A DNA stretch of 64,000 bases from Desulfomicrobium sp. ZS1 (GTDB lineage Bacteria > Desulfobacterota > Desulfovibrionia > Desulfovibrionales > Desulfomicrobiaceae). Of the stretch, positions 1-64,000 are shown one piece after another. The position numbers and the translations under genes are program-made. Where the stretch lies: the NCBI RefSeq assembly GCF_024204645.1, contig NZ_CP100351.1:3560001-3624000 (forward strand). The letters run 5' to 3'. Positions within the stretch are counted from its first letter, which is position 1. The number at the start of each line of letters is the position of its first letter. A model generated the notes under the pieces. It was not told where the DNA came from and did no database searches. It was given only the letters and a program-made list of their open reading frames with translations.

Positions 1-1476
1 CGTCTTGACCGCTTCCAGCGGCTTTACGCTTTCGGCAACCTGTTCACGTTTGGTGGCGAGCAGGTATCCGTCGGCAATGGGCAGCGGGGATTGCGTCGTG
101 ATGTCCTGGGGCAGGTCGAAGAGAACCTGGGCATTTTCCGGAGAAAGCCCGGGCAGATCCCTTGGGCCTTGATTCTTGGTGAAGTAGTCCGATTCCCGGA
201 CCTCAAGCTTCAGGCCGATGGCTTTGACCACGGCATCGAGAGGCTCGCCGACGAGTACCATTTCCAGGGCCTGATCAAGGCGGTCCTGCAGGATCTCCGC
301 CGCGCGATCCTCGGCGATGATATTCGCGATGTTGCTCGCGACAGACTCGAAATCCTCATAGCCTGCGCTCTTGGTGTCTTCCACGGTGATCAGGTGAAAG
401 CCGAACTGGGTGCGGACCGGTTCGCTGACAGCGCCCTTTTCCAGGGCAAAGGCCGCGTCTTCGAAGGGTTTCACCATCCGGCCCCGGCCAAACCAGCCCA
501 GCTCTCCGCCGGTCTGCGTGCCGGAGGGGTCCTCGGTGTATTGCGCGGCCACTTCTGCAAAGGATTTGCCGGCAGCCAGGTCTTTCTGGGCGGCCTTTAT
601 GGTCTGCATGGCTTTTGCCACGCTTTCTTCATCGGCGTTTTCGTCAACGCGCACAAGAAGGTGGCTGGCCTTGACCTGCTCTTCGATCTTGAACTGTTCC
701 TTATGCTCGGCGTAGTACTTTTCGGTTTCCTCGGGGGAGACGGCGGCAGAATCGGCCAGGGTCGCGGGGGTGAGCAGCAGATAGTCGATTTTGGCTCTGG
801 CAGGCACGGCATAGTTGGCCTTGCGCGCCTCGTAATATTCGTTGATCCGCGCGTCCGTCGCGTTGACCTGATTCTGATAGTTTTCCCACGGGTACATCAG
901 ATACGAAATGGTCGCAGTACTGCGGCCGTATGTGTAGAAGTCGCGGGCCTGATCCTCGCCGAGGCGGCCGGGAAGACCGACGTAGGTCCGCAGTTTGTCC
1001 ATGATCATGCCGCGCATGTATTCGGATTCGAATTTGCCGGGGGTGAGGTTGTTGGCGCGCAGCACGTTCTGGTACGAGGCCGGGTCAAAGACGTTGCTTT
1101 CGTTCTGGAAGGCGGGGATGAGATGAATCTCCTTGGCCAGTTCCTCCTTGGAAACGGTCAGGCCGAGTTTGGCGGCCTGCTGCATCATCAACTCTTCGAT
1201 GACCATCTGTTCAAGAATCTGTCTTTTGAATCCCATCTGAGCCAGGATCTCGGCTGTCAGGTTTGGGTTCTGGCTGCGCGCGAGTTCGAGGCTGCGCTGC
1301 AGGCGTTCCTGGAAAGGCTGGAAGAGAAGGGGTGAATCGTTGACTGTGGCGACGACGGTGGTCTGGTCGTTTTGCACGCGATTCATGCCAAAGGCCAAAA
1401 CAAAAACGGCAATGATAATGCCGAAGAGGATTTTTATTCCCCAACTTTGAGCGCCCTGGCGCAGGATATCAAGCAT
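1..1476 (-). CDS. ppiD: Periplasmic peptidyl-prolyl isomerase PpiD-like (SurA_N/rotamase), partial at window edge
   Basis: Membrane-anchored periplasmic folding factor of the PpiD/SurA family. The frame opens with ATG at 1476 (MLDILRQGAQSWG) and has no stop before base 1, so about 492 codons are present and the C terminus is missing; full PpiD proteins are about 620-640 residues. Residues 1-32 give a short cytoplasmic start and one transmembrane segment (ILFGIIIAVFVLAFGM). A SurA_N-like helical domain follows (around 45-190), then the parvulin region. The last visible residues (ADGYLLATKREQ) fit the end of a rotamase domain. It lies 57 bp downstream of the aconitase gene on the same strand. 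The family is clear; the exact rotamase count is not visible because of truncation. Confidence 0.85.
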   Translation of the reverse strand, partial: MLDILRQGAQSWGIKILFGIIIAVFVLAFGMNRVQNDQTTVVATVNDSPLLFQPFQERLQRSLELARSQNPNLTAEILAQMGFKRQILEQMVIEELMMQQAAKLGLTVSKEELAKEIHLIPAFQNESNVFDPASYQNVLRANNLTPGKFESEYMRGMIMDKLRTYVGLPGRLGEDQARDFYTYGRSTATISYLMYPWENYQNQVNATDARINEYYEARKANYAVPARAKIDYLLLTPATLADSAAVSPEETEKYYAEHKEQFKIEEQVKASHLLVRVDENADEESVAKAMQTIKAAQKDLAAGKSFAEVAAQYTEDPSGTQTGGELGWFGRGRMVKPFEDAAFALEKGAVSEPVRTQFGFHLITVEDTKSAGYEDFESVASNIANIIAEDRAAEILQDRLDQALEMVLVGEPLDAVVKAIGLKLEVRESDYFTKNQGPRDLPGLSPENAQVLFDLPQDITTQSPLPIADGYLLATKREQVAESVKPLEAVKT

Positions 1477-1533
1477 GGAATCTCCGACAAAGAGTCTGAA
1501 GTTAAAAATAATGGGGACTGCCCTGAGGGGCGT

Positions 1534-3456
1534 TTATTTTTGCCTGTCGTTGACGTAATTGAGCAAGCCGCCAGCCTTGATAATGGCTATTTCATTACCC
1601 GTCAAATCATGGGTCAGCGTGAGCTGCCTGTCGCCGGATGTGGTGGCGCAAAGCGCCGCTCCGGGTTCAAGAGCGCCAAGTTCGAGGCGCAGGACATCGC
1701 CCTGGGCCAGCGTGTCATAGTCCTCCTCGTTGGCGAGCAATAGCGGGAGGATGCCGAAATTGATCAGGTTCGCCTTGTGAATGCGGGCGAAAGACTTGGT
1801 CAGAACCACGCGGACGCCCAGGTGGCGTGGGGCGAGGGCCGCATGCTCGCGGCTGGAGCCTTGCCCGTAGTTCTCGCCGCCGAGGATGAGCCCCTGTCCC
1901 GCTTTTTCGGCCCGGGTCACGAAATCTTTGTCCACGCGCTCGAACACATGCCTGCTGATGGCCGGGATGTTGGAGCGCAGGGCGGTGATGGCCGCGCCGG
2001 CGGGCATGATGTGGTCGGTGGTGATATTGTCCCCGACTTTGATCAGCACCGGCAACTCCAAGACCTCCGGCAGTCTGTCAAAGGGTGACAGGGGGACGAT
2101 GTTGGGCCCGCGCAGGATTTCGACTTTGCTTCCATCCTCGGGCGGGAAGGCGAAGAGATGGCGGATGGACGGTGCCGTGGCCGGTAGCGAGGGCTTGGAA
2201 ACGCGTTTGGTCCAGGTCGAGGGGTTGGTGAACTTGCCGTTCAGGGCGCTGAATGCCGCGGTGATGGGGCTGACAAGATAGATCTGGCCGTCCTGGGTGC
2301 CGCTGCGGCCCTCGAAATTGCGGTTAAAGGTCCGGGCGCTGACGCCACCGCTGGACGGCGAACCGCCCATGCCGATGCACGGACCGCAGGAACATTCCAT
2401 GAGCCGCCCGCCCGCGTCGAGGATGAGGTCGAGCAGGCCTTCGCGCATGAGCATTTTGAGCACCTGCTTGGATCCCGGCGACAAAAGCAGGTCCGTGTTC
2501 GGGGCGATATGCTCGCCGCTCAGGATCTGAGCCACGCTCTGCAGGTCGGAGTACGAGGAGTTGGTGCAGGAGCCGATGGCCACCTGGTCGACGTTCATTC
2601 CGTCGAGTTCCGCCACGGGGACGACCCTGTCGGGCATATGCGGCCGGGCCGCCAGGGGAACAAGCGCGCTCAGGTCGATGACGATTTCCCGGTCGTATGT
2701 CGCGTCTTCGTCGGCGGCCAAGGGGGTGAAATCGCTTTCCCGGCCCATGAGCGCAAGAAAGGCCCGGGTCTGGTCGTCGCTGGGGAAGATGGAAGCCGTG
2801 GCGCCCAGCTCCGCGCCCATGTTGGTGATGGTGGCGCGCTCCGGCACGCTCAAGGTGGCCACGCCGGGGCCGCAGTATTCCATGACCGCGCCCACGCCGC
2901 CCTTGACGGTCAGGATGCCCAAAAGGTGCAGGATGACGTCCTTGGCGGAGGCATATCCGGTCAGCTGCCCTTCGAGGCGGATCTTGAAGACCTTGGGCAT
3001 GGTGATGGTGTACGGCTCTCCGGCCATGGCCAGGGCCACGGAGAGCCCGCCCGCGCCCATGGACAGGCTGCCGATGCCGCCGGCAGTGGGCGTGTGCGAA
3101 TCCGAGCCGATCAGGGTCTTGCCCGGAACCGCGAAGTTTTCCAGATGCAGCTGGTGGCATATGCCCGTGCCGGGAGGGGAGAAAACAATGCCGTATTTGG
3201 CGGCCACGCTGCGCAGATAGCGGTGGTCGTCTGGGTTGCGGAAGCCCATTTGCAGGGTATTGTGATCGACATAGCTGACGGAAAGCTCTGTCTTGACCCG
3301 TGGCAGGCCAATGGCTTCCCACTGCAGGTAGGCCATGGTACCGGTGGCGTCCTGGGTCAGGGTCTGGTCTATTTTGATGGCCACTTCGTTTCCGGGCTGC
3401 ATATCGCCTTCAACGAGGTGCGCCGCGATGATCTTCTGGGTGAGGTTCTGGTTCAT
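1534..3456 (-). CDS. acn: Aconitate hydratase (monomeric, 640 aa)
   Basis: Catalyses citrate/isocitrate interconversion with a [4Fe-4S] cluster in the cytoplasmic TCA branch. Visible are SDSHTPTAGGIGSLSMGAGG (about 118-137), cluster ligands Cys297 (GSCTNSS), Cys357 and Cys360 (CSCGPCIGMG), and the C-terminal swivel domain with GDNITTDHIMPAG (about 475) and GENYGQGSSREHAA (about 527). At 640 residues it is shorter than AcnA (about 890) and has the compact form known from sulfate reducers and other anaerobes. Start chosen at ATG 3456 behind a GAAGGAG site. A terminator ends only about 35 bp upstream, so its promoter must overlap that terminator or it depends on readthrough. Confidence 0.92.
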   Translation of the reverse strand: MNQNLTQKIIAAHLVEGDMQPGNEVAIKIDQTLTQDATGTMAYLQWEAIGLPRVKTELSVSYVDHNTLQMGFRNPDDHRYLRSVAAKYGIVFSPPGTGICHQLHLENFAVPGKTLIGSDSHTPTAGGIGSLSMGAGGLSVALAMAGEPYTITMPKVFKIRLEGQLTGYASAKDVILHLLGILTVKGGVGAVMEYCGPGVATLSVPERATITNMGAELGATASIFPSDDQTRAFLALMGRESDFTPLAADEDATYDREIVIDLSALVPLAARPHMPDRVVPVAELDGMNVDQVAIGSCTNSSYSDLQSVAQILSGEHIAPNTDLLLSPGSKQVLKMLMREGLLDLILDAGGRLMECSCGPCIGMGGSPSSGGVSARTFNRNFEGRSGTQDGQIYLVSPITAAFSALNGKFTNPSTWTKRVSKPSLPATAPSIRHLFAFPPEDGSKVEILRGPNIVPLSPFDRLPEVLELPVLIKVGDNITTDHIMPAGAAITALRSNIPAISRHVFERVDKDFVTRAEKAGQGLILGGENYGQGSSREHAALAPRHLGVRVVLTKSFARIHKANLINFGILPLLLANEEDYDTLAQGDVLRLELGALEPGAALCATTSGDRQLTLTHDLTGNEIAIIKAGGLLNYVNDRQK

Positions 3457-3491
3457 GCGCGCTCCTTCAATTTTGCGGTTGCATATCTTTG

Positions 3492-3521
3492 AAAAAAGGC
3501 CCCCAGCCGAAGCCGGGAGCC
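3492..3521 (-). terminator. Rho-independent terminator after the CM-EPSPS/coiled-coil pair
   Basis: On the minus strand a 10-bp stem (with two G-U pairs) closes on a TTCG tetraloop and is followed by six T. It lies 15 bp past the stop of the 82-aa gene and before acn, separating the two transcription units. Confidence 0.85.
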
Positions 3522-3535
3522 TCTATTTGTCGGGC

Positions 3536-3784
3536 TTACCACGTGGATGCAAGCCGCCTGAGCTTGACTTGTAGAATCTGAATTTCAGTGTCCAGGCGCA
3601 GTTTGTCCTGCTGCAGCCGGAAAATGTCCTCGTGAAAGGTTATGCCGCGCGCAGGATCTTCTTGTAGAAGCAATTCTTTGACCTTGGCCTGAGCGTCGGC
3701 CTGTTCGGCTTTGAACTTGGCGATTTCCTTTTCGATGGTCTTAATCTGTTGTGATTCGGATTCGTTTACGTTTAGGCTTGTCAT
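3536..3784 (-). CDS. Small charged coiled-coil protein, unknown function (82 aa)
   Basis: No family recognised. The protein is almost entirely predicted helix, with heptad-like spacing (IKTIEKEIAKFKAEQADAQAKV and a second block LRLDTEIQILQVKLRRL), so it probably forms a coiled coil. It has no signal peptide or membrane segment. Its start lies inside the 3' end of the CM-EPSPS-like gene in another frame (44-bp overlap, 3741-3784), which suggests translational coupling. A terminator follows 15 bp after its stop. The frame is judged real from the overlap arrangement, the terminator placement and a protein-like composition. A structural or partner role for the upstream protein is inference only. 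Confidence 0.6.
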   Translation of the reverse strand: MTSLNVNESESQQIKTIEKEIAKFKAEQADAQAKVKELLLQEDPARGITFHEDIFRLQQDKLRLDTEIQILQVKLRRLASTW

Positions 3785-5381
3785 CGTGATTTTCGTCTAC
3801 CTGTTCTTCTATTCGGGCTGAATTTATGAAGTTTTGAGGACTTGGAAGATTCATGAAGATCTTCCAGAACCAGGGCCAGGCCGAGGAAATGTTGTCCGCA
3901 TTGGTCATGCAGACTCCGGGATGCGTGAAGGATATGAGCGATCCGGCCAGGGTCCAGTACGGGCCCGGACTTTGCCAGGGCGACTCGCTGACTTTCTTGG
4001 CGTTAGCCAGTCCGAGCTGCAACAGCCCGGGTTCAATGGCATATCCTGCGCCCAGATTTTCGAGCAGGTCCTGGGCGTATTCGACATCCTCGCTCGTGGT
4101 GTCCAGGGTGATGGCGCATTGACCGCGCAGGCCCATGGACATGGCCAGCACCAACGGCAGGTATTCCTGGCAGGAGGTGATGTCTATGGATAGTTGCTGG
4201 GGCCTGTTGCCCATGACGGAAGTTATTTCGCCTCCGTGGAAGCTGACCCGCAATCCGAATTCCTGCAGGATATCCATAATGTCTTGGAGGTGAGGCGCGT
4301 GCTGAGGCCATTTGCCATGCAGGATCACCTTGCCGTCGGTAAAGAACGGAAGAACCAGCAGGTGAAGGCTCATGAGCGGATCCACAGGAATATCCACTGA
4401 CGAAAGGTCAAGGCTGATGGGCACCGGCGGGACGATGATGCTTAGCCCCTCAAATTGCAGTTCCGGGATATGCTCCTGCAGGAATCCGATCCCTTTGCGC
4501 AGCAGCTTGCTGTTTGAAAACGATTCATCGAGCTGGATCGAAAGCCCAGCCTTGTACGTGGTGGCCGCGACAACAAGAGCCAGCACGAACTTTTTGGACA
4601 CGCCCTTGGGAATGGAGATGGTTTCTGGGAGTTGGCCACTGCTCTCGACCCTGACGGGCAATCCATAGCTGTGCGGTTCCACGATCGTCAGGCGGGCGCC
4701 AAGTTGAGGCAGAATATCTTGTACGGGTCTGACGTCATGAATTTTGAGTTTCGTTGAACCGGTGAATTTGGCCCGGGTGACCTGCCCGAGGGCAAGGCAC
4801 AGCAAAAGATAGAAATGGAATTTGCTTTGTCCGGCATAAATGATCTTGTTGTCCATCGACCAAGAGTCAACGGGTTGGGTTTCGCATTGCCGGTTTTGGA
4901 ACGCGAGGTTGAATCCGCAGAGGTTGAGGGCATTGATCACTTCCAGGGAGATATCATTCCCCTGGAATGGCGCGATGGTCAGCGGCGAGGAGTTTGTGGC
5001 TCCAAGGAAGAACATCATGCTGCGCAGGATCTGATCCCGAGGAGCCTCAAGGTCTATTTCCACCGGCTTGCGCCTGGGGAAGAGGCACAACGGCTTTTCA
5101 TTAGAAGAGTTCCGTTCGACCCTGGCATAAGAGAGGTTGTTCGAGAGGTGGAAGATTTTCTTGAGGATCTGGGGTTCCAGATTGTCCGCCTTGGACGCGT
5201 CCCGCCAGACCTGCCACAGAACTTTTTCCTGATTGGGGTCGGTGATGCCAAGGTTTTTCGAACGTCGTGTCGATGCCGCCCTGGACAAAAGGTTGGTCCG
5301 GGTCATGAGGAGGGACACGAGTTTTTCGTCGAGCTGCGCCAGTTCCTGCGTCAAAGAGAGAGAATTATGTTTTTCGGCCAT
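3741..5381 (-). CDS. Degenerate chorismate mutase-like/EPSP synthase-like fusion (546 aa)
   Basis: Residues about 5-95 resemble an AroQ chorismate mutase helix bundle (LAQLDEKLVSLLMTRTNLLS). Residues about 110-515 follow the AroA (EPSP synthase) fold pattern: IDLEAPRDQILRSM in the place of the PGSKSxSNRA loop, and DVRPVQDILPQLGARLTI matching ERPIGxLxxAL. Most catalytic positions differ. The AroA lysine/serine pair reads R-D, the NAGTAMRP motif reads YAGQSKFHF, SSQ reads SKK, and the RVKETDR motif reads TSEDVEY. In the mutase part the first arginine is missing. A working EPSP synthase is therefore unlikely. The C terminus ends in a basic tail (KPKRKRIRI). It heads a two-gene unit and is divergent from sat. 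Function unknown; a pseudoenzyme or regulatory shikimate-pathway protein is possible. Confidence 0.7.
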   Translation of the reverse strand: MAEKHNSLSLTQELAQLDEKLVSLLMTRTNLLSRAASTRRSKNLGITDPNQEKVLWQVWRDASKADNLEPQILKKIFHLSNNLSYARVERNSSNEKPLCLFPRRKPVEIDLEAPRDQILRSMMFFLGATNSSPLTIAPFQGNDISLEVINALNLCGFNLAFQNRQCETQPVDSWSMDNKIIYAGQSKFHFYLLLCLALGQVTRAKFTGSTKLKIHDVRPVQDILPQLGARLTIVEPHSYGLPVRVESSGQLPETISIPKGVSKKFVLALVVAATTYKAGLSIQLDESFSNSKLLRKGIGFLQEHIPELQFEGLSIIVPPVPISLDLSSVDIPVDPLMSLHLLVLPFFTDGKVILHGKWPQHAPHLQDIMDILQEFGLRVSFHGGEITSVMGNRPQQLSIDITSCQEYLPLVLAMSMGLRGQCAITLDTTSEDVEYAQDLLENLGAGYAIEPGLLQLGLANAKKVSESPWQSPGPYWTLAGSLISFTHPGVCMTNADNISSAWPWFWKIFMNLPSPQNFINSARIEEQVDENHDDKPKRKRIRITTD

Positions 5382-5578
5382 GCGAATTCTTCAGGCTAGG
5401 GTGTTAATTGTCCATGGGTGCATGGACGCATGAGGAAAGCTTATTTCAAAGGGGTTCATTAACAACAAGACTTTATGGATTGCAAGAGGTTATTGTTCGA
5501 TATAAATATAATATATTAAGATAACAGATAAAATTGAAAGAAAGCCTAGAAAAGCGGATTCGTCCAATCACTTGCGAG

Positions 5579-5598
5579 AATCCTGGTATGCCAGGATT
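5579..5598. promoter_or_regulatory. Inverted repeat upstream of the sat promoter region
   Basis: AATCCTGG and CCAGGATT, perfectly complementary 8-bp arms around the spacer TATG, end about 40 bp before the TTGACA box of sat. There is no T tract, so an operator for a dimeric regulator is more likely than a terminator. The regulator is not known. Confidence 0.45.
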
Positions 5599-5638
5599 GG
5601 CGCATGCTTTAGCGGTTGATAAAAAAATCACAAAACGG

Positions 5639-5667
5639 TTGACAAGACGCACGTTGCGAAGCAAATA
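5639..5667 (+). promoter_or_regulatory. Candidate sat promoter (-35 TTGACA)
   Basis: A consensus TTGACA lies at 5639-5644. The only -10-like bases at 17-bp spacing are CAAATA (5662-5667), which is weak. This would give a leader of roughly 55 nt before the sat start. Confidence 0.35.
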
Positions 5668-5686
5668 GAGGTCTCCGTTTTTTTAT

Positions 5687-5704
5687 TTGTGAAAATAAAA
5701 ACAA
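5687..5704 (+). promoter_or_regulatory. Candidate Rex-type operator in the sat leader
   Basis: TTGTGAA, a 4-base spacer, then AAAACAA. The left half matches the TTGTGAANNNNTTCACAA Rex consensus exactly and the right half keeps ACAA (11 of 14 positions). The site lies just before the sat ribosome binding site. Rex has been reported to repress sat in Desulfovibrio vulgaris, which supports the reading; the match is imperfect. Confidence 0.4.
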
Positions 5705-5728
5705 ACTATATTTAGGAGGATCCACGTT

Positions 5729-6997
5729 ATGGCTCTCGTACCCCCGCATGGTGGAAAAGGTTTGGTTTGCTGTCTGCTTCAGGGTGCCGAATTGGCTGCC
5801 GAGCAGAAAAAGGCCGCAGGACTGAAGAAGATCGATATCAGCCCCCGCGCCAAGGGCGACCTGATCATGATGGGCATCGGCGGCTTCAGCCCGCTGAGCG
5901 GCTTCATGACCAAGGCCGACTGGAAGTCCGTGTGTGAGAAGTTCACCTTGGCCGACGGGACCTTCTGGCCCGTGCCCGTGACCCTGGATATGGATGAAGA
6001 AGTTAAGGTTGGCGAAGAGATCGCTTTGTTCGACCCCAAGAAGGGCGTTTTCATGGCCACCATGAAGGTCACCGAAGTTTACGAAATGACCGACGCCGAC
6101 AAAAAGTGGGAATGCGAGAAGGTCTACAAGGGCCAGGGCGAAGAGTCTGCTGACGACAAGTTCTGGGAAATCGCCCCCAAGGATCACCCCGGCGTGCAGA
6201 TGGTTCTGGCTCAGAAGAAATACAATGTTGCCGGTCCGGTCAAGGTTCTCTCCGAAGGCGACTACCGCGACAGATTCCCCGGTTGCTACATGTCCCCGGC
6301 CGAAGCCCGCGCCACTTTTGAAGAAAAGGGTTGGAGCAAGGTTGCCGCTCTGCAGCTGCGTAACCCCATGCACCGCTCCCACGAATATCTGGCCAAGATC
6401 GCTGTTGAAGTTTGTGACGGCGTTTTCATTCACTCCCTGGTCGGCAACCTGAAGCCCGGCGACATCCCGGCTGAAGTCCGCATCAAGTGCATCGATACCC
6501 TCATCGACAAGTACTTTGTGAAGGCCAACGTCGTTCAGGGTGGCTACCCCCTGGATATGCGTTATGCCGGTCCCCGCGAAGGCCTGCTGCACGCCACCTT
6601 CCGTCAGAACTACGGCGTTTCCGACATGCTGATCGGTCGTGACCATGCTGGCGTCGGCGACTTCTACGGTCTGTTCGAAGCTCAGGAAATCTTTGATCGC
6701 GTTCCCAAGAACCTGGGCGCCGGCAAGGATCTGGTCACCCAGCCCATGAAGATCGACTGGACCTTCTACTGCTACAAGTGTGACGGCATGGCCTCCCTGC
6801 GCACCTGCCCGCACAGCAAGGACGACCGTGTTGTTCTGTCCGGCACCAAGTTGCGCAAGGCCCTGTCCGAAGGCGCCGAGGTTGTTGATCACTTCGGTCG
6901 CGACGAAGTCCTGGTCATCCTGCGCGAATACTACTCCACGCTGACCGAAAAGGTCGAAGTGAAGATGCAGGGTGCCGCTTCCGGCGCAGCGATGTAG
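5729..6997 (+). CDS. sat: Sulfate adenylyltransferase (ATP sulfurylase)
   Basis: Activates sulfate with ATP to adenosine 5'-phosphosulfate and pyrophosphate, the first cytoplasmic step of dissimilatory sulfate reduction. The 422-residue protein has the nucleotide-binding motif [11 protein letters not shown] (209-219), the [12 protein letters not shown] motif (about 303-314) and a C-terminal zinc-site cluster Cys348, Cys351, Cys360 and His362. Length matches homotrimeric Sat enzymes of sulfate reducers (about 425). ATG 5729 follows AGGAGG by nine bases. Codon use is strongly biased, as expected for an abundant protein. A terminator follows, so it is a single transcription unit next to aprBA. 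Confidence 0.97.
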
Positions 6998-7009
6998 TTT
7001 GATTTCAAC

Positions 7010-7051
7010 CAGCAGGGCGGGCATTTATGTCCGCCCTGCTGATTTGGCTTT
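7010..7051 (+). terminator. Terminator after sat
   Basis: Perfect 11-bp stem CAGCAGGGCGG/CCGCCCTGCTG with a 10-base loop, followed by a T-rich tail (ATTTGGCTTT), 13 bp after the sat stop. Confidence 0.8.
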
Positions 7052-7094
7052 GTGACGTGAAGTCCAACAAGGCCTATGATTGTCAATATGCGGC

Positions 7095-7123
7095 TTGACA
7101 CGACAAAAGTGCTTTGATAAAAG
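7095..7123 (+). promoter_or_regulatory. Candidate aprBA promoter
   Basis: TTGACA at 7095-7100 and an ATAAAA-type -10 around 7117-7122 (16-bp spacing), about 85 bp before the aprB start and downstream of the sat terminator. Confidence 0.4.
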
Positions 7124-7208
7124 ATTCACAAGCGAAGAGCTTGGGTAAATTTTTTGTTTGTTTCGGGCCTATGGCTAAGTTGTTTTAAACTCTTTATTCG
7201 GAGGAATT

Positions 7209-7697
7209 ATGCCAACCTTTGTTGATCCAGCAAAGTGTGATGGATGCAAGGGCGGTGAAAAGACTGCCTGTATGTACATCTGTCCTAACGACCTGATGAT
7301 CCTGGACCCTGTAGAGATGAAGGCTTACAATCAGGAGCCGTCCGCTTGCTGGGAATGTTACTCCTGTATCAAGATTTGTCCCCAGGGCGCGATCACCGCT
7401 CGTCCGTATGCTGACTTCGCCCCCATGGGCGGCACCTGCATCCCGCTGCGCGGCGCGGAAGACATCATGTGGACTGTTCAGTTCCGCAATGGCGAAGTAA
7501 AGCGCTTCAAGTTCCCCATCCGCACCACTGTGGAAGGTTCCATCAAGCCCTTCGAAGGCAAGCCCGAAGGCGCGAACCTGGAAGATGAGCTTCTGTTCAC
7601 CGAGACCGCTTTGACCACTCCCAAGGAAGCTCTCGGCAAGAAGATTGAAGTCGGTGAAGCAGACCTGAAGGTCACCTTCAAGTCGGCCGTCGCCTAA
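7209..7697 (+). CDS. aprB: Adenylylsulfate reductase beta subunit (ferredoxin-type)
   Basis: Electron-transfer subunit of APS reductase, which reduces APS to sulfite and AMP. Two [4Fe-4S] clusters are visible: Cys10, Cys13, Cys21, Cys25 (with the lengthened CxxCxxxxxxxC spacing typical of AprB) and Cys47, Cys50, Cys53, Cys57 (CWECYSCIKICP). The C-terminal half has a beta-rich segment and a tail of the kind that wraps the alpha subunit. Length 162 residues is normal. ATG 7209 follows GGAGG. It is 38 bp upstream of aprA in one operon. Confidence 0.97.
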   Translation: MPTFVDPAKCDGCKGGEKTACMYICPNDLMILDPVEMKAYNQEPSACWECYSCIKICPQGAITARPYADFAPMGGTCIPLRGAEDIMWTVQFRNGEVKRFKFPIRTTVEGSIKPFEGKPEGANLEDELLFTETALTTPKEALGKKIEVGEADLKVTFKSAVA

Positions 7698-7735
7698 TTC
7701 GGCGCTTTAAACGAAAGAAATTTCAGGAGGAACAT

Positions 7736-9727
7736 ATGCCTCAGATCCCTGTTAAAGACGTGATCAAGGGCCTTGCTTGCGCAGAGCCCGAAATCGTTGA
7801 GATTGATACCGACATTCTTATGGTCGGTGGTGGTATGGGTAACTGCGGTACTGCTTTTGAAGCAGTGCGCTGGGCCGACAAAGTTGGCGGCGACATCAAG
7901 ATTCTTTTGGTTGACAAGGCCGCTGTCGATCGCGGCGGCGCGGTTGCTCAGGGTCTTTCCGCCATCAATACCTACATCGGTGAGAACGAGTCCGATGACT
8001 ATGTCCGCATGGTCCGCACCGACCTCATGGGCATCGTTCGCGAAGACTTGATCTTCGACCTTGGCCGCCACGTGGATGATTCCGTCCATCTGTTCGAAGA
8101 GTGGGGCCTGCCCTGCTGGATCAAGAAAGACGGCAAGAACCTGGACGGCGCCCAGGCCAAGAAAGAAGGCCTGGCTCTGCGCAAGGGCGATGCCCCTGTC
8201 CGTTCCGGCCGCTGGCAGATCATGATCAACGGTGAGTCCTACAAGGTCATCGTTGCTGAAGCCGCCAAGAACGCCCTGGGTTCCGACCGTTACATGGAGC
8301 GCATCTTCATCGTTAAGCTGCTGCTTGATGCCAAGGTTCCGAACCAGATCGCCGGCGCTGTCGGTTTCTCCGTTCGTGAAAATAAAGTGTACGTCATCAA
8401 AGCCAAGACCATGTCCGTGGCTTGCGGTGGCGCTGTCAACGTATACCGTCCCCGCTCCACTGGTGAAGGCCTTGGTCGCGCATGGTACCCCGTATGGAAC
8501 GCCGGCTCCACCTACACCATGTGTGCACAGGTTGGCGCTGAAATGACCATGATGGAAAACCGCTTCGTACCCGCCCGCTTCAAAGACGGTTACGGTCCGG
8601 TCGGCGCATGGTTCCTGCTCTTCAAGGCCAAAGCCACCAACGCCAAGGGTGAAGACTATTGTGTCACCAACCGCGCCATGCTGAAGCCCTACGAGGATCG
8701 CGGCTACGCCAAGGGTCACGTCATCCCCACCTGTCTGCGCAACCACATGATGCTTCGCGAAATGCGCGAAGGTCGCGGCCCCATCTACATGGATACCGCC
8801 ACTGCGCTGAACACCACCTTTGCTACCCTGTCCAAGGCCGAGCAGAAGCATCTTGAGTCCGAAGCTTGGGAAGACTTCCTTGACATGTGTGTTGGCCAGG
8901 CCAACCTGTGGGCAGCCATGAACATCAAGCCCGAAGAACGCGGCTCCGAGATCATGCCCACCGAGCCTTACCTGCTTGGTTCCCATTCCGGCTGCTGCGG
9001 CATCTGGGTTTCCGGTCCGAACGAGCCCTGGGTTCCTGAAGAATACAAAGTCAAGGCCGCCAATGGTAAGGTCTACAACCGCATGACTACGGTCAACGGT
9101 CTGTTCACCTGTGCTGACGGTGTTGGCGCTTCCGGTCACAAGTTCTCCTCCGGTTCCCATGCTGAAGGCCGTATCGTCGGCAAGCAGATGGTTCGCTACG
9201 TTGTGGATCACAAGGATTTCACTCCCACGCTGAACGTGTCCGCCGAAGAGCTGAAGAAGGAAATCTACCAGCCTTGGTACACCTTTGAGCAGTTCAAGGG
9301 CGCGTCCACTGATCCGGTAGTCAACCCGAACTACATCTCCCCCAACAACTTCATGATGCGCCTTATCAAGTGCACCGATGAATACGGCGGCGGTGTTGCT
9401 ACCCTGTACACCACTTCCGACAGACTGCTCGACACCGGCTTCGCCCTACTCGACATGCTGGAAGAAGATTCCAAGAAGTTGGCTGCCCGCGACCTGCACG
9501 AACTGCTCCGTTGCTGGGAACAGTTCCACAGACTGTGGACCGTTCGTCTGCACATGCAGCACATTCGTTTCCGTCAGGAAAGCCGTTACCCCGGTTTCTA
9601 CTATCGCGCAGACTTCATGGGTCTGGACGATGCCAAGTGGAAGTGCTTTGTTAACTCCAAGTTCAACCCGGCCACTGGTGAAACCAATATCTTCAAGAGA
9701 CATTACTACCAGATCATCCCTGACTAG
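7736..9727 (+). CDS. aprA: Adenylylsulfate reductase alpha subunit (FAD)
   Basis: Catalytic flavoprotein of APS reductase; APS forms an adduct with the FAD and yields sulfite plus AMP. The 663-residue sequence begins with the dinucleotide-binding strand TDILMVGGGMGNCGTAFEAV. It has the fumarate-reductase-like core, including DKAAVDRGGAVAQGLSAIN, RFKDGYGPVGAWF and GSHSGCCGIWVSG, and an aromatic-rich C terminus. Length matches the family (about 660). ATG 7736 follows AGGAGG. Codon bias is strong, as for sat. It is second in the aprBA operon, closed by a terminator, and works with the downstream Qmo complex. Confidence 0.97.
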   Translation: MPQIPVKDVIKGLACAEPEIVEIDTDILMVGGGMGNCGTAFEAVRWADKVGGDIKILLVDKAAVDRGGAVAQGLSAINTYIGENESDDYVRMVRTDLMGIVREDLIFDLGRHVDDSVHLFEEWGLPCWIKKDGKNLDGAQAKKEGLALRKGDAPVRSGRWQIMINGESYKVIVAEAAKNALGSDRYMERIFIVKLLLDAKVPNQIAGAVGFSVRENKVYVIKAKTMSVACGGAVNVYRPRSTGEGLGRAWYPVWNAGSTYTMCAQVGAEMTMMENRFVPARFKDGYGPVGAWFLLFKAKATNAKGEDYCVTNRAMLKPYEDRGYAKGHVIPTCLRNHMMLREMREGRGPIYMDTATALNTTFATLSKAEQKHLESEAWEDFLDMCVGQANLWAAMNIKPEERGSEIMPTEPYLLGSHSGCCGIWVSGPNEPWVPEEYKVKAANGKVYNRMTTVNGLFTCADGVGASGHKFSSGSHAEGRIVGKQMVRYVVDHKDFTPTLNVSAEELKKEIYQPWYTFEQFKGASTDPVVNPNYISPNNFMMRLIKCTDEYGGGVATLYTTSDRLLDTGFALLDMLEEDSKKLAARDLHELLRCWEQFHRLWTVRLHMQHIRFRQESRYPGFYYRADFMGLDDAKWKCFVNSKFNPATGETNIFKRHYYQIIPD

Positions 9728-9737
9728 TTTATGGGCC

Positions 9738-9771
9738 AAAAGGCTGCGGGTCCATCCCGCAGCCTTTTTTC
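9738..9771 (+). terminator. Terminator after aprBA
   Basis: An AAGGCTGCGGG stem with loop TCCAT and its exact complement is followed by a six-T run, about 10 bp after the aprA stop. Confidence 0.9.
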
Positions 9772-9781
9772 TGTATCAGGA

Positions 9782-9847
9782 AATAGAATGGTCTATGCAT
9801 GATCTGTAACCTCTGGTAGTTATAGATTATGCTTGGGCCATTCTATT
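9782..9847 (+). promoter_or_regulatory. 66-nt near-perfect hairpin in the qmo leader
   Basis: An outer stem of 10 perfect pairs (9782-9791 with 9838-9847) encloses a 5/5 internal loop. A 14-bp inner stem (9797-9810 with 9819-9832; two pairs are G-U) is capped by an 8-base loop. It sits after the aprA terminator and ends 42 bp before the qmoA ATG. There is no T tract directly after it. It may be a leader RNA structure, a processing site or an operator overlapping the qmo promoter (TATAGATTAT at 9821-9830 resembles a -10). Confidence 0.6.
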
Positions 9848-9889
9848 CATTTTTATGGCCTTCAACTTAAGTGCTCTGGGAGGAATCTA

Positions 9890-11131
9890 ATGGCTAGCAA
9901 CAGCATACTTGTCATAGGTGGTGGCTTCGCAGGACTCACCGCCGCCCTTGAGGCCGCAGAGATCGGTCATGAGGTCTTCATCATTGAGAAGACCCCATTT
10001 CTGGGTGGACGTGTTATGCAGCTGAACAAATATTTCCCGAAGCTGTGTCCACCTTCATGCGGTTTGGAAATTCAGTATCAGCGGATCAAGAACAACCCCA
10101 ACGTGAAGTTTTTTACTTTGGCCGAAGTGACCAAGGTCGACGGCAGCGTTGGAAATTATGAGGTTACGGTACAGATCAAACCGCGCTACGCTGGTCCCAG
10201 CAGCCCCGATCTTTCCGATTTGTGTGACGATCTTTCCACGGAAGTGGTCAATGACTACGAGTTCGGTTTGTCAACGCGCAAGCCCGTCTACATGGATGCG
10301 CCATTTGCTTTTCCGCAGCGCTATGTTGTGGACAAGGCCAATCTGAGCGACTCAGATAAGAGCAAAGTTCAGAAATGTGACTATATCGATCTGACCGAGG
10401 AAGAAAAGACCATCACCTTGAGCGTTGGATCCATCATCATCGCCACTGGATGGAAGCCTTACGATGTAACAAATTTGTCCAATTTGGGCGCAGGAGCGAT
10501 CAAAAACTGCATTTCCAATATGCAGATGGAACGCCTCGCATCGCCATATGGTCCGACAAATGGCGCGATTCTTCGGCCTTCCGACAATCGTGCGCCAAAA
10601 AAGATCGCTTTCGTTCAGTGCGCCGGGTCCCGTGATGAGAATCATCTCCATTATTGTTCATACATTTGCTGTATGGCTTCCCTGAAGCAGGCGCAATATG
10701 TCCGCGAGCAGTATCCTGACGCGGAAGTGACCATCTATTACATTGATTTGCGGACTCCTGGTCGCTATGACAATTTCGCCAAGAAGATTCTGGCGGATGA
10801 GAAGGTCTTTGCCGTCAAAGGCAAGGTCGCGGCGGTTGAACAGGATAGCGCGGGCGATGACGTGTGGGTCACCGTGGAAGATGCGGTGTCGTGCTCCAAG
10901 TCTGTCGAACGTTTCGATCTCGTGGTTCTGGCCACAGGAATGCAGCCCAGCCTGGCCGGCGCTTCCCTGCCAATTGATGTCCCGGTTGATGCCGAAGGGT
11001 TCATCGTTGGAGGGGAGGAAAAAGGTATCTTCGCCGCGGGCTGTGCCAAACAACCTCTGGACGTTATGAAGTCGGCCCAGTCTGCCACCGGGGCAGCGAT
11101 GAAAGCGATCCAGACGGTGAGGGGGAGGTAG
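9890..11131 (+). CDS. qmoA: Quinone-interacting membrane-bound oxidoreductase subunit QmoA
   Basis: Cytoplasmic HdrA-like flavoprotein of the Qmo complex, which connects menaquinol oxidation to APS reductase. The FAD-binding motif is ILVIGGGFAGLTAALEAAEIG (about residues 6-26). A PSCGLEIQYQRI region and a second dinucleotide-binding part follow. I chose ATG 9890 (MASNSILVIGG) because GGGAGG stands just upstream. A TTG at 9833 in the same frame would add 19 residues not typical of the family and would overlap the leader hairpin. The 413-residue length matches known QmoA (about 412). qmoB starts 3 bp after its stop. Confidence 0.93.
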   Translation: MASNSILVIGGGFAGLTAALEAAEIGHEVFIIEKTPFLGGRVMQLNKYFPKLCPPSCGLEIQYQRIKNNPNVKFFTLAEVTKVDGSVGNYEVTVQIKPRYAGPSSPDLSDLCDDLSTEVVNDYEFGLSTRKPVYMDAPFAFPQRYVVDKANLSDSDKSKVQKCDYIDLTEEEKTITLSVGSIIIATGWKPYDVTNLSNLGAGAIKNCISNMQMERLASPYGPTNGAILRPSDNRAPKKIAFVQCAGSRDENHLHYCSYICCMASLKQAQYVREQYPDAEVTIYYIDLRTPGRYDNFAKKILADEKVFAVKGKVAAVEQDSAGDDVWVTVEDAVSCSKSVERFDLVVLATGMQPSLAGASLPIDVPVDAEGFIVGGEEKGIFAAGCAKQPLDVMKSAQSATGAAMKAIQTVRGR

Positions 11132-11134
11132 GTC

Positions 11135-13426
11135 ATGGCCGACAAGATTGGTGTATATTTTGATGAATCAAGCCTTGGCGGGGTTCTCGACATCCAGAGA
11201 CTGTGCGACGGCGTGCAGAAAAAATGGAGCGATTGTTGCCCCGTAGTCAAGGTGCATCCGAGGCTGGCAACCACCGAAGGACGAGCTTTGATTCAGGCGG
11301 ACATTGATGCCGGCCTGATCAATGCTGTGTGCATCTGCGGTACTTCGCCTCGCGTGGATTGGGATTTCTACAAGTTCGGGCAGCATATCCTGGTTGACCG
11401 GGTCAACCTGCGTGAACTTTGCGTGCTTTGCTACGAGGACCCGAGCAAAGAAAAAGTTGCTCCGGGCACTACTCCTGAATTGCTTTTCAAGATGGCCAAC
11501 GACTATGTGAACATGGGCGTGGTCAAATTGCAGAAATCTACGGTTCCGGATGATGGCGGAATCGAAGTTGTCAACCGGGTGCTGGTCATCGGCGGCGGTT
11601 GGGCCGGAATGAGCGCGGCTCTTGATGTCGCTGCCGTCGGGTACAATGTGACGCTGGTTGAAAAGAAGGATGTGCTCGGTGGCGCTGCCGCCGGCATGTA
11701 CAAGACCATCCCTTTTGCCTTCCCCTACGACGCGGCTCATGCCACGGGCGTGGAAAAAAAGATCGCCCAGGTACAGGCTTCCGACAAGATCGAAGTGTTC
11801 CTTGACTCCGAAATTGTCAGCATTGCCGGAGCTCCCGGCAATTACGAACTGACCGTGAAGGTCGGCAAGGAAGAACGTGTCGTGGCTATCGGGTCCGTGG
11901 TCATCGCCACCGGATGGGTGCCGCAGGATACCGCATTCCTGAAGCCGCTCGGCTACGGGGCACTCAAGAACGTGGTTACTTCCCGTGAGTTTGAGATGAT
12001 GGCCAAAGCGGGTTCCATCGTGCGCAAGAGTGACGGTGCCAAGCCTACGAAGGTCATGTTCCTGCTCGGATTCGGCGACAAGCTTGCCCCCTTCGAGGTC
12101 CAGGAAGAGGCGGCCCGCGCCGCAGCCCTGGCTGCCGCCGAGATCAAAGAGGCCGATGACACGCCCAAGACCAACTTCGTCAAGCAGGATACGTACAAGC
12201 ACTTGACCTATAGCGCCGAATTGACGTCGTTGACTGCCCTGAAGCAGGCGAACTACGTTCGCGAATTCATTCCCGGCGGCGTGGCCATGGTGGTCTACGA
12301 GCACATGATGGTCCCCGGCATGAATGAGCTTTATTACAAGGCCGCGCAGAACGATCCGAGCGTCATGATGACCAAGGGCGTGATCAGCGAAGTCCGCGAC
12401 GGTGGCGATGGCGACATCGTGGTGGTTCTTGAGGACACCCTGCTTGGTGCCAAGGTCGAGATCGAAGTGGACATGCTCGTGCTGCCCACGGCGATGGTGC
12501 CTACCACCGCTCTTGATCCGATCCTCAAGCTCAAATACCGCCAGGGTCCGGCCATGCCCGATCTTGAGCTGTTCAGCGGATACGCTGATTCCAACTATAT
12601 CTGCTTCCCGTACGAAACTCGCCGCACCGGCATTTACGCCGCCGGGACCGTGCGTCAGCCCATGACCATGGCCACGGCAGAAGTCGATGCCGCGGGCGCG
12701 GCCTTGAAGGCGATTCAGTGTCTTGAGTCCGCGAATCGGGGCATGGCGGTTCATCCGCGTTCGGGCGATCTGTCCTTCCCCAAGTTCAACCTGGTGCGTT
12801 GTACCCAGTGCAAGCGCTGCACGGAAGAATGTCCTTTCGGAGCTCTGGACGAGGACGAAAAGGGCAATCCGATGCCCAACATCTCGCGTTGCCGCCGTTG
12901 CGGAACGTGCATGGGTGCCTGCCCGGAACGTGTCATCTACTTCGACAACTACAACGTCGACCAGATCGGATCGATGATCAAGCAGGTAGAGGTCCCCGAC
13001 GATATGGAAGTGGGCGGTCCGCGTATGCTCATTCTTGCCTGCGAGAACGATGCCTACCCGGCTCTCGACATGGCTGCCTTGCGCGGCAAGAAGTGGAGTC
13101 CCTACGTACGCATTATTCCGGTGCGCTGTCTTGGTTCGGTCAACACCATCTGGATTGCCGACGCCATGTCCAAGGGCACTGACGGTTGCCTGCTCCTGGG
13201 CTGCAAATACGGCGACGACTACCAGTGTCACTTCGTCAAGGGCTCGGACTTGTGCAACCGGCGCATGGCCAATATCGGCGAGACCCTCGGCAAGCTTGGC
13301 ATTGAAACCGAACGGGTACAGCAGATGCAGGTCGCCATTGACGAGTACGACAAGGTGCCCGGCATGATTGACGAGTTTGTTGACACGATCACCAAGCTTG
13401 GTCCCAACCCGTTCAAGGGATACTAG
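11135..13426 (+). CDS. qmoB: QmoB: HdrA-like flavoprotein with two [4Fe-4S] clusters and MvhD-like domain
   Basis: Largest Qmo subunit (763 residues; the family is about 755). Residues 1-140 form an N-terminal region with scattered cysteines, and the FAD site VLVIGGGWAGMSAALDVAA starts near 149. A ferredoxin domain carries CTQCKRCTEECP (about 556-567) and CRRCGTCMGACP (about 587-598). The C-terminal 150 residues match the MvhD/HdrA2 delta domain (CLGSVNTIWIADAMSKGTDG, GCKYGDDYQCHF). It probably passes electrons between QmoA, QmoC and AprBA. It lies between qmoA (3-bp gap) and qmoC (11-bp gap). Confidence 0.94.
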   Translation: MADKIGVYFDESSLGGVLDIQRLCDGVQKKWSDCCPVVKVHPRLATTEGRALIQADIDAGLINAVCICGTSPRVDWDFYKFGQHILVDRVNLRELCVLCYEDPSKEKVAPGTTPELLFKMANDYVNMGVVKLQKSTVPDDGGIEVVNRVLVIGGGWAGMSAALDVAAVGYNVTLVEKKDVLGGAAAGMYKTIPFAFPYDAAHATGVEKKIAQVQASDKIEVFLDSEIVSIAGAPGNYELTVKVGKEERVVAIGSVVIATGWVPQDTAFLKPLGYGALKNVVTSREFEMMAKAGSIVRKSDGAKPTKVMFLLGFGDKLAPFEVQEEAARAAALAAAEIKEADDTPKTNFVKQDTYKHLTYSAELTSLTALKQANYVREFIPGGVAMVVYEHMMVPGMNELYYKAAQNDPSVMMTKGVISEVRDGGDGDIVVVLEDTLLGAKVEIEVDMLVLPTAMVPTTALDPILKLKYRQGPAMPDLELFSGYADSNYICFPYETRRTGIYAAGTVRQPMTMATAEVDAAGAALKAIQCLESANRGMAVHPRSGDLSFPKFNLVRCTQCKRCTEECPFGALDEDEKGNPMPNISRCRRCGTCMGACPERVIYFDNYNVDQIGSMIKQVEVPDDMEVGGPRMLILACENDAYPALDMAALRGKKWSPYVRIIPVRCLGSVNTIWIADAMSKGTDGCLLLGCKYGDDYQCHFVKGSDLCNRRMANIGETLGKLGIETERVQQMQVAIDEYDKVPGMIDEFVDTITKLGPNPFKGY

Positions 13427-13437
13427 GAGGAGCATGT

Positions 13438-14664
13438 ATGTCCAAAACAATTAAGATTGAGCCTGATCTGCAGTTCGTCAAAGAATTGCAGGAGGTGGGT
13501 GGTGCGGATCTCAAGAAGTGCTACCAGTGCGCTACCTGCTCTGTCGCATGCCCCATGTCCCCTGCGGACAATCCTTACCCCCGCAAGGAAATGATTTGGG
13601 CCCAGTGGGGTCTCAAAGACAAACTCCTTAACGACATCGACATCTGGTTGTGTCACAATTGCGGAACTTGTTCCGAACTGTGTCCTCGCGGAGCAAAACC
13701 CGGCGACCTGCTGGCCGCCCTGCGCAACATGACCTACCGCAAGCTGGTGAAGCCTGCCATTATCGGCGAGTGGATGAGTTCACCCAAGCATCTGCCCATC
13801 CTGGCAGGTATTCCGATGGCCATTTTTGCCTTCATCTGGATGATCCGGGCCGCTCTTGTCGGCTCCTTCTTCCCCCTCACCGAAGACGGCAAAATCGTTT
13901 ACGGCAACCTTTTTCCCGGTGATTTCACCATTGATCCCCTGTTCGGGCTGGTCGCCATCTTTGTGGCCATCTGTTTCGGGCTTGGGATCAAGAACATGAT
14001 CGACGGGTTCAAGGCCAACGTGACCGAAACGTTTGTTATCGGATACAAGAAACCGACCGTGAAAGATGCGATCATCGCCACGATCAAATACGATGTCCTC
14101 CAGCATTCCCGTTTCAAGAATTGCGTGGACAGCCCTGCCGATGAAGAACGGGTCAAGGGCCATCAGATTCTGTTCTACGGCTTTGTGGCTTGCGCTATCG
14201 TCACGTCCATCGTGGCCGTGGCTCACTGGGGCGGCAAGGTCATTCCCTGGCTGGCCCCTGTCGGGCATACGCCCATGCCGCTGTGGCATCCGGTCAAGAT
14301 TCTGGCCAACGTGGGCGCGGTGCTGCTGGTGACCGGCCTCACCCTGTTGACCCGTCGTCGGTTGAACTCGGACACCAAAAAATCCGTTTCCAACTACTAT
14401 GACTGGTATCTGCTGGGCGTGATCTGGGTTGTGACCCTGACCGGCATCGGCGCTCAGATCTTCCGTCTGACCGGCGTCGCCCCTCTGGCCTTCTTTACGT
14501 ATTATCTGCATCTGGTCAGCATTTTCATGCTGATTGCGTATCTGCCTTGGTCCAAACTTGGGCATTTGGTGTATCGCACCACAGCGCTCATTTATGCACG
14601 GTATATTGGTCGTTTGCCTATTGCCGAAAAACTCATCGAAGATGACAAAATCTTTGTTATTTAA
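13438..14664 (+). CDS. qmoC: QmoC: HdrC/HdrE-like iron-sulfur membrane subunit
   Basis: Fusion of an HdrC-like ferredoxin part and a membrane cytochrome-b-type part that reacts with menaquinone. Clusters are bound by Cys28, 31, 34, 38 (CYQCATCSVACP) and Cys72, 75, 78, 82 (CHNCGTCSELCP). From about residue 120 there are five or six hydrophobic segments with histidines suited to heme b (for example VAVAHWGGKVIPW and YYLHLVSIFMLIAYLPW). ATG 13438 follows an AGGAGG site inside the short gap after qmoB. The 408 residues slightly exceed the D. vulgaris protein. Confidence 0.93.
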   Translation: MSKTIKIEPDLQFVKELQEVGGADLKKCYQCATCSVACPMSPADNPYPRKEMIWAQWGLKDKLLNDIDIWLCHNCGTCSELCPRGAKPGDLLAALRNMTYRKLVKPAIIGEWMSSPKHLPILAGIPMAIFAFIWMIRAALVGSFFPLTEDGKIVYGNLFPGDFTIDPLFGLVAIFVAICFGLGIKNMIDGFKANVTETFVIGYKKPTVKDAIIATIKYDVLQHSRFKNCVDSPADEERVKGHQILFYGFVACAIVTSIVAVAHWGGKVIPWLAPVGHTPMPLWHPVKILANVGAVLLVTGLTLLTRRRLNSDTKKSVSNYYDWYLLGVIWVVTLTGIGAQIFRLTGVAPLAFFTYYLHLVSIFMLIAYLPWSKLGHLVYRTTALIYARYIGRLPIAEKLIEDDKIFVI

Positions 14665-14679
14665 TTAAAGGAGGACACC

Positions 14680-15348
14680 ATGTCTGAAGCTCGCAAGATT
14701 TTTCCCATGGATACGTTTGTGGCCTACCTGAAGGGTGATGGCAACGCTTCCGTTGCCGAAATGCTGGGTTACCTGACCCAGAAAGACCTGGATGGCGATT
14801 CCACTCCTTTTGCCGCGGCCTTGGCCAAGGCCTGGATTTATGAGCAGCACCCCGAACTGACCAAGATGTCCAAGGGACAGATGGTCGAGCTGGGACAGTC
14901 CGTCTCCGTCGCGCCCATGCCTGTGAAGGCCAAGGCCGAAGTGGACGAAGTGTTCGCCAAACTGGCCGATTACAAGGGCCAGATCAACGCCAAGGGCGCG
15001 AAGATCGACGAACTGACCAAGGCTCTGGCCGCCAAGGACGCCGAGATTGCGGCTCTGAGCGCCAAGGTCAAGGAATTCGAAGGACAGAAGAAGGGCGAAG
15101 CCGAAGCTTTGTTCGTGACCACTGAAGCACGGATTGTCGAATTCACCGGCAAGCTCGAAGCCCTGCTGAAGGAAGTCGAAGAAGTGAAGAAGACCGGCGT
15201 AGTTGTTGCCGGCGTTGCCGGTGTGGCTGCCGCCGCCGGTGCCGCTCCTGCCGCTGAAGCTGCAAGCGGACCTGCCGATGCAGGCCCCGGTTCCGATTTC
15301 GGATTCTCCGGTGGATCCCAGGATCCTTTCGCCGATTCCAAATGGTAG
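14680..15348 (+). CDS. qmoD: QmoD-like conserved protein of the qmo operon (222 aa)
   Basis: It lies 15 bp after qmoC behind AAAGGAGG, in the position of the conserved gene that follows qmoABC in D. vulgaris (DVU0851). No catalytic motif is seen. Residues about 1-90 are a compact acidic domain (FVAYLKGDGNASVAEMLGYL). Residues about 95-170 form a helical, Lys/Glu/Ala-rich coiled-coil-like stretch. The last 50 residues are Ala/Gly/Pro-rich and end in Asp, Phe and Trp. It has no signal peptide. A soluble accessory or assembly factor for Qmo is plausible. The name rests on position rather than a sequence comparison I could run. Confidence 0.65.
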   Translation: MSEARKIFPMDTFVAYLKGDGNASVAEMLGYLTQKDLDGDSTPFAAALAKAWIYEQHPELTKMSKGQMVELGQSVSVAPMPVKAKAEVDEVFAKLADYKGQINAKGAKIDELTKALAAKDAEIAALSAKVKEFEGQKKGEAEALFVTTEARIVEFTGKLEALLKEVEEVKKTGVVVAGVAGVAAAAGAAPAAEAASGPADAGPGSDFGFSGGSQDPFADSKW

Positions 15349-15373
15349 AATCGGTTGCAGTTTGAAATTCATA

Positions 15374-15401
15374 GGCTTCTCCTTCGGGGGAAGCCTTTTT
15401 T
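15374..15401 (+). terminator. Terminator of the qmo operon
   Basis: A 9-bp stem (GGCTTCTCC/GGGGAAGCC, one G-U) on a TTCG tetraloop with six T, 25 bp after the qmoD stop. Confidence 0.9.
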
Positions 15402-15492
15402 CTTTCATCAGCCGGGTATGATGGCAGAAGTGATTGTTGGGTATGGTTATGTCCAATAAGGTGATGATTCGCAAAGTAGTGATGGAGGTGTG

Positions 15493-15954
15493 ATGAAATA
15501 CTGGTTGATGAAAACCGAGCCCGGATGTTTTTCCATTGACGATCTTGCCGTCGCTCCGAAGCAGACGTCGTGTTGGGACGGGGTGCGCAATTTTCAAGCC
15601 CGCAATTTCATGCGTGACGATATGAGCGTGGGCGATCTTGTGCTCTTTTACCACAGCGTGACGAACCCTGGAGTGGTGGGCATCGCCAGAGTGGCGCGCG
15701 AAAGTTATCCGGACCATACCGCCTGGAATCCAGCGGACCAGCATTTTGATCCCCGCTCTACTCCGGAAAAACCGTTGTGGTTCATGGTCGATGTGCAGTT
15801 CGTGGAAAAATTTCCGCATCCGGTCCCACTTGCTTCGCTGCGCGGGGTGAAGGGTCTGGAAACGATGGAGCTTTTGAAGAAGGGGTCGAGGCTGTCGGTC
15901 ATGCCTGTGACGGAAGATGAGTTCAACATCGTAACCCGTCTTGCCCGGCAGTGA
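15493..15954 (+). CDS. EVE domain protein (153 aa)
   Basis: Single EVE domain, a PUA/YTH-like fold thought to read modified bases in DNA or RNA. The N terminus KYWLMKTEPGCFSIDDL, WDGVRNFQARNF and GDLVLFYHS match the family, and the length (about 150) is that of stand-alone EVE proteins. ATG 15493 is preferred over GTG 15490 because GGAGG ends four bases before it. It is monocistronic between the qmo terminator and a bidirectional terminator. No modification or defence genes stand beside it, so the substrate cannot be inferred from context. Confidence 0.88.
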   Translation: MKYWLMKTEPGCFSIDDLAVAPKQTSCWDGVRNFQARNFMRDDMSVGDLVLFYHSVTNPGVVGIARVARESYPDHTAWNPADQHFDPRSTPEKPLWFMVDVQFVEKFPHPVPLASLRGVKGLETMELLKKGSRLSVMPVTEDEFNIVTRLARQ

Positions 15955-15985
15955 TTTTTCCGAAAGATTGAAGGCTGCCCGCAAA

Positions 15986-16016
15986 AAAGCCACGCCGTGA
16001 ATCACGACGTGGCTTT
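15986..16016. terminator. Bidirectional terminator between the EVE gene and livF
   Basis: Stem AAAGCCACG / CGTGGCTTT with an inner CGTG/CACG pair. It is preceded by an A run and followed by a T-rich stretch, so it can serve both convergent units. Confidence 0.8.
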
Positions 16017-16038
16017 GCTTTTAAAGCGGCGGGGAGGG

Positions 16039-16752
16039 CTAGTGCCCTCCGCCCAGATAAGCCTGCTGCACCTGTTCATTAATGAGCAGGTTGGCCGCCG
16101 AGTCCGCAAGCACGATGTTGCCGACCTCCATGACATAGCCGCGATGGGCCAGTTTGAGGGCGGCCTTGGCGTTTTGCTCGACCAGGATCACGGTTACCCC
16201 GGATTTGTTGATTTCTTTGACCGTGGCGAAGATGGATTTGACCAGGATCGGGGCCAGGCCAAGACTTGGCTCGTCAAGAAGCAGGATCTTGGGGTTGGCC
16301 ATGAGCGCCCGTCCGATGGCCAGCATCTGCTGTTCCCCTCCGCTCAAGGTTCCCGCCATCTGCTTGCGCCGTTCCTGCAGCCGGGGAAAAAGCTCATAGA
16401 TCCACTTTAGGCTTTTCTGGATGCGTTCTGTGTTGGTGGACGTGAACGCTCCAAGAATAAGGTTTTCCTGTACGGTAAGGGTGGTGAAGACGCGACGTCC
16501 TTCGGGGCTCTGCGTGATCTTGTGCTTGACGATTTCATGCGCAGGCAGCTTGTGCAGAGCTGTGTCGCGAAAGAAAATCGAACCCCCAGTGATGTTGACC
16601 AGACCGCTGATCGCATTCAGCGTTGTTGATTTCCCCGCGCCGTTGGCACCAAGGATGGTTACGATCTCGCCTTCGTTCACTTCAAGGTTGATCCCGTGCA
16701 GGGCTTCGACATTACCGTAGTTCACGCGCAGATTCTCAATTTTAAGCAGCAT
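16039..16752 (-). CDS. livF: Branched-chain amino acid ABC transporter ATPase LivF
   Basis: One of the two ATPases of the Liv high-affinity branched-chain amino acid importer. It has Walker A GANGAGKST, signature LSGGEQQMLAIGRALM and Walker B ILLLDEPSLGLAP. The start was set at ATG 16752 (MLLKIENLRVNYG), which gives 237 residues, the usual LivF length. The longer open frame upstream runs into livG. It is last in a five-gene order livK-H-M-G-F, 10 bp after livG. Confidence 0.95.
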   Translation of the reverse strand: MLLKIENLRVNYGNVEALHGINLEVNEGEIVTILGANGAGKSTTLNAISGLVNITGGSIFFRDTALHKLPAHEIVKHKITQSPEGRRVFTTLTVQENLILGAFTSTNTERIQKSLKWIYELFPRLQERRKQMAGTLSGGEQQMLAIGRALMANPKILLLDEPSLGLAPILVKSIFATVKEINKSGVTVILVEQNAKAALKLAHRGYVMEVGNIVLADSAANLLINEQVQQAYLGGGH

Positions 16753-16762
16753 GTGGAGTCCC

Positions 16763-17530
16763 TTATTCGTCGGAGTCGACGCCGAGGTAGGCTTCGATGA
16801 CTCGCGGGTTTGCCTGAATCTCGGCGGGCGTACCGGCCGCAATTTTCGCCCCGTGTTCGAGTACGACCAGGGATGAGCAGACGCGCATGACCAGGCCCAT
16901 GTCGTGCTCGATCAAGAGGACCGTGATGCCTCGACTCTGGATGGCGCGGATCAGGCGTATGAGGTCATGGGTTTCCTGGTCGTTCATGCCGCCGGCCGGC
17001 TCATCGAGCACGATGAGCTTGGGCTTGGTGGCCAGGGCGCGGGCGATTTCAAGCAGTCTTTGGTTGCCGTAGGACAGGTTCTTGGCCTTGTTCTGCCATT
17101 CATGGGCCAGACCCACAAATTCCAGTTCGGCCATTGCCTGGCGCATGGATTCATGTTCCTCGCGCCGTTGTGTCCGCGTACGGAACATGGCCGCCAGGGA
17201 ACCCGAATGCATGCGGCAATGTCCGCCTGCGAGCACGTTTTCAAGAACGCTCATGTTCTGGAACAGGCGAATGGTCTGGAAGGTGCGGGCGATGCCACGT
17301 TCCACGATGGTGTGGGTGGGCAGACCGACAAGGTTCTGGCCGTCAAAGAGGACCGTGCCCGTGTTGGGCTGGTAGTTGCCGGTGATGAGGTTGAAGACCG
17401 TGGTCTTTCCAGCGCCGTTGGGGCCGATGAGGCCGACGATGCTGCCCGCTTCCACGTCAAAGGAGACCTCGTTCACGGCCATCAGGCCGCCGAAGCTCTT
17501 GCTCAGATTCTCAATGGCGAGCAGCGTCAT
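16763..17530 (-). CDS. livG: Branched-chain amino acid ABC transporter ATPase LivG
   Basis: Second ATPase of the Liv importer (255 residues). Walker A GPNGAGKTT, signature LSYGNQRLLEIARAL and Walker B LIVLDEPAGGMN are visible. The long insert between Walker A and the signature (RMHSGSLAAMFRTRTQ) is characteristic of LivG. Its start overlaps the livM stop by four bases (ATGA), indicating coupled translation. Confidence 0.95.
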   Translation of the reverse strand: MTLLAIENLSKSFGGLMAVNEVSFDVEAGSIVGLIGPNGAGKTTVFNLITGNYQPNTGTVLFDGQNLVGLPTHTIVERGIARTFQTIRLFQNMSVLENVLAGGHCRMHSGSLAAMFRTRTQRREEHESMRQAMAELEFVGLAHEWQNKAKNLSYGNQRLLEIARALATKPKLIVLDEPAGGMNDQETHDLIRLIRAIQSRGITVLLIEHDMGLVMRVCSSLVVLEHGAKIAAGTPAEIQANPRVIEAYLGVDSDE

Positions 17531-18483
17531 TTGCGACCTCCCGCGGGAAGAAGGCTGGCAACGTCATAATTCTTGGGGCCGGGCGGAAGCAGGCCCTGAT
17601 TCCTGAAGATCATCATCAGCACCATGGCCGCGCCAAAGACTAGCATGCGGTATTCGGCCAGCCCCCGGAAGACTTCGGGGAGGCCGACCAGAAGAAACGC
17701 GCCCAGGATGACTCCCGGAATGCTTCCCGCTCCGCCAAGGATGACGATGGTGAAGAGGACCACGGATTCCGCGAAGGAAAATGATTCCGGCGCGATGATG
17801 GTCATTTTCGATGCGTAGATGGTGCCGCACATGCCGGCCCAGACCGCGCCGATGATAAAGGCCACCAGCTTGTGGTGGGAGACGTTTATCCCGCTTCCGC
17901 CGGCAGCGACTTCATCCTCCTTGATGTACATGAGCGCGCGCCCGAAACGGGAATGCTCAAGTCGCAAGAGGAGAAAAATGGTCACGGCCGCGAAGCCCCA
18001 GATCAGGTAGAAGAACTGATCGGGTTTGGAAATCTTGTACCCGAAGACCGAAGGCCTGCTGATGCCGAAGATGCCATTGGCCCCACCGGTGATGTCGAAG
18101 ACGTTGTTGATGAGCGCGATGCGCACGATTTCGACAATGCCGATGGTCACGATCAGCAAATAGTCCCCGCGCAGGTGGATGATGGGCCTGGCCACGATCA
18201 TGGCGAAGAATCCGGCCATGATGCCTGCCAGGGGCATGATCCAGAGCACGGGAATACCGAACGTGGTGTTCAGGATGGCCGTGGTGTAGGCGCCAATGGC
18301 GTAGAATGCGGCGTGTCCCATGTGGAAAAGACCGGCATGACCGAGGATGACATTGAGGCTGAGCGCCAGGATGGTGTAGAGTCCGACGTTGTTGAAGACG
18401 TCGGTCCAGTAGGCGTTCAGAAACATGGGGCATGAGGCCATGAGCAGGGCAAAGGCGAGGTAGAGGATATTGCTAGATTTCAT
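17527..18483 (-). CDS. livM: Branched-chain amino acid ABC transporter permease LivM
   Basis: Inner-membrane permease with about eight to nine hydrophobic segments in 318 residues. It carries the family signature LSLNVILGHAGLFHMGHAAFYAIGA in two parts (residues about 42-66) and a cytoplasmic loop GRALMYIKEDEVAAGGSGIN that contacts the ATPase. It overlaps livH by four bases and livG by four bases. Confidence 0.94.
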   Translation of the reverse strand: MKSSNILYLAFALLMASCPMFLNAYWTDVFNNVGLYTILALSLNVILGHAGLFHMGHAAFYAIGAYTTAILNTTFGIPVLWIMPLAGIMAGFFAMIVARPIIHLRGDYLLIVTIGIVEIVRIALINNVFDITGGANGIFGISRPSVFGYKISKPDQFFYLIWGFAAVTIFLLLRLEHSRFGRALMYIKEDEVAAGGSGINVSHHKLVAFIIGAVWAGMCGTIYASKMTIIAPESFSFAESVVLFTIVILGGAGSIPGVILGAFLLVGLPEVFRGLAEYRMLVFGAAMVLMMIFRNQGLLPPGPKNYDVASLLPAGGRK

Positions 18484-19385
18484 ACTTTTTCAGCCACCCT
18501 TTCTCCTAGAAGGCCCGTGGGCCGGACAATGAGGATCAGGATCAAGACGCAAAAGGCGATGGCGTCCTTCCAGGCGATGGAGATGTACGCAGCGCCGAGG
18601 GCCTCGATGACGCCCAGCAGCAGACCGCCGACCATGGCCCCGGGGATGTTGCCGATGCCTCCCAGGATGGCCGCCGTGAAGGCTTTGAGACCGAACATCC
18701 AGCCCATGCTGAAATTGATCTGCCCGTAATAGAGGCCGACCATGAGCCCGGCCGCGCCGCCCAGGGCCGGGCCGATGCAGAAGACCAGCATGATGACCCG
18801 GTCGACGTTTATGCCCATCAGCTTGGCCGCGCCCTGGTCGATGGCGGCGGCCCGGATGGCCGTGCCGATCTTGGTCTTCTGGATGAAGAAATACAGGGCC
18901 GCCATGAGCACCAGCGAGGTCAGGAACATGATGATGCGCATGATCGGGATGTCCAGCCCCAGGATGTTTACGGCCGCCTTGGGCAGGATGTCGTGGGGGT
19001 AGACCAGAAATTTGGGGCTGTAGATGGCCATGATCGCATTCTGAAAGAAAATCGATGCGCCCAAGGCTGAGACCACGGCCGAAAGCCGGGGTGACTGGCG
19101 AAGCGGCCGGTAGGCCACGCGTTCCAGTATTGCGCCGATGATGGCGACCAGGATCATGACCATGATGGCCAGCAGGATCACGGCGGGCAGCGGTCCGATT
19201 TTGTCAAAAAGGCCCATGGAGACGAGCAGGGTCAGGCCAAGGTAGGCGCCGATGGTAAAAAGATCGCCGTGGGCGAAGTTGATCAGCTTCAGGACCCCGT
19301 AGACCATGGTGTACCCGAGGGCGATCAGGGCATAGATGCCACCGACAGCCAGTCCATTGGTCAATTGTTGAAAAAATTCTTCCAT
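18480..19385 (-). CDS. livH: Branched-chain amino acid ABC transporter permease LivH
   Basis: Partner permease of LivM (301 residues). Visible are GLAVGGIYALIALGYTMVYG near the N terminus, INFAHGDLFTIGAYLGL, and the coupling loop IRAAAIDQGAAKLMGIN. About eight transmembrane segments fit the family. It begins downstream of the terminator that follows livK, so its expression probably relies on partial readthrough. Confidence 0.94.
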   Translation of the reverse strand: MEEFFQQLTNGLAVGGIYALIALGYTMVYGVLKLINFAHGDLFTIGAYLGLTLLVSMGLFDKIGPLPAVILLAIMVMILVAIIGAILERVAYRPLRQSPRLSAVVSALGASIFFQNAIMAIYSPKFLVYPHDILPKAAVNILGLDIPIMRIIMFLTSLVLMAALYFFIQKTKIGTAIRAAAIDQGAAKLMGINVDRVIMLVFCIGPALGGAAGLMVGLYYGQINFSMGWMFGLKAFTAAILGGIGNIPGAMVGGLLLGVIEALGAAYISIAWKDAIAFCVLILILIVRPTGLLGERVAEKV

Positions 19386-19410
19386 AGTGTGTGTCGGGGC
19401 AAGATGTTGA

Positions 19411-19442
19411 AAAAAAGGGCTCCTCTCTGAAGAGGAGCCCTT
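19411..19442 (-). terminator. Intercistronic terminator between livK and livH
   Basis: On the minus strand a perfect 12-bp stem AAGGGCTCCTCT/AGAGGAGCCCTT with a 4-base loop is followed by six T. This placement would give much more binding protein than permease. Confidence 0.9.
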
Positions 19443-19447
19443 GCTTT

Positions 19448-20578
19448 TTATGGCTGCAGGACAAAGGCGCCGGCGGCGTCGACCTTGTACACGCGGTACA
19501 GGTCGCCTACGCGATCACCCTTTTCATTGAAAGAGATCTTGCCGGTCAGGCCGGAGAAGTCTTTCATTTCTTTCTGCATATAGGCGGCCAGCTTTTCGCT
19601 GGAGGTGTCCTTGGTCTGAGCGATGGCTTCGGCGATGACGCGGTAGGCGTCGCCGGCCAGCACGGCCCAAACGGAACCGGGGGCGTTGCCGTAGGCGGCC
19701 TTGTAGGCATCGATGAAGGCTTTGGCTTCAGGGGTGTCGAGGTCGGCGGGAACGGGCGGGCTCAGGAACATGTAGCCTTCGGAGGCCTGGTTGCCGGCGA
19801 TCTTGACCAGATCGGGGTTGTTGGTGGCATCGCCGCCAAGCATGGGCACGTTCCAGCCCATTTCCATTTTCTGGCGCAGCAGCATGCCGGCTTCAGGGTA
19901 GTAGCCGGTGAAGAAGATGACGTCGGGAGCTGCGGATTTGAGCTTGGTCAGGATGGCGTTGTAGTCGCGTTCGCCGGGAGTCAGTGCGTCGTAGAAGGCG
20001 ATGGTCTTGCCCTGAGCCTCAAGCAGGGACTTGGCTTCGTCGGCCAGGCCCTTGGCGTAGGAGGTATTGTCGTGGAGGATGGCGATCTTGGCAAAACCCA
20101 GGTCGCCCAGGGTTTTGGCTGCGACCATGCCCTGTTCGTCATCGCGGGGGCAGGTGCGGAAGAAAAGGGGCAGGCCCTTTTCGGACAGCCGGATGGCCGT
20201 GGAGCCGGTGGCGACCTGCAGGATGCCGGATTCGGCGTAGATGTTCTGGGAGGCTTCCGTGACGGAGGAGCCATAGGTGCCGATAACGGCGGAAATTTCC
20301 TTGGTGGTCAAACGGGTGGCGGCCAGGGCTGCCTGACGCGGATCGCCGCCGTCGTCTTCAACCACGATTTCGACCTGGTTGCCATTGATCCCGCCGGCCT
20401 TGTTGGTTTCGACGGCCAGCAGTTCGACAATCTGTTTCATGTCCTGACCTTCACTGGCCCAGGAGCCCGTCAGGGGGCACATGAGGCCGATGCGGATGGT
20501 TTCGGCCCAGGCCGAGCCCAGGGTCAACGCCACGAGGGTCAGGGTCAGGAAACCAAATGTACACAGTTTTCTCTTCAT
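19448..20578 (-). CDS. livK: Branched-chain amino acid-binding protein LivK/LivJ
   Basis: Periplasmic binding protein (376 residues, type I fold). It starts at ATG 20578 behind AAGGAGG. Residues 1-23 form a signal peptide cleaved after AWA (TLGSAWA|ETIRIGLMCPLTG). Typical motifs are GNQVEIVVEDDGGDP, STAIRLSEKG and FFTGYYPEAGMLL. The frame stays open upstream, but only this start has a ribosome site and signal peptide. First gene of the liv unit; its leader holds palindromes that may be operators. Confidence 0.94.
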   Translation of the reverse strand: MKRKLCTFGFLTLTLVALTLGSAWAETIRIGLMCPLTGSWASEGQDMKQIVELLAVETNKAGGINGNQVEIVVEDDGGDPRQAALAATRLTTKEISAVIGTYGSSVTEASQNIYAESGILQVATGSTAIRLSEKGLPLFFRTCPRDDEQGMVAAKTLGDLGFAKIAILHDNTSYAKGLADEAKSLLEAQGKTIAFYDALTPGERDYNAILTKLKSAAPDVIFFTGYYPEAGMLLRQKMEMGWNVPMLGGDATNNPDLVKIAGNQASEGYMFLSPPVPADLDTPEAKAFIDAYKAAYGNAPGSVWAVLAGDAYRVIAEAIAQTKDTSSEKLAAYMQKEMKDFSGLTGKISFNEKGDRVGDLYRVYKVDAAGAFVLQP

Positions 20579-20608
20579 GAAGTCCTCCTTCAGGTTGCAG
20601 AGCCCTTG

Positions 20609-20627
20609 GGTTCGCAGGCTGCGAACC
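20609..20627. promoter_or_regulatory. Perfect 19-bp palindrome in the livK leader
   Basis: GGTTCGCAG and CTGCGAACC are exact 9-bp complements around a single central base, 31 bp upstream of the livK ATG. A one-base loop cannot fold well as a tight RNA hairpin, so a dimer operator is more likely. Confidence 0.5.
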
Positions 20628-20824
20628 GGTTGTAGGTAAGATATGAAACCGGAGATTCCGGATAACCCCTTCAAAGGGACGCTAAGAAAACTAGGGATGG
20701 AACAGATAACGCAGGAATTAATTTGTAAAAATTGTAAAATTCGACTACATGAGAAGCGTTGGAAAATCAATTTTTTTCCAAAAAGAGACAAGTGCTCGCA
20801 TGGAAAAGAGCTTTTGCGACGTTT

Positions 20825-20852
20825 ATTCGATTTGCATGCATGCATTCCGAAT
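20825..20852. promoter_or_regulatory. 28-bp imperfect palindrome upstream of livK
   Basis: Outer arms ATTCG and CGAAT flank a perfect self-complementary TGCATGCATGCA core, with 3-base mismatched spacers on each side. It is about 250 bp upstream of livK. A possible operator, for example for an Lrp-like regulator, but the factor is unknown. Confidence 0.4.
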
Positions 20853-21000
20853 TTTATTTAAAACAGAGGTGTTGGGCAAGGTTTTTTGCGTATGTTCGGC
20901 TGCTTTGCCTTGATTCGACCGTCAGGGCACACGGTGGAGCCGCATCGGTTTAAAAGAGTATCGATCAGATGAGGTTGGCGCGGGAGGGCTGTCGCAGAAT

Positions 21001-21036
21001 GAAAACGGCCCGCAGAGAACGGATCTCTGCGGGCCG
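21001..21036 (-). terminator. Terminator after putA
   Basis: Perfect 13-bp stem (21006-21018 with 21024-21036), 5-base loop, followed on the minus strand by TTTTC; 24 bp past the putA stop. Confidence 0.85.
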
Positions 21037-21060
21037 CAAAACGAAGCGAAGGGGGGGGCG

Positions 21061-24000
21061 TTAGATGATCCAGTCGTCGTCTTCTTCGATAGGCGCGAAG
21101 CCTCGGCGCATGGTGTTTTCGCAGACCAGCCTGGGGTCCATGAACTGCAGCAGGTAATCCGGGCCGCCTGCCTTGGAGCCCACTCCCGACATGTTGAATC
21201 CGCCGAAGGGATGGCGTTCGACCAGTGCGCCGGTGGAACCGCGGTTCAGGTACAGGTTGCCGACGTTGAACTGCTCCCGGGCTTTTTCGAGGTGTTTGGG
21301 GCTGCGCGAGAACACGGCCCCGGTCAGGGAGTAGCGCGTGGAGTTGGCCCACTCGATGGCCTGATCGAAGTTCGTGACCTTCATGACCGCAAGGACCGGG
21401 CCGAAGACTTCTTCCTGGGCGATGCGGTGCTCCGGGGTGATGCCTTCGACGATGGTCAGGGGCGCGTAATAACCGCCGGCCGGGACAGGGCTTGAGTACA
21501 GGACCTTGCCCTCGCTCTTGGCGATGTCGATGTACTTGAGCACGTTCTGCTGGGCCTTGTCGTCCACCACCGGTCCCATGAAGTAGGTCGGATCCTCGGC
21601 TGGCCCGATGGCCAGTGACTTGGTGCCTTCCACCAGACGTTCGATGAATTTGGCGTAGATGGGCTCGACCACGATGACCCGGGAGCAGGCCGAACATTTT
21701 TGTCCCTGGAAGGCAAAGGCCGAGTGCAGGACTTCCTTGATGGCCTCGTCGAGATCCGCGTCGTCATCAATGATGATGGCGTTCTTGCCGCCAAGTTCCG
21801 CGATGACCTTTTTGTTCTGCTTCTGGCCGGGATGAACCACGGAGGCTTTGCCTATGATGCGGTGGCCGACCTCCATGGACCCCGTAAAGGCGATGAGGGC
21901 CACGTCGGGGTGTTCGACCAGGTAGTCGCCCATGACCGAACCCCGGCCCGGTACATAATTGAACACGCCTGCAGGCAGCCCGGCCTTGCGGAAGATTTCG
22001 GACAGGGTGAAGCCGATCACGGAGGACGGTCCGGCGGGCTTGTAAAGCACGGGGTTGCCGGCGACGATGGCTGCCGAGCTCATGCCGCAGCTGATGGCCA
22101 GGGGGAAGTTCCAGGGGGCGATGACGGCGGCGATGCCTTTGGGCTGGTACATGAGCTGGCTCATTTCGCCCGGGGCGCGGCCCATGCGCTGGGGCTTGCC
22201 GAAGCGGATCATCTCGCGGGCATAGTATTCCATGAAATCAATGGCTTCGGCCACATCCGCCTGGGCCTGATCGAACTGCTTGCCCACTTCGAGCGTCTGC
22301 CACGCGGAGAGGGTGAAGATTTCCTTGCGGGCGATCGCGGCGGCTTTCAGCAGATATCCGGCCCGTTCCTCCGGGGACAGTGCTTTCCAGGCCGGGGCCG
22401 CCTTTTTGGCCGCGTCGATGGCCAGATCGATTTCCTTGGTGGAAGCCTGGCAGATGGTGCCGATGATTTCGCTCGGATTGGCCGGGTTGACCGACTGCAG
22501 CGTGTCGGCCGTGCGTATTTCCTGACCGCCGATGACGAGCGGATATTCCTTGCCAAGCTGCGCGCGTACTTCGGCGACAGCGTCTACAAAAGCCTGACGC
22601 ACGGATTCCTGGGTGAAATCGGCAAAGGGTTCGTTCTCGAAGCGTGCCAGGCCCGTGACCTCGGCCTCGGTCTTGGGCCTGCGCTGGGCTTTTTCCCGCT
22701 CGGCGGTCACAACCGGGTTTTCCATCAGCCGTTCCACTTCGGCCTCTTCGGCAAAGGATTGGCGTAAAAAGGACTCGTTGGCCGTGTTTTCAAGTAGTCG
22801 CCGGACCAGATAGGCCATGCCGGGCAGCAGGTCGCCGTAAGGGGCGTAGAGGCGCACGCGCTTGGCCACTTTCAGCAAGCCTTTGCGCACGGGTTCGGCC
22901 ATGCCGTAGAGGACCTGGAATTCGTAGCGCTCATCGGGCACGTTCAAGGCCTTGGCCGTCTCCATGACTGCGGCGATGGTGCGGATGTTGTGCGAGGCGC
23001 AACCGAAATGGCATATGTCGTGGTTTTCCAGGATCAGCTTTGCCTGGCGCTCATAGGCCGCGTCGCTCTCGGCCTTGATAGTCCAGACCGGGACGTCCCA
23101 GCCATTCTGTTTGGCAATGACGGTCTCGGAATCCCAGTACGCGCCCTTGACCAGCCGGACGGAGATGGGAAGCTTTTCAGCTCTGGCCCAGGCCAAGAGG
23201 TCGGCCAGGTCCTGGTCCGTATCCTTCAGATATGCCTGCAACACGATGCCCAGATGCGGGTAATCGCGGAATTCTTCGCTTGAGCGCAGGCGACGGTATA
23301 CTTCCAGGGTGATGTCTTTGAATTTGTACTGCTCCATGTCGATGCGCATGAAGCCGTCCATTTCCTTGACCTTGCGCAGGATGGCAGCCAGGCGTTTCTC
23401 GATGCCCTGGACCGAGCCCTCGAAGTCCTTGGGCGATGCCTGGGAAAAAAGAGCCGTGGGCTTGACGGAAATGTTGACCTTGGGCGCATGGCCCCAGTCC
23501 AGGTCTTTGCCGCCGAGACCGGCCCAGGAGGCGTGTTCCTTTTTCAGCGCGTCGAGCAGCTCCATGTATTCCTTGAGGTAGGCCTCGGATTCGATCTCGC
23601 TGACCGATGCCTCGCCAAGGATGTCCACGGTGAAGGCGAACCCGTCCTTGCGGATTTTTTTGAGGTTCTTCATGGCGTCGGGGGTGTTTTCGCCGATGAT
23701 GAACTGCTTGGCCATGCCCTCGATGTTGGAGCGGATGGCCTTGGCCACGAGTCCGGCGGCCAGCTTCCCGCCAAGGCCGGTGCCCATGACGCCGGCGCCC
23801 ATTTTGAGGACCTTGGGCACATCCTGGTCGTCACCGGCGAAGTATTCGTCAATGTGGCGGGTCAGGGAGTCGGAAGTGTTCAGGTAGGGCAGAACGTCCA
23901 CAAAACGGAACAATTGGACCTTGAAGTTCTCGTTCTTCATGGACCAGTCCATGACCTTGCCGGTCCACCAGCCCTTGTTGAAAATGGAGGGGGCTTCGCC

Positions 24001-24066
24001 GGAGATGCTGGCAAAAAATTCTTTGCCGCGGTCGCTGATCTTTTTGTCCAACACCAAATTGTCCAT
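21061..24066 (-). CDS. putA: Bifunctional proline dehydrogenase / glutamate-semialdehyde dehydrogenase PutA
   Basis: Oxidises proline to glutamate in two steps: FAD-linked proline dehydrogenase (about residues 60-430, with RLVKGAYWDSE near 304) and NAD-linked P5C dehydrogenase (about 510-990). The aldehyde dehydrogenase half shows PWNFPLAI, FTGSMEVG, ELGGKNAII (about 758) and the catalytic cysteine in FQGQKCSACSR (about 793). At 1001 residues it lacks the N-terminal ribbon-helix-helix repressor domain of E. coli PutA (1320 aa). It is 27 bp downstream of an Lrp-type regulator gene on the same strand. Confidence 0.95.
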   Translation of the reverse strand: MDNLVLDKKISDRGKEFFASISGEAPSIFNKGWWTGKVMDWSMKNENFKVQLFRFVDVLPYLNTSDSLTRHIDEYFAGDDQDVPKVLKMGAGVMGTGLGGKLAAGLVAKAIRSNIEGMAKQFIIGENTPDAMKNLKKIRKDGFAFTVDILGEASVSEIESEAYLKEYMELLDALKKEHASWAGLGGKDLDWGHAPKVNISVKPTALFSQASPKDFEGSVQGIEKRLAAILRKVKEMDGFMRIDMEQYKFKDITLEVYRRLRSSEEFRDYPHLGIVLQAYLKDTDQDLADLLAWARAEKLPISVRLVKGAYWDSETVIAKQNGWDVPVWTIKAESDAAYERQAKLILENHDICHFGCASHNIRTIAAVMETAKALNVPDERYEFQVLYGMAEPVRKGLLKVAKRVRLYAPYGDLLPGMAYLVRRLLENTANESFLRQSFAEEAEVERLMENPVVTAEREKAQRRPKTEAEVTGLARFENEPFADFTQESVRQAFVDAVAEVRAQLGKEYPLVIGGQEIRTADTLQSVNPANPSEIIGTICQASTKEIDLAIDAAKKAAPAWKALSPEERAGYLLKAAAIARKEIFTLSAWQTLEVGKQFDQAQADVAEAIDFMEYYAREMIRFGKPQRMGRAPGEMSQLMYQPKGIAAVIAPWNFPLAISCGMSSAAIVAGNPVLYKPAGPSSVIGFTLSEIFRKAGLPAGVFNYVPGRGSVMGDYLVEHPDVALIAFTGSMEVGHRIIGKASVVHPGQKQNKKVIAELGGKNAIIIDDDADLDEAIKEVLHSAFAFQGQKCSACSRVIVVEPIYAKFIERLVEGTKSLAIGPAEDPTYFMGPVVDDKAQQNVLKYIDIAKSEGKVLYSSPVPAGGYYAPLTIVEGITPEHRIAQEEVFGPVLAVMKVTNFDQAIEWANSTRYSLTGAVFSRSPKHLEKAREQFNVGNLYLNRGSTGALVERHPFGGFNMSGVGSKAGGPDYLLQFMDPRLVCENTMRRGFAPIEEDDDWII

Positions 24067-24093
24067 TTTTGACTCCTGGATTTTAGAACCTGT

Positions 24094-24579
24094 TTATTTT
24101 GCTGATTTTCTTGGGTTTTTGCACGCGATGAACTGCAGGGACAGGGCCTGCGTTTCCTTTAGGGTGTCGAGCACCAGGGTGGTCCGGCTGTCTCGGACTC
24201 CGGGTATTTCACCGAACTGCTTCATGAGTAGGGCCAGGGTTTCCGTGCTGCTGACCCGGGCCTTGACCAGATAATTGTATTCGCCGGCGGTCCAGTGCAC
24301 TTCCTGCACTTCGCCTATTTCGGCCAGCTTTTTGCCTATCTCGGAGCTGCCGACCGAGTCGGCGGTCTTGATCTGGATGAAGGTGGACAGGGATATCCCC
24401 AAGGCCTTGGGGTTCAATCGGACCTCGTATTTATCGATGACGCCCTTTTGTTCGAGTTTTTTCACCCGCTCCAGCACGCCGGACGGAGCCATGCCGATCT
24501 GACGGGCCAGTTCTGCGTTGGTGATCTTTCCATTTTCTTGAAGGATATTCAGGATCTCGATATCTGTGCTGTCTAACAT
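24094..24579 (-). CDS. Lrp/AsnC-family transcriptional regulator, probable regulator of putA
   Basis: 161 residues with an N-terminal helix-turn-helix (DIEILNILQENGKITNAELARQIGMAPSGVLERVKKLEQKG) and a C-terminal RAM (ligand-binding) domain. It immediately precedes putA (27 bp), so proline-responsive control of proline catabolism is the natural inference, as with PutR/BkdR-type Lrp proteins. The two genes may be cotranscribed, which would make it autoregulated. Confidence 0.9.
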   Translation of the reverse strand: MLDSTDIEILNILQENGKITNAELARQIGMAPSGVLERVKKLEQKGVIDKYEVRLNPKALGISLSTFIQIKTADSVGSSEIGKKLAEIGEVQEVHWTAGEYNYLVKARVSSTETLALLMKQFGEIPGVRDSRTTLVLDTLKETQALSLQFIACKNPRKSAK

Positions 24580-25047
24580 TGCTGATTGCCTCTTGGTTTG
24601 GGAATATAATTCTTGATAAGATCTTCGTCAATGAAGATTGCCATAATTGAAGAATCGGTTGCCTCTCATTGCTCCAGACGTCTCTGGCCTGAAAGGAGTG
24701 ATGATGGGCGCGTGATCATTCTTGAATAATATTCGCAAATAACATCAAAGAAAAGAATAAAAATTGAAAAACACTAAAATTCAGATCGAGATCGCAAATT
24801 TTTGGCGGAAAAATGCGTATCACGTATTTGCGATGCGCGGCAGGGGTCGAGCGGCGGGAGTCAGACGGGCCATGGATTTTCTGTAATTTGGGGGTGATGG
24901 ATGGTCCCGAATGTTGGGTATAACCAGTGTTTGACCTTAGAGTGTACTGTGTTTAATGTACCCGGGCCTCATTAGTGTGGGCAAGACGGCTGCCAAGCCG
25001 CCTGCACTTCTGACGCGCTTCCCAACATATAACCCACCCATTTATCC
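24580..25047. other. Divergent intergenic region, lrp-like gene / carB
   Basis: 468 bp. Bases 24580-24830 are A+T-rich and probably carry the leftward lrp/putA promoter; TCTTGATAAGATCTTCGTCAATGAAG-like repeats of GATCTTC/GAAGAT are visible near 24612-24635. Bases 24911-25028 form a potentially structured leader listed separately. No ribosome binding site is visible before the carB ATG. Confidence 0.55.
24911..25028 (+). ncRNA. Candidate structured leader RNA upstream of carB
   Basis: Nested long-range complementarity. An 8-bp closing stem (ATGTTGGG 24911-24918 with CCCAACAT 25021-25028) encloses a 10-bp stem with one bulge (24937-24946 with 25003-25013). Inside lie hairpins 24966-24982 and 24987-25000 (CGGCT, loop GCCA, AGCCG). 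The element ends 19 nt before the carB start. No known riboswitch consensus was recognised. It could be a cis-regulatory leader or a separate small RNA. Confidence 0.45.
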
Positions 25048-28296
<3,249 letters not shown>

Positions 28297-28325
28297 CCTC
28301 CGCCTCGCGGAGATCAGGGATTTTG

Positions 28326-28366
28326 GTGCAAAGCTCAGGGCCATTCGCGGCCCTGGGCTTTTGCAC
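28326..28366 (+). terminator. Long stem-loop between carB and purF
   Basis: GTGCAAAGCTCAGGGCC pairs with the downstream GGCCCTGGGCTTTTGCAC (one bulge, one G-U) over a 6-base loop. The lower stem includes TTTT, so it can act as a leaky terminator or as a processing and stability element between the two genes. Confidence 0.5.
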
Positions 28367-28399
28367 ATTCAAGAACACCTACACGGAACGTGAACCAAT

Positions 28400-29791
28400 A
28401 TGAAAAAGGAAGCTTGCGGTTTATTTGGAATTTATGGGCATCCGGAAGCGGCGCGCATGACCTATTTCGGCCTTTACGCCCTCCAGCATCGCGGCCAGGA
28501 GAGCGCTGGCATCATCACCTGGGACGGCCAGACCATTCGCGAACAGCGCGGCATGGGGCTGGTCGCCGACGTGTTCGAGGAGCGCCATCTGGGGCATCAG
28601 CTCAAGGGCAGCGTGGCCATGGGCCACATCCGCTACTCCACCACGGGAGCCTCGCTGATCCGCAACGCCCAGCCTTTCAAGGTTACCTACAAGGGCATGA
28701 ACCTGGCGCTGGCCCACAACGGCAACCTGGTCAACACCATCTCCCTGCGTGAGGAGCTGGAAAACCAGGGCACCATCTTCCAGACCACCATGGACAGCGA
28801 AGTCATTATGCATCTGGTGGCGAAATACATGAACGGCGGCACCCCCGAAGAGGCCATCGCCAAGGCCTGCAGCCGCATCCAGGGCTCCTACAGCCTGCTT
28901 TTCATGGTCAACCAGAAGCTCATCGCCGTGCGCGATCCGTGGGGTTTTCGCCCCCTGTCCCTGGGCCGGGTCGGGGACGCCTATGTGCTGGCCTCCGAAA
29001 CCTGCGCCTTCGATTTGCTGGAGGCCGAATACTTGCGCTGTCTGGACCCCGGCGAGATGCTGGTCATCGAGGATGGCCGGATGATGTCGCACCGCTACAT
29101 GGAGCCCGCCGACAAGCAGAGTTCCTGCATTTTCGAGCTGATCTATTTCGCGCGTCCCGATTCTCTGGTCTTTGACCAGGAAGTGTACCACGCGCGCAAG
29201 AGCATGGGCAAGATCCTGGCCCAGGAATGCCCGTGCGATGCCGATTTCGTCATGCCCTTTCCCGATTCGGGCGTGTACGCGGCCGTGGGCTACGCCCAGG
29301 AGTCGGGCCTGCCGTTCGAGGCCTGCATGATCCGTAACCACTACGTGGGGCGGACCTTCATCCAGCCGACCCAGGGCATGCGGGACTTTTCCGTGCGCGT
29401 GAAGCTCAACCCGGTCAAGTCCATGATCAAGGGCAAGCGCGTGGTCATCGTCGAGGATTCCATCGTGCGCGGCACGACCATCCGCACCCGTGTCAAGCAA
29501 CTGCGTGAACTGGGCGCCAAGGAAATTCATATGCGCGTGAGCTGTCCGCCCATCCGCTACCCCTGCTACTACGGCATCGACTTTTCCTCCAAGGGCGAAC
29601 TCATCGCGGCCAACCATTCCGTGGCCGACATCGGTCGCTACCTGGGTTTGGACAGCCTGCACTACATCACCATCGGCGGGCTTTTGAAAGCCGTGCGCGG
29701 GCCTGAAAACTTCTGCCTGGCCTGCTTCAACGGCGCCTACCCCGTGCTGCCCGACGAAGGGATGGGCAAGCTGTCCCTGGAGTGCTGCTAG
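28400..29791 (+). CDS. purF: Amidophosphoribosyltransferase
   Basis: First committed enzyme of purine synthesis: PRPP plus glutamine to phosphoribosylamine. After a short propeptide the nucleophile is Cys6 (MKKEA|CGLFGIYGH). Glutaminase motifs HRGQESAGI and GHIRYSTTG, and the PRPP loop VVIVEDSIVRGTT are present. Cysteines CFNGAYP and those near 250-290 may bind a [4Fe-4S] cluster as in Bacillus-type PurF. 463 residues is normal. The downstream gene starts directly after its stop codon. Confidence 0.96.
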   Translation: MKKEACGLFGIYGHPEAARMTYFGLYALQHRGQESAGIITWDGQTIREQRGMGLVADVFEERHLGHQLKGSVAMGHIRYSTTGASLIRNAQPFKVTYKGMNLALAHNGNLVNTISLREELENQGTIFQTTMDSEVIMHLVAKYMNGGTPEEAIAKACSRIQGSYSLLFMVNQKLIAVRDPWGFRPLSLGRVGDAYVLASETCAFDLLEAEYLRCLDPGEMLVIEDGRMMSHRYMEPADKQSSCIFELIYFARPDSLVFDQEVYHARKSMGKILAQECPCDADFVMPFPDSGVYAAVGYAQESGLPFEACMIRNHYVGRTFIQPTQGMRDFSVRVKLNPVKSMIKGKRVVIVEDSIVRGTTIRTRVKQLRELGAKEIHMRVSCPPIRYPCYYGIDFSSKGELIAANHSVADIGRYLGLDSLHYITIGGLLKAVRGPENFCLACFNGAYPVLPDEGMGKLSLECC

Positions 29792-30787
29792 ATGAAGGTG
29801 GCCGATTCGCAGAAAGACTGGCTGGCCAAGGCCCGCGAGGTGCTCGACATCGAGGCCCGGGGTCTTGTCGCCGTTCGCGACCACTTGGGCGACTCTTTTG
29901 TGCGCGCCCTGGAGATCATGGCCGGGTGCTCGGGTCGGGTGGTGGTCACGGGCCTGGGCAAATCCGGCCTGGTCGGGCGCAAGATCGCGGCGACGCTGAG
30001 CAGCACAGGTACTCCGTCCTTTTTCCTGCATCCGGTGGAAGGAGCGCACGGAGATCTGGGCATGATCCGCCGTGAAGACGTCATCGTGGCCATCTCCAAC
30101 TCCGGCGAGACCGACGAACTGAACAACATCCTGCCTAGCCTGAAGAGTCTGGCCGGGCATGTCATCTCCTTGACAGGCGGAATCCATTCGACCATGGCCC
30201 GGCTGTCCGACGTGCTCATCGACACGTCCGTACCCTGCGAAGCCTGTCCGCACGGGCTTGCCCCCACGGCCAGCACCACGGCCACCCTGGCAGTGGGAGA
30301 CGCCCTGGCCGTCTGCCTCATTGATTGGAAATCCTTTGCCTTGGATGATTTTCGCCGGTTCCACCCCGGAGGCGCCCTGGGTCAGCGTCTGACCAAGAGG
30401 GTCGAAGAGCTGATGCGCTTCTCCCCTTTGCCCGTGGTGCCCAGTGGGGCATCTCTGGGACAGGCCCTGGATGTGCTCAACGCCGGGGGCCTGGGCTGCG
30501 TGTGCGTGGTGGACGGCGGGGGACATCTGCTGGGCCTTTTGACCGACGGCGATGTGCGCCGCCTCGTCTGCGCAGGTCGGCTGGCCCTGGACGCCGTGGT
30601 GGACTCGGTCATGACCGCCTCCCCTCTGCACGCCACTCCCGGGCAAAAAGCCGCCGAAGTCCTTGACATCATGGAGTCCAGGGCCATCACGGTGCTGCCG
30701 GTGGTCGCTCCGGACCAGACCTTGGCAGGCATGGTGCATATGCACGATGTGCTGGGTCAGGGCCGGGTCAAGTTTTCGCGTTCCTGA
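29792..30787 (+). CDS. kdsD: Arabinose-5-phosphate isomerase, KpsF/GutQ family
   Basis: Interconverts ribulose-5-phosphate and arabinose-5-phosphate, the first step to KDO for lipopolysaccharide. A SIS domain (about 40-180; VTGLGKSGLVGRKIAATLSS, EGAHGDLGM, AISNSGETDEL) is followed by two CBS domains (about 210-330). The 331 residues match KdsD (328). ATG follows the purF stop with no gap, so translation is likely coupled. Which paralogue (KdsD, KpsF or GutQ) cannot be decided from sequence alone. Confidence 0.9.
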   Translation: MKVADSQKDWLAKAREVLDIEARGLVAVRDHLGDSFVRALEIMAGCSGRVVVTGLGKSGLVGRKIAATLSSTGTPSFFLHPVEGAHGDLGMIRREDVIVAISNSGETDELNNILPSLKSLAGHVISLTGGIHSTMARLSDVLIDTSVPCEACPHGLAPTASTTATLAVGDALAVCLIDWKSFALDDFRRFHPGGALGQRLTKRVEELMRFSPLPVVPSGASLGQALDVLNAGGLGCVCVVDGGGHLLGLLTDGDVRRLVCAGRLALDAVVDSVMTASPLHATPGQKAAEVLDIMESRAITVLPVVAPDQTLAGMVHMHDVLGQGRVKFSRS

Positions 30788-30831
30788 AAAGCGGGACGCT
30801 TCCTTACAAACACACTTTTTCCCAAATAAAT

Positions 30832-31377
30832 ATGAACGATACATCCATTATTCATCCAGATGTCTGCAGTCGCTGCGCTGTCAGAGGCCGGACGTGCTGC
30901 GCGGTCGTAAGCGGAGACGAGGAATTTTGTTTTCCCATCTCCATCCCTGAAATGAACGCCATCCGTAGCGCCGGTCAGGGTGGGGACGATTCCTTTGTAC
31001 TGGTCGCCAATACCCCCGGTTTTGTTGAACAGCTTGGTTTTCTGATGCCGGAGCGCGACATAAAGGCCGCATTTCCCAGGCAGGGCTCTCATTGGCGGCT
31101 GGCCACAACCGCCCAGGGCGAATGCACTTTTCTGGGGCGCGAGGGATGTATTCTGGATCGGAGCGTGCGGCCGATCTACTGCCGGCTTTTTCCGCTTTGG
31201 CAATTTCAGGGGCAGCTGACCTGGTTCACCGCCGCCGAATGTCTGGCCAACGAAGAATGCGGCTCTCTTGCAGCCATGATCGAGGCCATGCACACAAGTC
31301 GGGCGGAGGTCAGGGATCTTTTTACCGAAATGTGTTCAAAGCTGGGGCTTGAACCGGACGCGAAGGTGAAATCATGA
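30832..31377 (+). CDS. YkgJ-family cysteine-cluster protein
   Basis: 181 residues with the metal-binding cysteine pattern CSRCAVRGRTCC near residue 10, a further Cys at about 35, and REGCILDRSVRPIYCRLFP near 105-123, matching the zinc or iron cluster family PF03692. No biochemical role is firmly known for the family. Its stop overlaps the start of the PBP gene by four bases (ATGA), so the two are coupled. Confidence 0.8.
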   Translation: MNDTSIIHPDVCSRCAVRGRTCCAVVSGDEEFCFPISIPEMNAIRSAGQGGDDSFVLVANTPGFVEQLGFLMPERDIKAAFPRQGSHWRLATTAQGECTFLGREGCILDRSVRPIYCRLFPLWQFQGQLTWFTAAECLANEECGSLAAMIEAMHTSRAEVRDLFTEMCSKLGLEPDAKVKS

Positions 31378-33710
31378 AAGTTCTGAAAATATTGCTGGCG
31401 TTCATTGTGCTGGGCGTATTTCTGGCGGCGGGCGCAGGAGTAGGTCTCTACTATTGGGCGCAGGAAGATCTGCCCGGATTCACGAAGCTCAGCGATTATT
31501 CTCCGGCCTTGGCCACGACGGTCCGGGCCCGCGATGGCAGAATCCTCGGTTATTTTTATCGAGAAAAACGATTTCTCATTCCCTTGTCGATGATGAGTCC
31601 GGTTACGGTTAAGGCCTTTCTGGCTGCCGAGGATTCCGGGTTCTATCAGCATGAGGGCGTGGACCTGCCCGGTATTTTTCGGGCGGCCGTCAAGAATTTC
31701 ATAGCCGGAGGCATTGTCCAGGGCGGCAGCACCATTACCCAGCAGGTCATCAAGTCCATGCTGCTGACTCCCGAGCGCAGCTACGAGCGCAAGCTCAAGG
31801 AAGTCATCCTGGCCTATCGTCTGGAAAAATACTTGAGCAAGGATGAGATCCTGACAATCTATCTCAATCAGATCTACCTTGGCGCCAAGGCCTACGGGGT
31901 GGAAGCCGCCGCGAGGGAGTATTTCGGCGTGAACGCTTCCCAGCTGAGCCTTGCCCAGGCCGCGTTGCTGGCAGGCCTGCCCAAGGCTCCGTCGCGGTAC
32001 TCGCCCTATGGCAACCCGGAGCGGGCCAGGGAGCGGCAGCTTTATGTTCTTGCCCGGCTGAGAGATCTGGGCTGGATCGCCGGCGCCGAGTACGAAGCCG
32101 CCGTGAACGAACCCCTGGTTTACGGGGCGCAGGAAGATCCGTCCTGGAAAGTGGGCCCTTACTATCTTGAAGAGGTGCGGCGGCAGCTGGTCGACAGTTA
32201 TGGCGAAGACATGGTCTATGGCGGAGGCCTGCAAGTGCGAACCGCCATGGACATGGACCATCAGATCATTGCCGACCAGGCCCTGCGTACGGGTTTGGTT
32301 GAGACCGCCAAACGTCACGGCTGGCAAGGGCCGGTCAAACACCTCGATGTGGACGGGTATGAAGAGTTCCTGAAGACGCGGCAGCTCGGAGAGTCCAGCC
32401 CCGGAGATTGGATGCAGGTTCTGGTCACGGGCGTGGAAAAAGCCGGGGCCACAGTGCGCTTCGGCGACAAATCGGGCATTGTTCCCGTCGCTTCCATGAG
32501 CTGGGCCCGGATGCCCAACCCCAAGCTGGCGCCGGAAGAGGCGGGCAATGTGAGCGACGCCCGCAAGGTGGTCAAGCCCGGCGACGTGATCTGGGTCTCG
32601 GTGGAAGAGGTGCTGGAAGACAAGCCCTGGAAGCTTCAGCTCGAGCAGGAGCCCAAGGTCGAAGGCGCGCTTGTGTCCATGGATCCGCAGAGCGGGGAGG
32701 TGCTTGCGCTGTGCGGGGGGTACGATTTTTTCCGCAGCCAGTTCAACCGGGCGACCCAGGCACTGCGCCAGCCCGGATCGGCCTTCAAGCCCATCGTCTA
32801 TTCCGCGGCGCTGGATAACGGCTTCACCGCCGCAAGTATCGTGCTGGATGCCCCTATCGTCTATCAGGACGGCAGCGGGGAGATGTGGAAGCCCGAAAAT
32901 TTTGAAGGGATTTTCTACGGTCCGACGCTCCTGCGCACGGCCCTGGTCAAATCCCGCAACCTTGTCACCATTCGCGTGGCCCAGCAGGTGGGCATCAATA
33001 CCATCGTCGAGCGAGGCAAGGCTCTGGGACTGACCGGAGTCATGGAGCCGAACCTTTCCCTGGCCCTGGGGTCCGGGCAGTTTACGCCGCTCAATATGTG
33101 TCAGGCCTATACGGCGTTTCCCCGTGGCGGCACCAGCATCAAGCCCCGACTGATCGAAAGCGTGGTCTCGCCCTGGGGCGAACAGCTGTTTTCGGCCACG
33201 CAGGAAGTGAGCGAGGCCATGCCCCCGGAAACCGCCTATATCATTTCGCACCTCTTGCAACAGGTCGTGCAGCACGGGACAGGCGCCCGCGCCAAGGTCC
33301 TGGGACGCCCGGTGGCGGGCAAGACCGGTACCACCAACGACGAACAGGATGCCTGGTTCATGGGCTTTTCGCCCTATCTGCTGACCGGGGTCTGGGTGGG
33401 CTACGATCAGGTCCGGCCCATGGGCAAATACGAGACCGGCGCCCGGGCCGCCCTGCCTATCTGGATCGACTACCGGAGCAAGGTCGAACCAAACTACCCT
33501 GTGCAGGACTTTCAGGCACCTCCCGGCATCGTCATGGCCCGGGTGGATGCACGCACCGGCCGCTTGGCAGGTCCGGGAGCGGCCGAAGCCTTTATGCTGC
33601 CTTTCCAGAACGGCACGGAGCCGTTGCCGTCCGCGGGTCTGGATGAACTGGACGCCGATCCGGGCTCCTCCAATGCCGGCGGGGAAAGCCTGCTCAAGCA
33701 GATCTTCTAG
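31374..33710 (+). CDS. Class A penicillin-binding protein (PBP1A type)
   Basis: Bifunctional peptidoglycan synthase, 778 residues. Signal anchor at about 3-26, then a GT51 glycosyltransferase with catalytic Glu86 (FLAAEDSGFYQHEG), GGSTITQQ and EKYLSKDEILTIYLNQIYLG. The transpeptidase has SxxK Ser near 469 (PGSAFKP), SRN near 527 and KTGTT near 648. An OB-like insert separates the two domains, as in PBP1A. It sits between the YkgJ-like gene and a gate-domain membrane protein, 4 bp apart. Confidence 0.95.
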   Translation: MKVLKILLAFIVLGVFLAAGAGVGLYYWAQEDLPGFTKLSDYSPALATTVRARDGRILGYFYREKRFLIPLSMMSPVTVKAFLAAEDSGFYQHEGVDLPGIFRAAVKNFIAGGIVQGGSTITQQVIKSMLLTPERSYERKLKEVILAYRLEKYLSKDEILTIYLNQIYLGAKAYGVEAAAREYFGVNASQLSLAQAALLAGLPKAPSRYSPYGNPERARERQLYVLARLRDLGWIAGAEYEAAVNEPLVYGAQEDPSWKVGPYYLEEVRRQLVDSYGEDMVYGGGLQVRTAMDMDHQIIADQALRTGLVETAKRHGWQGPVKHLDVDGYEEFLKTRQLGESSPGDWMQVLVTGVEKAGATVRFGDKSGIVPVASMSWARMPNPKLAPEEAGNVSDARKVVKPGDVIWVSVEEVLEDKPWKLQLEQEPKVEGALVSMDPQSGEVLALCGGYDFFRSQFNRATQALRQPGSAFKPIVYSAALDNGFTAASIVLDAPIVYQDGSGEMWKPENFEGIFYGPTLLRTALVKSRNLVTIRVAQQVGINTIVERGKALGLTGVMEPNLSLALGSGQFTPLNMCQAYTAFPRGGTSIKPRLIESVVSPWGEQLFSATQEVSEAMPPETAYIISHLLQQVVQHGTGARAKVLGRPVAGKTGTTNDEQDAWFMGFSPYLLTGVWVGYDQVRPMGKYETGARAALPIWIDYRSKVEPNYPVQDFQAPPGIVMARVDARTGRLAGPGAAEAFMLPFQNGTEPLPSAGLDELDADPGSSNAGGESLLKQIF

Positions 33711-33714
33711 ATTG

Positions 33715-34740
33715 ATGAACATCCTACAAGAAACAAAGGATATTTTGCAGCGCTCGGGGCGTATCAGCCTCGAACTCTACAAGATCATGATCCCGATCAT
33801 CATTGTGGTCAAAGTCCTGCAGGAGCTGGGACTTATCGTCTGGCTTGCCCGGCCGCTGGCTCCGGTCATGCACTTGGTGGGGCTGCCCGGGGAGATGGGT
33901 CTTGTCTGGGCCACGGCCCTGATCAACAACATCTATGGGAGCATGATCGTTTTCGTGTCTCTGGCCGGGCAGCATGATCTGAGCGTGGCGCAGGTCACGG
34001 TGCTTGGCGTCATGATCCTGGTCGCCCACGGTCTGCCCGTGGAGTTGCAGATCGTGCGCAAGTCCGGGCCAAGGATAGGCTTTCAGGCCGTGCTGCGCAT
34101 CGGCGGGGCGCTGACGCTGGGCTGGCTCCTGTCCCGGATATATGCATGGGGCGGATGGCTGCAGGAGGCGAGCGTCATTGTCTGGCAGCCCCGTCCCGAG
34201 AGCGAGAGCCTGCTGTCCTGGGGACTGGGGCAGGTGCAGAACCTGGCCATGATATTCGTCATCATCACCATCTTGAGCGCGGTCATGCGCGTGTTCACGG
34301 CCATCGGCCTGACCGGGCTGTGCGTGCGGCTGCTGGCTCCGGTCCTGCGTGTGCTCGGCATCGGTTCCGAGGCCGGGACCCTGACCATCGTCGGCATGAT
34401 CATGGGACTGGCCTACGGCGGGGGCATGATCATGCACGAGGCTCACTCGGGCAAGGTCGGGTCCAAGGACATCTTTTCGTCACTTAGCCTCATGGGGCTG
34501 TCCCATTCGGTCTTCGAAGACACCTTGCTCATGGTCGTCATCGGGGGGCATGTCTCCGGGCTGCTCTGGGCGCGGATCATCTTCACCCTTGTTGTCATTG
34601 CCCTTCTGGTGCGCGTGGTCGCTTGGCTGGGGGACGACTTCTTCTACCGTCGCCTTTTCAAGCCCGTCGAAGTCTATTCCAAACCCGAGCCCTGCTGTCC
34701 GGGCGCGGCCTCGCCGGAAGTCATACCGGGGAGGAAATAA
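33715..34740 (+). CDS. Nucleoside recognition (Gate) domain membrane protein
   Basis: 341 residues, about eight hydrophobic segments, two Gate-type regions (PF07670). The first is near 35-145 (VGLPGEMGLVWATALINNIYG) and the second near 190-310 (GMIMGLAYGGGMIMHEA, GLSHSVFEDTLLM). Related proteins include SpmA/SpmB and FeoB-type gates, and the transported substrate is unknown. Start placed at ATG 33715, four bases after the PBP stop; the frame extends further upstream only inside the PBP gene. Confidence 0.8.
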   Translation: MNILQETKDILQRSGRISLELYKIMIPIIIVVKVLQELGLIVWLARPLAPVMHLVGLPGEMGLVWATALINNIYGSMIVFVSLAGQHDLSVAQVTVLGVMILVAHGLPVELQIVRKSGPRIGFQAVLRIGGALTLGWLLSRIYAWGGWLQEASVIVWQPRPESESLLSWGLGQVQNLAMIFVIITILSAVMRVFTAIGLTGLCVRLLAPVLRVLGIGSEAGTLTIVGMIMGLAYGGGMIMHEAHSGKVGSKDIFSSLSLMGLSHSVFEDTLLMVVIGGHVSGLLWARIIFTLVVIALLVRVVAWLGDDFFYRRLFKPVEVYSKPEPCCPGAASPEVIPGRK

Positions 34741-34783
34741 GTCCGTGGAAATTCTTTTCAACGCAAATCAAGGTGTATCAACC

Positions 34784-35845
34784 ATGCCTTACGCCAGGCG
34801 GCTTCAATCCCTGAAAGATCTCATGCAGGCTCAGGATATCGACGCCCTGCTCGTGATCCATCCGGCCAACCGTTTTTATTTGTCCGGATTCGAGCTGCAT
34901 GACGGTCAATGCAACGAGAGCTCGGGCTGTCTGCTGATCTGCTCGAACGGGCCGGACTGGCTGCTGACCGATGCCCGCTTCACGGAGGAGGCGCGGCGTC
35001 ACTGGTCCGCTGAAAACGTGCATGTTTACGGCGCGCCGCGCATGGAGAAGATCGCCGCCTTCGCTCAGAGCCTGGGCATCCGCGATTTGTGGGTCGAGAC
35101 CCACGCCATGTGCGCGGAAATGTATCTGGAGCTGGGCAAGAGCCTGAATCTGCACCCGGCCCCGCGGCTGGTGGAAGAGTTGCGCACCGTCAAGGATGGC
35201 GAGGAGCTGGCCAGGATCAAGACCTCTTGCGCCCTGAACCATGCGGTGTACGATGTCTTGCGGCCGCAGCTTGTGCCGGGGCTGACGGAACGGGACGTGG
35301 CCTGGATGCTGGAGAAGGCGTTTCGGGATGGCGGAGCGGAAGGCCTCAGCTTTGCGCCCATCGTCGGTTTCGGTCCCAACGCGGCGCTGCCCCATGCCAC
35401 GCCGGGAGAAGCGCGCCTTGATTCGGAAACGCCGGTCCTGATTGACATGGGCGGAAGGCTGAACGGGTATTGCTCGGACCAGACCCGGACGTGGTGGATC
35501 GGGGACAGGCCGACGGATGATTTCCGGCGCACTCTGGAGCTTGTGCAAGAGGCCCAGGCCCGGGCCATCGCCAGGGTTGCTCCCGGCGTGAGCACGGATG
35601 AGCTGCACGCCACGGCCAGGGATTTTTTCGCACGCCATGGTGTGGCCGAGCATTTCACCCACTCCCTGGGCCACGGCATCGGCCTTGAGACCCACGAAGC
35701 GCCAGGAGTCGGACCCATCCGCCCGACAGTTCTGAGACCCGGCATGGTCATCACCGTGGAGCCGGGTCTGTATTATCCCGAGTGGGGCGGAGTACGCTGG
35801 GAACACATGGTCGTGGTGACGAAGGACGGCCATGAAGTGCTCTGA
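34784..35845 (+). CDS. M24 metallopeptidase, Xaa-Pro aminopeptidase type
   Basis: Removes an N-terminal residue preceding proline. It has a creatinase-like N-domain (about 1-125) and the pita-bread domain with metal ligands in LIDMGGRLNGYCSDQTRTWW (two Asp), HSLGHGIGLETHE (His), and two Glu in TVEPGLYYPEWGGVRWEHM. ATG 34784 gives 353 residues, the common length. A GTG at 34745 behind GGGAGG would add 13 residues and cannot be excluded. It is 43 bp from the preceding gene stop and overlaps the next gene by 14 bp. Confidence 0.9.
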   Translation: MPYARRLQSLKDLMQAQDIDALLVIHPANRFYLSGFELHDGQCNESSGCLLICSNGPDWLLTDARFTEEARRHWSAENVHVYGAPRMEKIAAFAQSLGIRDLWVETHAMCAEMYLELGKSLNLHPAPRLVEELRTVKDGEELARIKTSCALNHAVYDVLRPQLVPGLTERDVAWMLEKAFRDGGAEGLSFAPIVGFGPNAALPHATPGEARLDSETPVLIDMGGRLNGYCSDQTRTWWIGDRPTDDFRRTLELVQEAQARAIARVAPGVSTDELHATARDFFARHGVAEHFTHSLGHGIGLETHEAPGVGPIRPTVLRPGMVITVEPGLYYPEWGGVRWEHMVVVTKDGHEVL

Positions 35846-36140
35846 GTCATCGGCACAAGCGCCCGGCAAATCACGGCCACGAAAGACCAGACGGGAGTGG
35901 CCCCTTGCGCCGCCAAGACGGTCCAGTGAAGTCCTCTATGCCGAGGTGCCCCGCAACCAGATCGCCCTCTACCGTTTCCTGCTCGAAGGTTACGACAATC
36001 TGGCCATCATGAGCGTGGTCGACCGCTATCGGGCCGTGATCAAGCTGCGCTTCACGCCCGACGCGGAGCGCACCCTGCGCGGGGTTCTCCAGGCGCAGGG
36101 CGCGAAACTCATCGAGTCGCCGGGACGTTCAGTCGGCTAG
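35832..36140 (+). CDS. DUF4911-like small protein (102 aa)
   Basis: Residues about 35-98 (RFLLEGYDNLAIMSVVDRY, then a beta-rich AVIKLRF stretch) resemble the small alpha/beta DUF4911 family of deltaproteobacteria. Residues 1-33 are a basic, Pro/Arg-rich tail that may reflect an over-long start. It overlaps the M24 gene by 14 bp and converges on tatD with a 12-bp overlap at the 3' ends. Function unknown. Confidence 0.7.
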   Translation: MKCSESSAQAPGKSRPRKTRREWPLAPPRRSSEVLYAEVPRNQIALYRFLLEGYDNLAIMSVVDRYRAVIKLRFTPDAERTLRGVLQAQGAKLIESPGRSVG

Positions 36141-36947
36141 GCCGAAAAATTTTCGTGCGTTGTCCCCGCAGCGGGACCACAATTCATGCAGATCCTCGCC
36201 GCGCAGCAGGGCGATTTCGCGCGCCGTGAAACCGAGCAGGGCCGGTTCGTTGGTCTTGCCCCGGTAGGGCTCGGGGGAAAGGTAGGGGCAGTCCGTTTCC
36301 AGCAGCAGGCGGTCCGCCGGAATGGTTTTGACCGCCTGGCGCAGCGCTTCCGACTTTGCGTAGGTCACCGTGCCGGGCACGGAGACGTGCCAGCCGCGTT
36401 CCGTGATGAGCCTGGCCCAATCCGGTCCCAGGCCGAAGCAATGCCACAGCAGGGGACGACCGCCGAAGCCGGCTTGGTCGAGTATGGCCAGGCAGTCGTC
36501 CTCGGCGTCGCGGCAGTGGATGACGACACGCTGGTCCAATTCCCGGGCCAGATCGAGCTGTCTGCGAAACCAGCGCTGCTGGTCCTCTTTGGGCGAAAAA
36601 TCATAATAATAGTCCAGTCCGATTTCCCCTACGGCACGCAGCCGCGAATCCTCCTGAAAGGCCGCCCGCATGTCCTTTACGTCGGCTTCCGTCATTTTCG
36701 CGGCATCGTGCGGGTGGACGCCAAGCAGGAAAAAGACGTCCTGGTGCCGTTCAAAGAGGGCGCGGCCCGCGCGGTAGGCCTGAGGACCCAGAAAAACATT
36801 GCCCACGGTGCGCACTCCGCAGGCCAAAGCCCGCTTAAGGATCGCATCCACGTCATAGTCCCGGCCGTCAAGATGGGCATGGCTGTCCGCGCCGACTGGG
36901 GATAACCCCAGCGTTTCTGGAAGCTGACGCTCCTTTTTTTTGCTCAT
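36129..36947 (-). CDS. TatD-family metal-dependent deoxyribonuclease
   Basis: 272 residues from ATG 36947; the open frame runs further upstream without typical sequence. Metal ligands are visible in DSHAHLD, GEIGLDYYYDFS, VIHCRDAEDD, WHCFG and LETDCPYLSPEPYRGK. Members act as 3'-5' DNases in DNA repair or as D-tyrosyl-tRNA deacylase-like hydrolases. It follows the Trm112-like gene by 2 bp on the same strand. Confidence 0.92.
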   Translation of the reverse strand: MSKKKERQLPETLGLSPVGADSHAHLDGRDYDVDAILKRALACGVRTVGNVFLGPQAYRAGRALFERHQDVFFLLGVHPHDAAKMTEADVKDMRAAFQEDSRLRAVGEIGLDYYYDFSPKEDQQRWFRRQLDLARELDQRVVIHCRDAEDDCLAILDQAGFGGRPLLWHCFGLGPDWARLITERGWHVSVPGTVTYAKSEALRQAVKTIPADRLLLETDCPYLSPEPYRGKTNEPALLGFTAREIALLRGEDLHELWSRCGDNARKFFGLAD

Positions 36948-36949
36948 TC

Positions 36950-37147
36950 CTATTTCTCGCGTACGCCCTGGTCCCATTGTTCCACGGGAATGGCTTCGTC
37001 GATGAGCATGACCGGGATTTCCTCGCGAATGGGATAGACCAGACCGCACGCTCCGCATTTGAGCCCTTCTTCCTGAGGAAGAAGTTCCAGGTCGCCCTTG
37101 CATTTCGGGCAGGCCAGAATTTGTAAGAGTTCCTTGTTTAAGGCCAT
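36950..37147 (-). CDS. Trm112-family zinc-ribbon protein (65 aa)
   Basis: Short protein with CPKCKGDL and CGACGLVYPIREEIPVML, the Trm112/YcaR pattern. In eukaryotes and archaea Trm112 activates methyltransferases; the bacterial role is less clear. It heads a two-gene unit with tatD (2-bp gap) and is divergent from coaX. GGAGG stands before ATG 37147. Confidence 0.9.
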   Translation of the reverse strand: MALNKELLQILACPKCKGDLELLPQEEGLKCGACGLVYPIREEIPVMLIDEAIPVEQWDQGVREK

Positions 37148-37270
37148 GATTCCTCCACGTGAGAATGATACGATGTTGAAAAGGGGCTTATCCTGAACGA
37201 AAACGCGTTACAAGCAGACAGATGCCACGCGGTCCTTGAGTTTTCAAACCAATGCGATACAACCGCATCC

Positions 37271-39393
<2,123 letters not shown>

Positions 39394-39403
39394 CCACCGT
39401 TTT

Positions 39404-39430
39404 GGGCGCGCTTCGGCGCGCCCTTTTTTT
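39404..39430 (+). terminator. Terminator after eno
   Basis: Perfect 8-bp GGGCGCGC/GCGCGCCC stem, TTCG loop, seven T. folD starts only 19 bp beyond it, so folD depends on readthrough or on a promoter inside eno. Confidence 0.9.
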
Positions 39431-39449
39431 ATCTTGAGCCGAGGACAAC

Positions 39450-40295
39450 ATGCAAATCATCGACGGAAAAAAGACAGCCGCCGCTATCCGTCAGGAACTC
39501 AAAGATCAGGTCGCGGTGTTGACGGCCAGACACGGCCGCGCGCCCGGTCTGGCGGTGATCCTGGTCGGTGGCGATCCCGCTTCGCAGGTCTATGTCCGCA
39601 ACAAGGAGCGGGCTTGCGAGGACGTGGGTATCATCTCCAAGGGTTTTCGCCTCCCCGAAGACGTTCCCCAGGCCCAGCTGGAAGATACGATCATGTATCT
39701 GAACAGCGATTCCGCGATCGACGGTCTGCTGCTGCAACTGCCCCTGCCCAAGGGCTTGGACAGCCAGCGCTGCCTTGACCTGATCAGCCCCTCCAAGGAT
39801 GTGGACGGCTTTCACCCCATGAACATGGGGCGCCTGGCCCTGGGTCTGCCCTGCCTGCGTTCCTGCACTCCGGCCGGGATCATGACGCTCATGGAACGCC
39901 ACGGCATCGACGTGGCCGGAAAGAAGGCCGTGGTCATCGGGCGCAGCAACATTGTCGGCAAGCCTTTGGCGCTGATGCTTCTGCAGAAAAATGCCACGGT
40001 CACGGTCTGTCATTCCCGGACCCGTGACATCGCCGAGGAAGTGCGCAGCGCGGACATCGTTCTGGCTGCCGTGGGCATTCCCAGATTCGTGACCCGCGAC
40101 ATGGTCAAGCCCGGTGCCGTGGTCATCGACGTGGGCATCAACCGCACCGATCTGGGCCTGGTCGGGGACTGTGATTTCGAAGGACTGCGGGATGTGGCTT
40201 CGGCTATGACCCCGGTCCCCGGCGGCGTGGGGCCCATGACCATCGCCCAACTTCTGGTCAACACGCTTGAGGCCTACGTGGAGCACGTGGGCTAG
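39450..40295 (+). CDS. folD: Methylenetetrahydrofolate dehydrogenase / methenyltetrahydrofolate cyclohydrolase
   Basis: Bifunctional one-carbon enzyme, 281 residues. It shows [29 protein letters not shown] and [13 protein letters not shown], and the first domain holds the conserved region [17 protein letters not shown] with its catalytic lysine. Sulfate reducers use it in one-carbon and C1 oxidation chemistry. ATG 39450 lies just after the eno terminator. Confidence 0.96.
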
Positions 40296-40311
40296 TGGCT
40301 TCATAAACAGC

Positions 40312-40333
40312 AAAGGGGCCACAAGGCCCCTTT
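40312..40333. terminator. Hairpin between convergent folD and the MEMO gene
   Basis: Perfect 9-bp AAAGGGGCC/GGCCCCTTT stem on an ACAA loop. T and A tracts within the stem allow action in both directions. Confidence 0.65.
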
Positions 40334-40358
40334 CCCGCATTCTTTTCCGCCGCCAATC

Positions 40359-41171
40359 TTATTCGATGATGACCCCGGCATAACCCACCACTCTCGACAT
40401 ATCTCCGTTCACATCCCCGGAGGTGGCGTAGGCCACCAGCTCGGCCTTTTTTGCGCCCTGGATGTTGGCCAGATGCATGCCGAGGGTCATGGGCAGCACG
40501 CCGCACATGGAGATGTTCTCCTCCCGCACCTTGCCGTAAAAGCCCATGGGGTCCAGAGCCAGGATGCGCTCCAGCGCATGCTGATCGAGGACGCGGGTTT
40601 TTTCGTCGGACGCGAAATGATTCATATCCGAGCTGACCACGACGGACACCTCTCGGCCGAGGGCTCTGAGCGCCTCGGCGATCTTGGCCGCAGCGCCACC
40701 GAGCTTGTGCGGCCGGGGGTCGCCCACGGAGATGGGGATGATGCGCATTTGGGGGTTCTTGGCCCACAAAAAGGGCAGGACCACTTCCAGGGAATGTTCC
40801 TGCAGGTGGGCGACCCGGTCGGCGGTCAAGGCCGGTTCGGCGGCCAGGAGGGCGGCGGCAAGTTCGGCGTCTACGTCCATGGCCGCGCCGGGCAGCAGCC
40901 ATTTGCCGTCCGGCCACACGGCCAGGGGCGCGCCCATGCCGGTGTGGTTGGGGCCAAGCAGCAGCACTGTATCCGTCAGCTTGGCTCGGGCCAGGGTCTG
41001 GCCCGCCACGCCTCCGGAAAAAACATGGCCGGCGTGGGGAACCATGGCCAGCTTGGTGATTGTATCCTTTTCTTTTTCCCCGCGCATGCAGGCCTGCACG
41101 GTTGCCAGCCATTGATCGTGACGTGCGGCATAAAACTGGCCTGCGACAATGGGCTCGCGATCAAAACTCAT
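40359..41171 (-). CDS. MEMO1-family protein (AmmeMemoRadiSam system protein B)
   Basis: 270 residues of the MEMO family, related to class III ring-opening dioxygenases. Putative metal residues are VPHAGHVFSG (His46, His49), LLLGPNHTG (His76) and ISMCGVLPM near 220. In many anaerobes the family is encoded with AMMECR1 and a radical SAM protein; neither is nearby. It is instead 9 bp downstream of a giant TPR protein gene, behind a strong AGGAGG site. Function unknown; a redox or metal-dependent role is suggested from the fold. Confidence 0.85.
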   Translation of the reverse strand: MSFDREPIVAGQFYAARHDQWLATVQACMRGEKEKDTITKLAMVPHAGHVFSGGVAGQTLARAKLTDTVLLLGPNHTGMGAPLAVWPDGKWLLPGAAMDVDAELAAALLAAEPALTADRVAHLQEHSLEVVLPFLWAKNPQMRIIPISVGDPRPHKLGGAAAKIAEALRALGREVSVVVSSDMNHFASDEKTRVLDQHALERILALDPMGFYGKVREENISMCGVLPMTLGMHLANIQGAKKAELVAYATSGDVNGDMSRVVGYAGVIIE

Positions 41172-41180
41172 GTCTGCCTC

Positions 41181-44100
41181 CTAACGAATTTTTTTCACTT
41201 CCTTTTCAAGTCGTGTCCCTTCGAGTTCTGCGGCAGCCATACGACCATGCAGGGAGTTTGGAAAGAGTTCCTTGAGGCGGTTCAAGTTTTTACGCCATTG
41301 GTCTGTTTCCGAGTTCTTCTTGAAAAGCAGTGCCTTGCGGTAGGTGTGCGCTGGCCAATCGGGATCACTCTCGGCGACATAGCCGTCGTATTCCATAGTC
41401 CAGGCCAAGGCGTCCTGGGCGCGACCGCCTTTTTCGGCAGCTTGAATAAGAAGCTCCAGTGTTTCTTTAAGCTTGGGTATGTCACTTTTTTCTTTTTGCA
41501 GCAGCGTGAGGGCTTCCTGCCCCAGAATGGTGGCCTGTTCCAGTTTTCCTGCGCCCAGCGCTTCCCGGCCCAGGAAATAATGGGCGTAGCCCCGTTGCGT
41601 ATCGGTCAGGCCCATGTCCGTGGCCAGTTTGGCCCACAGTGGTCTGGCCCGCACGGACTGCTCCAGTTTTTCATGGGCCAGGGCTGTCGCGTAATCGACC
41701 TGGCGCTGTCGCTCCGCTGCCAGATTCCAGGATGCTACCTGCTTGGACAGGTCCAGAATGTCCTGCCATTGCTGAAGCTCCACCTGCATGGCCAGGGTCA
41801 ACTCCAGGCCCGGTTCGGAAAATTCTCCCCGGGGGCCGGAACCGAAAACAAAAGGCCTGGCCATATCCAGAGCTTCCTGCGGGCGTCCGGTCTGCATGAA
41901 GGCCGTGGCCACGATCAGCCTGATCTGCGGGTCCATGTCCCGACCCTGGTACAGGTTTTCGTGTGCGCTCCAGTGCAGCACCGCTCCATTGAAATCTTCA
42001 AGTTCCAGATCGTTCGTGATCCAGTCCCGCAGGGCCGTGTCCGCTACTTCCCGCGCCTTAGGCAGCAGTTCGTGTTTTGGATAGTCGTCCTGGAAACGGC
42101 GGATTTCCTCCAGGCTTGCGGCGTATTTCTTGTTCCAGAGGTGCCACATGGCCAGCTTCAGCCTGGCCACGGGGGCCAGAGAGCTGTCCGCGTGTTCCAG
42201 GATACTGTTGTAAATCTGCTCGGGGTTCGATTCGGGGCGGCTGAAAACGGGGTTCATGTCCGTGATGCTCGGCTGGTCGAGGACGCCTTCCTCGGCCAGG
42301 CGCATCTTGGCGATGAGGCCACCCTCTTTGGCAGGGTAGGCCTCGGAAGTGCGGTGGTAAATTTCGCGGGCCGCGTCGGGATTATTCTCTTTCAGGAGGA
42401 TGTCGCCGATGCGGGCCATGGCCACGTCCACATCCTGGGCGTCCGGGACTATGTTGGCATAGGCCCAGAAATAGTCCTTGGCCCGGGTCAGGTTGCCGCT
42501 GAGCATGGCGGCATATCCGGCGGACATCAGGAAGGACGGGTCGCTCAGGTAATAGCTTGGCCAGCGTCTTTCGATGCTGCTGACGACTCCAAGGGCCTTG
42601 TCGAAATAGCCCAGTCCGGTGAACGCCCGGAGCAGGCCGACGGTGCTCGGCTGCACGGCCAGGCTCATGGGGAAGTTTTGGGTCGCGTATTGGAAGTGCT
42701 CGGCGGCCCGGCCATAGTCTTTGAGTCGCAGGTAGTGTTCGCCCCAGTAGTAGTCGATCATGGCCACCCGGCGGTCGTCCGGGTATTTCCTGCGCAAGAG
42801 GTCGAAGTAGCCCTTCGCCTCGGGCACGTTGCCCACGAAGAGGTGCAGGTATCCCATGCGGGAGAGGGCCTCGGGCACATTGCGTGAGTCCAGGTTCGAG
42901 TTTTTGGCTGCTTCGTAGGCCTCCAGGATCGCCGCGAAATTGCCTTCAAGGTCTAAAAGACCCTCTTTCATGGTGATGTCGGCCAGGGTATACAGCAATT
43001 CTTCATACAGCGGTTCGGGAACCTTGGGATGCTCGATCATCTGGGTCACGGCCGCGCGGGCGGTCTTCAGATCTTCGACGATCAAAGCGCTTTGGGCGGT
43101 CTTGTACAACTCTTCCAGTTCGGCCGTGCTGTTGTCTTGAGCGCCGGCTTCAGATGCGTTCATGGTCTGGTTTACCGGGGTATCCCCGGGCATCTGCGGC
43201 TCGGACGGTATAGATCCAGAAAGGGTGGGCTCTGGTGGCGCGAAGGGTTGGGCGGTGCTGACAGTCTCGTTGCCGGACGTCTCCGTGGCCGGGACGGCGA
43301 CCGCAGACGAGGGCGTGGCCTCGGTCTGGTTCGTGTCCGGCAGCCCTCCAGTCTGATTGGCCGGGGTCGTGACGGGGACATTGATTTCTTCCTGCGCAGG
43401 CGGCCGGGTATCATTCTGTTCTGTTTTCGTGGCTACGGGGGGCACGGCTGCGGGCAGGATTTGTTCTGGAGCGCCGGCGTCTGCTCGTGTCTTAGTGATG
43501 GGCGTCTCCCGGCTTTGTGCGGGAGGCGTTGCGTCGCGGTCGATGCGGAGGCGCAGCGTGGATTGCGTGGAATCCTCATCCTGGCCAGGACGTATGATCT
43601 TGCTGCGCACTGCGGAAAGGCCCGAAAGTGACGACTCGTGCGCCGGGAGATCGGGTTGATCGCTGCCGAGGGCATTGCCAGGAGCCGATGCCGCAGACGG
43701 ATCCGACGCGCCCGGGAAGGTCGCATTCTGGGCGAGCTCGCTCTGGGCGGCCTGCTCAGGAGGCGGCGACGCTTCGGGCGTGGCGTTGACATCGGCGGCG
43801 GTTTCATTGCCGCCCGACGTGGGCGTGGCTATGCCCGGGACCGGGTTTTCGGGTTCATACGGAGCGGGAGGATACAGCTCGACAGTCAGCTCTTTGCTTT
43901 TGGAATCGGTGGAAGAGGATAGAACAAAGTCGGCTGAGCGCGTTTGAATGAAAATGCCGTCCGGAGTGATCAGGATCTCTTTGAACAGCTCGGACGAAGA
44001 GAGGTCCGGAATTGTTGGCTTGCGTTCATTTTGCCAGAAACTCCAGGGAACGGGAATCTGGATCTGCGTCAGGCCGCGCTGTCTGGGTTCGACTCCGGGC

Positions 44101-44249
44101 AGGGCTGAGTCGAATGTGAAGACAAGCGCCTCACCCTGGGACAGCGTGTTCCACGTCAGAATCGCGCCATGGGCGGCGTGCAGTGGTATCAGGCCAAAAA
44201 TGGCCGAAACAAGAAGCCAGATCAGGCTGGCAAGGGGGCGTGTGCGCAC
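41181..44249 (-). CDS. Large exported tetratricopeptide-repeat protein (1022 aa), unknown function
   Basis: Signal peptide at 1-28 (SLIWLLVSAIFGLIPLHAAHGA), then a beta-rich domain at about 30-125 (ILTWNTLSQGEALVFTFDS). A Pro/Thr/Ala/Glu-rich low-complexity linker spans about 125-385, and a long array of TPR-like helical pairs covers about 385-1010. TPR examples are GYLHLFVGNVPEAKGYFDLL and YWGEHYLRLKDYGRAAEHFQ. Probably periplasmic or surface located, serving as a protein-interaction scaffold. It lies 31 bp downstream of a sigma-54 activator gene and 9 bp before the MEMO gene, so the three form one unit. Confidence 0.8.
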   Translation of the reverse strand: MRTRPLASLIWLLVSAIFGLIPLHAAHGAILTWNTLSQGEALVFTFDSALPGVEPRQRGLTQIQIPVPWSFWQNERKPTIPDLSSSELFKEILITPDGIFIQTRSADFVLSSSTDSKSKELTVELYPPAPYEPENPVPGIATPTSGGNETAADVNATPEASPPPEQAAQSELAQNATFPGASDPSAASAPGNALGSDQPDLPAHESSLSGLSAVRSKIIRPGQDEDSTQSTLRLRIDRDATPPAQSRETPITKTRADAGAPEQILPAAVPPVATKTEQNDTRPPAQEEINVPVTTPANQTGGLPDTNQTEATPSSAVAVPATETSGNETVSTAQPFAPPEPTLSGSIPSEPQMPGDTPVNQTMNASEAGAQDNSTAELEELYKTAQSALIVEDLKTARAAVTQMIEHPKVPEPLYEELLYTLADITMKEGLLDLEGNFAAILEAYEAAKNSNLDSRNVPEALSRMGYLHLFVGNVPEAKGYFDLLRRKYPDDRRVAMIDYYWGEHYLRLKDYGRAAEHFQYATQNFPMSLAVQPSTVGLLRAFTGLGYFDKALGVVSSIERRWPSYYLSDPSFLMSAGYAAMLSGNLTRAKDYFWAYANIVPDAQDVDVAMARIGDILLKENNPDAAREIYHRTSEAYPAKEGGLIAKMRLAEEGVLDQPSITDMNPVFSRPESNPEQIYNSILEHADSSLAPVARLKLAMWHLWNKKYAASLEEIRRFQDDYPKHELLPKAREVADTALRDWITNDLELEDFNGAVLHWSAHENLYQGRDMDPQIRLIVATAFMQTGRPQEALDMARPFVFGSGPRGEFSEPGLELTLAMQVELQQWQDILDLSKQVASWNLAAERQRQVDYATALAHEKLEQSVRARPLWAKLATDMGLTDTQRGYAHYFLGREALGAGKLEQATILGQEALTLLQKEKSDIPKLKETLELLIQAAEKGGRAQDALAWTMEYDGYVAESDPDWPAHTYRKALLFKKNSETDQWRKNLNRLKELFPNSLHGRMAAAELEGTRLEKEVKKIR

Positions 44250-44280
44250 GGGCTACTGTAAGCAAGAATTGGGCACATTG

Positions 44281-45288
44281 TTATAACATATTCTTTTTTT
44301 TCAGTTTCTCTATGAGGGTGGTCCGCTTGATGCCCAAAACTTCGGCAGCCTTGTTCTTGACCCCGTCTACTTCCCCCAGGGCTTCGCTCAAAAGCCGCTC
44401 CTCGACCTGGTCCAGGAATTCTTTGAGGCCAAGCTGCTGGTCCCGCAAGTCCTGGAGCTCCGGCCAGCGAAAGCCTGCGTCCACTGCGGGCACGGGCTTT
44501 TTGGGCACCTCGACTCCGGTTTCGCGCAGGATCTTGTCGGGCAGGTCGAAGATGCCAATCCGATCGGAATCGCAAAGGATGGACATGCGCTCCATGAAGT
44601 TTTCCAGTTCGCGCACGTTGCCGGGCCAGGAATAGCGGGCCAGGATGTCTCGTGCATCATCGGCCATCTCAAGAACGCAGTGCCGGCGATTCGCGCAGAA
44701 ATGCTTCAAGAAATGACGCGCCAGGACCAGCACGTCCTCGCCGCGCTCGCGCAGGGGGGGCAGGGCGATGGGGATGACATTCAGACGGTAAAAGAGGTCT
44801 TCGCGGAAGGTGCCCTTGCGGACTTCCTCTTCCAGGTCGCGGTTGGTCGCCGCGACCACGCGCACATCGGTCTTGATGGTCTTGCCGCCTCCGACCCGCT
44901 CAAACTCCCGCTCCTGCAGCACGCGCAGGATCTTGACCTGCAGGGACAGGTCCATCTCCCCTATTTCATCCAGGAACACCGTGCCGCCATGGGCCATCTC
45001 GAAGCGGCCGATCTTGGTCCGGATGGCATGCGTGAAAGCGCCTTTTTCATGCCCGAAGAGTTCGGATTCAAGCAGTTCGCGGGGGATGGCCCCGCAATTG
45101 ATGGGCACGAAGGGCTTGTCCACCCGTGTGCTGTTGCGATGCAGGGCGCGGACCAGGAGTTCCTTGCCGGTACCGGATTCCCCCGTGACCAGGACGGTGC
45201 TGTCCGAAGGGGCCACTTTGGCGAGGATCCGAAATACCTCTTGCAAGGCGGAACTCTTTCCAATTATTCCACACGTATCAAATGTCAT
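44281..45288 (-). CDS. Sigma-54-dependent transcriptional activator without a sensor domain
   Basis: 335 residues. AAA+ domain at about 7-240 with Walker A GESGTGKE (36-43), Walker B VFLDEIGEMDLSLQ, and a sigma-54 contact loop reading GAFTHA instead of GAFTGA. The C-terminal Fis-type helix-turn-helix is KAAEVLGIKRTTLIEKLKKK. ATG 45288 was chosen because AGGAGAG lies 6-7 bases upstream; ATG 45318 would add 10 residues without a ribosome site. With no receiver or GAF domain it is PspF-like, so activity must be controlled by a partner or by level. It heads the TPR-MEMO unit. Confidence 0.9.
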   Translation of the reverse strand: MTFDTCGIIGKSSALQEVFRILAKVAPSDSTVLVTGESGTGKELLVRALHRNSTRVDKPFVPINCGAIPRELLESELFGHEKGAFTHAIRTKIGRFEMAHGGTVFLDEIGEMDLSLQVKILRVLQEREFERVGGGKTIKTDVRVVAATNRDLEEEVRKGTFREDLFYRLNVIPIALPPLRERGEDVLVLARHFLKHFCANRRHCVLEMADDARDILARYSWPGNVRELENFMERMSILCDSDRIGIFDLPDKILRETGVEVPKKPVPAVDAGFRWPELQDLRDQQLGLKEFLDQVEERLLSEALGEVDGVKNKAAEVLGIKRTTLIEKLKKKNML

Positions 45289-45373
45289 GGACTCTCCTGG
45301 AACGGGGACGGGTTTCAACGCTGTTCCGATACTGCCTAACTGTCAAGATTATGACGGAAAAGCAACTCTAAAA

Positions 45374-46096
45374 ATGCATCATCTCTTGAAATTTCCACCC
45401 CGAAGCCGTAACGCCACCTTTATTGCCCGCGAAAAACGTTTTCTGGTCCACGTGCTGCTGGATGGCCAGCGGGTGACGGTCCACACCAACAACTCCGGTT
45501 CCATGCTGGGCCTGCTGCGCCTCGGCATGGAGGTTTTCATCTCTCCGGCCGGTTCCCCGAAGCGAAAGTTGCCCTATACCCTGGAGCTGGTCCGCCCTTG
45601 TGGCGATTGGATCGGGGTCAATACGTCAACTCCCAACCGTCTACTCAAAAAAGCCTGGGAGGCGTCGGCCATCCCGGAACTTCACGGGTATTCAGAGTTC
45701 ATGCCTGAGGCGGTGCACGGGGATTCGCGGCTTGACGCCCGGCTGTCCGGGCCCGTCGGAGAGTTCTGGATCGAGGCCAAGAACGTGACCATGGTCGAGG
45801 ATGGCGTGGCCTGTTTTCCGGACGCGGTCACGACGCGCGGGCAAAAACACCTGCTCGAACTTATGAATCTCGCGCAGCGTGGCGTGCGCGTAGGCGTCTT
45901 TTTGGCGGTGCAACGCCCTGATGGCGGGTGCTTCGGCCCGGCGGATTTCATAGATCCGCGCTTTGCCGAGCTTTTCTGGATGGCCGCGGACAGGGGCGTG
46001 GAGTTCCTGCCCCATGTCGTACACGTCAGTCCCGAGGGCATTGCCCTTGGTCCCCGGCTGCCGCTTGTTTCCCGAAATTCAACCCAATCTGGATAA
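45374..46096 (+). CDS. sfsA: SfsA family DNA/RNA nuclease-like protein
   Basis: 240 residues with an OB-like N terminus (FIAREKRFLVHVLLDGQRVTVHTNNSGSM) and a nuclease-like core (FWIEAKNVTMVEDGVACFPDAVTTRGQKHL) typical of SfsA. Historically linked to sugar fermentation; the molecular role is unsettled. Start at ATG 45374 gives the standard length. The frame is open far upstream only within the antisense of the neighbouring gene. It is 6 bp upstream of hslO. Confidence 0.92.
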   Translation: MHHLLKFPPRSRNATFIAREKRFLVHVLLDGQRVTVHTNNSGSMLGLLRLGMEVFISPAGSPKRKLPYTLELVRPCGDWIGVNTSTPNRLLKKAWEASAIPELHGYSEFMPEAVHGDSRLDARLSGPVGEFWIEAKNVTMVEDGVACFPDAVTTRGQKHLLELMNLAQRGVRVGVFLAVQRPDGGCFGPADFIDPRFAELFWMAADRGVEFLPHVVHVSPEGIALGPRLPLVSRNSTQSG

Positions 46097-46102
46097 TTAC
46101 GT

Positions 46103-46978
46103 ATGAACGATCAGCTTGTCCGCGTTATCTCCGATGAAGCCAACGTGCGCGCCATGGCCTGCCTGACCACCGCCACTGTGCGCGAGGCCTGTGCCCGGCA
46201 CGCCACCCTGCCCACCGCTTCCGTGGCCCTGGGCCGGGCCATGACGGGCGCCGTGCTTCTGGGCGCGCTGCTCAAGGGGCGGCAGCGCGTGTCCCTCAAA
46301 TTCGAGGGGAACGGCCCGCTCGGTAAGATCGTGGTCGAGGCCGACCCCATGTGCCTCGTGCATGGCTACGTGGGTAATCCGGCGGTGGACCTGCCGCTTA
46401 AGGATGGCCGTTTCGACATCCCCGGCGCTCTGGGGCGGGCCGGCCTTTTGACCGTGACCAAGGACTTGCAGCTCAAGACTCCCTACCAGGGCGTGGTCAA
46501 TCTCGTGTCCAGCGAGATCGCCGAGGATATCGCCTACTACCTGACGGATTCCGAACAGACGCCCTCGGCCATGGGCCTGACCACTATTCCGGATGAGCGG
46601 GGCGGCATCGCCGTGGCCGGAGGGTTTCTGATCCAGTCCCTGCCCCCGGCCAACGAGGAGGCCCTCGACAATCTGATGCGGCGGATACAGTCTTTGCCAC
46701 CCCTGGCCAAGATGTTCCTGGACGGGGCTACTCCCAAAGAGATCCTGGACCGGATTTTCGGGGATATCCCCTTTGAGATTCTCGGACACCAGGACGTGGC
46801 CTTCCACTGCGGCTGCTCCCGCGACCGCATCGAGCAGGCGCTCATCACCCTCGGCGTGGAAGAAATCAAAAGCCTTGCCGAGCAGAACGAGGACACCGTC
46901 ATCACCTGCGAATTCTGCCGGGAGCCCTACGCATTCAGCCCCGATGACCTGCGGCGACTGGCCGAGGAGCGGCATTAG
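46103..46978 (+). CDS. hslO: Hsp33 redox-regulated chaperone
   Basis: Holdase activated by oxidative unfolding. 291 residues; the C-terminal zinc site has the four cysteines CGCSRD and CEFCREPY (about 235-270), and the N-terminal domain contains the family VALGRAMTGAVLLGALLKG stretch. An oxidative-stress chaperone fits an anaerobe that meets oxygen. Followed by a palindrome that can terminate transcription. Confidence 0.95.
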   Translation: MNDQLVRVISDEANVRAMACLTTATVREACARHATLPTASVALGRAMTGAVLLGALLKGRQRVSLKFEGNGPLGKIVVEADPMCLVHGYVGNPAVDLPLKDGRFDIPGALGRAGLLTVTKDLQLKTPYQGVVNLVSSEIAEDIAYYLTDSEQTPSAMGLTTIPDERGGIAVAGGFLIQSLPPANEEALDNLMRRIQSLPPLAKMFLDGATPKEILDRIFGDIPFEILGHQDVAFHCGCSRDRIEQALITLGVEEIKSLAEQNEDTVITCEFCREPYAFSPDDLRRLAEERH

Positions 46979-46995
46979 GGGGAGGAAGATGCTTC

Positions 46996-47032
46996 CGGGG
47001 TGCAGGGGGCACGGCCCCCTGCACCCCGTTTT
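46996..47032 (+). repeat. GC-rich intergenic palindrome, probable hslO terminator
   Basis: 15-bp perfect arms (46996-47010 and 47014-47028) around ACG, followed by TTTT. The flank ATGCTTCCGG and the core GGGTGCAGGGG recur in inverted orientation at 59042-59085, so this is a repeat family. Confidence 0.8.
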
Positions 47033-47088
47033 GGGGACTGGTCGCGCAGGCTCTTTGGTGGAGACGTTTCTCGTGTTCGGAAAGGCCA

Positions 47089-47214
47089 ATGGATCCCCGC
47101 CTTCGCGGGGATGACGTTTCCCGGAGAGGATGTATCTTTTTCTTTCGACCTGATGGACACGGGAGAGGTTGACCTTACGAACACGGTGTCATCCCCGCGA
47201 AGGCGTGGATCCAT
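47089..47214. repeat. Paired inverted REP-like elements
   Basis: A 27-bp unit containing the hairpin ATCCCCGC-CTTC-GCGGGGAT stands at 47089-47115. It reappears as its near-perfect reverse complement at 47188-47214, with 72 bp between. This head-to-head pairing is typical of REP doublets. No RAYT transposase is in the window. Confidence 0.8.
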
Positions 47215-47244
47215 GTCTTTGATGCAATGCCGGTCGATGGGCGT

Positions 47245-47278
47245 GAAAAAAGGCCGCCTCCTTGCGGAACGCGGCCTT
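47245..47278 (-). terminator. Terminator of the leftward series ending at the FlgC-like gene
   Basis: On the minus strand AAGGCCGC pairs with GCGGCCTT (8 bp), followed by six T, 23 bp beyond the stop. Confidence 0.8.
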
Positions 47279-47300
47279 GCAGTATCTCTTCTTCAAAAAA

Positions 47301-47672
47301 TCAGACCATCATATTGATAATCACCCCGGTCATGTCCAGGTTGGTGTGCAGGGCGGCGGCGTTGGCGGCGAAGGCGTGCTCGTTTTCGATCATCTGCACC
47401 ATTTCCGTGGCCAGATCGGTGTTCGAGCCTTCGACCAGCATCTCTTCGTAGCGCAGCGCTTCGTCGGTTTCGACGTACTCACCGCCCGGCACCAGTGGCC
47501 CGGAGGCGGTGTTTTCGTAGACATCCTGCACCTGCACGCCCTGACCATTCGGGCCGGTCTCTAATTCCACCCGGCTGGAATGAAAGCCGCTCGTGTTCAT
47601 GTTGGCCACGTTGTTGGCCGTGACCTGTTGGGAAAAACTGATGGCCTGCATGGCCTGAACATTTTCCATCAT
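47301..47672 (-). CDS. Short flagellar basal-body rod-like (FlgC-type) protein
   Basis: 123 residues. The N terminus AISFSQQVTANNVANMNTSGF is the conserved rod/hook signature. The C terminus NTDLATEMVQMIENEHAF, with its LDMTGVIINMM tail, is the second conserved helix. FlgC is usually about 140-150 residues and lies with flgB and fliE; here it stands alone beside folE2. It may be a FlgC paralogue or an extra rod-like protein. GGAGG precedes ATG 47672. Confidence 0.75.
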   Translation of the reverse strand: MMENVQAMQAISFSQQVTANNVANMNTSGFHSSRVELETGPNGQGVQVQDVYENTASGPLVPGGEYVETDEALRYEEMLVEGSNTDLATEMVQMIENEHAFAANAAALHTNLDMTGVIINMMV

Positions 47673-47719
47673 GGCGCACCTCCGCTCATTTTTTTATTCT
47701 AACGCGGGCAGGGTTCGCG

Positions 47720-48520
47720 TCAAGGGTTTGTGTGGACGGCGTCCGTGCCTTCGTCCATCTGATCGATGCAGGCATAGGCGCTGTGGTTGTGAATGGATTC
47801 AAACGATTCCACCTCAACCCGAAAACCCTTCACCTTGGGATGCGCGGCCAGGCGTGACGCCGCGCCCCGCACCACATCCTCCACGAAGGTCGGGGCGGCA
47901 AAGGCCGCTTCAGTCACGAATTTTTCATCCTCGCGTTTCAAGAGCGCGTAAACCGGGGAAGAACCGGACTCCTGCGCGATGGCGATGAGATCTTCAAGCC
48001 AGAGCATGCCCAGACACTGCGCCTCGATGCGGACCATGGCCCGCTGGCTGTGGGCGCCTTCCCGGGAAATCGCCTTGGAGCAGGGACACACGGTCATGAC
48101 CGGCACTTCCACGCCCAGCATCAGGCTGACCTCGCCATTGCGCAGCACCCCGCGCAGAAAGCAGGAATAATCCATGAGCGCTGCGCTGCCAGTGACCGGG
48201 GCGCGTTGTTCCAGAAAGTAGGTGAAAAAAAAGCACAGGTGGGAGCTTTCGGCCTGCAGGCGATCGCGCAGATCCAGCAGCAGGTTTTTGCAGCTGTCCG
48301 CGTCCAGGGTCGTGTCCATGTCGCGCAGTGCTTCAAGAAATCTGCTCATGTGCGTGCCCTTGAACCGGGCCGGCAGATCCACGCTCAAATCCACCCGCGC
48401 CACGGTATGCAGCCGTCCCTTGGCCCGGTCGCGCACCGTCAGGGGGATGGACAGGTTCTTGACCCCGACGCGGTCGATGCGCAGGGCCACTTCCGCCGGG
48501 CCGCTCTGAACGTCGCGCAT
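47720..48520 (-). CDS. folE2: GTP cyclohydrolase FolE2 (type IB)
   Basis: Converts GTP to dihydroneopterin triphosphate for folate or queuosine. 266 residues with the COG1469 features [41 protein letters not shown] and FVEDVVRG. Unlike zinc-dependent FolE it can use other divalent metals. Its ATG shares one base with the nikR stop (TGATG), so the two are translationally coupled. Confidence 0.94.
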
Positions 48521-48939
48521 CAGGTCAGATCCTGCCCGGTGGTGGCCAGACTCAGCTTGCCGTGCTTCACACCCTTGGTGGAGATGAGTCGTTCGGCGGT
48601 GGCTTTGATGTCCTGACCCGGGCCGCGCAGAATGAGCACCTCCATGCAGTTGTGGTGGTCAAGATGGATGTGCAGGGATGTGACAATGACATCAAGGGAT
48701 GAGTGCTGGATCTCGGTCATCTTTTGCGCCAGGTCCGAGTGATGGTGATCATAGACCAGGGTCAGGGTGCCGACCATCTCCTTGTTCAGGTCTTCCCATT
48801 CCTTCTGCACCAGAGTGCCTCGGATAAGGTCGCGGATGGCTTCGGAGCGTGTCTGATAACAGCGTTCCTCGCACAGTGCGTCGAATTTTTCCAGCAGATC
48901 GGAGTCCAGGGACACTCCAAAACGAATAGTCTGACCCAT
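48520..48939 (-). CDS. nikR: Nickel-responsive regulator NikR
   Basis: Ribbon-helix-helix DNA-binding domain (residues 3-45: [20 protein letters not shown]) and ACT-like metal domain. High-affinity nickel ligands are all present: His79, His90, His92 and Cys98 (HIHLDHHNC). 139 residues matches the family. No nickel transporter or hydrogenase gene lies nearby; instead it is coupled to folE2 and follows a methyltransferase by 14 bp. Confidence 0.94.
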
Positions 48940-48953
48940 TTTTTCTCCTTACG

Positions 48954-49610
48954 TCATTGCGGGCGGAAGAGTTCCCACACGTTGACCGTCATGCGAGCCT
49001 GTTCAAAGGGGACCACTTCCTTACCCTGATTCCTGACCCGCCAGCCGCGGCGGGAAAACTTGGACCATACCGTGCTCGAAACGGTCCGTTCGGGATCGCC
49101 GAACCAGACCCTGCCGCCCGGAGCCAGGCTGCGCAGCAAAAGATTTTCCAGAGGTTCGAAAAACCGCTGCTCGTAGAAAATGTCGCCGCCCCAGATGCGA
49201 TCGAAAGAGGCCGGCGCAAAACCCGGATTGTTCCAGTCCATGCGCACCCAAAGAGGCGAAGGGACGGAGTTGATGCGGGTGTTTCGGGACGCAAAGTACA
49301 GGGCGTCGTGCTCGTAGTCCATCCCGACGACCTGCGCGCCAAGGTTCGCTGCCACCAGGGCAGACAACCCCAGCCCGCAGCCCAGGTCCAGGCATCTGCG
49401 TCCGGCCAGGTCCTGTCGGGCCAGCCAGCCGCAAAGGGCCAGAGTCGCGGGCCAGAGCTCCACCCAGTAGGGGATGTGCTCTTCGGCTTCCGGGTCGTTC
49501 TCGTCCATGGACTCCCAGAGGGACTCCAGGTCCGCCGGGCGCTCCAGGGTCCAGGACCGCCCTGCGGCGTTTACCGTGAGCTGCCCATGGTTTTCATGCA
49601 GTTCAGTCAT
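48954..49610 (-). CDS. Class I SAM-dependent methyltransferase (218 aa)
   Basis: Rossmann methyltransferase with motif I CLDLGCGLGLSALVAANLGA (about 77-96), motif II VVGMDYEHDALYFASRN and motif IV-like FDRIWGGDIFYE. The family resembles the nicotinamide N-methyltransferase/METTL lysine methyltransferase group (PEAEEHIPYWVELWPATLAL is typical). The substrate cannot be assigned. It overlaps the ABC ATPase gene by 8 bp and precedes nikR. Confidence 0.85.
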   Translation of the reverse strand: MTELHENHGQLTVNAAGRSWTLERPADLESLWESMDENDPEAEEHIPYWVELWPATLALCGWLARQDLAGRRCLDLGCGLGLSALVAANLGAQVVGMDYEHDALYFASRNTRINSVPSPLWVRMDWNNPGFAPASFDRIWGGDIFYEQRFFEPLENLLLRSLAPGGRVWFGDPERTVSSTVWSKFSRRGWRVRNQGKEVVPFEQARMTVNVWELFRPQ

Positions 49611-51105
49611 TTTCGTCGGGCTTCATGCCTGCCATCATCTGTCCGATGCGGTCAACGCGGTGCCGGTCGTCCGCAGGGAACGTGTCCACGATGGCTCCTC
49701 CATACATGACCGCGACGCGATCGGCCAGAGCCAGAGCTTCGGACAGGTCGCCGGTGACGAGCAGTATCCCGGCCTCCTCGCGGGCCGCGAGCAGGGTGCC
49801 CCAAACTTCTTCGATGGCCGAGACGTCAAGGCCCTGGGTGGGCTGTTCGGCTACGATGAGGCGCGGTCTGCGATGGAATTCCCGGGCCAGGACCATCTTC
49901 TGCAGGTTGCCGCCGGAAAGTTGCCTGGCCTGACAGTTCACGTCCGGTGGCGAGACCTTGAACTGCCGAACCAGATCCTGGGCCACGGATTTGGCCTTGT
50001 CGCGCTGCAGCCAGACGGAAGAGCTGTATCCTTGGCGCGTGGTCAGCAGAAAATTATCGACCAGATCCATGCCCCGGCAGACCGCCAGGCCCATGCGGTC
50101 TTCGGGGATGTAGCTGAGGCCCCCCTGCCAGGAGGGTTCGGAAAAAAAGGTCTGCCAGCTTTTGCCAAGGACGTTGACCTCGCCTTTGCGTGGCTCCTTG
50201 AGGCCGCACACGACTTCGACCAGATCCTTCTGGCCGTTGCCGGCCACGCCGACCACGGCCAGGATTTCTCCCTGCCTGAGGCTCAAAGAGACATCCCGTA
50301 ACGTTTCGGTGCCGACGTTCTCCATGCGCAGCACGTTCTGCCGCAACTCCATGGGTTCGCGCCGCACTTCCAGCAGCACTTCCCGGCCGACCATGCGTTT
50401 GGCCAGATCGGACTGGGAATGCACCTCGCTCGCCGGAAGCTCGTCCACCACTTCGCCCCGGCGCAGGATGGCGATCTCGTCGGCCAATGCCATGACCTCG
50501 CCCAGCTTGTGGGAGATGTAGACGATGGCCTTGCCCTGGGCCGCCATGCTGCGCAGGGCCATGAAGAGCTGCTGCGCCTCCTGGGGAGTGAGCACGGCCG
50601 TGGGTTCGTCGAAGATGAGAATGCGGCTTTTTCGCTGCAGGAGCTTCAAGATTTCAACGCGCTGCTTTTCGCCCATGGACAGATCCGCCACGCGGGCGGC
50701 CGGGTCGATATCCAGGCCGAAACTCTGCGCCAGCGTCCGGACCTGTTCACGCATGGCCTTGGGAGAGAGGAAGAATCCCGGCTCCTGGCCCAGGAAAACG
50801 TTCTCGGCCACGGTCATGGCCTCCACCAGCATGAAGTGCTGGTAGACCATGCCGATTCCGGCCTTGATGGCGTCCTTGGTCGATCGCAGCAGGCTCTCCT
50901 GGCCGTCGATGAGGATCTGGCCGCTGTCGGGCAGGTAATGTCCGGCCAGAATGGACATGAGCGTGCTCTTGCCCGCCCCGTTTTCGCCAAGCAGGGCTTT
51001 TATCCGGCCCGCGTGGATGTCCAGGCTGATGTCGTTGTTGGCCCGCACCGCGCCGAAGACCTTGGTGATGCCGCGCAGACTGACCACGGCCGTGGATGCT
51101 GGCAT
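49603..51105 (-). CDS. Purine nucleoside-type ABC transporter ATPase (duplicated, 500 aa)
   Basis: Two fused nucleotide-binding domains. The first has Walker A GENGAGKST, signature LSMGEKQRVEILKLL and Walker B ILIFDEPTAVLTP. The second (from about 250) has a relaxed Walker A (GVAGNGQKD), signature LSGGNLQKMVLARE and a degenerate Walker B with EQPTQGLD. This asymmetry is typical of the sugar/BMP-nucleoside group (YufO/NupO). It works with the two permeases and BMP protein upstream. Confidence 0.92.
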   Translation of the reverse strand: MPASTAVVSLRGITKVFGAVRANNDISLDIHAGRIKALLGENGAGKSTLMSILAGHYLPDSGQILIDGQESLLRSTKDAIKAGIGMVYQHFMLVEAMTVAENVFLGQEPGFFLSPKAMREQVRTLAQSFGLDIDPAARVADLSMGEKQRVEILKLLQRKSRILIFDEPTAVLTPQEAQQLFMALRSMAAQGKAIVYISHKLGEVMALADEIAILRRGEVVDELPASEVHSQSDLAKRMVGREVLLEVRREPMELRQNVLRMENVGTETLRDVSLSLRQGEILAVVGVAGNGQKDLVEVVCGLKEPRKGEVNVLGKSWQTFFSEPSWQGGLSYIPEDRMGLAVCRGMDLVDNFLLTTRQGYSSSVWLQRDKAKSVAQDLVRQFKVSPPDVNCQARQLSGGNLQKMVLAREFHRRPRLIVAEQPTQGLDVSAIEEVWGTLLAAREEAGILLVTGDLSEALALADRVAVMYGGAIVDTFPADDRHRVDRIGQMMAGMKPDEND

Positions 51106-51108
51106 TCC

Positions 51109-51594
51109 TCAGCCCTGCCGCATCCCGGCGATGGGCTGCACGAACTGCGATTCCGTATCCCACGGAAAGAGGATCCAGGTGTCCTGGCTGACCTCGGTGA
51201 CAAAGGTGTCCACCAGCGGGCGTCCTGCGGGCTTGGCGTAGACGGAGGCGAAGTGGGCCTTGGGCAGCAGTTCACGGATGAGCTTGGCGGTGCGGCCGGT
51301 GTCGACCAGATCGTCGATGATGAGCCAGCCCTCGCCGTTGCCCTCGATGCCCTTCAACAGCTTGACCTCGCCTTTCTGGTTTTTCCAGTCATAGCTGGAT
51401 ACGCAGATCGTATCCACCAGGCGGATGTCCAGTTCGCGGGCGATGATTGCCGCAGGTACAAGGCCGCCACGGGTCACGGCGATGATGCCGTTGAAGAAAT
51501 CCTTGTCCAGAAGGCGCCAGGAAAGGGCCTTGGCATCACGGTGCAACTGGTCCCAGGAAATGGGGTAGGTGCGCTGATATCTGTTTTCGGTCAT
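51109..51594 (-). CDS. gpt: Xanthine/guanine phosphoribosyltransferase
   Basis: Salvages xanthine and guanine with PRPP to XMP and GMP. 161 residues; PRPP loop [16 protein letters not shown] (about 91-106), N terminus [19 protein letters not shown] and [17 protein letters not shown] match E. coli Gpt (152). It is placed within the nucleoside ABC transporter operon (3 bp from the ATPase gene, 9 bp from a permease), which points to guanine/xanthine-type substrates for the importer. Confidence 0.93.
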
Positions 51595-51603
51595 AAACGT
51601 ATC

Positions 51604-52524
51604 CTATTCAGAAGGTTCCATGTTCACGCCCAGAGCGGCCGGGGCTTGGGTGCGGTCGCTGCGCCATGACGAGAACGCCAGGGCCGCGATGGTCAACACA
51701 TAGGGCAGCATGAGCAGGATGGACGAAGGCAGTGCCGTGCCCATGGCCTGCAGGCGGAGCTGGAAGGCCATGACTCCGCCGAAAAGATAGGCTCCGATCA
51801 TGGCGCGGCTGGGGCGCCAGAAGGCGAAGATGACCAGGGCCACCGCGATCCAGCCGCGTCCGGCGGTCAGCCCGTTGGTCCATAAATGGGTATAGGCGAG
51901 GCTCAGATAGCTTCCGCCGAAACCGACCAGCATTCCGCCTCCCAGCAGCGCCGCCCAGCGATAGGCCAATACGTTCAGGCCGGCGGCCCGTGTCGCGGCG
52001 GGGCTCTCCCCGGCGGCGCGGATGGCCATGCCCCAGCGGCTGTAGCGGAAAAAGGCCCACAGTAGCGGCGGGATGAGGTAGGAGAGGTAGACCAGCGCGT
52101 CCTGCTGGAAAAAGATCGTGCCCAGGGCGGGCAGGTCGCCGAGGCCGGGCAGGGAGAATTTGTCGAAGCCAGGGGCGGTGCGGCCGATGTAGGGAGTGCC
52201 GAAAAAACCGGCCAGCCCCGTGCCGAAGATGGTCAGGGCCAGTCCCGAGACGACCTGGTTGCCCAGAAACCAGATGCAGACAACGCCGTGCAGCGCGGCC
52301 ATGCACGCGCCGCCCAATCCTCCTGCCACAAAGGCCAGCACGGGTGAGCCCGTATGCAGGGCGGTGAGGAAGGCGATCAGGGCGCCGACAAGCATCATGC
52401 CCTCAACGCCAAGGTTCAGGATGCCGCCCTTTTCGGTCAGGATCTCGCCCAGCGTGGCGTAAAGAATCGGGGTTCCGGCCTGAACCGTGGCCGCAAGCAG
52501 GGCGAGCAGAATCTCGGGGGTCAT
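51604..52524 (-). CDS. Purine nucleoside-type ABC transporter permease (YufQ/NupQ type)
   Basis: 306 residues with about eight to ten hydrophobic segments. Family features GGILNLGVEGMMLVGALIAF and the loop AIRAAGESPAATRAAGLN are visible. Start set at ATG 52524 (MTPEILLALLAATVQAGTPIL); the frame is open further upstream, but that part lies inside the other permease. It overlaps the preceding permease gene by four bases. Confidence 0.9.
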   Translation of the reverse strand: MTPEILLALLAATVQAGTPILYATLGEILTEKGGILNLGVEGMMLVGALIAFLTALHTGSPVLAFVAGGLGGACMAALHGVVCIWFLGNQVVSGLALTIFGTGLAGFFGTPYIGRTAPGFDKFSLPGLGDLPALGTIFFQQDALVYLSYLIPPLLWAFFRYSRWGMAIRAAGESPAATRAAGLNVLAYRWAALLGGGMLVGFGGSYLSLAYTHLWTNGLTAGRGWIAVALVIFAFWRPSRAMIGAYLFGGVMAFQLRLQAMGTALPSSILLMLPYVLTIAALAFSSWRSDRTQAPAALGVNMEPSE

Positions 52525-53585
52525 CTGATTCTCCTGAAGTGCAGGCGATAGCGCGAGAAAAAACCGCCGGCCAGAACGGCCAGGAGGATGAGACCTTCCA
52601 TGATGGCGCCGAAGGCCGCCGGGATCTGCAGGTCGAGCTGCAGGGTCTCCATGCCCACGCGTAGGCCCGCCAGAAGAAAAGACGACACGGCGATGATAAG
52701 CGGGTTCAGGTTGGCCAGCCAGGCCACGACAATGGCCGTGTACCCGTAGCCGGACATGATGCTCGGCTGCAGCCGTCCGAGCGTGGCGGATGCCTCCAGA
52801 AATCCGGCCCACCCGGCCAGGGCTCCGCTCACGGCCATGACCAGGACTACCAGCTTGGCGTAGGGCATGCGTGCGTAACGGGCCGCGCGCACGTTCTCGC
52901 CGCAGGCCCGGAGTTCATAACCCAGGCGGGTGGAGCGCAGAAAAATCGTCATCAGCACGCCGATGGCCAGGCAGAGCAGCAGCCCCCAGTTCAGGCGGGT
53001 GTCTCCGATGCGCGCGACCACGGCGGCGGGCACGAATTCGCTGGTCATGGGAAAGCCGAAACTGCCCGGGTCCTTCCAGATTCCGTAGACAAGATACTCG
53101 AGAATCAGGATGCCCACATAATTGAGCATCAGGGTGACGATGATCTCGTTGGCTTTGAGTTTAAGTCGCAGCACAGCGGGAATGATTCCCCACAGGCTGC
53201 CGGTCAGCGAGGCGCAGACCAGCATGGTCGGCAGCAGGGCGTACCAGGGCCAGCCGGGAAAGGTCAGGGCGGCCCAGGTTGCGCCCACCGCGCCCAGGGC
53301 GAACTGGCCCTCTGCTCCGATGTTCCAGATCTGCAAACGAAAAGTCAGGCCCACGCCCAGCGAACACAGAAAAATGGGGATGGCCTTGATCAGGCAGTCC
53401 TCCAGCGCATAGCCGGAGCCAAAAGCGCTGTGCACCAGCAGCCATAGGGCGCTTGCCGCCGGTTTGTCCTGCACGGCCAAGAGCAGCCCGCTGACGGTGA
53501 AGGCCAGGGCCAGGGCTGCCAGAAAAACAAGACAGGAGCCCCACCCAAGGGGCTCCTGTCGTCGTACGGCGCTGAATTGAAGCAT
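52521..53585 (-). CDS. Purine nucleoside-type ABC transporter permease (YufP/NupP type)
   Basis: 354 residues, multi-pass. Visible are QIWNIGAEGQFALGAVGATW, the coupling loop ELRACGENVRAARYARM and SGYGYTAIVVAWLANLNPL, as in BMP-linked permeases. ATG 53585 lies 9 bp after the binding protein stop. A perfect 12-bp stem-loop followed by T-rich bases lies within codons 9-19, an unusual place for a terminator-like element. No later start with a ribosome site is apparent. Confidence 0.9.
   Translation of the reverse strand: MLQFSAVRRQEPLGWGSCLVFLAALALAFTVSGLLLAVQDKPAASALWLLVHSAFGSGYALEDCLIKAIPIFLCSLGVGLTFRLQIWNIGAEGQFALGAVGATWAALTFPGWPWYALLPTMLVCASLTGSLWGIIPAVLRLKLKANEIIVTLMLNYVGILILEYLVYGIWKDPGSFGFPMTSEFVPAAVVARIGDTRLNWGLLLCLAIGVLMTIFLRSTRLGYELRACGENVRAARYARMPYAKLVVLVMAVSGALAGWAGFLEASATLGRLQPSIMSGYGYTAIVVAWLANLNPLIIAVSSFLLAGLRVGMETLQLDLQIPAAFGAIMEGLILLAVLAGGFFSRYRLHFRRIR
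53531..53560 (-). terminator. Terminator-like hairpin inside the start of the permease gene
   Basis: GACAGGAGCCCC and GGGGCTCCTGTC form a perfect 12-bp stem with a 6-base loop, and on the minus strand TTGTTTTTC follows. It stands 35-64 bp beyond the BMP protein stop, where a terminator attenuating permease expression would be expected, yet within coding sequence. Confidence 0.55.
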
Positions 53586-53594
53586 TGAGGGGCC

Positions 53595-54653
53595 TTATTC
53601 CAGGGTGCCGACAACGCCCTGCACGAACCAGTTGAATCCGAGCAGATCTCCGTCGGCCATGACTGTGCCGGCTGCGACTTTCTCGGCCCCGGACTGGTCC
53701 TTGATGGGGCCGGTGAAGACCTGATAGGCTCCGGCGGCGATTTCCGCCTTTTTGGCGAGTACGGTCTTCTGCACATCGGCCGGAACCATTTCGCCGAAGG
53801 GCGCGATATCGACGATGCCCTTGTCCAGTCCGTGCCAGTAGAAGTCGCTCTTCCAGGTGCCGTCTTTGATCTGCTGGACCATTTCCGTATAGAACGGGCC
53901 CCAGTTCCAGATGGCTGCGGTCAGGTGCGACTTGGGCGCAAAAGTGCTCATGTCGGTGTTGTAACCCACGGAGTAGACGCCGCGTTCCTGCGCCGCTTCC
54001 TGCGGGCCGGGGGAATCCTGATGCTGGGCGATGACGTCGCAACCAACGTCAAGCAGGGATTTGCCGGCTTCCTTTTCGGTTGCCGGATCGTACCAGGTCT
54101 TGGTCCAGACCACGCGGACCTGCACATCGGGATTCACGGCCTGAGCGCCAAGGGTGAAGGCGTTGATGCCGCGGATGACTTCGGGAATAGGGAAGGCCGC
54201 CACGTAGCCCAGCACGTTGGACTTGGTCATGGCGCCTGCGACCATGCCGGTCAGGTAGCGGGCCTGATAGATGCGGCCGAAATAATTGGCCATGTTTTCA
54301 GCATTTTTGTAGCCGGAACAGTGCATGAATTTGACCTTGGGAAAATCCTTGGCCACTTTGAGCATGGGGTCCATGTAGCCGTAGCTTGTGGCGAAGATGA
54401 CGTCATACCCCTTGCGGGCCATGTTCATGATGACGCGTTCGGAATCCTGCCCTTCGGCCACGGATTCGACAAACGAGGTGGTCACTCCGTCCATGGCTTC
54501 GACAGCAAGCCGGCCCTGGTCATGGGCATAGGAATATCCGGCGTCTCCCACCGGGGACACATAGATAAAACCGACTTTCATGTCTTCGGCGAAGCAGGTT
54601 GATCCCAAGGCCAAAAAGGCCAGCAGGAACAAGGGCAAACATTTTCGCATCAT
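53595..54653 (-). CDS. BMP-family substrate-binding protein of the nucleoside ABC importer
   Basis: 352 residues, periplasmic. Signal peptide about 1-22 (CLPLFLLAFLALGSTCFA), then the BMP/Med fold (KVGFIYVSPVGDAGYSYAHDQ, YDVIFATSYGYMDPM, GYVAAFPIPEVIRGINAFTLG, QHQDSPGPQEAA). The cysteine near the cleavage site is not in a good lipobox, so a soluble form is more likely. ATG 54653 follows GGAGG. First gene of a nine-gene leftward series; the partner genes indicate purine nucleosides or bases. Confidence 0.9.
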   Translation of the reverse strand: MMRKCLPLFLLAFLALGSTCFAEDMKVGFIYVSPVGDAGYSYAHDQGRLAVEAMDGVTTSFVESVAEGQDSERVIMNMARKGYDVIFATSYGYMDPMLKVAKDFPKVKFMHCSGYKNAENMANYFGRIYQARYLTGMVAGAMTKSNVLGYVAAFPIPEVIRGINAFTLGAQAVNPDVQVRVVWTKTWYDPATEKEAGKSLLDVGCDVIAQHQDSPGPQEAAQERGVYSVGYNTDMSTFAPKSHLTAAIWNWGPFYTEMVQQIKDGTWKSDFYWHGLDKGIVDIAPFGEMVPADVQKTVLAKKAEIAAGAYQVFTGPIKDQSGAEKVAAGTVMADGDLLGFNWFVQGVVGTLE

Positions 54654-54993
54654 CCGTCCTCCGTAATGTGTTGCTGCAAGGGGTGGTCCCGGGGCACGAT
54701 GCCCATTCATGGGGAGAGTTCCAAGCACATGGCACATAGCCAATACCATGTACGCTGGCAACAGGCAGGAGCCCATGCCTCCATCCATGTAAATCGGACA
54801 AATGTCAGACAGTTATTGACAAGAGTGCAGAAAATCCGGAAAAAACAGACAATGATTCAGGATGATCGGGGTTTATGATTTGTATTTTTTTGTGTTAACA
54901 TATTGAAATAAAGTTGTATTGATGCCTTCGGCACGGTTCTGTCATACTGTCTTACATTCACCCCGCAGAATAGCGCGAGAAAAGGGAGTAAAC
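54654..54993. other. Divergent intergenic region, BMP gene / RHH-PilZ gene
   Basis: 340 bp. It contains the two ribosome sites (GGAGG for the leftward gene, AAAGGGAG for the rightward gene), an A+T-rich tract at about 54870-54920 and an interrupted inverted repeat TGTC...GACA near 54804-54821. I see no gene and no promoter that I would assign firmly. Confidence 0.5.
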
Positions 54994-55488
54994 ATGTCCA
55001 AAGACACGATGATAAGTTTCCGGACCACGGAAGAATTCAGCAAATCGCTGAAAAAATTTGCAAAGAAGAACAAGGTCACGCTCTCCGGCTTTATTGACGC
55101 CGTTTTACAGGATTTTTTGCAGTCCCAGGCGGGGCAGGACATCCTGCTGGAGGATCGGCGCAGGTTTCCGCGCCAGCACAAGGCTCTTCCGGCCATCATC
55201 AGCGGCCAAACCGGTTCACAAAAATATTTTCATGCCAGCAAGATAACCAACCTGTCCCTGGGCGGGATCAATCTCGTCGTGCCCAAGAACGGCGACGGGT
55301 GCAATCTGGTCGATCAGAAGCTGGAATCCTTTGATGTCGTCTTTGCCCTGCCGCAGGAAGAGCGTCCCATCACCATCCAGTGCCAGGGCAAGCGGGTTTT
55401 CCAGACTTCGGACTGCTATCAGGTCGGCGCCAGCTTCGACGACACCGACCTGGACAGCTATCAGGCTTTGCAGAGCTATCTCTACTGA
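54994..55488 (+). CDS. Ribbon-helix-helix plus PilZ domain protein (164 aa)
   Basis: Residues about 5-48 look like a ribbon-helix-helix DNA-binding domain (TMISFRTTEEFSKSLKKFA, VTLSGFIDAVLQDFL). Residues about 60-160 form a PilZ domain with both c-di-GMP motifs: the RxxxR element in DRRRFPRQ and NLSLGG. The natural reading is a transcription factor that senses cyclic di-GMP. ATG 54994 follows AAAGGGAG; a longer frame upstream lacks family character. Monocistronic, with a hairpin downstream. Confidence 0.75.
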   Translation: MSKDTMISFRTTEEFSKSLKKFAKKNKVTLSGFIDAVLQDFLQSQAGQDILLEDRRRFPRQHKALPAIISGQTGSQKYFHASKITNLSLGGINLVVPKNGDGCNLVDQKLESFDVVFALPQEERPITIQCQGKRVFQTSDCYQVGASFDDTDLDSYQALQSYLY

Positions 55489-55512
55489 TCCATTCCGCCT
55501 TGCCATGCAGCG

Positions 55513-55555
55513 ATCGCCCGGGGACAACGCCGTGTCCCGGGGCGATTCAGGTTTT
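55513..55555. terminator. Terminator-like hairpin between the RHH-PilZ gene and the rdgC-like pair
   Basis: 14-bp arms ATCGCCCGGGGACA and TGTCCCGGGGCGAT with one mismatch, loop ACGCCG, followed by GTTTT. It serves the rightward gene and may also end the convergent leftward pair. Confidence 0.7.
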
Positions 55556-55588
55556 AAGGGGGCGACGTGGGCGGCGCGGGCTGCCGGG

Positions 55589-56113
55589 TCAGTTTTCCAG
55601 CCATCTGCGCAGATGCGCCGTCTCCTCCTGCCATTTTGGTCCGAAGCGCAGGTCCAGGAAACGCGCGTAGACCACATCCAGAAAATCCATGCATTTTTCC
55701 AGCAGGTAGATTTTTTCCAGGATGCGTCCGTCCGGGTCTTCGCCTTCCTCCATTTTCATCTCCACCTTGGGGGTTTTGAGGCCCTGCAGAGTGAAGTTGG
55801 CGGCGTCCAGAAGCACCTGCCAGCTGATCTCGTCCCTTTCGACGCGAACCTTGGCCTTGTAGACCTTTTTGCCGTTTCGAAGCCCAAGGCGCGCCTCGCG
55901 CAGTTCGGCCATGGGGCCGCTGCATACGGCTGTTTCCTTGGCCTCTCCCTCGCCGCCCTGGACCGAGACCTTCTGCTCCACCGTTACCGAGAACGCTTCG
56001 CCTTCCTTGGTCCGGAAGAGTCCGCTGCTGGTTTCACTGGCAAACCATAGCCAGGTCAGAAATTCCTGTCCCAGGGCCAGGCTCACTGTTTCCGCGTGTT
56101 CCAGATCCATCAT
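55589..56113 (-). CDS. RdgC-like protein, C-terminal part (174 aa)
   Basis: Resembles the second half of the long RdgC-like proteins of deltaproteobacteria, marked by GQEFLTWLWFASE near residue 15, EARLGLRNGKKVYKAKV and the C-terminal KCMDFLDVVYARFLDLR. RdgC binds DNA as a ring and limits RecA. Its ATG overlaps the stop of the gene upstream (ATGA), which encodes the first half, so the two are almost certainly made together. Assignment is by pattern only. Confidence 0.55.
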   Translation of the reverse strand: MMDLEHAETVSLALGQEFLTWLWFASETSSGLFRTKEGEAFSVTVEQKVSVQGGEGEAKETAVCSGPMAELREARLGLRNGKKVYKAKVRVERDEISWQVLLDAANFTLQGLKTPKVEMKMEEGEDPDGRILEKIYLLEKCMDFLDVVYARFLDLRFGPKWQEETAHLRRWLEN

Positions 56114-56730
56114 GCACCTCCCTGGGCGAAAACGGTCGGTTCAAAATCGTCAAGCGCTGCCTTGCGTTCGGCTCCCAGAATGTTCAGGGCCTGAAAATAG
56201 GGCGTCAGGGGCTCCAGATGTAGGCCGAAGGTGTGGGTGAACAGTTCTTCGAAGAGTTCGGTCAGCTTGGACTGGGTGGAGGCGATCCAGACGGTCTGCC
56301 GGTTTGTGTCCCAGACCACGTCGAAGCAGGCCGGGATGGGCAGGGTCCGGGCGCGCAGGCGCAGTTCGACCTGTTCGCGGATCTCGGTTTTCTGCTCTTT
56401 GGTCAAGAATTTCTTGCCCTGATCGCGCATGGCCCGCATGGCCTCGTTCACGGCCACGGCGACGTGCTTTTTCATGACCGCGGGCGGCACGCGGCGCGTG
56501 TCCAGACGCAGGGTGAAGGTCAGGTACGGGCCTTTTTCAGGCGGACATAACGCAAAGTCCGAATCGAGCATATTGTCGAAGGAGACCCAGCCAAAGCTGC
56601 GTTCTTCGGCGCTGGCGTCGATATCGCGAAAAGCGTTGCGTTTGAGGCGGTCTTCCACTTCGTGCCACAGGCTCGAAGGGATATCCTCCTCCACAATGCG
56701 GTAACGGGTGAGCCCCACGCTTGCTGACAT
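56110..56730 (-). CDS. RdgC-like protein, N-terminal part (206 aa)
   Basis: Shows the RdgC order: N-terminal strand (LTRYRIVEEDIPSSLW), an FGWVSFDN segment, LRLDTRRVPPAVMKKHVAVA, a charged helix GKKFLTKEQKTEIREQVEL, then VWDTNRQTVWIASTQSKL and PLTPYFQAL. E. coli RdgC (303 aa) has the equivalent segments in this order. The start is uncertain: ATG 56730 is preferred, and ATG 56763 would add 11 residues. Coupled by a four-base overlap to the C-terminal-part gene. Confidence 0.6.
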   Translation of the reverse strand: MSASVGLTRYRIVEEDIPSSLWHEVEDRLKRNAFRDIDASAEERSFGWVSFDNMLDSDFALCPPEKGPYLTFTLRLDTRRVPPAVMKKHVAVAVNEAMRAMRDQGKKFLTKEQKTEIREQVELRLRARTLPIPACFDVVWDTNRQTVWIASTQSKLTELFEELFTHTFGLHLEPLTPYFQALNILGAERKAALDDFEPTVFAQGGA

Positions 56731-56834
56731 GAATCCCAAGGTATCCTCCCTCGCCGTCCTCATCTTTGCGCTTTGACGGCATCCTGGTTTTGTTTAAAGG
56801 TCTAGATTCATCATTCGAATTTTACGGAGTTCCC

Positions 56835-58964
56835 ATGTCCAAAGCACTTTGCATACACGGTCATTTTTACCAGCCGCCCCGCTTCGACCCCTGGCTCGAA
56901 GACGTGCTGCCGGAAGGCAGCGCCGCCCCGGAACACGATTGGAACGTACGCATCACTCGGGAATGCTACGCTCCCCTGGCCTGGGCGCGCCGGCTTGGCG
57001 GGACGGGCATGATCTGCGAGCTGGTCAATTGCTATGCATGGATGAGCTTTAATTTCGGGCCCACCTTGCTGCGCTGGATGGAGCTCCATGCCCCCGAGAC
57101 CTATGCGCGCATCCTGGAAGGGGACAGGCAGAGCCGCGAACGCCTTGGCCATGGCAATGCCCTGGCGCAAGTGTACCATCACTCCATCATGCCCTTGGCC
57201 ACGGAATTGGACAAGGACCTGGAGATAGCCTGGGCCGTCCAGGATTTCCGGACCCGCTTCGGGCGTGATCCCGAAGGCATGTGGCTGGCCGAGACCGCCG
57301 TGGATCTGCCGACGCTCCAGGCCCTGGCCGATGCGGGTATCCGTTTCACCATTCTGGCACCCCGGCAGGCGCAGGCCATTCGCGGCGCAGGGGGAGAATT
57401 TTCTCCCGTGACCGAAGACAGCCTCGATACCACGCGGCCCTATCTGGTCAAGCTCCCTCAAGGCAAGTCAATAAGCGTGTTTTTTTACGACGGGGCCGTC
57501 TCCCGGGCCGTGGCCTTCGAGCGCCTGCTCGGCAGCGGAGAGAATTTCTGGGTCAGGCTTGTCGGTTCTTTTTCCCAGGGCCTGGGGAGCATCGCCACGG
57601 ACGGAGAGTCTTACGGGCATCATTTCATGTTCGGCGAAATGGCCTTGGCGTATGTCGTTCAGCAGGCCAGGGAGGGGCGCGAAAACGTCGGCCTGACCAA
57701 TTACGGCGCCTATCTCGCGGCCCATCCGGCCACGATCGAGGTGCTTATCCATGAAAACACCTCCTGGAGCTGCGTGCACGGGGTGGAGCGCTGGAAAACC
57801 CACTGCGGGTGCTCCGATGGCGGGCATCCGGACTGGGTGCAGGATTGGCGCAGACCGTTACGCCGTTGTCTTAACTATTTGAAATACTACGTGGATGAGC
57901 ATTTCTTCAAACGTGGAAGCGCTTTTTTCCGCGAAAGCGGTGTTGCCTTGCAGGAGTACGGGCTGGTTCTGGCCGGAAGCGAAGCTCTGGAATCGTTTCT
58001 GGAAAGGCACTGTCTGCCCGACCTTGCGCCGGCGCAGCGCACCGATGCCTGCCGGTTGCTGCTTATGCAGAGGCTGGCCCTGGCCAGTTTTTCGAGCTGC
58101 GCCTGGTTTTTTGACGACATTGCCCGGATTGAACCGCTGAATGGTCTGACCTCTGCCCGGCGCGCGCTGGATCTGCTGGCGGCCACGGGCGGACCGGACG
58201 TGGAGGCCGGTTTTGTGCGCGTGCTGGCTGAAGCCCAGTCGAACATGCGTGAAGATTGGGACGGGGCGGTCCTGTGGGAGGAGCTGGTCACCTCCCGGCG
58301 TCCGTCCCTGCACGAGCTTGCCGCCTATCCGCGTCGTTTTCCGGCCGCAAAGGACCGGCCGGAGATGGCCTGGCCTGGCGTTCGGCTTGCGCTTGAATCC
58401 GATGCCAAGGGCCAAAGGCTGCGCTGCTTCTGGACCCGGACCCTGGAAGAGGAGACGGCCCCGCTGTCAGGGCCGGAAGAATTCCCGCCGCATTCCAGGC
58501 ACAAGGCGGAGGTGGGTTTTCGTCTGGCCAGGGAAAACGAATGGGAGCTTTTGCAGCAGTCCTGTCTTCTGGCCCGGCATATGGCGCCGCTGTTGTCCGG
58601 CTTCGCCGAAGGGCAAAGCGAGCCGCAGCAATCTCTGGCCATGCAGATTCCCGGACTGGTCTGGAACTGGCTTTTCGAAGGCCAGGATCTGCCTCGGGAC
58701 ATGCAGGACTCCCTGGCCGCATGGTTTGCGGCCAACGCGGGCATCCGCAAGCTGCTGGAACGCCTGATCGAAGAGCGCGGCACCCAGATGGCCTTGTCCC
58801 TGCCCGGACAGGCCCACGCCCTGGTCGAGCTGATCACGCGCTCGCGCCGCCTGGGGCTGTCCATCTACTGGTGGGAAGCCCAGAACGCGGTCATGGCCGT
58901 GCCGAACAGAGGCGTGCACGTGGAATTGTGCACGCTACTGGGGGTGTCTGTTCCGGAGATGTAG
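56835..58964 (+). CDS. Glycoside hydrolase family 57 protein with DUF3536-like C terminus
   Basis: 709 residues. The N-terminal GH57 barrel begins with ALCIHGHFYQPPRFDPWLE. Candidate catalytic residues are the Glu in EGMWLAETAVDLPTLQ and the Asp/Glu pair in SIATDGESYGHH. The C-terminal half (about 330-700) is helical, as in DUF3536 proteins. GH57 enzymes act on alpha-glucans (amylase, branching enzyme or amylopullulanase), so glycogen metabolism is likely. No signal peptide, so cytoplasmic. ATG 56835 follows CGGAG; the frame upstream lacks homology. Confidence 0.87.
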   Translation: MSKALCIHGHFYQPPRFDPWLEDVLPEGSAAPEHDWNVRITRECYAPLAWARRLGGTGMICELVNCYAWMSFNFGPTLLRWMELHAPETYARILEGDRQSRERLGHGNALAQVYHHSIMPLATELDKDLEIAWAVQDFRTRFGRDPEGMWLAETAVDLPTLQALADAGIRFTILAPRQAQAIRGAGGEFSPVTEDSLDTTRPYLVKLPQGKSISVFFYDGAVSRAVAFERLLGSGENFWVRLVGSFSQGLGSIATDGESYGHHFMFGEMALAYVVQQAREGRENVGLTNYGAYLAAHPATIEVLIHENTSWSCVHGVERWKTHCGCSDGGHPDWVQDWRRPLRRCLNYLKYYVDEHFFKRGSAFFRESGVALQEYGLVLAGSEALESFLERHCLPDLAPAQRTDACRLLLMQRLALASFSSCAWFFDDIARIEPLNGLTSARRALDLLAATGGPDVEAGFVRVLAEAQSNMREDWDGAVLWEELVTSRRPSLHELAAYPRRFPAAKDRPEMAWPGVRLALESDAKGQRLRCFWTRTLEEETAPLSGPEEFPPHSRHKAEVGFRLARENEWELLQQSCLLARHMAPLLSGFAEGQSEPQQSLAMQIPGLVWNWLFEGQDLPRDMQDSLAAWFAANAGIRKLLERLIEERGTQMALSLPGQAHALVELITRSRRLGLSIYWWEAQNAVMAVPNRGVHVELCTLLGVSVPEM

Positions 58965-58993
58965 AAGCGGGAACCCGTCTGCGCGTGGTGACC

Positions 58994-59037
58994 GTAGGGG
59001 CGAGAAATTGTAGGGGCGAAAAATTTTTCGCCCCTAC
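58994..59037. repeat. GTAGGGGCG intergenic palindrome
   Basis: A perfect 28-bp self-complementary unit (59010-59037) built on GTAGGGGCGAAAAA, preceded by a partial direct copy at 58994-59009. It lies between convergent genes and can act as a terminator in either direction because its centre is an A/T run. Confidence 0.8.
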
Positions 59038-59041
59038 CCAA

Positions 59042-59085
59042 TGCAAGGGGTGCAGGGGACGAGTCCCCTGCCCGCCGGAGGCATC
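59042..59085. repeat. Second copy of the GGGTGCAGGGG repeat
   Basis: Hairpin GCAGGGGAC/GTCCCCTGC with flank GCCGGAGGCATC. Read on the minus strand it repeats the order ATGC-TCCGG-GCAGGGG...CCCCTGCACCCC found at 46988-47027. Confidence 0.7.
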
Positions 59086-59102
59086 TTTTCCTACTTCTAC
59101 TC

Positions 59103-60404
59103 CTATTCCCCTTCAATCCACCTTTTCCAGACTTCCCGCGCTCGCTCTGCATAGAGCGCCTTGCGTTTCTTTTTGGGCGCTTTCATGTTCAGGGCGGGCA
59201 TGAGTCCGAAGTGGACGTTGGAGGGCTGGAAGTGTTTGGCCGGGGTGCGCAGGTGGGCAAGGAGCGCGCCCAGGGCCGTCTCCACCGGCGGCAGTTCGCG
59301 CTGTCCGGACAGGAAAAGTCCCAGCCACAGGCCTGTGGCCGCCGACTCCAGATATCCTTCCACGCCGCTGATCTGACCGGCCAGGTAGGTGCCCGGTCTG
59401 GTTCGCAGTTCAAGGGTCGGGGTCAGAACTTCCGGGGCCAGCACATAGGTATTGCGATGGATGCTGCCCATGCGCAGGAATTCGGCGTGGGCGAGGCCGG
59501 GGATGGTTGAGAAGATGCGTTTCTGTTCGCCGTATTTGAGCTTGGTCTGAAAGCCGACCATGTTCATGGCCGTCTTTTCGCGGTTTTCGGCCCGCAACTG
59601 CACTACGGCATGGGGCTGCTTGCCGGTGCGCGGGTCGATGAGGCCCACGGGCTTCAAGGGGCCGAAAGCCAGGGTCATTTCTCCGCGTTCGGCCATGACC
59701 TCGATGGGCAGGCAACCCTCGAAGTGCATTTCCTTTTCGAATTCCCTTGGCGCGACCTTTTCCCCGGCCACCAGCGCCCGCACGAAGGTCAGGTATTCTT
59801 CCTCGTTCATGGGGCAATTCAGGTAGTCCTTGTTTTCGGGGGCGTAGCGCGAGGCCCAGAAGGCCACGTTCATGTCCACCGTTTCCGTGAGCACGATGGG
59901 CGCGATGGCGTCGTAAAAGGCCAGGCTGTCCTGCCCGACGATGCGCGAGAGGTCGGAGGACAGGGCGTCGCTGGCCAGGGGGCCGGCGGCGATGATGATT
60001 GCCGCGTGCTCTGCGTCGTCCAGTTCCGCCAGGTTTGCTATTTCGCGCCGTTGCAGCGTGATGCGCGGGTGTTCTTCGATGCGCCTGGTCATTTCGCGGG
60101 CGAAAAGCTCACGGTCTACGGCCAGTGCCTTTCCGGCGGGCACTTCCACTCCTTTGGCCACGTCCATGACCAGGCTGCCAAGCTCCGCCATTTCGAGTTT
60201 CAGGAGGCCGATGCCGGTTTCAAGCTCTGCCGAGCGAAAGGAGTTGGAGCAGACCAGTTCGGCCAGGTTCGTGCTCTGATGGGCAGGGGAGAAGCGCTGC
60301 GGCTTCATTTCGTAGAGGACGACGTCGCATCTGGCCTGGGCCAGCTGCCAGGCGGCTTCGCATCCGGCCAGTCCGGCCCCGACAATTGCGTAGGTTTTGC
60401 TCAT
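59103..60404 (-). CDS. trmFO: Methylenetetrahydrofolate-tRNA-(uracil-5-)-methyltransferase TrmFO
   Basis: Folate- and FAD-dependent enzyme making m5U54 in tRNA. 433 residues with FAD motif IVGAGLAGCEAAWQLA (about 6-21), the tRNA-binding FEGCLPIEVMAERG, FGPLKPVGLIDPRTG, QISGVEGYLESAATG and NVHFGLMPAL. Length is typical (about 435). The enzyme uses the methylene-THF produced by FolD-type reactions. Repeats lie downstream of its stop. Confidence 0.96.
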   Translation of the reverse strand: MSKTYAIVGAGLAGCEAAWQLAQARCDVVLYEMKPQRFSPAHQSTNLAELVCSNSFRSAELETGIGLLKLEMAELGSLVMDVAKGVEVPAGKALAVDRELFAREMTRRIEEHPRITLQRREIANLAELDDAEHAAIIIAAGPLASDALSSDLSRIVGQDSLAFYDAIAPIVLTETVDMNVAFWASRYAPENKDYLNCPMNEEEYLTFVRALVAGEKVAPREFEKEMHFEGCLPIEVMAERGEMTLAFGPLKPVGLIDPRTGKQPHAVVQLRAENREKTAMNMVGFQTKLKYGEQKRIFSTIPGLAHAEFLRMGSIHRNTYVLAPEVLTPTLELRTRPGTYLAGQISGVEGYLESAATGLWLGLFLSGQRELPPVETALGALLAHLRTPAKHFQPSNVHFGLMPALNMKAPKKKRKALYAERAREVWKRWIEGE

Positions 60405-60476
60405 CTCATGTTTCCGTGATGGTGGTAAAAGGCGGACTTGTGGCCCATGGTTGCGTCGTGGTCAATCCTTAAAGGG

Positions 60477-60507
60477 GCAGCCCGCCGCATCTGGTGCGAC
60501 GGGCTGC
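60477..60507 (-). terminator. Hairpin after the P-type ATPase gene
   Basis: Stem GCAGCCCG..CGCA/TGCG..CGGGCTGC with one internal mismatch and a 5-base loop; on the minus strand the T tract is short (CCCCTTTAAGG). About 30 bp beyond the stop. Confidence 0.6.
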
Positions 60508-60536
60508 GGTGCTGTATGCTGGCGAAGCGGGCCGGA

Positions 60537-63251
<2,715 letters not shown>

Positions 63252-63391
63252 GTGGACGCTCCTCGTGTTTGTGATGGGGAAGGCGTACTACGTTCTCTTC
63301 GGTTTGGGGAAAACAAGTGTTTACTGAGTAGAGCACATAATGGCAAACTTCAAGAAGTGAAGGGCGCAAACAATAACACCGGGAGGTAACC

Positions 63392-63751
63392 ATGCGACTG
63401 AAAAACTGGCTGCTGCTCATACTTACGGTTTTCGTCATTCAGGGTTGCGTCATTGCGCCCGCCGCGCCGCCGCAGCGCCATGGTCCGCCGGATCACGCTC
63501 CGGCCCACGGCTACCGCAACATGTACCGCTATTCCTATTATCCGGATGTCGGGGTGTACTTTGACCTGGACCGCAAGATCTATTTCTATCTGGACCGGGG
63601 ATGGCGCAGCGCGGTGGTGTTGCCGCGGGCGCTGCGGGTCCGGTTGGGCGGTCCGGTGAGCATGGAGCTCGATCTCGACAAGCCGTACTACCGCTATGAC
63701 GAGCACAGGGCCAAGTATCCGCCAAGCAAAAAGAAGAACAAGCGGTGGTGA
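63392..63751 (+). CDS. Small putative lipoprotein, unknown function (119 aa)
   Basis: Signal peptide with lipobox VIQGC (cysteine near residue 19), then a Pro/His-rich stretch and a tyrosine-rich domain (YRYSYYPDVGVYFDLDRKIY) that resembles YXD-type beta repeats of hypothetical lipoproteins. It ends in a lysine-rich tail. ATG follows GGGAGG. The next gene starts inside its stop codon, which implies coupled translation. Confidence 0.75.
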   Translation: MRLKNWLLLILTVFVIQGCVIAPAAPPQRHGPPDHAPAHGYRNMYRYSYYPDVGVYFDLDRKIYFYLDRGWRSAVVLPRALRVRLGGPVSMELDLDKPYYRYDEHRAKYPPSKKKNKRW

Positions 63752-64000
63752 TCATCTCGCCCGGTTTTGAACTCATCGCGCGCGAGCCCGGATTTGTTGT
63801 CGTGCATAAAGATCCGGGTCTTGATTTTCACGATTGCGACGGCCGTCCGGGGCTGTGCAGTTTGGTCCGGGACCGGCTGGGGGCCAGGGTCTTTCCGGTC
63901 CATCGCCTGGATAAGGCCACCTCGGGGCTGCTGCTTTTGGCCAGAAACCGGGAGTGGGCCGGGGTTCTGGCCGGATTGCTCCGCGAGCGGGCTGTGCAGA
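63748..64000 (+). CDS. RluA-family pseudouridine synthase, partial at window edge
   Basis: Starts at GTG 63748 overlapping the lipoprotein stop and stays open to the window end (84 codons). The RluA signature HRLDKATSGLLLLA with its catalytic aspartate is present, preceded by FVVVHKDPGLDFH. Small stand-alone members modify 23S rRNA or tRNA. A second GTG at 63745 could be the start. The exact target cannot be known from the fragment. Confidence 0.85.
   Translation, partial: MIISPGFELIAREPGFVVVHKDPGLDFHDCDGRPGLCSLVRDRLGARVFPVHRLDKATSGLLLLARNREWAGVLAGLLRERAVQ

Follow-up and report, generated by a model that had tools for sequence, protein, structure and literature searches.

The closest described relatives of the protein reported here are two enzymes of one pathway. 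In true AroQ enzymes, the helices form a dimer, and the fold of the EPSP synthase (EPSPS) superfamily is common to RNA 3'-phosphate cyclase. AroA (TIGR01356, PF00275) shares with the fusion family described here a two-domain fold as well as scaffold prolines and glycines, but, unlike the fusion, it keeps its site residues, and a real AroA coexists with the fusion in one genome. The AroQ mutase (PF01817; E. coli PheA, PDB 1ecm) matches the fusion without a change in length and has R28 and E52 in common with it; the fusion differs by the loss of R51 and, mostly, of R11 and Q88, and by the EPSPS fold joined to it. The bifunctional AroA proteins of NCBIfam, PRK14806 (with prephenate dehydrogenase) and PRK11860 (with cytidylate kinase), likewise combine an EPSPS domain with a second enzyme domain. 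These are, however, named as functional enzymes, and the fusion protein scores 10.3 bits to PRK14806 versus 902. No model of an AroQ–AroA fusion was present among the Pfam and NCBIfam matches to the fusion protein.

Genes of the pheA, aroA and tyrA type are treated in the available portions of PMC4162548, PMC3431258 and PMC5701242, the last of which also contains Ddes_1346, a 'chorismate mutase related enzyme'. Our literature search, in which the D. vulgaris locus tag was not established, retrieved no description that could be connected with the fusion family.

The fusion gene, its locus and its predicted fold

The window, i.e., the whole stretch of 64,000 nucleotides of the Desulfomicrobium sp. 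ZS1 genome that was analysed, carries on its minus strand a coding sequence for a fused AroQ-like/AroA-like protein of 546 amino acids (3741..5381, stop codon included), with matches in 133 of 150 relatives. This frame had been recognised, with no strand given, in an initial annotation made from the sequence alone. The fusion gene and the sulfate adenylyltransferase gene sat (5729..6997, plus strand; TIGR00339, 342.3 bits, cut-off 322.95) lie on opposite strands and are therefore transcribed divergently, as had also been stated there. On the same side as sat, aprB and aprA for adenylylsulfate reductase (7209..9727, plus strand) scored above cut-off with TIGR02060 (242.9 bits) and TIGR02061 (1096.4 bits). 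On the other side, a small ORF of 82 amino acids (3536..3784, minus strand) overlaps the fusion gene at its 3' end, and genes for aconitate hydratase (1534..3456, minus strand; NF005558, 941.8 bits, cut-off 612) and for a PpiD/SurA-like peptidylprolyl isomerase truncated at the edge of the window (1..1476, minus strand; NF008054, 161.9 bits, below the cut-off of 493) are located beyond it. The ZS1 genome (3.87 Mb, one contig) also holds the second, canonical aroA that the initial annotation had considered, at G000:C1:3134260-3135603 and thus more than 400 kb from the fusion gene; its product of 448 amino acids reached 376.8 bits with the NCBIfam aroA model. One further PF00275 gene of this genome looks like MurA, a name given by reading.

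Both Pfam matches of the fusion protein lay just above the curated cut-offs, with 33.1 bits (cut-off 27) to CM_2, in which model positions 2–70 align to residues 11–79, and 27.5 bits (cut-off 22.8) to EPSP_synthase, while the NCBIfam aroA equivalog score was not reached (43.2 bits vs a cut-off of 287.25). At the level of the family, a profile–profile alignment with AroA extended over 414 columns (E 2.8e-41). The AlphaFold model, built from 54 orthologues, showed a mean pLDDT of 89.3 and a pTM of 0.86, with N-terminal helices at residues 10–41, 49–64 and 70–89 followed by a body resembling EPSPS and a tail of low confidence. When this model was used in Foldseek, EPSP synthases ranked first (best E 6.4e-26), and the best VIA-align match was to the unliganded M. 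tuberculosis EPSPS (Z 37.1, 403 residues, 3.1 Å), with MurA entries next at Z of about 27–29. Based on the AlphaFold model and on the Foldseek and VIA-align scores, the EPSPS fold is retained, and residues 95–515 (3837..5099, minus strand) are predicted to form a complete EPSP-synthase fold.

The listed VIA-align rows cover residues 94–515 only, and the AroQ part (chorismate mutase type II-like, residues 10–89; 5115..5354, minus strand) is represented by the three predicted helices. At an E value of 0.01 or better, 35 of the 54 members of set A1 matched the AroQ domain, and the sequence match of the AroQ part to E. coli PheA (PDB 1ecm), residues 5–79 to 5–79, was weak (E 0.12).

Loss of both active sites

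The EPSP synthase site was analysed on a profile–profile alignment of an 82-member family profile with the AroA proteins of E. coli, of the own genome and of 30 relatives. The 82 distinct members were derived from the sampled loci, which represent part of the 133 matching genomes, after removal of repeats, of a contig-cut copy (L017) and of a frame-split one (L022). We scored 18 E. coli AroA positions, which we take to be catalytic or substrate-binding; three more were omitted, namely N94, which is Glu in 31 of 32 AroAs, and N336 and K340, which fall into alignment gaps. As a control, 18 of 18 site residues were found in all 32 true AroAs, in contrast to the fusion family, where 32 members kept none, 37 kept one and 13 kept two. 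When a shift of up to two residues was tolerated, the family count rose to 1–8 of 18, a looser count that has no control.

In the ZS1 protein, K22 is replaced by Q, S23 by I, R27 by M, R100 by Y, R124 by H, D313 by E, E341 by T, R344 by D, R386 by Y and K411 by S, and S169-S170-Q171 reads S-K-K, with the first serine retained. The alignment thereby agrees with the initial annotation on the change of SSQ to SKK and on the loss of the NAGTAMRP and RVKETDR motifs. The replacement of the Lys-Ser loop by R-D proposed there lies two residues off the profile alignment. With at most two of the 18 site residues per member and the fold kept, the suggested pseudoenzyme status is supported as far as EPSP synthase is concerned. 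Scaffold positions common with AroA are retained (E. coli P19 and P150 in 82/82 members, P414 in 81/82). A point against the pseudoenzyme reading comes from the D313 column, in which Glu (44/82, a conservative change) and Asp (5/82) were found, so that an acid is often retained there.

The mutase half was inspected at R11, R28, K39, D48, R51, E52 and Q88, presumed here to make up the AroQ site, the Q88 column being a by-eye extension of the AroQ match past residue 79. Retained in the family were R28 and E52 (82/82 each), K39 as Arg or Lys (78/82) and D48 (67/82); by contrast, R51 was absent from all 82 members, and R11 and Q88 were left in 11 and 3, respectively. Exact site residues amounted to 2–5 of 7 per member, and no member of the 82 had all seven. 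On these counts, the mutase half is degraded as well, which goes beyond what the initial annotation had claimed. Since R28 and E52 are invariant and K39 and D48 are mostly kept, a small-ligand pocket may survive.

The explanation that we favour, and regard as likely, is that of a conserved double pseudoenzyme that carries a conserved basic tip at its C-terminus and, instead of catalysing a reaction, would serve as a dimer for binding or as a scaffold. The foremost alternative, though an unlikely one, is a new enzyme, whose EPSPS fold, or else AroQ pocket, would have been rebuilt for another reaction; a same-order precedent is the shikimate-kinase relative that was identified as a homoserine kinase in D. 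vulgaris (PMC5764234). Such an enzyme would be in line with the strong selection on the fusion gene described below and with the strongly conserved stretch at residues 230–246 (4644..4694, minus strand), where R230, P242 and E246 are present in 82/82 members each and R244 is Arg in 77 and Lys in 5; R230/R244/E246, together with the R28/E52 pair, would be its candidate site residues, of which R28, E52, R230 and E246 are invariant. However, R230, R244 and E246, conserved in the fusion family and not in AroA, align to E. coli AroA K139, R152 and Q154, which we take to be non-catalytic. Moreover, the old AroA positions are variable and have not been re-conserved: at each of the 18, the most frequent residue occurs in 56 of the 82 members or fewer, the commonest replacements including Pro for H385 (56), Tyr for R100 (55) and Phe for T97 (44). 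The new activity that the initial annotation had named as the other option is conceivable but unlikely.

The C-terminal tail and the N-terminal extensions

The double pseudoenzyme that we favour ends in a low-confidence, probably disordered tail (residues 520–546; 3744..3824, minus strand), with pLDDT values below 50 at residues 522–542 and 544–546. A C-terminal basic motif, consisting of [KR], up to one further residue, R and [IV], was found in 79 of 82 members, although the tail as a whole was net positive in only 59. The motif was also present in 13 of the 14 members that have no small ORF at their locus, and gene overlap is therefore not its explanation.

In L063, L073, L077, L078, L082, L084, L089, L090 and L092, the AroQ-like domain follows an N-terminal extension that is rich in Arg, Gly, Lys, Asp and Glu. 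Among the 33 N-terminal extensions of at least 33 amino acids, 20 contain a further, internal ATG and could result from a wrongly assigned start codon; in the other 13, these five residues make up 50–71% in nine and 24–33% in four, values for which there is no background fraction to compare. A repeated (K/R)xF(D/E/N)(K/R) motif was considered as a feature of the extensions and discarded, as it occurred in merely 10 of 47 extensions of at least 12 amino acids.

That the protein binds nucleic acid is a guess drawn from the basic tip and the charged N-terminal extensions. In the fullest form of this guess, the protein would be a platform that binds RNA or ribosomes: its AroQ-like helices would dimerise, the EPSPS body would show an invariant Arg/Glu patch, and the basic tips and charged low-complexity N-termini would bind nucleic acid. 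We regard this version as rather improbable; if true, it would explain retention of the gene in a host-restricted genome that has no chorismate or sulfate-activation genes.

Genomic neighbourhood

Gene context was compared at 60 loci of 6–12 kb each, selected from the 133 matching genomes so as to cover the genera. The small ORF was found at 46 of them, aconitase and a PpiD-like gene at 35 each, and sat, apr or qmo at 36. In particular, the layout with sat/apr beside fusion, small ORF and acnA recurs in several families.

The product of the small ORF is coiled-coil-like by eye and gave no Pfam match above cut-off. Its role as an obligate partner of the fusion was rejected, given that the ORF was present in 11 of 11 tested fusion-less genomes (genera g17, g21, g32 and g34) and absent in 5 of 5 tested g12 and g26 genomes with the fusion; it is a frequent, not an obligatory, neighbour. 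Of nine loci from fusion-less genera, four (L194, L196, L197, L202) had acnA within the stretch that holds the small ORF, with sat on the other side of the ORF in L197 and L202, and the remaining five were without acnA or sat. In genus g34, sat adjoins the small ORF where other genera place the fusion, and acnA comes next in L197 and farther away in L202.

The presence of sat, aprBA or qmoA nearby at 36 of 60 loci, and the recurrence of the layout across families, would suit a non-catalytic factor of sulfate respiration that helps to assemble or regulate Sat, Apr or Qmo. Nevertheless, five genomes have the fusion and no sat match (G102, G090, G119, G149, G104), and six have sat and no fusion (G050, G060, G073, G079, G123, G134), so that the fusion does not appear to be strictly tied to the neighbouring sulfate-reduction genes. 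Furthermore, in L197 the order of sat, small ORF and acnA is intact and the fusion is gone. With this evidence, we consider a sulfate-respiration factor quite improbable.

The fusion in Lawsonia intracellularis

One of the genomes with the fusion and no sat match, G102, is that of L. intracellularis PHE/MN1-00, identified through a 4-kb segment from its third contig with 100% identity to NC_008013.1. Here, the fusion copy is open, with 574 amino acids and a predicted EPSPS fold (pLDDT 83.9; Foldseek E 2.3e-23). Of 11 genomes searched for chorismate synthase (aroC), this one alone gave no match, against a match in the remaining 10, and it is one of the 12 in 150 genomes with no AroA match; the score of its sole PF00275 match is comparable to that of MurA in other genomes. 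MqnA/D was not found either, an absence of little weight given that it applies to 5 of the 6 genomes searched, and that G090, G119 and G149, three of the four further genomes without MqnA/D, do have chorismate synthase.

L. intracellularis, an intracellular parasite, hence keeps the fusion despite losing key aromatic-pathway genes, and the role of the fusion there seems to require neither endogenous chorismate nor sulfate activation. The link to the shikimate pathway put forward in the initial annotation is not supported in view of this finding. The likeness to two enzymes of one pathway and the partly retained AroQ pocket could be accommodated by a protein that regulates aromatic biosynthesis in response to chorismate or shikimate, having kept ligand binding and lost catalysis; a regulator of this kind is nonetheless very improbable in view of the retention of the fusion in L. 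intracellularis and of the distance to the canonical aroA in ZS1.

Distribution, origin and selection

In a sample of the class, 179 of 199 genomes matched the fusion at E 8.8e-51 or better. The 20 genomes that do not have it belong to genera g17 (3), g21 (10), g32 (1) and g34 (6) and are each at least 96% complete; their best matches, no stronger than E 2.2e-23 (one genome had none), are probably AroA or MurA. Its absence from these four genera implies that the job of the fusion is dispensable there. Among the 150 relatives, some genomes are incomplete, and single absences of the fusion or of AroA may be gaps. In a phylum sample of 395 genomes, a match at E 1e-25 was obtained in 159, of which 14 belong to the order; the matches listed from outside the order are AroA-like, and all of these start at model position 75 or later and thus lack the larger share of the AroQ part. 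A scan of named genomes with two strict patterns, the sole search beyond the phylum of the window, returned at least 22 loci, the titles of which include Desulfovibrio, Nitratidesulfovibrio, Avidesulfovibrio, Desulfovibrionaceae, Desulfohalobiaceae, Desulfothermus and one unassigned deltaproteobacterial MAG. Judging from these searches, the fusion family is retained by most sampled members of one order.

In the tree, the 18 fusion-family rows formed one clade (100/100), which joined (88/91, not starred) AroAs from other classes of the phylum and not the order's own AroA. A grouping of the family with the latter was not rejected (AU p 0.352), and the 19 outgroup AroAs had been drawn from among the best family matches, which introduces a one-way bias; long branches also meet at this point. 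The 15 canonical AroAs of the order formed a distinct clade (96/100) that excluded the AroAs of other classes of the phylum, perhaps a sign that the aromatic operon of the order had a separate origin.

Within the genus, dN/dS of the fusion gene was 0.039–0.068 (six pairs). In three genomes measured for both genes, values were 0.063, 0.065 and 0.039 for the fusion and 0.197, 0.180 and 0.178 for the real aroA. Constraint was seen in both domains (three pairs), with 0.012–0.053 for the first, where one pair was synonymous-saturated, and 0.046–0.079 for the second. Such ratios indicate strong purifying selection within the genus and a gene that is not a pseudogene. The description of an intact and conserved gene given in the initial annotation is borne out by these values, by the class sample and by the 82 distinct open copies. 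In the genus of the window, one copy (L022, G011:C1:1322839-1324475) is split into two overlapping frames, by loss or by sequencing error. A gene decaying towards loss, for which this split copy and the 20 fusion-less genomes of the class might be quoted, is almost certainly the wrong explanation considering dN/dS values of 0.04–0.07, the single open frames of all 82 distinct copies (L017 and L022 excluded) and retention in the small genomes G125 and G102 (1.4–1.7 Mb).

Discussion

Our favoured explanation, a pair of joined pseudoenzyme domains kept for binding or scaffolding, could operate as follows. The AroQ-like helices would form a dimer, by analogy with true AroQ enzymes, and the EPSPS body would provide a platform, with aromatic or proline residues at several of the former substrate positions. 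The basic C-terminal tip may bind an acidic partner, for example RNA or protein, and in some Desulfovibrionaceae the charged N-terminal extensions may join the tip. The data show the domain architecture, the loss of both active sites in the members examined, strong purifying selection within the genus and retention in a lineage with no chorismate pathway; dimerisation, the absence of any catalysis and the nature of the partner are what we infer beyond this.

Since L. intracellularis keeps the fusion with no aroA or aroC match, a function outside the pathway is directly testable. Transposon mutant libraries exist for a laboratory Desulfovibrio (PMC10102598).

For genome interpretation, the match of EPSP synthase and chorismate mutase models to the fusion genes means that they may be mistaken for aromatic-biosynthesis enzymes in metabolic reconstruction. 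For the family itself, the fusion offers a clear-cut example from nature in which two catalytic domains from the same pathway stayed together after each had lost residues that its chemistry requires.
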